Source: Candidatus Bipolaricaulota bacterium | GTDB taxonomy: Bacteria > Bipolaricaulota > Bipolaricaulia > UBA7950 > UBA9294 | Assembly (NCBI GenBank): GCA_026390345.1 | Contig: JAPLGD010000039.1 | Coordinates: 1-34,995 of the forward strand | DNA length: 34,995 nt | Direction: 5' to 3' | Shown here: positions 1 through 34,995 of the stretch, in pieces | Layout of the letters: the number at the start of each line of letters is the position of its first letter | How positions within the stretch are numbered: the first letter of the stretch is position 1 | Notes under the pieces: generated by a model | What the model saw: only the letters and a program-made list of their open reading frames with translations | Told to the model about the DNA's origin: nothing | Database searches by the model: none | Program-made: the position numbers and the translations under genes

Positions 1-132
1 ACGGTATCCTCCGCGATGGATCTCCTTGCCGAACTGGGCATTGCGCGTGAGTTCACGGGCAAGCGTCGAAACCGCTTGTTTGTGTATGACCGCTATCTCG
101 CCATCCTCAACGAGGGCACGGAAGCTCCATAG
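1..132 (+). CDS. Fic-family protein, C-terminal end only (partial)
   Basis: The first frame is open from the window edge and encodes 43 residues before TAG. It ends in a winged-helix-like segment with TGKRRNRLFVYDRYLAILN followed by EGTEAP, which is the typical last stretch of Fic/DOC proteins that carry a C-terminal winged helix. Fic proteins usually transfer AMP from ATP to a hydroxyl side chain of a target protein; the catalytic HPFxxGNG loop would lie upstream, outside the window, so activity cannot be judged. The next recognisable sequence runs on the opposite strand and is degraded, so this gene seems to close an upstream unit. The identification rests on the tail motif alone. Confidence 0.8.
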   Translation, partial: TVSSAMDLLAELGIAREFTGKRRNRLFVYDRYLAILNEGTEAP

Positions 133-327
133 GACACCTGGTCCCCGACGGCTTCCTTCTCTTGATGACGCCATCCAGCGAATCGGCGTAGGCCGGCTTC
201 AACTGCCTGCGCTTCCGCCCGGGCGATCTCTTCGTCCGTGACGGGGCGTACGATCTCCGGGAATGACGAGGCACGATGCACGGGCCGGTATTGACCCATG
301 GCATCGAAGTCGGCGGCGACGGTCTCG
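93..327 (-). pseudogene. remnant of PflX-type radical SAM protein (C-terminus only)
   Basis: Read on the minus strand, about 48 residues match the C-terminal end of the putative pyruvate formate-lyase activating enzyme family (PflX-like radical SAM): a DFDAMGQYRPVHRASSFPEI stretch, then VRPVTDEEI and EAGLRRF (about 180-321). In full-length members this MxQYxP...xEIxRxxTxEE block closes the protein. The radical SAM CxxxCxxC core should lie at higher coordinates, but that region instead holds the unrelated cupin gene on the other strand. The frame also runs about 28 residues past the usual end and overlaps the Fic stop. I read it as a decayed leftover. It could alternatively be a short gene that captured this tail, which is less likely. 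Confidence 0.5.
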
Positions 328-471
328 CCCTGGCGGACAAGGGGGCGAAAAGGGAGAGCGGGAACACCTTTTTGGTCTACGATTCTCGTGCTGGCAGGAC
401 GAAGGGGCTGGCGGGGGCAGACGTCCGCGACGAGCATGAATGCCGGAAAGAGCAGGCAGGAGGTAGCCGCC

Positions 472-846
472 TTGCAGAAGCCCGAGTACGTCATCCAGAC
501 GGACGTCAAGTTCGGCGGACTCGAACGGATCTCCGTCGGAGCCCTTGTCGCCGCGTGTCCTCACGACTGGTTCAACCAGACCCTGTGCCGGGTCAATGAG
601 TCCGTCGTGCGGCTCGGGGTCTTCAAGGGTGAGTTCCACTTCCACAAGCACGATCGGGAGGATGAGTTCTTCTACGTCGTGAGTGGGCGTCTGTTCGTCG
701 AGCTCGAGGGTCGCGTGGTCGAGCTAGGCCCGAATGAAGGCGTGATGGTGCCGCACGGCGTCGTGCACAGAGCCGGCCGCGTCACACTCCATTACCTGGC
801 GGATCCTGAAGGCAACGCCATCGAGATCCAACGTTGGGAGCGCTAG
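472..846 (+). CDS. single-domain cupin protein
   Basis: This 124-residue protein has both cupin motifs: motif 1 with HFHKH, a downstream Glu (EDEFFYVVSG) and closing Gly, and motif 2 with PHGVVH. The His and Glu residues are those that bind a metal in the small double-stranded beta-helix family. I chose the TTG start because AGGAGGT sits 7 nt upstream of it; an ATG at 436 in the same frame has no ribosome binding site. Single-domain cupins are often sugar epimerases, isomerases or sensors. Being the first intact gene before a UDP-sugar epimerase and glycosyltransferases, a sugar-related role is plausible. The fold is sure, the substrate is not. Confidence 0.82.
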   Translation: MQKPEYVIQTDVKFGGLERISVGALVAACPHDWFNQTLCRVNESVVRLGVFKGEFHFHKHDREDEFFYVVSGRLFVELEGRVVELGPNEGVMVPHGVVHRAGRVTLHYLADPEGNAIEIQRWER

Positions 847-897
847 CGAAGCGGCTCTTGCCTACTTCCAACGCGCCTTCCTGCGAACGGGAGGGTG

Positions 898-987
898 ATG
901 AGGCACTACAATGCGCCAGGACTCGCGATCCGCGGATTGCCTGCGGCTCGGCCTGAGGCTGGGCTGATGTACCGGCGGCAGGGGTGA
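898..987 (+). CDS. possible 29-residue peptide with lasso-leader-like spacing
   Basis: A 29-codon frame starts with ATG behind a GGGAGGG that is closer than usual (about 3 nt). Its TGA stop lies 7 nt before the TTG of the epimerase, so translation could be coupled. The peptide begins MRHYNAPGLAIRG, which fits the spacing YxxPxLxxxG of lasso-peptide leaders bound by PqqD-like (B1/RRE) proteins, and a PqqD-like gene follows 1.1 kb downstream. Against it: no Thr at the usual position, no Asp/Glu for a lasso ring, and the motif is short enough to arise by chance. Treat as a candidate only. Confidence 0.25.
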   Translation: MRHYNAPGLAIRGLPAARPEAGLMYRRQG

Positions 988-994
988 ACCTGAC

Positions 995-2041
995 TTGAAG
1001 ATCTGTGTTACAGGCTGCGCGGGGTTCATTGGTGCGTACGTCGTGACGTGCGCACTCCGCGCTGGCCTGTCTGTCGTCGGCGTCGACAACCTTAGTGCAG
1101 ACTACGATGTCCGTCTCAAAGAGTGGCGCCTCAAGCGCCTCCTGAGCGAGCCGGGGTTCCGCTTCTGCCGAACGGATCTCACGGATTCGAGCGCCGTGAG
1201 GCGCCGAATGGAGAAGGCGCTTGCGACCGACGGACGCGCGGGCGCGGTCATCCATTTGGCAGGGCGCGTCGGCCTGCGTCGCAGCCTCGAAGATCCCTCC
1301 GCGTGCTACGAGTCGAACGTGGGAGGAACGCTCAATCTCCTGGAGTCGTGCCGACGAATCGGTGTCCCTCGAGTCGTCCTGGCATCCACAGCGGCCGTGT
1401 ACGCCGAACCCCAAGGGCAGGATGCCCTCCCGGAGATGCTGCCAGATGCCGTCGGTATGTTTGGGCAGCCTTCCGTGGACTCGCCGTACGCGGCGTCGAA
1501 GCGGGCCGCCGAGCAGTTGATCCACTCGTACTACACGACGTACGGGATCGATGCCGTCGTGGCCCGGCTCTTCACGGTCTACGGCCCCGCCGGGCACCCA
1601 GAGATGAGCGTCTTTCGATTCGTTCGAGCGATCAGCGGCGACGAGCCGGTGGAGATCTACGGTGACGGAACCCAGCGCAGGGACTTTACGTACGTCGAGG
1701 ATGTGGCTCGGGGGCTTGTCGCCGCGACTCGGCTGCCCGGGTTTCACGTGGTCGATCTCGGGACGGGAACGCCAATAGCGCTCTTGAAGGTCGTCGATGC
1801 CCTTGGTGCGATCATGGGCCGCACGCCGCGGATTCGCTACCTTCCGGCCCATCCAGCAGAAGTCGTCGACCGCGGAGCGGACGTCGACCGCACGGAGGGG
1901 ATCCTCGGATGGGTTGCCGCAACGCCGCTCGATGCAGGGCTGAGGCAGTGCGTGTCCTGGTTCGAGGAGAATCGTGGATGGGTGACGTCTCTCAACTTGG
2001 GCGAGCCGTACCACACGGAGAGGATCGCGCCGGATCGCTGA
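995..2041 (+). CDS. UDP-glucuronate/UDP-glucose 4-epimerase-like extended SDR
   Basis: This 348-residue extended short-chain dehydrogenase has the NAD-binding TGCAGFIG at residues 6-13, catalytic Ser/Thr near 131-132 and the Tyr165-x3-Lys169 pair (SPYAASK). IHLAGRVGLRRSLEDP resembles the IHLAAxAGVRxSxxxP signature of UDP-glucuronate 4-epimerases (CapI type). The family inverts C4 of a UDP-sugar through a bound NAD-keto intermediate. The start is TTG, with an AGGGG/GGGGTG element about 7 nt upstream. It probably makes the sugar donor for the glycosyltransferases that follow. The exact UDP-sugar cannot be told from sequence; a 4,6-dehydratase is less likely given the active site and length. Confidence 0.85.
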   Translation: MKICVTGCAGFIGAYVVTCALRAGLSVVGVDNLSADYDVRLKEWRLKRLLSEPGFRFCRTDLTDSSAVRRRMEKALATDGRAGAVIHLAGRVGLRRSLEDPSACYESNVGGTLNLLESCRRIGVPRVVLASTAAVYAEPQGQDALPEMLPDAVGMFGQPSVDSPYAASKRAAEQLIHSYYTTYGIDAVVARLFTVYGPAGHPEMSVFRFVRAISGDEPVEIYGDGTQRRDFTYVEDVARGLVAATRLPGFHVVDLGTGTPIALLKVVDALGAIMGRTPRIRYLPAHPAEVVDRGADVDRTEGILGWVAATPLDAGLRQCVSWFEENRGWVTSLNLGEPYHTERIAPDR

Positions 2042-2097
2042 GGGTCCTCGTCCGCTGTAGAATCGCGCGACAGGGTCGATCAAGAAAGGGGCAAGCT

Positions 2098-2553
2098 ATG
2101 GGGCCCGGGCCACGGTACATCCCGAACCAAGACGACATTGCTGCGCGGGTGCTTGACGGCGAAGCCATCATGATCAACCTGGCGAAAGGCATCTACTACA
2201 GCCTCGATGGCGTCGGAGGAAGGATTTGGGAGCTCTTGGAGGAGGGAAGGAGCGCGGCGGAGATGGCCGACGCGATCGCCCTCGAATTCGACGTGACGGC
2301 GGAGCGTGTGCGGGCCGACGTCGACCGGATCCTCCGGGAGCTCGAGGCGGAGGACGCTCTGCGGACCGTCCCCGTCGGTGCCCCGCCTTCCAAGACGACG
2401 CCCCGTGCGCGACTCGCCGCGAAGCGCCCGTATCGAGAACCGAAGCTCACGGTGTACCGCGACATGGCCGACCTGCTTGCCCTCGAACCCCCGACTCCGG
2501 GAACTGACCAGGAGGATCTCTGGGAAGGCTTCGAGACGAAGGCAGATGGCTAG
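2098..2553 (+). CDS. PqqD-like peptide-binding protein with conserved leader-like tail
   Basis: Residues 1-90 of this 151-residue protein form a PqqD-type domain (IPNQDDIAARVLDGEAIMIN, then GIYYSLDGVGGRIWELLEEG, and a helical end typical of RiPP recognition elements). Such domains bind leader peptides and present them to modifying enzymes. A linker rich in Ala, Pro and Arg (91-110) leads to a tail starting KRPYREPKLTVYRDMADLLA at 109. That tail resembles the PxLxxYxDMxxLLxLDPI element attached to, or found beside, other PqqD proteins, and its Y112-x2-P115-x-L117 spacing mimics lasso leaders. AAAGGGG lies 6 nt before the ATG. With two HprK-like genes and a nucleotidyltransferase downstream, it is likely the substrate-recruiting part of the cluster. 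Confidence 0.85.
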   Translation: MGPGPRYIPNQDDIAARVLDGEAIMINLAKGIYYSLDGVGGRIWELLEEGRSAAEMADAIALEFDVTAERVRADVDRILRELEAEDALRTVPVGAPPSKTTPRARLAAKRPYREPKLTVYRDMADLLALEPPTPGTDQEDLWEGFETKADG

Positions 2554-2571
2554 CCCCCGCGGTGCTATGAA

Positions 2572-3291
2572 ATGCCCGACGATGTGAAACCGCCATCGGT
2601 GAGTTGCATCATCCCGGCCTTCAACGCCGCGCCGTTCGTCGGAGAGGCCATCGAAAGCGCTCTCGAGCAGACCCATCCTCCACAAGAGATCCTTGTCGTC
2701 GATGACGGTTCTACGGATCGCACCGCGGACGTCGTGCGATCATTCGGCACGAGACTCGCCTACTTGCATCAACGTCACCTCGGGGTGGCCGCCGCGATGA
2801 ACGCAGGGGTTCGTGCGGCTTCCGGCACGCACATCGCCTTCCTCAACGCGGACGACCTCTGGCGCCCGGAGAAGCTGGCGCGGCAGACGACGCGGCTCGT
2901 CGAGCGCGCCGACGTCGACCTTTGCTTCACGCAGTACCGCAACTTCTGGGTTCCTGAGCTGGCTGAGGAGGAAGGGCTCCACCAAGGACGCTCCCTCTCC
3001 CAACCGATCTCAGGGTGGAGTGCCTCCACGCTCTTGACCCGCCGAGAGACGTTCGGACGCTTCGGCCTCTTCCAGGAGAGCGCGGCGCAGCAGCACGTGG
3101 AGCTCGTTTGGGCTCTGCATGCCGCGCAGCAGGGCGCGATTGTCGACGTCATCCCCGAAGTCCTCATGGATCGTCGACTGCACCCGGGGAACCTCTCCCG
3201 GAGATGGACCATGGACGATGACTTCTTCAAGCTCGTCAGGACCTGGCGCGACTTCAGGCGGACGGAGAAGGAGGCGTCGGATGAGGAGTGA
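2572..3291 (+). CDS. family 2 glycosyltransferase
   Basis: A 239-residue GT-A fold enzyme. VSCIIPAFNA opens the nucleotide-binding half, VVDDGSTD (about 42-49) is the classic GT2 signature, and NADD (about 92-95) is the metal/nucleotide-binding DxD-type site. HPGNLSRRW near the end is a usual GT2 element. No membrane segment is visible, so it should work at the inner face of the membrane or in the cytosol, moving a sugar from an NDP-sugar to an unknown acceptor. The gene sits 18 nt after pqqD with only a weak ribosome binding site, so it may depend on coupling. Its last 11 nt overlap a small frame that has a strong ribosome binding site. Confidence 0.88.
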   Translation: MPDDVKPPSVSCIIPAFNAAPFVGEAIESALEQTHPPQEILVVDDGSTDRTADVVRSFGTRLAYLHQRHLGVAAAMNAGVRAASGTHIAFLNADDLWRPEKLARQTTRLVERADVDLCFTQYRNFWVPELAEEEGLHQGRSLSQPISGWSASTLLTRRETFGRFGLFQESAAQQHVELVWALHAAQQGAIVDVIPEVLMDRRLHPGNLSRRWTMDDDFFKLVRTWRDFRRTEKEASDEE

Positions 3292-3391
3292 GATCGACAG
3301 GAGGCCGGATCATCCAAACGCCTCTTGGCGGATTTCGTGCGGACGGGAAGCAGCCCGACGGCTTGAGCGAGGAGACAGCCGATGCGCGTGA
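3281..3391 (+). CDS. possible 36-residue small protein bridging GT2 and GT4
   Basis: A small frame begins with ATG inside the last codons of the GT2 gene. AAGGAGG sits 6 nt upstream, one of the best ribosome binding sites in the cluster. It ends 10 nt inside the next glycosyltransferase gene. The peptide starts MRSEIDRRPDHPNASW, is rich in Arg, and has Ser and Cys residues near the end (SCGREA...GDSRCA). I recognise no family. It could be a translated coupler carrying ribosomes across the 90-nt gap, or a peptide substrate of the PqqD/kinase system. It could also be chance, since a GAAGGAGG within Lys-Glu codons is easy to obtain. Confidence 0.35.
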   Translation: MRSEIDRRPDHPNASWRISCGREAARRLERGDSRCA

Positions 3392-4506
3392 TGTTCTGGT
3401 CATCGGTCTTTGCCCCGTCGATCGGAGGAGTGCAGACCATGGCGAGCAGCCTGTTGCTTGCCTTGCGGGAGCGCGGCCACGAGTTCCTCGTGATCACGCA
3501 GCGTGACACTCCCGACCTGCCCGTGGAAGACCAGTACGAAGGCATTGCTGTCCATCGTCTTCCGGTTGCCGCAATTCTGACTGACGTGGATCGACTGATG
3601 AAGGCCCGACGGGAGGTCGTTCGACTGAAGTGCGAGTTCGACCCCGATCTCTTCCACACGGCTGCGCTGAGTGCCAACGACTTCTTCCATCTGACGACCC
3701 TGACAGCGCATCCGGCTCCCTGGCTCGTCTCCCTTCTCGGTGCGTGGCCGAGAAGCTGCGATTCGTTCTTCCACAAGGCCCTCACCCACGCTGATTGGGT
3801 CGTCGCCTGTTCGGCCGCGACGTTGCGGTTGGGCTGCGACCTGGCCCCGGAGATCTCGTCTCGCTCCTCGATCATCTACAACGCACAAGAGCCCATCCCT
3901 GTGCGTCCGCGGCCATTGGGGTTCGATCCACCGGTGTTGCTCTGCCTCGGAAGGCTCTCTCGGGAGAAGGGTGTCGACGTCGCGCTTGCCGCCTTCGCCC
4001 ACGTTCTCGAACGCTTTCCCGAAGCTCGGCTTGTCATCGCCGGCGACGGCCCGGAGCGAGACGCGCTCGAGCGTCAGGCGGAAGAACTGAGCATGGGTGG
4101 TGCCGTTCAGTTTCTGGGATGGGTGCCGCCGAACGACGTGCCTGCGCTCATCAACGCGGCGTCTGTCGTGCTCCTGCCTTCTCGAGAGGACGCCTTTCCC
4201 CTGGTCGGCCTTCAGGCGGCTCTCATGGGGCGTCCGACCGCGGCGAGTTGCGTCGGAGGCATCCCCGAGATGATCGTGGACCGCGAGACAGGCCTTCTCG
4301 TCGAAAGGGAGGATCCAAGGGCATTGGCAGGTGCCGTCGAGAGCCTGCTCGAACGCCCTGACGAAGCGCGCCGGATGGGAGAAGCTGCGCGAAGGAGGGC
4401 ACGCGAGGTATTCAGCTTCGACAAACACGTCGGGGCCTATGACGAGTTGTATCGAACGCTCGTGCGCAACGGGTGCACGACGAACGGCCGCGGGCGATCC
4501 TCATGA
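3382..4506 (+). CDS. family 4 glycosyltransferase, copy A (altered EX7E motif)
   Basis: A 374-residue GT-B enzyme. The N-terminal half starts MRVMFWSSVFAPSIGGVQ, with the glycine loop that faces the acceptor; GRLSREKG (190-197) and AGDGPE (220-225) are the donor-binding elements of GT4. The usual EX7E motif reads D270...Q278, so both acidic positions differ from the canonical form. GAGGAGA lies about 7 nt before the ATG. The next two genes are clear paralogs, alike even at the DNA level at their 5' ends. The fold and family are secure. Donor and acceptor are unknown, and the lost second Glu, which normally holds the donor ribose, makes reduced or altered activity possible. Confidence 0.88.
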   Translation: MRVMFWSSVFAPSIGGVQTMASSLLLALRERGHEFLVITQRDTPDLPVEDQYEGIAVHRLPVAAILTDVDRLMKARREVVRLKCEFDPDLFHTAALSANDFFHLTTLTAHPAPWLVSLLGAWPRSCDSFFHKALTHADWVVACSAATLRLGCDLAPEISSRSSIIYNAQEPIPVRPRPLGFDPPVLLCLGRLSREKGVDVALAAFAHVLERFPEARLVIAGDGPERDALERQAEELSMGGAVQFLGWVPPNDVPALINAASVVLLPSREDAFPLVGLQAALMGRPTAASCVGGIPEMIVDRETGLLVEREDPRALAGAVESLLERPDEARRMGEAARRRAREVFSFDKHVGAYDELYRTLVRNGCTTNGRGRSS

Positions 4507-4528
4507 CCTCAGCGGCGGGAGTTCGGCC

Positions 4529-5635
4529 ATGCGAGTGATGTTCTGGTCGTCGGTCTACTGGCCCCACATCGGAGGGGTCCAGGTCTTGGCCCGCCACCTC
4601 TTGCCCGCGCTCGCTGCGCGAGGGCACGAGGTCATCGTCGTGGCCGAGCAGGACCCGCCTGACCTCGCCGCGCAGGAAGACGTCGACGGAATCAGAATCC
4701 TCCGCTTCCCCCTCACTCTCGGGCTGCGAGATATCGACCGACTGACGGACATTCGGCGGGATCTTGCGGACCTACGGCGGCGCTTCGCCCCTGACCTGTG
4801 CCACACGGTGGCCCTCGGCGCGACGGACGTCTACCAGCGGATCACGCAGGATCCGGAGCGTCCTACACCTATTTTGGTCTCGCTTTTCGGGCATTGGCCT
4901 TCGCAGTACACGAGGTTCCTTTCCGGCACGCTGGAGCGAGCCGATTGGATTGCCTGCGATTCGGCGCAGACGCTTGAGTATTCGTACTCGGTCGCCCCGG
5001 GCGCGACGGCACCCCGCTCGGTCATTCGCAATGCGGTTGATGTTCCCACCGTCGTGCCGGCGCCGCTTCCCGATGTGCCCCGATTGCTCGTTGCGGGTCG
5101 CCTTTCCCGTGAGAAGGGAGTGGACCTGGCGCTGCGTGCCTTTGCCCTGGTCTTGCGGCGGTGTCCGTCGGCCCGATTGACCGTGGCTGGCGACGGGCCG
5201 GAGCGCCCCGCCTTAGAGCGATTGGCGACCGAGCTAGGAATCAGCGAGGCAGTGGAGTTCCTCGGCTGGACCGCCCCGGATGAGATCCCCACCCTACTCA
5301 ACGCCGCGTCGGTCCTCGTGCTGCCTTCGCGGGCAGACTCCTTCCCGCTGGTCGGCCTCGAGGCGGCGCTCATGGAGCGTCCGGTCGTCGCGGCCGCCGT
5401 CGGTGGGTTGCCCGAGATGATCGTCCACGAGGAAACCGGAATCCTGGTCAACGCGGAGGATCCGGGCGCGTTGGCGACCGCGGTGGTTCGCCTGATCGAG
5501 GATCCCACGTGGTCCGTGAGACTCGGCCGTGCCGCACGGCAACGGGTGCAAGAGCGTCATCGATTCTCCGACCTCATCGATGCGTATGACGAGCTGTACC
5601 AGCGGGTTGCGCATCGAAGCAAGGGGAGGCCATGA
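4529..5635 (+). CDS. family 4 glycosyltransferase, copy B
   Basis: A 368-residue paralog of the preceding gene. It shares MRVMFWSSV at the start, GGVQ, LVAGRLSREKGVDLAL for donor binding and FLGWTAPDEIP. EX7E reads D270...E278, keeping the second acidic residue and replacing the first by Asp. GGGAG lies about 7 nt before the chosen ATG; this start also aligns exactly with copies A and C, whereas upstream in-frame starts would lie in copy A coding sequence. The gap to copy A is 22 nt. It should transfer a sugar from an NDP-sugar, like its neighbours, possibly as a later step in building one oligosaccharide. Confidence 0.88.
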   Translation: MRVMFWSSVYWPHIGGVQVLARHLLPALAARGHEVIVVAEQDPPDLAAQEDVDGIRILRFPLTLGLRDIDRLTDIRRDLADLRRRFAPDLCHTVALGATDVYQRITQDPERPTPILVSLFGHWPSQYTRFLSGTLERADWIACDSAQTLEYSYSVAPGATAPRSVIRNAVDVPTVVPAPLPDVPRLLVAGRLSREKGVDLALRAFALVLRRCPSARLTVAGDGPERPALERLATELGISEAVEFLGWTAPDEIPTLLNAASVLVLPSRADSFPLVGLEAALMERPVVAAAVGGLPEMIVHEETGILVNAEDPGALATAVVRLIEDPTWSVRLGRAARQRVQERHRFSDLIDAYDELYQRVAHRSKGRP

Positions 5636-6741
5636 TGCGCATCCTCTTCTGGTCCGCGGCGTTTTGGCCCGGCATCGGGGGTGTGCAGAGCGTCGGAGGA
5701 CGACTTGTCCGTTCTCTGTCCGACCGCGGCCACACAATCCACGTGGTGGCGGAGCAGACGTCGGCGAGGATCCCTTTGCAGGAGACCCACGAAGGTGTAG
5801 CGATCACGCGGCTTCCGCTCACCTGGCGGGAACGACAGGGCCTCGACGCCGTGGCCGATGTCGTGCGCACCGTCCGGGAGGTCAAGACGGGGTTCCAGCC
5901 GGATCTCGTCCACATCCACGGCACAAGCGACAGCGATTTCTTCCACCACGCGACGGCGTCCGCTCACCGCGCCCCTCTCCTCGTCACGCTTCACGGTCTG
6001 TGGCCACGGGAGAGGCAGGCGCTCGTCCGACGCACGTTGGAGGCCGCCGATTGGGTGGTCGGGTGCTCGCAAGCCGTTCTCGACGAGGGCCGTCGGCTCG
6101 TGCCGGCGATCGCGACGCGGTCGTGCGTCCTCTATGCCGGGACGATGCCTCCGGTGACGCCCTCTCGGCCGCTGCCGTTCGATCCGCCACGGCTGCTCTT
6201 CCTGGGAAGGCTCTCTCCGGAAAAGGGCGCGGACCTTGCCCTGGAAGCGTTCGCCCACGTCGCAGAGAGGGTTCCGGCGCTGGAGCTTCTCGTCGCGGGG
6301 GACGGAGGCGAACGCGGCCCTCTAGAACGGCGCGCGGCGGAACTGGGTTTGAGCGAGAAGATCCGCTTCCTTGGATGGGTCGATCCCAAGAACGTTTCGG
6401 GACTTCTCAACCGTGTGACGCTCGTCCTGGTCCCGTCTCGCCAGGAGGCGTTCGGGCAAGCCGCGCTCGAGGCAGCGACTGTGGGGCGCCCGGTTGTCGC
6501 CAGCGCCGTGGGAGGACTGCCGGAAATCGTCCGCCACCGCGAGACCGGGCTCCTGCTGGACTCTCGGTCGGCGCAGACGTGGGCGGACGAGATCGTGCGT
6601 CTCCTCGAGTGTCCGGAAGCGGTGGCCGACATGGGGCGCAGGGCGCAAGCGGATGCGCGCACGCGGTTCGACTGGACGGCGACGGTGGACGCGACGGAAG
6701 CTCTGTACGTGCGGATGGTGCAGGCATTCGCGGAGGGGTGA
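5635..6741 (+). CDS. family 4 glycosyltransferase, copy C (canonical EX7E)
   Basis: The third tandem copy also has 368 residues. It begins MRILFWSAAFWPGIGGVQ, has HIHGTSDSDFFHH in the acceptor half, and FLGRLSPEKGAD for donor binding. EX7E is intact, E271...E279, so this is the copy most surely active. The stop of copy B overlaps the start by one base (TGATG). A preceding ATG at 5632 is possible, but GGGGAGG is 5 nt from the 5635 codon and only 2 nt from the other, and the paralogs start with MR. It is followed 7 nt later by the first kinase-like gene, so glycosylation and kinase genes are in one transcription unit. Confidence 0.88.
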   Translation: MRILFWSAAFWPGIGGVQSVGGRLVRSLSDRGHTIHVVAEQTSARIPLQETHEGVAITRLPLTWRERQGLDAVADVVRTVREVKTGFQPDLVHIHGTSDSDFFHHATASAHRAPLLVTLHGLWPRERQALVRRTLEAADWVVGCSQAVLDEGRRLVPAIATRSCVLYAGTMPPVTPSRPLPFDPPRLLFLGRLSPEKGADLALEAFAHVAERVPALELLVAGDGGERGPLERRAAELGLSEKIRFLGWVDPKNVSGLLNRVTLVLVPSRQEAFGQAALEAATVGRPVVASAVGGLPEIVRHRETGLLLDSRSAQTWADEIVRLLECPEAVADMGRRAQADARTRFDWTATVDATEALYVRMVQAFAEG

Positions 6742-6748
6742 AACCGCC

Positions 6749-7822
6749 ATGACGAACGAGGAGCGATTCGTGTCCATGGCCGTCGCGTTCGATGCTGCCC
6801 TAGACCAGTGCCCGAGCCGGGTGCACGAGCAGGCGTACGCGCTCGCAGGTCGGGGCGTAGTCCTGCGCATCGTCGGGGACCGCCTCGCGGAGCGGGTGAC
6901 TCCGGCGCTCGGTCATCTTGCGGATCCCGGAACAGAAGCGGTCCGAACCGAATTGCGCGTTGACCTGTGGGACGAGGCGGAGACCGACGTCGCGCCGGAC
7001 ATCGACCTGCGGCCCGATCCGCTCGGGGTGTCGTCACAGTACAACGCTTCAACCGACGGACGGTTCGTCACGAGTGTCCTCCAGTTCTCGCAGAGCGGCA
7101 TCGATCGCGAGGTGGCGCACATTGTCGGGGCCGTCCAAGACGCGCGGCGGATGACGTTGTATGAGGTCGGCCGTCCGCTCCACGTCCCGCTCAGCCTGTG
7201 GTTCACCGATCGGTCGACCCCTCTCGTTCACGCGGGGTTCGTCGCTGACAAGGACGCAGGCGTCCTCCTGATTGGCGAGAGCGGAGCGGGGAAGACTACG
7301 TCGACCCTCGCGTGTCTTCAGTCCGGCTGGGGATACCTGTCCGACGATCTTGCCGCGCTGGAGACTCGTGATGATGGGACGGCCTGGGGACACAGCGTGT
7401 ACGCATCGGCGTTTGTCGACGGTGGGACGATCGCCCGCGTGGGCAGTGTCTCCGGGATGCTCGTGGACGGGGCGTATCCCTACGAGGACAAGCAGCTGCT
7501 CATTCTTCCCGCCGGGGCGGACGGTCCGCTGCGGATGCGCGCTCGGATTCGTGCGGTGGCTCTGCTTCGGATCTCAACGTCGCCCGCGACACGGTTTCAT
7601 CCGCTGCGGCAGGGAGAGGCTCTTCTCGAGATGCTTCGAGACGGCCTCCAGATTGGCGTGCTCCATCCGGGACGAGCCGGTCTTCAATGCCTGGCCGACT
7701 TGGCAGAGCGGGTCCCGGCGTACCGTGTCGACGTGGGAACAGAGGCCGCCGGAATTCCCGCGGCGTTGCGCACCATGCTTGCCAACGCGGAACGTCCCTC
7801 GCATGTGGAGGAACCCAGATGA
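6749..7822 (+). CDS. HPr kinase-like P-loop protein 1
   Basis: A 357-residue protein whose C-terminal half resembles HprK-related kinases: Walker A GESGAGKTT at 176-184 followed by a helix, and YLSDDLAAL (SDD 198-200) where HprK-type kinases keep the acidic metal/catalytic residues. The N-terminal 150 residues form the poorly conserved domain usual for this group and show no catalytic motif of their own. Relatives beside PqqD-like genes are thought to phosphorylate peptides or proteins rather than HPr; no ptsH is nearby. GGAGGGG precedes the ATG by about 9 nt. The 3' end overlaps the second kinase-like gene by 4 nt (ATGA). Kinase activity is likely; the substrate is inferred. Confidence 0.82.
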   Translation: MTNEERFVSMAVAFDAALDQCPSRVHEQAYALAGRGVVLRIVGDRLAERVTPALGHLADPGTEAVRTELRVDLWDEAETDVAPDIDLRPDPLGVSSQYNASTDGRFVTSVLQFSQSGIDREVAHIVGAVQDARRMTLYEVGRPLHVPLSLWFTDRSTPLVHAGFVADKDAGVLLIGESGAGKTTSTLACLQSGWGYLSDDLAALETRDDGTAWGHSVYASAFVDGGTIARVGSVSGMLVDGAYPYEDKQLLILPAGADGPLRMRARIRAVALLRISTSPATRFHPLRQGEALLEMLRDGLQIGVLHPGRAGLQCLADLAERVPAYRVDVGTEAAGIPAALRTMLANAERPSHVEEPR

Positions 7823-8916
7823 CCCGGCCGATCGCGTTTCGCGGACCTCGTTCAACGTGGCACGGCGGCCCCGAAGCGCGCCTCGCCGAAATGAAGGCGG
7901 GGTTCGCGCAGGCACGTGATCGGCGGCCGGACGAATTCGTCGAGACCTGGGTCGTCCTTGCTGGGATGTCGGTCCGATTGCAGGTCGTGGGGCGGGACCT
8001 TGCGGACGCGCTAGGGATGGCACTCCGCCACCTGGTCGTTGCGAGAGGGGACGGACGGGTGCCGGACCTCGCGATCGCGGCGTGGGACGAGCGCATCTCC
8101 GAAATCGCCGCTCCGGCTGACGCTGGTTCTCTCTGGACGACCGACGAAGGTGGCGTCATCCTCGGCGACGCGGAGGATCGGACTGTGGGACACATCCGCG
8201 ACGGAGTGGAGCTCTGGCTCGAGCGCGACGCGGCGGGCCTGTGGGGCAGCGCCCGGGATGGGACGAACATCGGGCTCCAGAACCGCGGGAAGCCCTTCCA
8301 CGCGCCTCTGCTCGTCTGGCACGCAGATCACGACGTTCCCGTCATGCACGGCGCGCTGGTCGGGTGTGACGGGGCGGGACTTCTGCTGGTCGGGCAAGGT
8401 GGAACCGGGAAGACGACCGCGGCCATGGCCTGCTTCCTCGATGGGTTCGACTTCCTCGGCGACGACTACATCGCGATCGAAGAACCCGCAACGAGGACGT
8501 ATGTTGGGCACAGTCTGTACGATTCCGTATGGTTGACCCGCGATGGGGAGGCCCGCCTGCCAGGCCTCGCGCAATACGCGGAGCCTCCGATACCGACAGG
8601 GGCTCCCAAGCGGCTCGTTCATGCCGCGGCGGTCCACCCGGAGAGAACCCCGCGAGCGGTACGCATCCGCGGCGTTGTCTGTACAGCGTTGGCGGACGGA
8701 GCTGCGCCGGCGATCTCACCCACTACAGGAGCGAAGGCACTGCTCGCCATGGCTCCGACGTCGACGTTGCGGCTTCCCGTCACGGGGGCCCGGTTGATGG
8801 ACCGTATGGCGGCGGTTGCGGAGACCCTGCCGTGCTACGAGTTGCGCGTGGGCGGCGACCTGGCTTCCCTGCCCGGCTTGCTGCGGGGCGTGCTCGAATC
8901 GGGGGATCGGACGTGA
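7819..8916 (+). CDS. HPr kinase-like P-loop protein 2
   Basis: A second, clearly different HprK-like protein of 365 residues. Walker A is GQGGTGKTT (192-200) and the acidic motif FLGDDY (GDD 214-216). NRGKPFHAPLLVWHADHDVPVMHGALVGC before the P-loop matches the layout of the first copy (GRPLHVPLSLWFTD...VHAGFVA), so the two are distant paralogs with the same domain order. GTGGAGG lies about 7 nt before the ATG, and both ends overlap their neighbours (ATGA and GTGA), so all three proteins should be made in step. Two kinases could modify different residues or substrates, or form a heteromer. Both nucleotide sites look intact. Confidence 0.82.
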   Translation: MTRPIAFRGPRSTWHGGPEARLAEMKAGFAQARDRRPDEFVETWVVLAGMSVRLQVVGRDLADALGMALRHLVVARGDGRVPDLAIAAWDERISEIAAPADAGSLWTTDEGGVILGDAEDRTVGHIRDGVELWLERDAAGLWGSARDGTNIGLQNRGKPFHAPLLVWHADHDVPVMHGALVGCDGAGLLLVGQGGTGKTTAAMACFLDGFDFLGDDYIAIEEPATRTYVGHSLYDSVWLTRDGEARLPGLAQYAEPPIPTGAPKRLVHAAAVHPERTPRAVRIRGVVCTALADGAAPAISPTTGAKALLAMAPTSTLRLPVTGARLMDRMAAVAETLPCYELRVGGDLASLPGLLRGVLESGDRT

Positions 8917-11279
8917 GACGTGCGAAGCAGGACCCGGGTCGTGAGCCGACGCTCTCCGACACGCTGTCCGTCCTCCTGCCGGACGCGCGCGATACCGAGC
9001 TTCTGCGCGCCGCGCTGGCCCCCGGATCCGAAGGGCGGGATAGCTGGGTTCGCTGGCGGGAGGGCGTCCACGACGTGAGGTCGGCGCTCGCCGAAGGGCG
9101 CCCGGTGCTTGCGCATCTGCTCCCGCTCCTCCACGCCAACACGCGGCGCAACGGCGCGGAGGTGGACGAAGAGTTTCGTCTTGCCATGGCGGTCGCGACC
9201 CTGCAAGAGGAGCGCCGCGTGGAGTCCGTGTTCGAGATCCTTGCCGATGCGCTGGAGATCCTGAAAGCGGCGGGGGTCGACGCGACAGTTCTCAAGGGGA
9301 CTGCGCTGGCAGCGTCTGTGTACCCTGCTAAGGCGCTCCGGCACTGCCACGACATCGATCTCCTTGTTTCGTCAGACCGGCTCGCCCATGCAGAAGAGGC
9401 CTTGATCCAATCGGGCCGATACCGCTCTTTGGAGAAGGATCCATCGGGTTCGGATCGGCGCGTCGTGCACGCATCGGGCCTTCCTCTTGAACTCCACAGC
9501 CGGTTGCTCCGCTTCTCCTCCGACAAGCAGGCCGAGGAGGCCGTCCTCGTACGGCGTCAGGCGCAGCGGAGTGGTGGTCAGGCGTTTTCGATCCTGCCCT
9601 CGGGCGACGCGCTATGGCATGTCTGGGGGCACGCGGCGTCGGGCGGAAACCGGGGCACGCTGCAGTGGGTTGCAGACGCTTGGCACCTCATTGGGCGATT
9701 CACCCCGGCCGACTGGGAAGCGTTCCGCGCCGGCGTCTGCGAGATGGGACAGGCTCTCCCGGCGTACGTTTGCCTGCGGTATCTGTCTCGGACGTTGGGC
9801 GCGAAGGTGCCGGACTCAGAGCTTCGCTTTCTGCAGGGCGCAGCGCAGCACGTCGGACGACGAGCGCGGGACAGAGCCCTCGCCGGCGCCTTGCACGGCG
9901 GCCGAACAAGCCTTCACGACCTCCGAGCTGCTACACGAAGCGTTCGCTCCCGCCTGTCCTTCATCCGATGGCGAGTTCTTCCCTCGCGGGACTACCTCGC
10001 CACGATCTATCCTGAGAGCAGCCGCCTAGGGTTGTGGGCGCTCTACCTAAAGCGGATTCTGAACTACGCTTTCCGGCCGATCCGGCACGCGGCGCGTCGA
10101 CGGAGATCCGGGGTCTTGCCCCGACGTCCGTGGATGCCTACGGAGCGCCAGGCGCTCCTCGTACGGGCCGCCCTTCTCAACGGAGAGCCGGCAATCGACG
10201 CGTGGAGCCGATGGAAGGCGGCCGGCGACGTCGAGCATATCGATGACGGGTCATCGGCCCTGCTGCCTCTGGTTTACCGAAACCTCGCCGATCTCGGGGT
10301 GAGCGATCCTATGGTCAAGCGCGCTCAGCAAGCCTATAAGATCACGTGGCTCGAGAATGAGCGACGGTTCCGTGAGATCGCTGGCCTTCTCGAGGCGCTC
10401 AACGCCGCGGGAATCGAGACGATGCTCCTGAAAGGCGCTGCCCTCGCGCTCCTCTACTACCGAGATCTCGGGCTTCGTTCCATGGGCGATGTCGATCTTC
10501 TCGTGCGTCCAGAGCGAGTACGCGACGCAGTCGCCCTCCTACAGACCCGCGGATTCCGCGTGCTGCGGCACTCCGCAAGCGTGCTGACGGACGTTCACCT
10601 GCTCTCGCGAAAGGCCATCAACCTCGCCTCGGAGACCGTACCGAAGCTCGATCTCCACTGGCGAGTCATGCGAGAGATCCGTTCGGAAAGCGAAGAAGCA
10701 GCGTTCTGGGAGTCCGCGACGCCAGTCGCTCTCTGCGGCGTGCCAACCCGAGCGATGAATGCGGCAGATCAGGTCCTTCACGTCTGCGTCCACGAAGCGC
10801 GGTGGTGCCCGTCTCCCCTTCCTCGTTGGATGACGGACGTCGCGGTGATCCTCCGAGAGACGGGGAGCGCGTTTGATGCGGCTCGACTCGTAGAGCGCGC
10901 ACGTTGCCTCGAGTTGGTCAGTCCAGTGAAGGAGGCACTCGAATGCCTCGCGGCGAACGTTCCTGCCGTGGTGCCCGTTGAGCTTGTGCGTGCCTTTGGC
11001 GAGGTTTCTCCGACGCGACGGGACGAGCGCGAGTACGCCGTGCGCTGCCGCAGGTCTGGAGCTCTTGGAATCCTACGGGATGAGTACGTCATCTACCGGG
11101 ACACGACGCGCGGTCAGAGCGCAGTCCGGCGATGGCTCGGCTTCTCCCGGTACCTCCAGGCTTTGTGGGGACTTAGCGGTCTCTGGCAGGTCGCAGCGCA
11201 CGCTGTGGCCTGGAGATGGCGTGCCATCTCCAGGAGCAACGTGGGAAGCGGCGAACGGCCGCACCGCAGACGGAACTGA
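8913..11279 (+). CDS. double-domain nucleotidyltransferase (NTP_transf_5-like, fused tandem)
   Basis: A 788-residue protein made of two copies of the family-5 nucleotidyltransferase-like domain. Domain 1 (about 15-400) has VLKGTALA at 126-133 and HDIDLLV with DID 147-149; domain 2 (about 408-788) has LLKGAALA at 505-512 and GDVDLLV with DVD 526-528. Both also keep the LLPLL/LLPLVYRNL segment typical of the N-terminal part, so neither half is truncated. Members normally have one such domain, about 350-400 residues. The GTG start overlaps the kinase stop (GTGA). In lasso-peptide clusters a protein of this family acts after the HprK-like kinase to decorate the phosphorylated peptide, which suggests a similar order here. 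Substrate unknown. Confidence 0.83.
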   Translation: MRRAKQDPGREPTLSDTLSVLLPDARDTELLRAALAPGSEGRDSWVRWREGVHDVRSALAEGRPVLAHLLPLLHANTRRNGAEVDEEFRLAMAVATLQEERRVESVFEILADALEILKAAGVDATVLKGTALAASVYPAKALRHCHDIDLLVSSDRLAHAEEALIQSGRYRSLEKDPSGSDRRVVHASGLPLELHSRLLRFSSDKQAEEAVLVRRQAQRSGGQAFSILPSGDALWHVWGHAASGGNRGTLQWVADAWHLIGRFTPADWEAFRAGVCEMGQALPAYVCLRYLSRTLGAKVPDSELRFLQGAAQHVGRRARDRALAGALHGGRTSLHDLRAATRSVRSRLSFIRWRVLPSRDYLATIYPESSRLGLWALYLKRILNYAFRPIRHAARRRRSGVLPRRPWMPTERQALLVRAALLNGEPAIDAWSRWKAAGDVEHIDDGSSALLPLVYRNLADLGVSDPMVKRAQQAYKITWLENERRFREIAGLLEALNAAGIETMLLKGAALALLYYRDLGLRSMGDVDLLVRPERVRDAVALLQTRGFRVLRHSASVLTDVHLLSRKAINLASETVPKLDLHWRVMREIRSESEEAAFWESATPVALCGVPTRAMNAADQVLHVCVHEARWCPSPLPRWMTDVAVILRETGSAFDAARLVERARCLELVSPVKEALECLAANVPAVVPVELVRAFGEVSPTRRDEREYAVRCRRSGALGILRDEYVIYRDTTRGQSAVRRWLGFSRYLQALWGLSGLWQVAAHAVAWRWRAISRSNVGSGERPHRRRN

Positions 11280-11394
11280 CGGTTCTCCGACCGCGTTTCG
11301 AACCCTTCCGAAGACTGCACATCTCGAACTACGCCGCGGCGGTGGCTTCGAAGAGTTCGCTAACAGGAACTCCGGGTGGGCCCGGCTAGGGCGA

Positions 11395-12630
11395 CTAGGT
11401 GAGCTCCTTCGCCGGCTTCCCTCGTTCGGCCAGAGGTCGCCACGCGATGAGCGCGAGCGCCGCGATGAGCGCCATTCCCGCGCCGAAGTAGAACGGAGAT
11501 GGAGCCCCGAATCGGTCCCACAGAGCTCCGGCGAGGATCGAGGCAGGAAGTCCGATGACGCCGATGACGGTGTTGTAGATGCCGTAGGCTGTGCCGCGTG
11601 ATTCGACGGGGACCAGATCCGCGACGAGAGCGCGGGCCGTGCCGTAGGCCGTTCCGTAGTAGGCCCCGTAGAGCATGTACAACACCCACATCGTCCACTG
11701 CGCGTGGGCGACGGCGATGCCGAAGTAGATCGCCGCATAGAGCAGCCAACCGCCGACGATCAGCCTCTTGCGCGGAATGCGGTCGGACAAGGCCCCGGCT
11801 GGAGCCGCGATCAGCGTGTCCGTAAGGTTGAAGACGACGAGCATCCCGAGGATGCCGAGCAGATTCGCCCCGAGCGAGCGTGCGCGCAGGATGATGAACG
11901 CATCGGCCGAGTTGCCGAGTTGGAACAGCGCGACGATGACGAGGAAGAGGAAGAACGGACGCCCGAGGGATTGCTTCGTGGCCGCTCGATCTGGCTTTGG
12001 GAGCGAGACGTCGCGCGCTCCGATGGCGAGTGCGAGGACCGAGAGAGCGGCGGGGACGATGCTGATGATCACGATGATCGAGAACGTGTGGGCCTGCAGG
12101 TCGGCGGCTGCGCCCTGCGTGAACCAGACGGCGAGCATCGCGACGACGATGCCGAGCATCGTTCCGCCGGCATCCGCCGCCCGCTGGAAGCCGAACGCGA
12201 TTCCGTGCTTCTCTCTCTTGACCGAGTCGGCGACGAGTGCGTCGCGCGGCGCGGCGCGGACCCCTTTTCCGACGCGGTCGACCCAGCGTGAAAGAGCGAC
12301 CGTCATCCAGGAGTTCGCAAAGAGGAAGACGGGGCGGACCGCGGCGGAGATCCCGTAGCCGAGCACGGCTAGCCACTTCCGTTTCCCGAGGCGGTCGGAC
12401 CACCAACCGGATACGACGCGCAGGAGGGACGCCGTCGACTCTGCTCCACCTTCGATCAGGCCGATGAAGGTTGGCTTCACCCCGAGCACGCTCGAGAGGA
12501 AGAGCGGAAGGACGGTCAGGACCATCTCCGACGACGCGTCCATCAGGAAGCTCGTGATGGAGAGCGTCCAGATGTTCCTCGGAAGGCGGCGGGATTTCTC
12601 ACGGACGGTGTGACCCAGGCGGGGAGTCAT
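11395..12630 (-). CDS. MFS transporter
   Basis: About 411 residues with twelve predicted hydrophobic segments. RNIWTLSITSFLMDASSEMV opens helix 1, and GWWSDRLGKRKW between helices 2 and 3 is the standard MFS loop (GxxxDRxGRR). SDRIPRKRL repeats this in the second half. It is an inner-membrane secondary carrier, probably proton-driven export; the substrate cannot be told. The ATG was chosen because the protein then starts shortly before helix 1; the frame stays open far upstream, and no good ribosome binding site precedes this codon. It runs towards the nucleotidyltransferase gene from the other side and is not part of that cluster. Confidence 0.82.
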   Translation of the reverse strand: MTPRLGHTVREKSRRLPRNIWTLSITSFLMDASSEMVLTVLPLFLSSVLGVKPTFIGLIEGGAESTASLLRVVSGWWSDRLGKRKWLAVLGYGISAAVRPVFLFANSWMTVALSRWVDRVGKGVRAAPRDALVADSVKREKHGIAFGFQRAADAGGTMLGIVVAMLAVWFTQGAAADLQAHTFSIIVIISIVPAALSVLALAIGARDVSLPKPDRAATKQSLGRPFFLFLVIVALFQLGNSADAFIILRARSLGANLLGILGMLVVFNLTDTLIAAPAGALSDRIPRKRLIVGGWLLYAAIYFGIAVAHAQWTMWVLYMLYGAYYGTAYGTARALVADLVPVESRGTAYGIYNTVIGVIGLPASILAGALWDRFGAPSPFYFGAGMALIAALALIAWRPLAERGKPAKELT

Positions 12631-12931
12631 GAGGAAGGAAACGGAGCCCCTCGATCCGTGGGCTCGCTTCGGGTCGGCCTTGGCCAAGCAGTCGTCATGT
12701 CGAGATCCAGTCTGAGGACATGATACCCCGCCGCTCGCCAGTGGTCCCTTCGGAGGAAGCTCTGCGTGTCGTAGAGCCCACCTGCTAAAACGGCGGGCGG
12801 CCTGCGCGGCTTCTGCGGTTGTCCGATTGGGTTGGGCCGAACGTCGCGGCTTCGCGTCGCCAACTTCAGTTGAACTGACTCGGCGAGCTGCTATAGTGAC
12901 TCCATACCTCACTGGAGAGACGGTACGGATC
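12631..12931. other. intergenic region between divergent MFS and PiT genes
   Basis: About 300 bases with no gene I can support. The right part holds the promoter for the phosphate permease. Near 12797-12823 is a GCGCGGCTTCTGCGGTTGT phrase that resembles one at about 17424-17442. An open minus-strand frame (12627-12863) is extended and rich in Arg and Pro, and I cannot match it to a family. Confidence 0.4.
12870..12897 (+). promoter_or_regulatory. sigma70-type promoter for PiT-DUF47 genes
   Basis: TTGAAC (12870-12875), a 16-nt spacer and TATAGT (12892-12897). Transcription would start near 12904, giving a leader of about 28 nt before the ATG of the permease. No PHO-box-like repeat was evident by eye. 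Confidence 0.65.
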
Positions 12932-13864
12932 ATGTGGACGATTACGGCTGTTGTCTTCATGGGCTGGGCACTGGGCGCTGACGCCGCCGCCAGCGTGTTC
13001 GGTCCGGCCGTTGGAAGCGGTGCTATGCGCTTCTGGACCGCGGCGGTCCTCGCCTCGCTCCTTATTCTCGTGGGAGCGATGACCGTTGGGAGTCGCGGCT
13101 TCGAGGTCTACGAGGCCCTCGGGAGCCAGACGCTCTTGTCGGCATTCCTCGTGACGCTCGCTGCCGGACTGACGGTCGCGCTGATGTCCGTTCTCGGACT
13201 CCCGGTGTCGAGCGCACAGGCCGTGGTTGGAGCCATTCTGGGCGTGGGGTTTGTTTCGGGAGGAGTCTCGGTGGCGCCCCTCGCGAAAATCGGCGTGTCG
13301 TGGGTTCTGACGCCGATCGGTGCCCTCGTCGCGGCGTATGTTCCGTACAAGCTCCTTGTCCTCTTTCCACAGGCGCTCCCAAGCCGGCTCGTCAGTCGAA
13401 CCGGCGTGATCCGCGTCGGTCTTGTGCTGGTGACCGGCTACAGCGCGTACGCCTTCGGCGCCAACAACGTGGCCAACGTCACCGGTGTCTTTGTGTCAAG
13501 CGGTCTCCTGTCCCCGGGAATGGGTGCGCTGATTGGCGCGTTTGCGATCGGTCTGGGTATTCTCACCTTCAGCCGCCGCGTGATCGAGACGGTGGGGAGC
13601 CACCTCGTGTCGCTCGATGCGGTGACGGCGCTGATCGTGATCCTCGCGGAGGCGATCACGCTCAACGTCTACGCCGTGATCGGCGTTCCGGTCTCGGCCT
13701 CGCAGGCAGTGGTTGGGGCCGTAGTCGGGATTGGACTCGTCAAGGGCGTGAAGACGATCGACGGCCGCGTCCTCTTGCGCGTCCTGTTTGGATGGGTGGG
13801 GACTCCGACGATTGCCGGGCTCCTCTCGGCAGGGCTGGTTCTGGGGGTGCGCCTTGTGGCGTAG
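12932..13864 (+). CDS. PiT-family inorganic phosphate permease
   Basis: A 310-residue membrane protein with the inverted-repeat layout of PiT carriers. GADAAASVFGPAVGSGAM in the first half and FGANNVANVTGVFV in the second correspond to the paired GANDVANxxG signatures, and LPVSSAQAVVGAILGVG and VPVSASQAVVGAVVGIG are the matching second motifs. It imports phosphate (or metal-phosphate) with H+ or Na+. The length fits the short bacterial/archaeal form. GGAGAG lies a little far upstream (about 12 nt). The next gene encodes a DUF47/PhoU-like protein 31 nt downstream, the usual Pit accessory partner, which supports the assignment. Confidence 0.9.
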   Translation: MWTITAVVFMGWALGADAAASVFGPAVGSGAMRFWTAAVLASLLILVGAMTVGSRGFEVYEALGSQTLLSAFLVTLAAGLTVALMSVLGLPVSSAQAVVGAILGVGFVSGGVSVAPLAKIGVSWVLTPIGALVAAYVPYKLLVLFPQALPSRLVSRTGVIRVGLVLVTGYSAYAFGANNVANVTGVFVSSGLLSPGMGALIGAFAIGLGILTFSRRVIETVGSHLVSLDAVTALIVILAEAITLNVYAVIGVPVSASQAVVGAVVGIGLVKGVKTIDGRVLLRVLFGWVGTPTIAGLLSAGLVLGVRLVA

Positions 13865-13895
13865 GCGGCGCGGGTGCCGCCGCGGGGGTGGTTCG

Positions 13896-14546
13896 ATGTT
13901 CGGGTTCTGGAAGCGCGGAGAACAGGTCAACGACCTCATTCTCAGGCACCTTGCTCACGTGCGACAGGCGATGTCCCTGTGCGGTGATGCCACGCGCGCC
14001 TACTTCGTGGAGAAGGATGTCGAGAAGGCGAGGCGGCTCATGGTGGAGACCCACAAAGCTGAGAGCCTCGCCGACGACGTCCGCCGTGAGGTCGAGAAGA
14101 CCTTGGTCCAGGGAGCCCTGCTTGCTTCATCTCGGCGTCAGCTCCTGCTGATTGTTGATGGCATCGACACGCTCGCGAACGCCGCGCAAGGAACGCTCCA
14201 CTACTTAGTCAACCAGTCCGTGGACGTTCCGCAGGAAGTGCAGCCGTTCGCCCTGAGAATCCTTGAGGAGAGCGAGACCCTGTTCGAGGACGTCGACTGC
14301 GGCATCCGCTCGTTGCTCGCGGGGGACGCCAAGACATCTCTTGACTGCGCCGAGCGCATCGATCGGCACGAAAGCGCCGTCGACCGCCTCGATGCCGAGG
14401 CGACGCGGACGCTGTTCGCACTCGACATCGAGCTCGCCCGGAAGATGCACGTTCGCGGGTACTTCACCCTTCTCGCCCTGATCTCGGACCGGGCCGAAGA
14501 CCTCGCCGATCAGGTGGCCCTCGTCGCCGCCGAACGGGCTCTGTAG
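13896..14546 (+). CDS. DUF47 / PhoU-like Pit accessory protein
   Basis: 216 residues, almost all helical, starting MFGFWKRGEQVNDLILRHLA. Pairs of acidic helices such as HKAESLADDVRREVEK, FEDVDCGIRSL, ERIDRHESAVDRLDAEA and ISDRAEDLADQV carry the ExxxDxxxxE/D metal-binding pattern of PhoU/DUF47 proteins. These cytosolic proteins sit next to pit genes and are thought to regulate phosphate uptake. A GGGGTGG element is about 5 nt before the ATG, and it probably shares the permease promoter. The gene runs tail-to-tail with the MFS gene that follows, with only 20 nt between stops and no clear hairpin. Confidence 0.88.
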   Translation: MFGFWKRGEQVNDLILRHLAHVRQAMSLCGDATRAYFVEKDVEKARRLMVETHKAESLADDVRREVEKTLVQGALLASSRRQLLLIVDGIDTLANAAQGTLHYLVNQSVDVPQEVQPFALRILEESETLFEDVDCGIRSLLAGDAKTSLDCAERIDRHESAVDRLDAEATRTLFALDIELARKMHVRGYFTLLALISDRAEDLADQVALVAAERAL

Positions 14547-14566
14547 CTCCCGCTCTTCAGGGTCTT

Positions 14567-15748
14567 CTACGCTCTGCGGTCGTCCGATGTCGTGCCTTGC
14601 TTCCGTTGTTGCGCGAGGTACCCCAGCGTTCCTGCGAAGGCGACGATGAGCAATCCAGCGGTGACCGCAGGGACGGCCATTGGACCCGAAACGGAGAGGA
14701 GTCGGCCCGTAAGCCACGGGAAGGTCATGCTCCCTAAGCACGAGGCAACGATGATCGTTGACACGAATTGTGCCGAGGGCGTGCGGCCGCGGTTGAAGAG
14801 GATCATGGTTGTTGGGTAGATCGACGCGATCGCGGCACAGACCCCCGCGGCACCGATCCACATGGCCCAACCGACGCCAGGGAGGACGAGAAGCGGCACG
14901 ACGAAGAGAAGGCTCGCGGCGTAGTCGACGAGGAGGATCCGAGACGGCGTGACCCGACGGGCGATGACGACACCGACCAAGCGGAACAGGCTGAATGCCG
15001 CCCACGAGGCTCCGGAGACGTTCGTTGCCGCCGACGCCCCGGCGTGGCTGTTGACGAACGTGTAGAGCCAGCTCGTGAAGACGGCCTCCGCACCACCGTA
15101 CAAGAAGGAGATCGCCGTCGGCAGGGCGGAGATGCGAGCCGCCGGAGCGTCGGCGTGTTGGCCTGCTGGGCTCTGGCGCGGAGGAGGTGGGACACGGAAC
15201 AGCACGAAGGCCACCGGGACGGGGACGACGGCCAGCATCCAGTACGTCCACGACAGCGGTGCCGTCGGCGTTGCCACGGCGGCGACAAGGAACGGAGCGG
15301 CCAAAGCTCCGAGTCCATACGAGAAGTGGAGCGCGTTCAGGTACGGGGCCGCGCCCTCGCCGTAGCGCCGCAAGAGGAGCGTGTTCGTCCCGACGTCGAG
15401 CGTCGCCAGCATGCATCCCATAGCGACCATGATCGGGAGGAGCGATCCGAGGGACCGCGCAATCGGAACGAGGGCGAGGGCGATCCCAGCGCCGAGGAGA
15501 GCCACGGCGATCCCACGATGGGCATTCCGCCGCTCGATCCGACGCCCGGCTCCGACGGCGCCGATGAGGTAGCCGAACGAGCGCGCCGAGAGCGCCACGC
15601 CGATCGTCGAGAGCTCGACCCCTGTCTGGGCGGCCAGCGGCGCGAGCGTGGGCCCCACCGATCCGCCGACGAGGCCGATCAGGCCGACGGAAGCGAAGTA
15701 CGAGGCGGTGGTGAGAATCCTCCCGCGGCGGTCGTCGGGCGAAGGCAT
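14567..15748 (-). CDS. MFS transporter, NaGLT1/MFSD4-like sugar carrier group
   Basis: 393 residues with about twelve hydrophobic helices. LATLDVGTNTLLLRRYGEGAA followed by PYLNALHFSYGLGALAAPFL strongly recalls the Na+-dependent glucose transporter 1 (MFSD4) group, where DxGxNxLL and NALHFxFGxGALxxP are conserved. It is therefore probably a sugar or sugar-like solute carrier in the inner membrane. The ATG lies 20 nt after the stop of glyS on the same strand and has no strong ribosome binding site, so it may be cotranscribed with glyS. The frame stays open upstream across glyS, but that is an out-of-frame read of the synthetase gene. Confidence 0.83.
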   Translation of the reverse strand: MPSPDDRRGRILTTASYFASVGLIGLVGGSVGPTLAPLAAQTGVELSTIGVALSARSFGYLIGAVGAGRRIERRNAHRGIAVALLGAGIALALVPIARSLGSLLPIMVAMGCMLATLDVGTNTLLLRRYGEGAAPYLNALHFSYGLGALAAPFLVAAVATPTAPLSWTYWMLAVVPVPVAFVLFRVPPPPRQSPAGQHADAPAARISALPTAISFLYGGAEAVFTSWLYTFVNSHAGASAATNVSGASWAAFSLFRLVGVVIARRVTPSRILLVDYAASLLFVVPLLVLPGVGWAMWIGAAGVCAAIASIYPTTMILFNRGRTPSAQFVSTIIVASCLGSMTFPWLTGRLLSVSGPMAVPAVTAGLLIVAFAGTLGYLAQQRKQGTTSDDRRA

Positions 15749-15768
15749 GAGACGCGTCCCGGACCGAG

Positions 15769-17238
15769 CTACGAGGTTCCCATCCGCTCGGCGACGATGG
15801 ACTCGAGTTCGGCGATCTTCACGCGTTCCTGGGTTGTCGCGTCGCGGTCGCGCAGGGTCACCGTTCCGTCGGCCATCGATTGGTGGTCGACCGTGACGCA
15901 GAACGGCGTCCCCGACTCGTCCTGGCGGCGGTAGCGCTTGCCGATCGATCCCTTCTCGTCGTAGAAGACGTTCCACCGCTTCTTGAGGTCCCGGTAGATG
16001 TCGGCCGCCATCTCGGGCTGGCCGTCCTTCTTGACGAGGGGGAACACGGCGACCTTGATCGGAGCGAGGCGGGGGTGCAGGTGCAGGACGACGCGTTCCT
16101 GCGGCACGCCGTTTTCGTCCGGGATCGAGTCCTCGTCGTAGGCCTCGCACAGGAAGGCCAGCGCTGCGCGGTCGGCGCCCGCGGACGGCTCGATGACGTG
16201 GGGGATGAACTTCTGCTGCGTCGCCTCGTCGAAGTAGGAGAGGTCCTTGCCGCTTCCGGGATACTTCGGGGCGCCCGCTGCGTTCTTCTCGACAACGAGC
16301 TGGTCGCCTTGCTTCACGAGCTTCCCCTCCATGTGGCTGCGGAGGTCGAAGTCGCTGCGATGCGACACGCCTTCGAGTTCGCCGTAGTCGCCGTCGGCGC
16401 AGAACGGGAATGCGTACTCGATGTCGGCCGTGCCGCACGAATAGTGGGCCCGTTCCTCCGCGGTGTGCTCGCGCAGGCGAAGCCGGTCGCTTGCCAAGCC
16501 GAGGGACACGTACCACGCCATGCGGCGGTCGCGCCAGTAGCGGTACCAGTCCTGCGACTCGCCGGGAGCGCAGAAGAACTCGATTTCCATCTGCTCGAAC
16601 TCGCGGGACCGGAAGGTGAAGTTGCGCGGCGTGATCTCGTTGCGGAAGGACTTCCCGATCTGTCCGATCCCGAACGGAACCTTCACCCGCGAGGTGGAAA
16701 TCACGTTCTTGAAGTTGACGAAGATCCCTTGCGCGGTTTCGGGGCGAAGGTACGCCTCGGCCGTGGGATCGATGAGCGCACCGACGTAGGTCTTGAACAT
16801 CAGGTTGAACTCGCGCGGCTCCGTGAGGGCGCAGTCCGTGTGCTCGCCGGGGTGTTTGCTCGGTTTCTTCGGGCAAGCGCTGTCCTTCACCTGGTCAACG
16901 CGGAACCGCCCCTTGCACGTCTTGCAGTCGACGAACAGGTCGTAGAAGAGGTCGAAGTGGCCGCTCGCCTTCCAGACCTGCGGGTGCATGACGATGGTCG
17001 AGTCGATCCCGACCATCTCGTAGGCCGTCGGCGCGCCGGCGGGCGCTTGGGTGTCGTCGTGGCCGGACACCATGTCGCGCCACCACGCCTCTTTCACGTT
17101 GCGCTTGAACTCGACGCCGAGAGGACCGTAGTCCCAGAAACCGCCGATCCCGCCGTAGATCTCGCTCGACTGAAAGATGAACCCGCGTCGCTTGCACAGC
17201 GCGACGACCTTCTCCATGGTTGAGGCATCCTTCTGCAT
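15769..17238 (-). CDS. glyS: glycyl-tRNA synthetase, dimeric (alpha2) type
   Basis: 489 residues, class II synthetase charging tRNA-Gly with glycine. SSEIYGGIGGFWDYGPLG near residue 24 and LRPETAQGIFVNFKNV (164-179) are family hallmarks, and GKSFRNEITPRNFTFRSREF (195-214) covers motif 2. CKTC at 105-108 with later cysteines belongs to the insertion seen in this eukaryote/archaea-like type, distinct from the tetrameric alpha2beta2 enzyme of many bacteria. The C-terminal anticodon-binding domain contains GTPFCVTVDHQS, typical of the family. GGAGG lies 5 nt before the ATG, behind a perfect TATAAT box. Length is normal and nothing is missing. Confidence 0.95.
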   Translation of the reverse strand: MQKDASTMEKVVALCKRRGFIFQSSEIYGGIGGFWDYGPLGVEFKRNVKEAWWRDMVSGHDDTQAPAGAPTAYEMVGIDSTIVMHPQVWKASGHFDLFYDLFVDCKTCKGRFRVDQVKDSACPKKPSKHPGEHTDCALTEPREFNLMFKTYVGALIDPTAEAYLRPETAQGIFVNFKNVISTSRVKVPFGIGQIGKSFRNEITPRNFTFRSREFEQMEIEFFCAPGESQDWYRYWRDRRMAWYVSLGLASDRLRLREHTAEERAHYSCGTADIEYAFPFCADGDYGELEGVSHRSDFDLRSHMEGKLVKQGDQLVVEKNAAGAPKYPGSGKDLSYFDEATQQKFIPHVIEPSAGADRAALAFLCEAYDEDSIPDENGVPQERVVLHLHPRLAPIKVAVFPLVKKDGQPEMAADIYRDLKKRWNVFYDEKGSIGKRYRRQDESGTPFCVTVDHQSMADGTVTLRDRDATTQERVKIAELESIVAERMGTS

Positions 17239-17294
17239 GACGTCCTCCGCGAATACGGGATCTGCGTCCTCTTCGGCAAGAGGCGCGAAGAGCG

Positions 17295-17300
17295 ATTATA
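17295..17300 (-). promoter_or_regulatory. -10 box for glyS
   Basis: The minus strand reads TATAAT here, with transcription expected near 17288 and a leader of about 50 nt. No good -35 is seen at 16-18 nt spacing. The leader is too short for a T-box. Confidence 0.5.
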
Positions 17301-17416
17301 CCGTGCCTAGCGGAGAGCACCGCAGAGAAGAAGGGCCTATCTCCCGAGTCGTGAAGTGGCTCTCCAACGGGAAAGTAGGCCGCCTGATGAACCTGCCTCT
17401 TCAGTCCTTTCTCCGT

Positions 17417-17445
17417 TCTCCGCGACCTCTGCGGTTGTGGGTTCT
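17417..17445. repeat. possible dispersed intergenic phrase
   Basis: The segment CCGCGACCTCTGCGGTTGT resembles the short CTCTGCG-type phrases scattered between genes in many environmental genomes, and it shares CTGCGGTTGT with another intergenic site near 12814. It lies downstream of the alpha/beta hydrolase stop. Only two loose copies are in the window, so this is tentative. Confidence 0.25.
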
Positions 17446-17470
17446 TGTCTGAATCGCGCAGTGAGAGAAT

Positions 17471-18229
17471 CTAGGCTCGGATTCGCTTGAGGAAGTTGCG
17501 CACGAGGGGCACGACGAGGTCCGGGCGCTCGATCGTCTGCCCGTGCGCGAGGCTGGGGAGCGAGATGAACTGAGCATTCGGGATCTGAAGGGTCGCCTTC
17601 TCGGCCAGCGCATGCGCTTCGTCCTTTGCGCCGGCGAATAGGAGGCACGGGACGCGGATCCTGGGGAGGACGGACTCGAGAGGGTCTCGGTCTTGGGCGG
17701 CGACCCGCATCGCCGCGAAGTCGAACCTCCGCATCCGTTCCTTCTCCGCCAGACGCAGCGGCCGAACCTCACGCTCCCACAGGTTGATGAATGCCTGCGC
17801 ACCCTCTTCCTCCCCGACGCGCAGCCACTCTCGCGCTCCCTCCATCGTCTGGGTGTATGGATGCTGGCCACCGAGGATGAACGCGCGGAAGCGATCCGGG
17901 GCAAACTCTGCGCAGGCGAAGCCGATCCAGCCGCCCATCGAAAACCCGAAGAACGTCGTCTGCTTCTCCCCGATGGCATCGAGGACGGCGACGACATCGG
18001 CGACACGTGGTTCGGGACGGTACGCGGCCTCGTCGTGCGGTGCATCGCTCTTCCCGTGCCCACGGGAGTCGAGCAGAACGAGACGGAACTCAGGAGCCAG
18101 GGCGTCGACGTAGCCCAGCTCGTACCACGCGTCGAGCGACGAGAAGGTCCAATGATGAAGGAGGAGAGCGGGTCCCGCTCCTTCGACCTCGTAGTGAATG
18201 CGTACGCCGCTGTTCGTCGCGTAGGGCAT
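17471..18229 (-). CDS. alpha/beta hydrolase
   Basis: 252 residues with the standard fold order: HHWTFSSLDAW oxyanion-side loop, LLDSRGHGKSDAP, nucleophile elbow GFSMGG with Ser97, an acid region at LLFAGAKDEAHAL and the catalytic His in SLAHGQTI near the end. It lacks a signal peptide, so it is cytosolic. The group includes esterases, lactonases and haloperoxidase-like enzymes, and no substrate can be given. GAGGAGGGG lies just before the ATG. It sits 24 nt after the GNAT gene on the same strand and may end the tex operon. Confidence 0.87.
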   Translation of the reverse strand: MPYATNSGVRIHYEVEGAGPALLLHHWTFSSLDAWYELGYVDALAPEFRLVLLDSRGHGKSDAPHDEAAYRPEPRVADVVAVLDAIGEKQTTFFGFSMGGWIGFACAEFAPDRFRAFILGGQHPYTQTMEGAREWLRVGEEEGAQAFINLWEREVRPLRLAEKERMRRFDFAAMRVAAQDRDPLESVLPRIRVPCLLFAGAKDEAHALAEKATLQIPNAQFISLPSLAHGQTIERPDLVVPLVRNFLKRIRA

Positions 18230-18253
18230 GGCCCCTCCTCGGATCGAGCGATC

Positions 18254-18766
18254 CTATGCGGAGTCGTTGCTCCGCGCCAAGGCCACCTCGATCGGCGTGA
18301 AGCCGAGCGATCGGTACAAGCTCTGCGCCGGCTCGTTGCCGTCCGTGACAACGAGCGTGAGGCGCTCGTACCCCGCGTCGAGGAGGGCGTTCATCGACCG
18401 CTCGAGAAGATGGCGTGCGAGTCCGCGGCGCTTGGCTTCAGGGCGGGTCATGAGGAAGACGACGAGCGGCGCGGCGTGCGGCTCGAAGAAGGTGACGAGA
18501 CAGGCCGAGGCGAGGAACTCGTCGTCTTCGACGACAAACGAGCACTCGGGAAGGAAGCGGCCGTAGTCGCCGCGGAACGTCTTCTCGATCTCCACGAGTG
18601 CGTCGGCGAACGAGTCGCCCTCGTCGTCGATCGTCCCGCGATAGGCGGCGAAGAGGAGGATGGCGAGCGCCTCCCTGTCGCTCGGCGCGACGACGCGTGA
18701 GACAGAGGAGCCTGAGATCGCCCGGCGCACGAGCGCCGCCTCCATTGGGGTACGTCGCCGCGTCAT
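18254..18766 (-). CDS. GNAT-family N-acetyltransferase
   Basis: 170 residues. VFLMTRPEAKRRGLARHLLE carries the acetyl-CoA-binding R/Q-x-x-G-x-A/G loop (RRGLA), followed by the usual LTLVVTDGNEPAQSLYRSLG of beta5-alpha4 and a GFTPI end. It should transfer an acetyl group to an amine on a small molecule or protein. Its ATG overlaps the tex stop by 4 nt (ATGA), so translation is coupled. The N-terminal 40 residues are divergent. The acceptor is unknown. Confidence 0.85.
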   Translation of the reverse strand: MTRRRTPMEAALVRRAISGSSVSRVVAPSDREALAILLFAAYRGTIDDEGDSFADALVEIEKTFRGDYGRFLPECSFVVEDDEFLASACLVTFFEPHAAPLVVFLMTRPEAKRRGLARHLLERSMNALLDAGYERLTLVVTDGNEPAQSLYRSLGFTPIEVALARSNDSA

Positions 18767-20970
18767 CGACCCGCGGGCCCCTTTCGGGGTTGGCTCCGTT
18801 TCGGGTCGGCCTTGGCACTCGCTGACGTTGCGTCGTGCGGCTTGCGCAACGACAGGGAGATCCTTCCCCGCTCGACGTCGACCTCGAGAACGAACACGGT
18901 CACGCGTTGCCCGACCTTGACGACCTTTGACGGGTGCTCGACGAAGCGGTCGGCGAGTTGGCTGACGTGGACAAGGCCATCCTGGTGCACACCGACGTCG
19001 ATGAACGCGCCGAAGTCGACGACGTTGGTCACGATCCCGGGGAGCTTCATCCCGGCTCTGAGGTCCCCGATCTCGTGAACGTCGTCGGAGAAGGCGAACG
19101 CCTCGAACGCTTCCCGCGGGTCGCGGCCCGGCTTGGCGAGCTCGGCGAGGATGTCGGTGAGTGTGGGGAGGCCGACGTCGTCGGCGACGTAGCGATCAAG
19201 ATCGATCCGCGCGCGCAGGTCCGCATCCCGTATCAGGTCAGCGACCGTGCACCCGAGGTCGGCGGCCATTCGCCGAACGACGTCGTACCGCTCGGGGTGG
19301 ACGGCGCTTCCGTCGAGAGGGTCTTCGCCGGCGCGGATGCGCAGGAACCCGGCCGCCTGCTCGAACGCCTTCGGCCCGAGTCGAGGAACCTTACGCAGTT
19401 CCGTGCGGCGCGGAAACGGTCCGTGCTCGTCTCGATACTCGACGACGTTCTCGGCTAGTTTCGGTCCGAGCCCGGAGACTCGAGCGAGAAGCGGGACGCT
19501 TGCCGTGTTCACCTCGACGCCGACGGCGTTCACGCAGTGTTCGACGACGTCGTCGAGACTCTGGCGCAACAGGTTCTGGTCGACGTCGTGCTGGTACTGG
19601 CCGACGCCGATCGCCTTCGGGTCGATCTTGACGAACTCGGCGAGCGGGTCGACGAGGCGCCGACCGATCGAGACGGCGCCTCGGACGGTGACGTCCTGGT
19701 CCGGCAACTCGGCGCGAGCAACATCCGACGCCGAGTAGACCGACGCTCCGCTCTCGTTGACGAGAACCACAGGGATCGTGCGGCCGAAGTCGATCGAGCG
19801 TACGAAGGTCTCGGTCTCGCGGCTGGCGGTCCCGTTTCCGATGGCGATCGCCTCCACCGCGTACGCCTTCGCAAGCTCGGAGAGCGTCCTCCGGGCCTCC
19901 GCCCGCTGGGCGTCGGACCCCGTCGCGTAGATCACGTCGTGGGTCAAGAGCTTCCCCTGCGCGTCGAGGCAGACGACTTTCCCGCCGGTTCGGTAGCCGG
20001 GATCGATGGCGAGGACTCGCTTCTGGCCGAGCGGCGGAGCGAGAAGCAGTTGCCGTACGTTGTCAGCGAAGACGCGCACGGCCTCGCGGTCTGCCTTCTC
20101 CTTCAGTTGCGCGCGGATCTCCGTCTCGATCGACGGCGCCATGAGACGCTCGTAGCCATCTTCGACGGCCTGCGACACCTGTTGTGCGCACGGCCCGCCG
20201 CCCTGCACAAACTGACGTTTCAGGAACGCCAGCGCAGCGCCTTCGTCGGGCCGGGCCGAGAGGCGGACGATGCCCTCCCGCTCGGCGCGCAACAGGGCCA
20301 GCACGCGATGGCTTGGCGCCCCGGCGAGCGGCTCCTCCCAATCGAAGTAGTCGCGATAGGTCGCTCCTTCGGGCTCCTTCCCCACAACGACCGACGAGTG
20401 GAGGATGCCTCGTTTCGCGAAGAGCTCGCGGATCTCGCCCCGAGCGTCGGTTGATTCGCTCACCCGCTCGGCGAGGATGTCCCGTGCGCCGGCGAGGGCG
20501 TCGACCTCGTTCTCGACACCCTTATCCGCACTGACGAACGCTGCGGCCGCTTGGGCCGGGTCGACGGAAGGGTCTTGAGCGAAGAGCAGATCGGCGAGCG
20601 GCTCGAGCCCCTTCTCTCTCGCGATCATCGCTCGCGTGCGTCGCTTCGGGCGGTACGGGAGGTAGACGTCCTCGAGGGCCGTCATCGTCTCCGCGGCTTC
20701 GATGGTGTCCGTAAGCTTGGCGGTCAGAAGGTCGCGCTCTTTGAGCGACGACAGGATCGCCTCCCGTCGGTCGTCGAGTGCTGTGAGCTGCTTCATCCGG
20801 TCGCGGATTGCCGTGATCGCGACTTCGTCGAGCGATCCGGTCTTCTCCTTGCGGTAGCGGGAGATGAACGGGACCGTAGCTCCCTCGTCAAGCAGCGCGG
20901 CCACGGCGCCCACCTGGCTGTGGGAGACGCCGAGCTCGGTGGCAATCGTGCGGGCGTGATCGTGCTGCAT
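18763..20970 (-). CDS. tex: Tex-family S1 RNA-binding transcription accessory protein
   Basis: 735 residues, the usual size. The N-terminal helical part starts with a helix-turn-helix (ATELGVSHSQVGAVAALLDE) then TVPFISRYRKEKTGSLDE, a hallmark of Tex. A YqgF/RNase H-like domain follows, with VLAIDPGYRTGGKV. After it comes the helix-hairpin-helix part (SVPLLARVSGLGPKLAENVV). An S1 domain (about 640-709) opens GMKLPGIVTNVVDFGAFIDV. Tex binds nucleic acids and associates with the transcription machinery. GAGGAGG is 6 nt before the chosen ATG; an upstream in-frame start adds 15 residues without a ribosome binding site. The last 26 residues are a basic tail. Confidence 0.94.
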   Translation of the reverse strand: MQHDHARTIATELGVSHSQVGAVAALLDEGATVPFISRYRKEKTGSLDEVAITAIRDRMKQLTALDDRREAILSSLKERDLLTAKLTDTIEAAETMTALEDVYLPYRPKRRTRAMIAREKGLEPLADLLFAQDPSVDPAQAAAAFVSADKGVENEVDALAGARDILAERVSESTDARGEIRELFAKRGILHSSVVVGKEPEGATYRDYFDWEEPLAGAPSHRVLALLRAEREGIVRLSARPDEGAALAFLKRQFVQGGGPCAQQVSQAVEDGYERLMAPSIETEIRAQLKEKADREAVRVFADNVRQLLLAPPLGQKRVLAIDPGYRTGGKVVCLDAQGKLLTHDVIYATGSDAQRAEARRTLSELAKAYAVEAIAIGNGTASRETETFVRSIDFGRTIPVVLVNESGASVYSASDVARAELPDQDVTVRGAVSIGRRLVDPLAEFVKIDPKAIGVGQYQHDVDQNLLRQSLDDVVEHCVNAVGVEVNTASVPLLARVSGLGPKLAENVVEYRDEHGPFPRRTELRKVPRLGPKAFEQAAGFLRIRAGEDPLDGSAVHPERYDVVRRMAADLGCTVADLIRDADLRARIDLDRYVADDVGLPTLTDILAELAKPGRDPREAFEAFAFSDDVHEIGDLRAGMKLPGIVTNVVDFGAFIDVGVHQDGLVHVSQLADRFVEHPSKVVKVGQRVTVFVLEVDVERGRISLSLRKPHDATSASAKADPKRSQPRKGPAGR

Positions 20971-21045
20971 GAGCGGCCTCCTCGGCGCTGCGAGAACGTA
21001 GACGGGCAACGCCACCTCGTCAACCTGGAACTTCTCTAGCTCGTG

Positions 21046-22377
21046 CTAGCCGGAACCCTTCGTCGGGCCGCGCCGCGCGTCTCGTCCGGCACGCTCGTTC
21101 ACGAGCAGGAGGAGCGCCGTGCCAACCACCAGGAATGCGAGGATCGAGAGGATCGCGGCTCGCTGCCCGATCTGCTCGGCAAGAAGCGACTCCGTCCCTC
21201 GGTTTTGGAGCGACATCGCGACGCGAGCGGCGACGATCCCGTACACGGTTGGGCCGATGAACGACGACGTCCGCCCGGCGACGGAGAAGAAGCCGAAGAA
21301 CTCGGCGCTCCGGCCTTCAGGCGCGAGGAGCCCGATCATCGTCCGGCTGACCGATTGGACTCCCGTCAGAGCGAATCCCGCGACGCCGCCGATCACGTAG
21401 AACGACACGAGCGACCGGTTGAAGTACATCCACACGATGGCGCCGACCATCAGGACCAGGGAGCCGAGGAGAGCCGCGCGCGCGCCCGTGCGGTCGGTGA
21501 TGCGACCGAGCAGATAGGCGCCCGGGACGCTCGTAGCCTGGACGAGGATCATGAATAGGACGAGCTGCATCTGGTTCAGGTTGAACAGCACCGTACCGAG
21601 GATGGCGGCGAAGCTGAGCGTCATCAGGATCCCGTCGTTGTAGATCAGGAAGGCGATCATGAACTTCCCGAACTCCTTGTAGTGGCGGATGGCGCGGAAC
21701 GTCTCGGCGATACGGCGGAACGGCAGCGCAAGAAGCTCGCGCCCCTTGGGAAGAGGCTGCGGCGCGCCCCGCTCGCGCAACCGGACGAAGATCGGAATCG
21801 CGAAGGCCGCGAAGAAAACGGCCGTCAGCACGAGAGACGCCTGCGTGACCCACGGGGCCTCCACCAACTGCGTCAGCGCGATGACAAGGACGAGAACGAG
21901 GATGCCCCCAGCAGATCCGATCGCCCACCCGTTTCCGGAGACTCGGCCCATCTCCGATTCGGTGGCGATCTCTGGAAGGAGGGCGTCGTAGAAGACCTGG
22001 GCGCTGCGGTAGCCGATCTCGGCGAGGATGAAGAAGAGCATCCCGGTGAGAATGGAGCCCTTCGTCACGAAGAAGAGGGCCGCCGTGAAGACGCACGACA
22101 TCATGGTAAAGGCGAAGAGGAACCGCTTCTTCGATCCGGCCACGTCGGCCACCGCCCCGAGGATGGGCGACAGAATCGCGACGACGAGCGTCGCGAGGCC
22201 TACGGAGAGGCCCCACAGGAACGATCCCCGGGCCCCTCCGACAACGGTCTCCTTGAAGTAGGCGGCGTACACCGCGAGGAGGACAACGGACGCGTACGCA
22301 GAGTTGCCGAAATCGTAGAGGTACCACGCGCGCCGCTCCCGTCGCTCGACGGGAGGATGGACCGGTTTCTCACTCAT
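21046..22377 (-). CDS. MFS transporter, UMF1 (Atg22-like) family
   Basis: 443 residues. The N-terminus RRAWYLYDFGNSAYASVVLL is the signature of the UMF1/Atg22-like permease family, and DVAGSKKRFL stands at the helix 2-3 loop. About twelve hydrophobic helices are visible. GVQSVSRTMIGLLAPEGRSA followed by EFFGFFSV is another strongly conserved family block. In fungi Atg22 exports amino acids from the vacuole; the bacterial members are uncharacterised. GAAGGAGA is about 5 nt before the ATG. The start overlaps the 3' end of the acyltransferase gene by 8 nt, so the two are cotranscribed. Confidence 0.9.
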   Translation of the reverse strand: MSEKPVHPPVERRERRAWYLYDFGNSAYASVVLLAVYAAYFKETVVGGARGSFLWGLSVGLATLVVAILSPILGAVADVAGSKKRFLFAFTMMSCVFTAALFFVTKGSILTGMLFFILAEIGYRSAQVFYDALLPEIATESEMGRVSGNGWAIGSAGGILVLVLVIALTQLVEAPWVTQASLVLTAVFFAAFAIPIFVRLRERGAPQPLPKGRELLALPFRRIAETFRAIRHYKEFGKFMIAFLIYNDGILMTLSFAAILGTVLFNLNQMQLVLFMILVQATSVPGAYLLGRITDRTGARAALLGSLVLMVGAIVWMYFNRSLVSFYVIGGVAGFALTGVQSVSRTMIGLLAPEGRSAEFFGFFSVAGRTSSFIGPTVYGIVAARVAMSLQNRGTESLLAEQIGQRAAILSILAFLVVGTALLLLVNERAGRDARRGPTKGSG

Positions 22378-23179
22378 GGGTCTCTCCTTCTCTCGTTTGG
22401 GGCCGCGAGCGCGGCGCCGTACGTCGGTTCGCTTGCTCCCACGGATAGGCAGCAACCGCCTCTGCCTTTCGTTGCACGTCCGGGTCGGTTGAGTACACAC
22501 CGCGCCGCTCCTCGGGGACCAGCCCAGCCACCGCGCGCATGACGGTGTCACCGATTGCGTCGAGCCGGTCCCGGCCTGGTCGGCCGGCGTCCTTCGTTCG
22601 GAACGGCCCGATCGGAGCGCCGATCCGCACCGTGACAGACTGACGTCGGAACTGGCGGAGCGACGGGAAGATCCCGTCGGTGCCGTCGATGCCGATGGGC
22701 AGCACGCACACCCCCGTGCGCGCAGCGAGGAACGCCGTGCCCGGACGGGGACGTCGGAGGACGTTCGTCCAACTGCCTCCCTCCGGAAAGATCCCGACGA
22801 TGCCGCCCTCGAGGAGCGTTGTCTCCGCGCCTCGAAGCGCGGCGCGGGCGAACCCCTCCTCCCCGCGCGGGACACGGTAGAGACCCCAGAGGCGCGGAAG
22901 GAAGCGGACAGACGCGGGCGCGAACGGCATGCGGAACCCGCCGATGAAGTCCAACGGACGCCGCACAGCGCGGATCACGGCGAGAGGGTCTGCGAAGTGG
23001 AAATGGTTCGCGACGACGAGGAACGGGCCCTCCTTGGGGATGTTCTCTTGGCCCTCGACGCGGAACCGTGCGAGAAGCGCGAAGGCAACGCGGATTAGCG
23101 CAGCAAGAAGCCATCGCATGACCCGACGCCGCGGACGCCACCCGGTCGAACCGCTCGTCCGAATCCCCATGGCGGCCAT
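22370..23179 (-). CDS. PlsC-type 1-acyl-glycerol-3-phosphate acyltransferase
   Basis: About 269 residues. The acyltransferase motif I is NHFHFAD with His59-x4-Asp64, and motif III is FPEGG (131-135, one residue off the usual FPEGT). Hydrophobic residues 21-38 (MRWLLAALIRVAFALLARF) anchor it to the inner membrane, as in PlsC. It would acylate lysophosphatidic acid in phospholipid synthesis, though substrate variants exist. Start choice is uncertain: ATG at 23179, 23170 and 23119 are all possible and none has a good ribosome binding site; the last would begin right at the membrane helix. The C-terminal 40 residues are an extra basic, probably disordered tail. Confidence 0.87.
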   Translation of the reverse strand: MAAMGIRTSGSTGWRPRRRVMRWLLAALIRVAFALLARFRVEGQENIPKEGPFLVVANHFHFADPLAVIRAVRRPLDFIGGFRMPFAPASVRFLPRLWGLYRVPRGEEGFARAALRGAETTLLEGGIVGIFPEGGSWTNVLRRPRPGTAFLAARTGVCVLPIGIDGTDGIFPSLRQFRRQSVTVRIGAPIGPFRTKDAGRPGRDRLDAIGDTVMRAVAGLVPEERRGVYSTDPDVQRKAEAVAAYPWEQANRRTAPRSRPQTREGETHE

Positions 23180-23449
23180 CTTACCGGAAGAAAGGGAGGG
23201 CGTGCACTCGGACCTTCCGCCGATCGTCGCTGTCCTGTAGGTTGATTTCGCGAGTGCGCTCTCGTACCTTTGTACTCTGAGTTTTCGTTGACTCCCCCCT
23301 CGTGCCGGCGGACACGGTTTGGACTGTTGTTTTGACGACGCGGCGCGAGATCGCCACAGTAGCCCTGCGAGACTGGAACGGACAAAGGCGGAAGCACCCG
23401 CGCAGTGGCGGCATCGAAGGAAGACGAGAGCGCGCGGAGGCGACGCACG

Positions 23450-25543
23450 ATGAAGGCAACACCAATTGAACGCATACGCAACGTGGGCGTCATGGCCCAC
23501 ATCGACGCCGGCAAGACGACGGTAAGCGAGCGCATTCTCTTCTTCACGGGAAAGCGCCACAAGATCGGCGAGGTTCACGACGGCGAAGCGAAGATGGACT
23601 GGATGATCCAGGAGCAGGAACGCGGGATCACCATCTCTTCTGCGGCCACGACCACGTATTGGCGCGACCATCGAATCAACCTCATCGACACCCCCGGCCA
23701 CGTCGACTTCACCGCCGAAGTGGAGCGAAGCCTGCGCGTTCTCGACGGCACCGTCGCTCTCTTCTGCGCGGTCGGAGGCGTCCAGCCGCAGGCCGAAACG
23801 GTGTGGCGGCAGGCGGAGAAGTACGGCGTGCCTCGGATTGCTTTCATCAACAAGATGGACCGGACCGGCGCCGATTTCGATCGCGTCGTCCTCGAGATCC
23901 GAGAAGAACTTGGAGCCAACGCCGTCCCCGTCGTGATCCCGATCGGCGCCGAGGCCGACTTCCGAGGAATCATTGACCTCGTCGAGATGAAGGCCGTCTA
24001 CTTCGACGACGCGCCGACGGGCGCGACGATCCGCGAAGAGCCGATCCCCGACGAATGGAAGGCGCGAGCGCGCAAGGCGGAAGCCGCGATGATCGAACGG
24101 ATCAGCGAGCAGGACGACCCCCTGATGGAGAAGTTCATCGAAGGAATCACCCCGGAGCGGGATGAGATCGTCCAGGCGATTCGCAAGGCGACCATGGACG
24201 GCCGATTCATCCCCGTTCTCTGCGGCGCGGCGTTCAAGAACAAGGGAGTTCGGAAACTTCTCGACGCGATCGTCGACTACCTTCCGTCTCCGATCGATCT
24301 GCCGCCCGTGATTGGCACCAGCCTGGAGTCGAACAAGGAGCTCATCCGCCGCCCCCGTGACGACGCGCCCCTCGTGGCGCTGGCGTTCAAGATCCAAAGC
24401 GACAAGCACATGGGCAAGCTCACCTACGTCCGCGTCTACTCCGGAACACTCGAACTGGGAGCTCAGGTGTACAACTCGAGCGTCGGCAAGATCCAGCGGG
24501 TCGGGAGGCTGTTTGAAATGCACGCCAACGACCGCGAGCCCATCGAGGTCCTGCACACCGGGGAGGTCGGCACCGTCGTGGGTCTGTCGGACACCCTCAC
24601 CGGGCACACGCTGTGCAGCCGGGAGCACCCGATTCTGCTCGAGTCGATCGAATTCCCGACGCCCGTCATCGGCGTCGCGGTCTCGCCGGCATCGACCGAC
24701 GATCGCGACAAGCTCTCGAACGCCCTGCACCGGCTCGCCGACGAGGACCCGACGTTCGTTGTTCGCTCCAACCAGGAAACCGGCGAGGTCATCATCTCCG
24801 GCATGGGGGAGCTGCACCTCGAGATCATCCTCGACCGGCTGAAGCGCGAATTCGGCGTTTCCGTCGTCTCCGATCGTCCCCAAGTCGCCTACCGCGAGAC
24901 CATCCTCGCACCGATCGATCACGAATACAGGCACATCAAGCAGACCGGCGGGCGCGGGCAGTACGCGCACATGGTCTTCCGCGTCGAGCCGACGGAGCCC
25001 GGCTCGGGATTCCAGTTCGAGGACGAAGTCACCGGCGGGAAGATCTCACGCGAGTACCTGGCGGCCATTGAGCGGGGCATCGTTCAGGAGATGGCCGAGG
25101 GTCCGTACGCCGGTTTCCCGATCGTCGACCTGCTTGTCACCGTCTACGACGGCTCGATGCACGACGTCGACTCCTCGGAGCAAGCGTTTCGCACGTGCGG
25201 GCGAATGGGGTTCCGGGAGGCCTGTCTCAAGGCCGGTCTCGAGCTCCTCGAGCCGATCATGAGCGTCGAAGTCACGGTGCCGGAAGAACACACCGGCGCC
25301 GTGACCGGGAACCTGTGCAGCAAGCGCGGCCGGATCACGGGAATGGAATCGAGGGCGAACGCGACGATCCTTCAGGCGATGGTGCCGCTCGCGGAGATGT
25401 TCGGCTACGCGTCGGAGATCCGGAACCTCACCAGCGGCCGCGGCACGTTCACCATGCAGTTCGAGCACTATGAGTCGGTGCCGTACGCAATCGCCGAGAA
25501 GGTTGTCGAAGAGCGGAAGGAAGCCCGTGCCGCGCGCAGCTGA
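23450..25543 (+). CDS. fusA: translation elongation factor G
   Basis: 697 residues, full length. The GTPase domain shows G1 AHIDAGKTT (16-24), the switch I region [19 protein letters not shown]3 DTPGHVDF and G4 NKMD. Domain II and domain III ([20 protein letters not shown]) follow, and domain IV contains the QTGGRGQYA loop. It drives ribosomal translocation with GTP. The chosen ATG is 9 nt after CGGAGG; a GTG 45 nt upstream is in frame but has no ribosome binding site. It is not linked to rpsL, rpsG or tuf here, so it stands alone, with a 270-nt divergent space shared with the acyltransferase gene. Confidence 0.95.
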
Positions 25544-25558
25544 TCTGCGTCGTGCGGT

Positions 25559-26810
25559 CTACGGCGCTATCCCCACGCCGACGGATGAGGGGGTCTGGGT
25601 TTCGCGCAGCCACGCGAGCGCTGCGTCGAGCACCGGATCCGCGTGGATGTACGCAAGGATCTGGTTCGGCGTCATCCTGCTCTGTGACGCAGCCGACAGA
25701 GGCCTCTGCAGCGGAACCAGGACGTCCGGCTGAAGCGGCTCGGCAGCGCAGTTCCCTGCCGAGAGCAGCGAGCCTGTTGCCCACGCGGCCCTCGTTGTCG
25801 CCGCAAAGACGTGACCGGACGGATCAACCATGTACTCGACGGCGACGAGGAGGAGCGAGCCGTCCTCCAGCTCAAACCCGTCGATGGCCGTCGTGTCGCC
25901 GCGGGTCGCCGCGGGTCGCCTGGCCGAAGACGCGTACATGGGGGTTCTGCCGCAGCGCCAGCGCTGTGTACTCGCCCGCGCTCGCCGTGGACTCCCCGAC
26001 CAGGACGGCGATCGGCGCCGAAGGATCGCCGAGGATGTATCGATGCGAACCGAGGTCCGTCGCGATCGACTCGGATTGAATTTCCGCGCCGCCGACCAGC
26101 ACCTCCGTGAACAGACCGTTGCGGAACGACGCCCAGCGGATAGGTCGTGGAGGACTATCGGGTTCAGGAGTTGCATTCCCGAAGAGGCATCCCTCAGCGA
26201 GAAACGGGTGGAGCCCGATCCATCGAGTCTTCGGGTAGCCGCCTCGGTCGTCACGCAGGTCGATGACCCACCCTACAGGTTGTTCTGCATCGAGCAGCCG
26301 AACCAGGCGCAACAGCTCGAGACCCATCTCGAATGACGCCTCCGGGACTCCGATGATGGGATCAGGGAACGTCCGGGGAATGGCGATGTAGCCAATCCCT
26401 CCGTCGAGCATCCTCGCGTCAATGCCGTATGGGTTCACGAGCCCTTCTCCGGGAGCGTGGGGGATCCGCCCGTCGGCCCACGCGGCGCGCTCCTCCTCGA
26501 GAGTGTCGAGCGGCCAATAGGAGGAATGGACGTCGCAGTGGTTCTGGAGCAGAGCAAAGACCTGGCGCAGAACCTCAAACCGTTCCGACTCGCTGTCGAG
26601 GTTGTACGGCTTCATGATGGCGTCGACCCGGGCGCGGAAGACCGTCCAGTCGATCTCAAGGCGGAGGACCGAGTGCTCCTCCAGAAGATCGACGATGTGA
26701 TCGATGTACTCGCTCCAGTCGATGGGCGCCTGCTGAGCGAGACTGGGGACGCTCAGTGTGGCTACGGCTAGAGCTACCGCAAGGACCACGACGCGCGCTC
26801 CTGTGCACAC
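25559..26810 (-). pseudogene. S41-family secreted protease, frameshifted by a 10-bp tandem duplication
   Basis: The first frame (26810 down to about 25915) gives a signal peptide (VVVLAVALAVATLSVPSLAQ), then a tail-specific-protease domain with GGIGYIAIPRTFPDP, WVIDLRDDRGGYP and the nucleophile region AVLVGESTASAGEY. After FGQATRG the reading breaks. It continues in another frame as DTTAIDGFELEDGSLLLVAV and runs to the stop at 25559. Removing one 10-bp unit of the GTCGCCGCGG repeat rejoins the two parts exactly, giving 413 residues. The GTG start has GGGGAGGG just upstream, and a fair promoter precedes it. It may be a true recent mutation, a phase switch, or an assembly/read error. If intact, it would be an exported serine protease. 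Confidence 0.85.
25895..25920. repeat. 10-bp tandem duplication (2.6 copies of GTCGCCGCGG)
   Basis: The unit GTCGCCGCGG occurs twice in full and then GTCGCC. It lies inside the S41 protease gene and shifts its frame by one base relative to the single-copy reading. Confidence 0.9.
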
Positions 26811-26841
26811 GGAGCCCTCCCCTCAATTCCCTGAGTGTACC

Positions 26842-26870
26842 ATTGTAGGAACGATGAGAACGGAAGTGAA
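26842..26870 (-). promoter_or_regulatory. promoter for the S41 protease gene
   Basis: On the minus strand, TTCACT (26870-26865), a 17-nt spacer and TACAAT (26847-26842). The start point would be near 26835, about 25 nt before the GTG. So the broken gene still has its signals. Confidence 0.5.
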
Positions 26871-26963
26871 GGATCGAGATGAACTGGAACGCTTCGCCTG
26901 CTTGCAGATTCGTCCGCCGAACGCGCGGGGTTCATTCCGCCAGCCCTTGGCGGTCCGCAAGAG

Positions 26964-27431
26964 CTAGGCTCCCGGAGTCTGCCGAGTGCAGTCGGTGGGA
27001 TTCTCCGAGCCGCGGCGGATCATCCAGCGCCCCGCCGCCTCAATCGTTCGGAAGCCGCCGTACTCGCTGTACAAGCCCTGAGCGTCTCGCGTCGCAAGGA
27101 TCATGAGTCGAAGGTCACGGAGGGTCGGGTGCTCCACGACGGCCTGGATGAGCCTCTTTCCGATCCCTTGACCGCGGTGCGATTCGAGGACGAACACGTC
27201 GCACAGCCAGGCGAACGTGGCGTAGTCCGTGACTACGCGAGCAAACCCGACCTGACTGCGGCCCTCGTATGCGCCAAAACAGAGGGAGTTCTCGATCGAC
27301 GTGCGCACTTGCTCGACCGGGCGGCCTTGAGCCCAGTACGAGGAGCGACTGAGGAAGTCGTGGATGAGCCCAACGTCGAGGCGCGCCTTGTCCGTACTGA
27401 TCGTGCAGTCTGCGTCAGGGTGCTCCTTCAT
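26964..27431 (-). CDS. GNAT-family N-acetyltransferase
   Basis: 155 residues. DVFVLESHRGQGIGKRLIQA contains the acetyl-CoA loop (RGQGIG), after GFARVVTDYATFAWLCDVFV. It ends with ILATRDAQGLYSEYGGF, the layout of a well-known small GNAT group that starts LDVGLIHDFLSRSSYWAQGRP. AGGAGG lies 6 nt before the ATG. The acceptor amine is unknown. It is divergent from the HD-GYP gene, and a TACAAT-like -10 (minus strand, 27539-27534) lies in the shared spacer. It is unrelated in sequence to the GNAT beside tex. Confidence 0.88.
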   Translation of the reverse strand: MKEHPDADCTISTDKARLDVGLIHDFLSRSSYWAQGRPVEQVRTSIENSLCFGAYEGRSQVGFARVVTDYATFAWLCDVFVLESHRGQGIGKRLIQAVVEHPTLRDLRLMILATRDAQGLYSEYGGFRTIEAAGRWMIRRGSENPTDCTRQTPGA

Positions 27432-27638
27432 CGAGTGCCTCCTGGAATCGTCTGACGGCAGAGACTGTACTTGGTCCAGCGGGACGAGGGGCTTCTCGGG
27501 GCCTCTCTCGTGAGAAGCATTGCGAGTCTGCCGATTGTACAAAGATGATTTGGTTTCCCGTAGTTTCTTGCGAAGAAGCGCATACAATGAATTCTGGGAT
27601 GGGCGGGCCCGGAGGACGGTGACGGAAGCTCTTGCGGC

Positions 27639-29189
27639 TTGGGCAAGTCGGCGAAGAGCGGCGGCGTGGGCAGGACTCGGCGAGAGACGGACGACGGCAC
27701 GTTGTCGGAGACGATCCTTCGGCTCAGCCAGTGCACACGAGTCGATGAAATCTGCGAGCTCGTCGCTGCTGCGATCCACGAGCTTCTGCCGGCCGCCTAC
27801 GTGATCGTCACGCTCTACGACCCGGCGGTTGGCGCCATTCGCTGGCGTTGCGACCGCGGCCTTGAGCATCACGAGAAGTTCCTGAGAAGGCTTGTCGGTG
27901 CGGACCGCACGGCGAGAGTCTTCGTCCGGCCCAAGGCGGCAGGAGGGACGGACGCCGCCGACTCGAGCGGTCGCCTGATCGCCTATTCGGGAGGGATCTT
28001 CGACCTCCTCGGCGGTACGGTCTCCGAATCCATCTGCGCTCTCCTCCGGCGGACGTTGCGCATTGGAGCGGTGTACCACGTTGCGTTCTCGGTCGACGGC
28101 AAGCCTGTCGGAGGCGTCACGTTGCTGTTGCATCGGGGAACCCAGCTCGATCACGCGTCGAGCATCGAGGGTATCGTGCGCCACGCCTCCGTCGAGATCC
28201 TTCGGCTGGACGCCAAGGAGGAGATCAGCAGGATCGCCGGCCGCCTGGCCCTTGCCACCGAATCCGCGCGGATCGGAGTCTGGGACCTGGACTTGGCTAA
28301 CGACCACCTTGAGTGGGATTCTCGGATGTTTGAGCTGTACGGTATGTCTGCCGACGACTTCGCGGGCTCGTACAAGGCGTGGCGGCAGGCACTTCATCCT
28401 GATGACGCCCAGTCGGCCGAGGACACCCTCCAGTCGGCCATCCGGGGAGAACAGGAGTTCCACACGCGCTTTCGGGTGTGCTGGCCGGCGGGGCAGGTGC
28501 GCCACATCGAGGCGCATGGCGTGGTCTTTCGCACCGCGAACGGCACTCCAGAGCGCATCATCGGGGTCAACTGGGACGTGACGGATCGAGCGCTGGCCGA
28601 AGAGCGCCTGAAAGCGCGGCTGGAGGGGACGGTTCGAGTGGTTGCGGCGTTGACCGACCTGCGCGACCCGTACACGGCCGGCCATCAACACGAGGTCACA
28701 CGTCTGGCCTGCGCGGTGGCCAAAGCCTTGGGCCTCGGGGCAGACCGCCTGGAGGGTCTGCGAGTCGCCGCTTCGCTGCACGACATCGGCAAGATCTCCG
28801 TGCCGGCGGAGATCCTCGCCAAGCCGAGCGAGCTGACGCCGGCGGAGTTCGGACTGATCCAGGCTCACCCGTGGGCGGCGCACGAAGTCCTGAAAGGGAT
28901 CGACTTCCCGTGGCCGGTCGCCGACATCGTCCTTCAGCATCACGAGTGGCTTGACGGATCCGGGTACCCGCAGGGGCTCCGTGGCGGCGACATTCTCCTT
29001 GAGGCGCGAATCCTCGCCGTGGCGGACGTCGTGGAAGCGATGTGTTCCCATCGTCCGTACCGCCCCGCCATGGGCCTCCAAGCGGCGCTCGACGAGCTGG
29101 GGAAGAACCGGGGCGTTCTGTACGATCCGGACGCCGTCGACGCATGCATCGACCTTTTCTCACGAGGGGAATTCGCGTTCGGCACGTAA
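27639..29189 (+). CDS. GAF-PAS-HD-GYP protein, c-di-GMP phosphodiesterase
   Basis: 516 residues, cytosolic. A GAF-like sensor covers about 20-190. A PAS_3 domain (about 205-320) has RIGVWDLDLANDHLEWD and ALHPDDA. An HD-GYP domain (about 325-510) follows with HDIGK (H381, D382), HHEWLDGSGYPQGL (GYP 442-444) and ILAVADVVEAMCSHRPYRPA. These are the residues that bind the metal pair and c-di-GMP, so it should hydrolyse c-di-GMP in response to a ligand or redox/light cue. The start is uncertain: TTG at 27639 or GTG at 27666, neither with a good ribosome binding site. A TACAAT at 27583-27588 could be its -10. Confidence 0.88.
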   Translation: MGKSAKSGGVGRTRRETDDGTLSETILRLSQCTRVDEICELVAAAIHELLPAAYVIVTLYDPAVGAIRWRCDRGLEHHEKFLRRLVGADRTARVFVRPKAAGGTDAADSSGRLIAYSGGIFDLLGGTVSESICALLRRTLRIGAVYHVAFSVDGKPVGGVTLLLHRGTQLDHASSIEGIVRHASVEILRLDAKEEISRIAGRLALATESARIGVWDLDLANDHLEWDSRMFELYGMSADDFAGSYKAWRQALHPDDAQSAEDTLQSAIRGEQEFHTRFRVCWPAGQVRHIEAHGVVFRTANGTPERIIGVNWDVTDRALAEERLKARLEGTVRVVAALTDLRDPYTAGHQHEVTRLACAVAKALGLGADRLEGLRVAASLHDIGKISVPAEILAKPSELTPAEFGLIQAHPWAAHEVLKGIDFPWPVADIVLQHHEWLDGSGYPQGLRGGDILLEARILAVADVVEAMCSHRPYRPAMGLQAALDELGKNRGVLYDPDAVDACIDLFSRGEFAFGT

Positions 29190-29275
29190 AGGCGCGAACC
29201 GTACGACGGTCGCGTCCGCAGGGCCTTCGGAAGTCCCGCCCCGCACCAAGAGAACGCGCGACTCCATCGCCCGAC

Positions 29276-29281
29276 TACAAT
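29276..29281 (+). promoter_or_regulatory. -10-like box 7 nt before the start codon (leaderless candidate)
   Basis: TACAAT ends exactly 7 nt before the ATG, so RNA would begin at or next to the A of the start codon. No -35 is visible. Confidence 0.4.
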
Positions 29282-29288
29282 AGGGGAT

Positions 29289-30749
29289 ATGGAAACCACA
29301 CGACGTCGCGTACGGAGGCTGGCGGGTTGGATGGGACGGCCGTCGGCGTGGGTTGGGTTCATCCTGGTTTTGACCGCGGCCCTCTCCGCGAGTGGAGCCA
29401 ACGAGCAGTGCCTCTTGGAAGGGGACTGGACGCGCGTTCGTCCGTCGGCGGTGTGGTGCGGCGACAAGAACTCCGCCGTGACCCTTAAGGCGCACATCGT
29501 CGGACACGATGACATCCGAAGCGTCCGTGTGGTTGGCCCCAACGAAAGCTTCCAGCTCTACGACGATGGAACGCATGGCGACGCCGCGGCGGGGGATTTC
29601 ATGTTCACCGCGGAGGGCGTGAGACCGTACTGCAGCACTCGGTACATGCTCCGATACGGCAACGCGGTCGGAACGTGGTACGGGACCCTCGAGGTCACGC
29701 TCACGAGCGGCGACCGGCTTGTCGATGACAAGTTCTTGCGAATCGGCCTTGTCCATCCGCGCTACGCGAACGCCTTCCGGTTCGAGACCTATGGCGACGG
29801 TCTCTCGGCGACTGTCTTCGCCTTCTTCGTCGAAGATATCGATCGAGCCGTGTTCGACGGATACCCTGTCTCGTCCACGGGGCCCGACGTCGCCGCGCGG
29901 GAGGCCGTTCAGAAGCTGTACACTATCTTCCCGGACCGATTCGACTTCATTCTCGTCATGCCGAAGATGCCGATCTTCGCGGCGTCCGACTTCCGAGAAA
30001 GGGCATCGCTGTCGCTTCGTGTGGCGAACGACGCTCTGCACATCGGCCTTCCGATCTTCAACCGCGGAGCCGAGTACGGGTCCGGCGGTTTTCTGAAGGG
30101 CGTGATCTACCACTCGTTCGGCGGCCTCGATCTGGTTGACCTCGAGATGGCAAGCCTCTGGGGAGCCGACATCGGAGCTTCGCTCGGGCTCGCGACGGAG
30201 ATCGAGCCGGGACGCTACTTGTGGAGTTCTCTCTCGGACGTCGACGGCCAACTCAGCGCGTTCTACGTTTCGGAGACGGGACTCGTCGGGCATTTCGCCG
30301 AGAGCAACGAGGGAACCTGGCAGTTCGTTACGACGATCGGAAACTCACGCTACACACCACTTGAGCTCTACACGATGGGCCTCTTGCAGGCGGAAGCCGT
30401 GCCTCCGGCCCACCTGCTCACGAACCCCGACCTCACGGACCCGCAACGCGTCACCGCAGAGTCGGTGTCAACGATCACGATCGAGGATCTGATTGCTGCT
30501 CAAGGGGGAGTACGCACTCGCCTGACCGACGCAACCCCAGTCGAGTTCTCGGTCGCGTTCGTTGTCGTAGGGGACGAGCCGTTCACGTCGGCCGAGTACG
30601 CCTACTTCTCCTTGTTGGCGTACGAGCTCACGACGAAGGCTGCCCCGGCGGCCACCGACTACTTCGCACCCTTCTACTGGGCGACCGGCGGGCGGGCGGC
30701 GCTCAGGGTGCTGCTTCCCGTAACCCTTCCCATCCCGTCAGGGATGTAG
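29289..30749 (+). CDS. secreted protein of unknown function
   Basis: 486 residues with a twin-arginine-free but strongly basic N-terminus and a hydrophobic helix (WVGFILVLTAALSASGA, about 21-37), a likely signal peptide. Residues 90-110 read YDDGTHGDAAAGDFMFT, a calcium-loop-like DDGxxGDxxxGD motif of choice-of-anchor X-type beta domains. Later RYTPLELYTMGLLQAEAVPP recalls an LxLYxMGLxxxxxVPP element seen in some secreted metallopeptidase-like proteins, but I see no HExxH zinc site. Function cannot be assigned. AGGGG lies too close (2 nt) to the ATG to be a normal ribosome binding site. The protein is probably exported; the role may be extracellular. Confidence 0.75.
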   Translation: METTRRRVRRLAGWMGRPSAWVGFILVLTAALSASGANEQCLLEGDWTRVRPSAVWCGDKNSAVTLKAHIVGHDDIRSVRVVGPNESFQLYDDGTHGDAAAGDFMFTAEGVRPYCSTRYMLRYGNAVGTWYGTLEVTLTSGDRLVDDKFLRIGLVHPRYANAFRFETYGDGLSATVFAFFVEDIDRAVFDGYPVSSTGPDVAAREAVQKLYTIFPDRFDFILVMPKMPIFAASDFRERASLSLRVANDALHIGLPIFNRGAEYGSGGFLKGVIYHSFGGLDLVDLEMASLWGADIGASLGLATEIEPGRYLWSSLSDVDGQLSAFYVSETGLVGHFAESNEGTWQFVTTIGNSRYTPLELYTMGLLQAEAVPPAHLLTNPDLTDPQRVTAESVSTITIEDLIAAQGGVRTRLTDATPVEFSVAFVVVGDEPFTSAEYAYFSLLAYELTTKAAPAATDYFAPFYWATGGRAALRVLLPVTLPIPSGM

Positions 30750-31046
30750 CGAGTCGGGCCCCGGCGGGGATGTGCAAGGAACGGCCGATCATGGCGCGTG
30801 GCCGTATGGCTCTCCGTAGAACCGCAAGCATGGCCCGGGCGGCGGGCGACAAGCCTCATCCTGGACGAGCCCGCCCGCGGCCGAGCGGGAGGGAGATGAC
30901 CCTCTCCTACGTGCCGATCGAGGGGAGTCCCGAGCCCTTCTACCGCTGAATGGCTTTCAAGCCCGCAGGGAAATCGAACACGGAGAGGTCATCATGCGGC
31001 ACCCGCTCTACGGACAGACTCGGATCCGGAGAAGAGAGTCCGGCTC
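30750..31046. other. intergenic region between convergent genes
   Basis: No gene I can support. It holds a GC-rich inverted repeat (about 30838-30880, GCGGGC against GCCCGC) without a T-run, and a 52-codon frame (30791-30949) whose last 17 codons follow a strong GGGAGGGAG site and read MTLSYVPIEGSPEPFYR. No family is recognised. Confidence 0.35.
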
Positions 31047-32309
31047 CTACGGCGACGGCGAGTCCTGGGCCGTGATCCAGGACTCGAGGCTGCCGAGTGT
31101 GTCCTCATCGACGGGACCGAGGACTTGCACGGCCTGCCTCATCCGCTGAGCGGGCTCTGCCGACTGCGTGGCGGGAGCCAACAGGACGAGGTTCGCGACC
31201 TCAGGCCGAGCCTCGGCGACGGAGACCGCCACGCCGGCGCCTTCTCCGTAGGCCACGACCGTCACGCCTTTTCCTGTGGCCTCCGGTTGGGTGAGAAGGG
31301 CATCGAGGGCCCCGAGAGCCGTCGTGAGGTTCTCCTCAGCGGTTGCCTCAGCGGGATCGAAGCGCAGGACGACGCTCCCTCGAGCGGCGAGGTACTCGGC
31401 GACCTGTCGGAGAGGATCCGCCTCCACATTGGAGTCGGCTGTCGCGGTTCCCGGAATCAGAAGAACCGCCCGCCGCGCCTCAGCGGGAACCGAGAGCAGC
31501 GCTTGCCGACCGGAGGGGAGCGTCAGCTCACGCTCCGTGAAGGCGCCCGGAGGAGTTGGAGTCGCGCCTTGGGCACGCTCGCCTGCCCGCTCTGCGAGAG
31601 CGTTTACGGCTTCCGTCAACGAGTCAATCTTGCTGCCGAGGCGATCGGAGACGTCGGTAAACCCGGCGACGGTGACGGCTTCCACCTTGGCCAAACCCTC
31701 TGCGCCTTGGCTGGCCTGCGTCGTTTCCGCGGCTGCCAGCTGTTCAAGCGTCGTCTGCACTTTGCCTATCGCCGCCGCTTGCTGGTCGGCGAGTTGCTGG
31801 GTTTGATCCACCAGCCCCGCCAGGTCTCGGTTCAGGGCGCCGCGTTGGACGAGCGCGTGAATGGAGAAGCCGATGAGGGCGACGCTGAGCACGAGGGCGC
31901 CGATGACGAGCGTACGGGTCGATCGCCCGAGCTGTGTCTCCGCCCTCGCCGTGACGACAGCCTCGCGTTCGGTGCCTGGGACAGTCTTCCGTCTCTTGAG
32001 CGTCCAGCGAGCGCGCCGCACGTCCCGGACCACTTGTTCCACGTGCTTCCGCTCTTCGATCCGCTGGCGCTGAGCCGGCGTGAGAGGAGCCTCTTCTTGC
32101 TTCTTGCCCACAGCATCGCGTCTTGCCGCCTGTTCGCCGGCGGTCGACGGAGATGCCGGGCGCTTCCTGCGGAGAGTCCATCGGGCCCGTCGGGCCTCTC
32201 GGAGCTTCTTCTCGATTCGGTTGTGCTCCTCAATCCGCTGCAACTGCCCCTTCGAGGGGGTTGTCTGCTCCTGCCCGCGCGCATCCGAGACGGTGTCGTT
32301 TGTAGTCAT
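31047..32309 (-). CDS. single-pass membrane protein: duplicated basic motif, coiled coil, inactive-looking alpha/beta hydrolase domain
   Basis: 420 residues. The N-terminal part is basic and holds two copies of one motif, at 19-50 and 77-108, sharing QRIEE and RRARWTL plus a basic end. One membrane helix (133-153) follows. Next comes a heptad-like region (155-245), then an alpha/beta hydrolase-like domain (about 260-400) with AVLLIPGTATADSN and VVAYGEGAGVAVSVA. At the nucleophile elbow the usual GxSxG reads GEGAG, so Ser is missing and catalysis is unlikely. The basic end should be cytosolic and the hydrolase part outside. The ATG has no ribosome binding site but stands 7 nt after TACACT. No matching family is known to me. 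Confidence 0.75.
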   Translation of the reverse strand: MTTNDTVSDARGQEQTTPSKGQLQRIEEHNRIEKKLREARRARWTLRRKRPASPSTAGEQAARRDAVGKKQEEAPLTPAQRQRIEERKHVEQVVRDVRRARWTLKRRKTVPGTEREAVVTARAETQLGRSTRTLVIGALVLSVALIGFSIHALVQRGALNRDLAGLVDQTQQLADQQAAAIGKVQTTLEQLAAAETTQASQGAEGLAKVEAVTVAGFTDVSDRLGSKIDSLTEAVNALAERAGERAQGATPTPPGAFTERELTLPSGRQALLSVPAEARRAVLLIPGTATADSNVEADPLRQVAEYLAARGSVVLRFDPAEATAEENLTTALGALDALLTQPEATGKGVTVVAYGEGAGVAVSVAEARPEVANLVLLAPATQSAEPAQRMRQAVQVLGPVDEDTLGSLESWITAQDSPSP

Positions 32310-32719
32310 CGTGGTTAGTGTAATCCCAGTTACAATAGTGGGGGACGAGGGTCAATGCAATGTCCGAGACGTCGCGACGAACCCAACGCAGCATGGGGAG
32401 GGGCGTCCAGCGTGCACGGCGGGAGAGTCGGCGCGACGACGCGGCTCAGCCGCCGTACAGAGAACCGAGCGCGTGCAGGAACGGCCCTACTCATGCCGCG
32501 TACATCCGCTACCCTTGACATGTACGGCAGAGAAAACGTAAATTGCATGTAGCGCGTCGCCTCCGGGCGGCGCGTTCTGCTTTTCGCGTCGCGTCGCGAC
32601 CTGTAGCGCAGTTCTATCCCTGCGCGACGGCTCCGAAGCACACTGCCCCTCGACCGGGTATCCTTGCGCGATCCGCCGCCGTGGTTCCGCGGCGTGCGTT
32701 CCTGGAAGAGGAGATTCGC
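32310..32719. other. 410-nt intergenic region with NFU promoter
   Basis: Between the divergent membrane-protein gene and the NFU gene. It holds a clear forward promoter (32515-32544) and a TACACT box on the minus strand (32322-32317). I see no gene, RNA or repeat in the rest. Confidence 0.5.
32515..32544 (+). promoter_or_regulatory. sigma70-type promoter for the NFU gene
   Basis: A perfect TTGACA (32515-32520) with TAAATT 18 nt later (32539-32544). Transcription near 32551 would give a long leader of about 170 nt before the ATG; I saw no known riboswitch in it. Confidence 0.6.
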
Positions 32720-32941
32720 ATGCTGAACGAAGTCCAAGAAGCCCTGGAGAAGATCCGTCCGATGCTGCGCGCCGACGGCGGCGACGTGGAACTCGTCGAG
32801 GTCACGGCCGACGGCGTGGTCCGAGTCCGCCTTGAGGGTGCTTGCCATGGTTGCGCAATGTCTCGGATGACGCTGAAGAACGGCATTGAGCGGGTGCTCA
32901 AGGAGGAGGTCCCCGGCGTCACCGAGGTCGAGGCCGTCTAG
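32720..32941 (+). CDS. NifU-like C-terminal domain (NFU) iron-sulfur scaffold
   Basis: 73 residues, the stand-alone NFU domain. It begins [20 protein letters not shown], followed by DVELVEV, and has CHGC at 42-45, the CxxC that holds a 4Fe-4S cluster at a dimer interface. It acts as a carrier or scaffold delivering clusters to apoproteins. AGAGGAGA lies 6 nt before the chosen ATG; upstream in-frame codons are outside the conserved domain. No isc or suf genes are adjacent, so it seems to be a single-gene unit. Confidence 0.93.
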
Positions 32942-33000
32942 CGGCTCTGACGAACCGCCCACCCTAGGGTTCACCGGATCTGCCATCGGGGCCACGGAGA

Positions 33001-33768
33001 TCACGGACTTGCCGACGGTCCGAGGGCGCGAAGAACCTGAGCGGCTTCCTTCTTGAGGGCGTCCGTGTTCTCGAGCGTGTGCACCGCCGAGAGGTGATTG
33101 CGCTTCCATTGCAGATGGTCCTCATCCGCAGCCATGACGTGATGGGCCGCCAGCGCCTCGATGCTCGGGAACTGCATGCGGCAGAGCGCACAGGTCTCCT
33201 TGAGTGGAAGAGGCTGCCACCCCGCGAGAGAGCGACCGAGAGCGCGCGCTTCCTCGAGCTTCTCCGGCAGGTCGGCGACCCGTCCCTTGGCGGCGTGGTG
33301 GCGAATGACGTCAAGTCCCATGCCGCACCACTGGGTGATCGACTCGAACATGCGAACCGCGAGATCGACTCCGTACGGATCCTCGGCGATGTACGAGAGG
33401 ATTAGGACAAGCCGCTTCTTGGCGAAGTTGTGGTGCTCGTCGTAGATCAGGAACGGATGCATCCGGTCGACGAACGCCTTCATCTGGGCGCAGACGTGCC
33501 ACCAGTAGATCGGCGAGGCGAAGACGATGACGTCGGCGGCGCGAAACGCGGGCGCGATCTCCTGGAATCCGTCCTGGATGACGCACCCTGCGTGCGGAGG
33601 GCGAAGACAGGAATTGCACCCGCGGCACGGACCCACCGGGGTCTCGCTGAGCGAGAACTGGACGATCTCGTGTTGTGCGGCATCTCGCAAGCCGAGGACG
33701 AACGAGTCCACGAGCGTCGCGGTGTTCCCGTCTTTCTTAGGGCTGGCCTTGAGGACAAGGGTCTTCAT
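33001..33768 (-). CDS. NAD(P)H/FMN flavoprotein with Cys cluster and C-terminal zinc-finger-like motif
   Basis: 255 residues. KTLVLKASPKKDGNTATLVD is the FMN-phosphate-binding start of the NADPH-dependent FMN reductase/flavodoxin-like fold, and VFASPIYWWHVCAQMKAFVD is the second family block. CxxCxxC at 48-54 with Cys62 recalls iron-sulfur flavoproteins. It is longer than usual: after the domain (about 1-185) residues 193-218 read CALC...HH...H, a C2H2-like set (Cys193, Cys196, His209/210, His218). It probably reduces quinones or other electron acceptors. AGGAGGTGG lies 6 nt before the ATG. Confidence 0.85.
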   Translation of the reverse strand: MKTLVLKASPKKDGNTATLVDSFVLGLRDAAQHEIVQFSLSETPVGPCRGCNSCLRPPHAGCVIQDGFQEIAPAFRAADVIVFASPIYWWHVCAQMKAFVDRMHPFLIYDEHHNFAKKRLVLILSYIAEDPYGVDLAVRMFESITQWCGMGLDVIRHHAAKGRVADLPEKLEEARALGRSLAGWQPLPLKETCALCRMQFPSIEALAAHHVMAADEDHLQWKRNHLSAVHTLENTDALKKEAAQVLRALGPSASP

Positions 33769-33872
33769 ATGCCACCTCCTCGGAGGAGATAGCTTCGCGA
33801 GGCGACGTATCGCCATCGTCTCCGCGCCGCGAGTGCATCTTCATGCGCAAGTCCCAGCGCCAAGGAAGAGGA

Positions 33873-33901
33873 GGCCACCGCCCGGGGTCCGAGCGGTGGC
33901 C
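33873..33901 (-). terminator. probable intrinsic terminator of the coiled-coil gene
   Basis: A perfect 9-bp inverted repeat GGCCACCGC / GCGGTGGCC with an 11-nt loop, 23 nt after the stop of the coiled-coil gene. In the transcribed direction it is followed by TCCTCTTCCTT, a weak T-rich run. Confidence 0.6.
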
Positions 33902-33924
33902 GACTGGTGGGCTGGGAGGTCAGG

Positions 33925-34737
33925 CTACGCCTGGCTTAGTTTTAGCTCCAGGACGCGGATGAGTTCCTCAAGGATCTGGAGTCCGTTCTGGGGCATGGCT
34001 CCCATACGCTGGAAACCACTCCCGTTCGCCGTCTGCCCCGGCATGGCACATCCTTGTCCGTTGCGAGCGCCGAATTGCAGCGGATTCGGCACTTGTCCTG
34101 CCTCCGTCCCTACCTGTCCGAGTTGGGCCTGGTTGGACTCTCCGCTCATTCCCGCGGGCGGTGTCTGCTCACTCCCCAACGGAGCGGATGTCTGGGACGG
34201 ACCCTGCATCATGGATTGGAGGCGAGCACCCCGCCCCATCTCGGCGATCCTGGCCTGTCCGCGCAAGTCTCCGGTCAGGGAGCCGTCGAGACGAGGAAGG
34301 ACCTGCTCCAAGAGCATGCCCTGGTTGTACGTGAGAAGGTCGCCGAGCTTCTCGTACGCTGCAGCGGCGGCATCGCGCCTCGATTCCACAAGCTCGCGGA
34401 GCTCCGTCCGGTACGCCTCGAGGCGTGTGCCGAGTTCCTCGGACGTCCCGCTGAACGCGAGCATCTCCGTTTCGAAAGCGACTCTCTTCTCTTCGAGCGC
34501 GGTCTGAAGAGCTTCACGCTGGCCGGCAAGGTCCACCAGGATGTCGTGCAGCGCCTGCATCTGATCCTTCGTGAGCTCCATTCGGTTGACGAGAAGAACG
34601 AGGTCGAGGTTGATCTCGGATGCGGTGCTCGGCACCGCGCTGGTTCCTCCATTGGAGAACGTCGTCGCGAGGACGGGAATCACCACGGCGGCGAGGACTA
34701 GAGCGATGAACGGGATAGCTTTCTTCAGTCGTTTCAT
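33925..34737 (-). CDS. exported coiled-coil protein of unknown function
   Basis: 270 residues. A signal peptide or anchor (KKAIPFIALVLAAVVIPVLA) precedes a helical domain (about 42-150) with LTKDQMQALHDILVDLAGQ, then long charged heptad-like helices. An LTxxQ...L helix-pair pattern is also seen in Spy/CpxP-like periplasmic proteins, but the rest does not match well enough to assign it. The C-terminal 110 residues are rich in Gly, Gln, Met and Pro, probably disordered, and end in a short amphipathic helix. GGAGG lies 5 nt before the ATG. It looks like a stand-alone gene with its own terminator. Function is not recognised. Confidence 0.72.
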   Translation of the reverse strand: MKRLKKAIPFIALVLAAVVIPVLATTFSNGGTSAVPSTASEINLDLVLLVNRMELTKDQMQALHDILVDLAGQREALQTALEEKRVAFETEMLAFSGTSEELGTRLEAYRTELRELVESRRDAAAAAYEKLGDLLTYNQGMLLEQVLPRLDGSLTGDLRGQARIAEMGRGARLQSMMQGPSQTSAPLGSEQTPPAGMSGESNQAQLGQVGTEAGQVPNPLQFGARNGQGCAMPGQTANGSGFQRMGAMPQNGLQILEELIRVLELKLSQA

Positions 34738-34995
34738 GGGCACCTCCCAAAGAGTGCGTGCGACTACCGCCACTGTGCAGGGCGGAATTGAGGCGCCTCC
34801 GTCAGAGTTATGGCAGAGATGTGGGCCGAGCCTCAGGAGGGCCCGCGTTGCTGGACCTGGAAGCTGCCCGAGGTCCTTGGTTTTCGTGCGCCGAGTGCCT
34901 GCGGTACGATGCTCTCGGTGATCGACCCTGCTTGAGGTCCTGGTGAACCGAGTCCCGGTCCTGACGCTGTGGGCCACCATTGTCGCGCGCAGATT
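34738..34995. other. non-coding right edge
   Basis: Upstream region of the coiled-coil gene. I see no gene and no clear promoter; only the ribosome binding site GGGAGGTG next to 34737 stands out. Confidence 0.4.

Follow-up and report, generated by a model that had tools for sequence, protein, structure and literature searches.

A widespread bacterial gene cassette centred on an RRE protein with a leader-like C-terminal tail

The DNA considered here, referred to as the window, is one whole contig of 34,995 bp from a MAG of 1.98 Mb that is 92% complete, and it starts 471 bp upstream of a cupin gene. The same-strand cluster proposed in a preliminary description of this DNA is real: a PqqD protein, a GT2, three GT4 glycosyltransferases, two HprK-like kinases and an NTP_transf_5 pair are all called on the + strand, with an epimerase and the cupin upstream. 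The cupin (472-846; Pfam Cupin_2, 6.4e-11) is followed by an NAD-dependent sugar epimerase/dehydratase of the SDR type (995-2041; Pfam 3.4e-55) and by the PqqD protein of 151 residues (2098-2553; Pfam PqqD, 9e-17). Next are a short GT2 of about 235 aa and of a cassette-specific type (2572-3291; Pfam 1e-30, cassette GT2 profile 1e-60) and the three GT4 enzymes (3382-4506, 4529-5635 and 5632-6741; Pfam 3.7e-41, 1.3e-40 and 4.8e-42, respectively). These lead into the two kinases (6749-7822 and 7819-8916) and a single ORF with an inferred GTG start (8913-11279; Pfam 2.9e-75), in which two fused NTP_transf_5 stretches, at 9114-9797 and 10257-10952, score separately with E-values of 2e-34 and 2e-42. 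Gene overlaps, earlier given as 1-11 nt, are found at three junctions and measure 4 nt at each (5632-5635, 7819-7822 and 8913-8916).

The cluster is not a chance assembly, because a second genome of the same genus, G002, keeps the order epimerase, PqqD, GT2, GT4, HprK1, HprK2, NTP_transf_5. In G002 the cluster is split over two contigs, and its proteins are 64-90% identical to those of the window, with the epimerase at 65%. A PaaK-like adenylate-forming enzyme is found there in place of the cupin, which is probably peripheral to the cluster. The two window kinases share about 30% identity and match Hpr_kinase_C at 2e-5 and 2e-7, under the Pfam cut-off. Both keep the HprK catalytic His, the Walker A Lys and the Asp-Asp pair. 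These are H161, K182, D199 and D200 in the first kinase, which matches the cassette HprK profile at 1e-56, and the second gives weak matches to the solved HPr kinases 1jb1 and 1kkl. Among relatives the catalytic residues are at or near 100% conserved.

The PqqD protein, a peptide binder of PqqD type in the preliminary description, is an RRE of the lasso kind, and both sequence and predicted fold place its domain (2098-2367) with the discrete B1 type. The best profile match is TbiB1, at 2e-19, and the NCBIfam lasso PqqD models also match, below their cut-offs. At 151 residues the protein is considerably longer than the 78-88 residues of the NCBIfam lasso B1 models. A C-terminal tail of about 60 residues (~2419-2550) had been overlooked, and the last 60 residues of the protein end in KRPYREPKLTVYRDMADLLALEPPTPGTDQEDLWEGFETKADG. 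The tail contains a leader-like motif, YREPKLTVY (residues 112-120; 2431-2457), whose YREPKL fits [Y/W]xxPx[L/V/I/F/A], the motif bound by discrete lasso RREs (PMC13381572). Beyond it lies a conserved core segment, RDMADLLALEPPTPGTDQEDLWEGFETKADG (2458-2550), which in an alignment of 68 sequences is a diverged form of that found in relatives.

A scan of the GTDB collection with the tailed protein returned 134 relatives, of which 80 were read. These span about 15 phyla, including Cyanobacteria, Chloroflexi, Nitrospirota, Acidobacteria, Planctomycetes, Bacteroidetes, Deltaproteobacteria and Gemmatimonadetes. The cassette is spread over at least a dozen bacterial phyla and is wider than the first reading of the window had supposed. 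The tail is present in all 80 loci read, and consists of the leader motif of lasso peptides and of linear polyphosphorylated peptides (LPP), [YFW]xxPxL, followed by a near-invariant (S/T)DMx(D/E)LLLLDPIHxVDExGWP; the junction reads [FY]xxPxLxK[YF][ST]DM. The scan employed two patterns, KYxDMxxLL in the tail and another where the RRE domain begins, so that selection for the DM part is partly built in, whereas DPIH and GWP were unselected.

Across the 68 aligned sequences, from about 15 phyla, nine columns are invariant, and six of these are in the tail (D122, M123, L126, L127, P131 and W142). F/Y112 and P115 of the groove motif are also conserved. Averaged over columns, identity is highest in the core segment (0.85) and the groove motif (0.64), compared with 0.51 for the domain, 0.27 for the C-terminus and 0.18 for the linker, such that the core segment is conserved more than the RRE domain itself (85% vs 51%). 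Between the sister genomes the tail gives a dN of 0.03 and a dS of 0.27 and is under purifying selection. A single hydroxyl position, the Ser/Thr before DM, is retained across the 80 loci, with Thr in 57 and Ser in 22 of the 79 tails matching the whole motif; after this position, 22 of the 80 tails have no Ser, Thr or Tyr. The tail is altered in the branch of the window, where both the window and G002 carry Arg at this position.

AlphaFold2, run with the 68 relatives on a consensus protein and on the window protein, predicts the RRE with a pLDDT above 90 (about 90 for the window). The top Foldseek matches are leader-bound TbiB1 and leader-bound TfuB1, with an rmsd of 1.1-1.2 Å to the TbiB1 complex. 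The FxxPxLxK/YxxPxLxV segment is predicted as a strand, with a pLDDT of 96 in the consensus protein and 91 in the window (block 111-120, the strand covering 117-120). The linker before this strand has a pLDDT of 64-70, and past the strand confidence falls to 50-67 and lower, with the core segment appearing loose. From the pLDDT and DSSP assignments we infer that the tail fills the leader groove in cis.

The partners of the tailed protein were counted in the 35 complete loci, namely those with full flanks. A GT2 is found in 34 of these, an HprK in 33 and NTP_transf_5 in 29, with all three together in 29. NTP_transf_5 often comes as a pair of copies (12 of 35), but two HprK matches in one locus are rare and occur in few loci beyond the window. 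The doubling of kinase and nucleotidyltransferase, highlighted in the preliminary description, holds for both within the window, but that of the kinase is local to the genus and does not extend to the system as a whole. Natural fusions of HprK to one or two GT2 domains are found in Nitrospirota, Bacteroidetes and Deltaproteobacteria, and their presence in several phyla indicates a physical link between phosphorylation and sugar transfer. A planctomycete encodes a single protein in which the RRE-tail precedes HprK, so that the tail lies inside the chain, flanked by RRE and kinase; together with the HprK-GT2 fusions, this protein connects the parts of the cassette to one another. In some Chloroflexi loci the tail is present with no HprK or NTP_transf_5 within ~10 kb. 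Chloroflexi loci that have adenylation proteins, in one case (L066) an adenylation-carrier-acyltransferase, and lack a nearby HprK show that the tail also accompanies other enzyme sets. Neighbours outside the core set include methyltransferases, sulfotransferases and radical SAM proteins, among others.

The loci and genomes were also searched for a separate peptide. The small ORFs of the loci form no conserved family and no precursor family; those shared between loci are either low-complexity repeats or stretches of non-coding DNA that three closely related Oscillatoria loci have in common. In the whole genomes of 50 relatives no free precursor bearing the tail motif was found. The motif occurs about once per genome, and the frames that carry it are RRE-sized or RRE-fused in every case except one fragment at a contig edge. 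The lasso leader peptidase (PF13471), reported as absent from the window, has no match in its own 92% complete genome. For the cyclase (Asn_synthase, PF00733), also reported as absent, that genome gives just a match over 88 of 354 positions, on another contig. No lasso enzyme, PF00733 included, appears among the families found in at least two of 115 neighbour ORFs, and neither lasso cyclase nor leader peptidase is part of the cassette. These observations make it highly improbable that the window holds an ordinary lasso or LPP cluster whose precursor is lost or lies outside the contig, even though RRE, HprK-like kinase, NTP transferase and exporter form the set common to paeninodin and LPP (PMC13381572).

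The closest published system is that of the LPP (Popov et al., May 2026, PMC13381572). It likewise has a discrete RRE, an HprK-like kinase, an NTP transferase, an MsbA-like exporter and a YxxP leader motif, and has no lasso cyclase. From this set the window contains the kinase and the NTP transferase but no ABC exporter, which is present in 14 of the 35 complete relatives' loci. LPP clusters encode separate precursors, YxxPxVLxHQxIxFETxxS, whereas in the cassette the RRE protein itself carries the motif. They also have a signal-peptidase-like leader protease (SpI), which is not among the families found in at least two neighbour ORFs of the cassette. In addition, the cassette has the near-invariant downstream segment and, in its core set, GT2 genes. 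The phosphorylated lasso peptides paeninodin and pseudomycoidin share with it a B1-type RRE, an HprK-like kinase and a nucleotidyltransferase leading to hexoses on phospho-Ser, but the cassette is without the cyclase (C), leader peptidase (B2) and separate precursor, and has dedicated GT2/GT4 enzymes added. With separate precursor, cyclase and B2 peptidase all missing, the cassette is filed as neither LPP nor lasso. HPr-rel-A, SynChlorMet (ScmC/ScmD) and GeoRSP also have a PqqD-like protein, and the first two an HprK-related protein. Scores against the HPr-rel-A models TIGR04352 and TIGR04353 are 32 and 14 bits, vs cut-offs of 200 and 35 bits, and those against the NCBIfam SynChlorMet and GeoRSP models are far under the curated cut-offs; the RRE-tail and the kinases stay below the cut-off of every curated NCBIfam model.

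The many GT2 and GT4 genes, the sugar epimerase, the sulfotransferases and an MsbA/PglK-like ABC transporter could also belong to an exopolysaccharide or lipid-linked glycan pathway, in which the substrate of the kinase would be a sugar or lipid and the RRE would be a scaffold with no peptide product. LPP and paeninodin clusters are themselves also found within capsule loci (PMC13381572). We consider such a pathway unlikely. The preliminary description had named a constant home in capsule or lipopolysaccharide loci as evidence against its peptide reading; this is not borne out among the families in at least two neighbour ORFs, which include neither Wzx/Wzy nor a priming transferase nor any other marker of capsule loci. 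Moreover, the kinases match, albeit weakly, HPr kinases (1jb1 and 1kkl), which are protein-Ser kinases, and a glycan pathway leaves the leader-motif tail unexplained.

We tentatively favour the view, at a little short of even confidence, that the cassette is a relative of the paeninodin and LPP phosphopeptide systems in which the leader, and probably the substrate too, is tethered to the RRE. At the centre of the cassette, of which the window holds a Bipolaricaulota member, is an RRE whose C-terminal tail supplies both a leader motif and the conserved core segment. This motif is predicted to sit in the leader groove in cis, and would present the following segment to the enzymes. The HprK-like kinase may then phosphorylate this segment, with the Ser/Thr that directly precedes DM as the candidate acceptor in most tails, and NTP_transf_5 together with the GT2/GT4 enzymes may build a sugar chain on or beside the phosphate, as suggested by PsmK and PsmN of pseudomycoidin and by the HprK-GT2 fusions. 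Where an ABC exporter is present, it would move the product or released glycan. The RRE-tail protein may be reused as a carrier instead of being cleaved to yield a peptide. Such phosphoglycosylation is plausible by analogy with paeninodin, pseudomycoidin and LPP. In pseudomycoidin PsmK phosphorylates and the hexoses on phospho-Ser require PsmN (PMC9266682), and in LPP LppK phosphorylates Ser3 (PMC13381572).

It had earlier been proposed that a peptide or protein is bound, phosphorylated and then given sugars. The RRE type, the kinase residues and the HprK-GT2 fusions agree with this, but a separate peptide substrate was not found in the searches above; the PqqD tail is the sole peptide element that is conserved, and the order of the steps is one that we infer. 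Several findings count against the tethered-substrate view: no leader peptidase came to light, the deletion of LppN in LPP had no visible effect (PMC13381572), the later part of 22 tails is free of hydroxyls, and Chloroflexi tails occur without HprK or NTP_transf_5. The Arg of the window and G002 implies either that the acceptor differs, being perhaps the Thr in PPTPGTDQ, or that the phosphoacceptor idea is wrong.

The tail may, alternatively, be a docking or self-blocking element, which fills the groove until a substrate coded elsewhere displaces it, or whose core recruits the enzymes into a complex. This is a genuine if rather doubtful possibility. A typical RiPP core would vary more than the core segment does, loci without HprK still retain the tail, the Ser/Thr before DM is not kept in the window branch, and the internal tail of the planctomycete RRE-HprK fusion argues against free-peptide release and favours a carrier or docking role. 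However, the loci share no recurring gene for a partner substrate, and the groove motif is of the leader type; leaders normally precede the segment that is modified.

The tethered-substrate view would, if taken further, represent a new arrangement, in which the RRE is its own substrate or carrier and HprK, GT2 and NTP_transf_5 build a phosphate-linked glycan on its tail in many phyla; this we regard as possible, though some way from probable. The cassette suggests an undescribed route for placing phosphates and sugars onto a peptide, which would, if true, be a cross-phylum phospho/glyco-conjugate. It would also offer a tractable route to the role of NTP_transf_5 proteins, those of pseudomycoidin and LPP included. 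The leader-like tail of the RRE protein is the specific feature for which no report was found, a literature search for the tail string having returned no paper. Should the tail be modified, RREs would be more than adaptors, with adaptor, leader and perhaps substrate combined in one protein, and the conjugate would be one that precursor-based RiPP mining misses because no free precursor exists. The near-invariant DM-LLLLDPIH-GWP segment provides a precise search key. Viral contigs and phage records held no relatives, and defence-system models gave no match. One relative is found on a Crinalium plasmid, the only plasmid match.

Synonymous divergence between the window and the sister-genome loci L027/L013 is uneven along positions 995–4506. 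The dS is approximately 1.1 for both the epimerase and the first GT4, 0.35 for the PqqD-type protein and 0.11 for the GT2, a pattern that suggests recombination inside the cluster. At the left edge of the window, positions 1–132 hold the end of a reading frame, TVSSAMDLLAELGIARE..., which looks by eye like the C-terminus of a Fic-family protein; a Pfam search with its 43 residues gave no match.

The tailed-RRE cassette is found on the mobilizable Crinalium plasmid NC_019735 (L030, 2736–17248), near a group II intron, a setting that points to a possible route of its spread.

In the Chloroflexi loci L048, L054, L060, L066 and L076, adenylation proteins adjoin the tailed RRE. In L066, these take the form of an adenylation-carrier-acyltransferase, with sulfotransferases also nearby, and neither HprK nor NTP_transf_5 was found within about 10 kb of the tailed RRE in L048 and L066. 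A different enzyme set accompanies the RRE tail in these loci.

A single natural fusion protein in a planctomycete (L142, 5223–7157, minus strand) runs from an RRE with an internal tail, through a second, degenerate RRE-like stretch recognized by eye, to HprK. Finally, a same-family genome carries an LPP-like gene set (L010, G022:C105, 6935–13375), comprising a short, tailless PqqD, a radical SAM protein, an ABC exporter and NTP_transf_5, together with a P-loop HprK-like protein and a signal-peptidase/GNAT-like protein, the latter two assigned by eye.

Follow-up and report, generated by a model that had tools for sequence, protein, structure and literature searches.

A PqqD-type recognition domain with a conserved leader-like tail in cis, encoded beside HprK-like kinases and sugar-transfer genes

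The window considered here, that is, the whole stretch of 34,995 nucleotides analysed from a Candidatus Bipolaricaulota bacterium, holds an operon on one strand (plus) that encodes a PqqD/RRE protein with a C-terminal leader-like tail (2098-2553), a family 2 glycosyltransferase (GT2; 2572-3291; PF00535, E=1e-30), three GT4-like enzymes, two HprK-like kinases, and an NTP_transf_5 nucleotidyltransferase. The GT4-like enzyme at 3382-4506 is a group 1 glycosyltransferase (PF00534, E=3.7e-41), to which the open reading frame at 4529-5635 is similar in sequence, and a further one at 5632-6741, overlapping the preceding gene by 4 bp, resembles both of them. The two kinases (6749-7822 and 7819-8916) present the His, the P-loop, and the Asp-Asp, with matches to Hpr_kinase_C that fall under the Pfam cut-off (E=1.9e-5 and E=2.1e-7, respectively). 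Both kinase genes and the nucleotidyltransferase gene (8913-11279; PF14907, E=2.7e-75) have overlapping ends: the ATG of the second kinase overlaps the stop of the first, and NTP_transf_5 probably starts at a GTG overlapping the second kinase. This nucleotidyltransferase is matched in two stretches, possibly the result of a tandem duplication. No ABC transporter was seen in the window operon. The window carries two adjacent HprK-like kinases (6749-8916), while most relatives carry one.

The PqqD gene starts with an ATG at 2098, with AAAGGGG upstream, and stops at 2551-2553, encoding a protein of 151 aa. Its PqqD/RRE domain (residues 22-86; 2161-2355) matches PF05402 (E=9e-17) with 61.6 bits, exceeding the gathering score of 23.4, and also matches the winged-helix RRE fold. 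It is followed by an unconserved linker (residues 91-108; 2368-2421) and by the tail KRPYREPKLTVYRDMADLLALEPPTPG (2422-2502). On the basis of AlphaFold and conservation, a leader-like docking segment, KRPYREPKLTVYRDMADLLA, was delimited at residues 109-128 (2422-2481), with a strand at 117-120 and a helix at 123-127, while comparison with its branch set apart the distal tail LEPPTPGTDQEDLWEGFETKADG, with L129 before it (2482-2550). A preliminary description had located a leader-like tail in cis at 2410-2550, an interval in which the docking segment does lie, and the Tyr-x2-Pro-x-Leu spacing that it reported is present as Tyr112-x-x-Pro115-x-Leu117. As for the PxLxxYxDMxxLLxLDPI element also claimed there, PxLxxYxDMxxLL is found, but the tail in the window ends in LEPPTPG rather than in the LDPI of most relatives, whose distal tail reads LDPIHEVDxxGWP. 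A bare YxxPx[LVIFA] represents weak evidence, because it has 27 matches in the six-frame translation of the window (52,937 residues); PxLxxYxDMxxLL occurs only once in the same translation. Judged from its sequence, the tail motif of the window PqqD exceeds chance.

A tail-only query (39 aa) scanned against 84,980 species genomes yielded 125 relatives, the best 80 of which were inspected. In 80/80 of these, the tail lies about 110 residues into one open reading frame, L056 being exceptional in that the open frame before the tail is shorter (81 codons), and Pfam PqqD is present in 78 of the 79 tailed proteins scanned. Stand-alone tails were seen neither at the 80 inspected loci nor in six-frame translations of the fetched loci. 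According to the record titles of the best 80 of the 125 relatives, the tailed PqqD spans more than 10 phyla, the named groups being Cyanobacteria, Chloroflexi, Bacteroidetes, Acidobacteria, Proteobacteria, Planctomycetes, Nitrospirae, Gemmatimonadetes, Bacillota, Lentisphaerae, Ignavibacteria, and Bipolaricaulota. For three other phyla, the genome search drew on a sample of about 250-300 genomes per phylum, and genes in GC-rich contigs were called mechanically.

Alignment of the PqqD tails across relatives, proposed in the preliminary description, revealed conservation instead of variability: among 81 homologues, the mean information is 3.85 bits for tail columns 121-131 and 3.54 bits for columns 132-143, versus 2.21 bits for the PqqD domain and 0.77 bits per column for the linker. 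By this measure of sequence, the tail is more conserved than the PqqD domain across more than 10 phyla. The family consensus is FxxPxLxKY[TS]DM[QE][DE]LLLLDPIHEVDxxGWP, with x at some of these sites in a looser form. A minor branch composed of the window, its sister L005, L110, L120, and L159 shows the consensus YxxPxLxVYxDMxxLLALDPPxP, a grouping with 94% SH-aLRT on a short alignment. In a congeneric genome, the PqqD protein is 87% identical to that of the window and residues 109-138 are identical; the codons of residues 108-134 differ by 6 synonymous changes and 1 non-synonymous change, those of residues 1-88 by 18 and 13, respectively. A distant homologue from the same family of Candidatus Bipolaricaulota (L006/L011) holds the tail FRKPALSKYSDMQELLLLDPIHEVDETGWP, with an HprK-like gene and a glycosyltransferase downstream. 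In a second genome of the window's genus (G001, 88% complete), the tailed PqqD protein has no match, so its distribution within the genus is patchy. No tailed relatives were found in viral contigs and phages. In the cyanobacterial genus Crinalium, a mobilizable plasmid (NC_019735.1:5896-8559) encodes a PqqD-tail protein, a nucleotidyltransferase, and an HPr kinase, a hint of horizontal transfer.

The association with HprK-like kinases put forward in the preliminary description extends to 70 of 82 loci of tailed PqqD, many of which are cut by contig ends; GT2 enzymes are encoded in 69/82, NTP_transf_5 in 57/82, and ABC transporters in 37/82. The strict catalytic residues of the kinase (His, P-loop, Asp-Asp) were identified in 52 loci. 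In Planctomycetales, one open reading frame of 655 aa (L109/L163:6223-8187, minus strand) fuses PqqD, tail, and HprK-like kinase. In Bacteroidetes, an HprK-like kinase is fused to glycosyltransferase family 2 domains (L047:11749-14343, plus strand; also L040 and L064).

No separate precursor for the tailed PqqD was found in 80 loci, where no family of leader-bearing small ORFs was seen and where small ORFs with the leader motif are as frequent as after shuffling (290 observed versus 293). Candidates for conserved small precursor ORFs proved to be antisense shadows of conserved genes. Although the preliminary description had compared the tail to lasso leaders, a lasso pathway is ruled out for the window genome by the absence of the B2 leader peptidase (PF13471); this genome holds a single PqqD, which scores below the cut-off of the lasso PqqD models. 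The window genome gives no match to the SpI-like (archaeal-type) leader peptidase TIGR02228, which in 18 relatives is never near the tailed PqqD, no lasso/LPP-type protease being encoded in the tailed-PqqD operon. A macrolactam cyclase (asparagine-synthetase-like) was not recognised among the frequent neighbour clusters. Lasso B2 is present in some genomes with tailed PqqD, several times adjoining untailed PqqDs. In two of them (G104:C3 and G109:C115), about 10 kb and about 5 kb, respectively, separate the tailed PqqD from an untailed one accompanied by lasso B2, as though two related pathways stood side by side.

The structure of the full protein was predicted by AlphaFold from an alignment of 79 rows. 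The pLDDT is 92-96 in the domain, 68-72 in the linker, and 95 at residues 111-120, and falls to about 50 beyond residue 130. The homologue from the cyanobacterium Coleofasciculus (L013) gave the same picture, with high confidence in the tail strand and a floppy linker ahead of it. From paired single-residue strands, isolated bridges can be deduced at 64-110 in the window model and at 65-115 in that of L013. It has been reported that LppB Glu61 holds the LppA leader two residues before the leader Tyr, and that LppB residues 27-33 pair with the leader (PMC13381572). In an ungapped alignment, these correspond to window residues 65 and 31-37, and the backbone bridge of both models falls at the site where Glu61 grips the leader. 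The nearest solved structures to the window domain are TbiB1, PbaB1, TfuB1, and LppB, TbiB1 being the best match in VIA-align (Z 12.1 for the window model and 14.0 for L013). In both models, the superposition onto NisB chain 4wd9_B, which also contains the NisA leader (positions 992-1006 of the 4wd9 sequence), runs on through the tail (3..124 for the window, 1..128 for L013), so docking in the groove is predicted; with NisB 6m7y_B, whose peptide is in a separate chain, the alignment ends at model residue 92. Neither of the results that would have counted against the preliminary description, a variable tail or docking far from the peptide-binding groove, was obtained: for the tail in the window and L013 models, docking in the RRE groove of its own chain is predicted, although AlphaFold training probably included RRE-leader complexes.

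The counterpart of LppB Asp70, the residue that bonds the leader tyrosine (PMC13381572), is window Asp74. This residue is present in 7 of 9 unique rows of Tyr-tailed proteins versus 2 of 81 Phe-tailed ones (Fisher p 1.7e-7). The lineages with both Tyr and Asp are the window's minor branch, L076, and L109, with L031 and L073 as exceptions. On the tree, the covariation of Y112 and Asp74 comes down to about four changes, and it loses significance when kinship is taken into account, for which reason this sequence pattern is suggestive only.

The most conserved hydroxyl of the tail is at residue 121, which is Ser or Thr in 90 of 99 tailed homologues. In the window this residue is Arg, which rules out an obligatory phosphorylation of S/T121 in its protein, and D, E, N, or H occupy the position in other relatives, so S/T121 is not an obligatory phospho-acceptor; no hydroxyl of the tail is invariant among the 99 tailed homologues. 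The earlier suggestion that the tail is the substrate of the kinases is weakened by the Arg found at the favoured position, and for the window protein a phosphorylated tail lacks support.

The nearest described pathway is that of the linear polyphosphorylated peptides (LPP; LppB/LppA/LppK/LppN, PMC13381572), but there the precursor is separate and has a variable core, while here the leader-like part is in cis and the peptide is nearly invariant. Both systems have a discrete lasso-type RRE, an HprK-like kinase, an NTP transferase, and a YxxPx[V/L] leader motif, set among glycosyltransferases; the ABC transporters encoded in 37 of 82 tailed-PqqD loci may correspond to the MsbA-like transporter of LPP. 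The combination of an HprK-like kinase and an NTP transferase beside a discrete RRE is found in the window. In contrast to the tailed-PqqD operon, LPP includes an SpI-like leader peptidase, and it has been described as restricted to Bacillota (PMC13381572). Phosphorylated lasso peptides of the paeninodin/pseudomycoidin type also rely on an RRE, an HprK-like kinase, and a nucleotidyltransferase, which phosphorylate and glycosylate the peptide (PMC9266682), but the window genome has no B2 protease, and no separate precursor was found. The RRE-leader complexes of TbiB1 and TfuB1 (5v1v and 6jx3) share the fold (Z 12.1 and 10.8) and the aromatic-x-x-P-x-L recognition, but there the leader is bound in trans. 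The HPr-rel-A system likewise pairs an HprK-related kinase with a PqqD-family partner, although its models are far under the cut-off here (TIGR04352, 32.4 of 200 bits; TIGR04353, 13.9 of 35 bits). In self-substrate enzymes of the borosin type, the substrate peptide is found at the C-terminus of the recognising protein, with a domain and a chemistry unrelated to those of PqqD-tail.

According to the mechanism that we propose, a lasso/LPP-type RiPP recognition element (RRE) would be connected through a flexible linker to a leader-like segment of its own, the Y/F-x-x-P-x-L part of which is predicted to add a beta strand in the groove of that chain. The short helix and the distal tail would protrude as a built-in peptide, to be recognised and most likely modified by the HprK-like kinases, NTP_transf_5, and the glycosyltransferases. 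This would be an LPP-like phospho-glyco-peptide system in which a single polypeptide combines the RRE with a precursor-like segment, the operon encodes no leader peptidase, and the peptide is invariant. That the distal tail serves as a substrate or handle in cis for the operon enzymes is, in our judgement, evenly balanced. It is favoured by the Planctomycetales fusion, by the frequency of HprK-like kinases and NTP_transf_5 in the loci, by the confinement of the tails to ORFs of PqqD length, and by small ORFs carrying the leader motif at the shuffled rate. The tail strand and bridge of both models, their NisB/NisA alignment, and the distribution of Asp74 between Tyr- and Phe-tailed proteins also speak for it, as does the fact that related HprK-like kinases and nucleotidyltransferases phosphorylate and glycosylate RRE-guided lasso/LPP peptides (PMC9266682, PMC13381572). 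Against it count the near-invariance of the distal tail, unlike a RiPP core, the operon devoid of a lasso/LPP-type protease, the lack of an invariant tail hydroxyl, and, for the docking, the probable composition of the AlphaFold training set. Such near-invariance, as far as sequences indicate, is more what would be expected of a fixed carrier or a docking motif than of a diversified natural product. The more specific proposal of a widespread, undescribed, self-contained RiPP-like class, in which RRE and precursor form one protein, with the tail docked in cis and its near-invariant end phosphorylated and glycosylated to carry or anchor a surface or secreted glycoconjugate instead of being cut into a diverse natural product, is tentative and falls short of an even chance.

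Some of the same evidence suits an adaptor, in which the tail would be a docking motif for the kinase and the transferases, the true substrate would be a glycan, a lipid, or a peptide encoded elsewhere, and the cis-docked leader would keep the RRE loaded. Engineered synthetase-leader fusions act constitutively on leaderless substrates, a situation that can be likened to a permanently loaded RRE. An invariant tail with predicted disorder past residue 130, a dispensable S/T121, operons rich in glycosyltransferases, and the Bacteroidetes kinase-GT2 fusion agree with this possibility, which we nonetheless find somewhat doubtful, since the closest studied kinases of the group act on RRE-guided peptides (PMC13381572, PMC9266682) and no other substrate has been identified. 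It is unlikely that the tail instead insulates the domain, blocking the groove against leaders of other pathways until the right partner alone displaces it. The predicted occupation of the groove and the genomes that also hold untailed lasso-type PqqDs, some adjoining B2 genes, would be consistent with such self-masking, but the window genome, with a single PqqD and without B2, shows nothing from which to be insulated, and the invariance of the distal half would be left unexplained. Finally, the domain is closest to lasso B1 proteins, as would be expected if the protein were an RRE for lasso peptides and its C-terminal extension were incidental; this is highly improbable, as it is contradicted by a tail conserved above its domain in so many phyla, and both the missing B2 and the lasso PqqD models under their cut-off oppose it.

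RRE domains are known to bind leaders in trans or to occur as fusions with enzymes; an RRE joined to its own leader-like segment, conserved in more than 10 phyla and linked to HprK-like kinases, would be a new architecture, and would explain PqqD/HprK/NTP_transf_5 loci with no recognisable precursor. The conservation of the tail-PqqD pairing beside kinase and sugar-transfer genes points to an undescribed self-contained peptide-modification system. Three tails gave no match even at E 10 against Pfam/NCBIfam models, including those for precursors and leaders, and the tail core strings were not found in the literature searched, which makes the tail motif a ready search handle. Two loci, L082:7665-8162 (GWPNVDDKKGWP) and L068:7695-8156 (GWPMPKGETAAWP), have a tail whose GWP end occurs twice.
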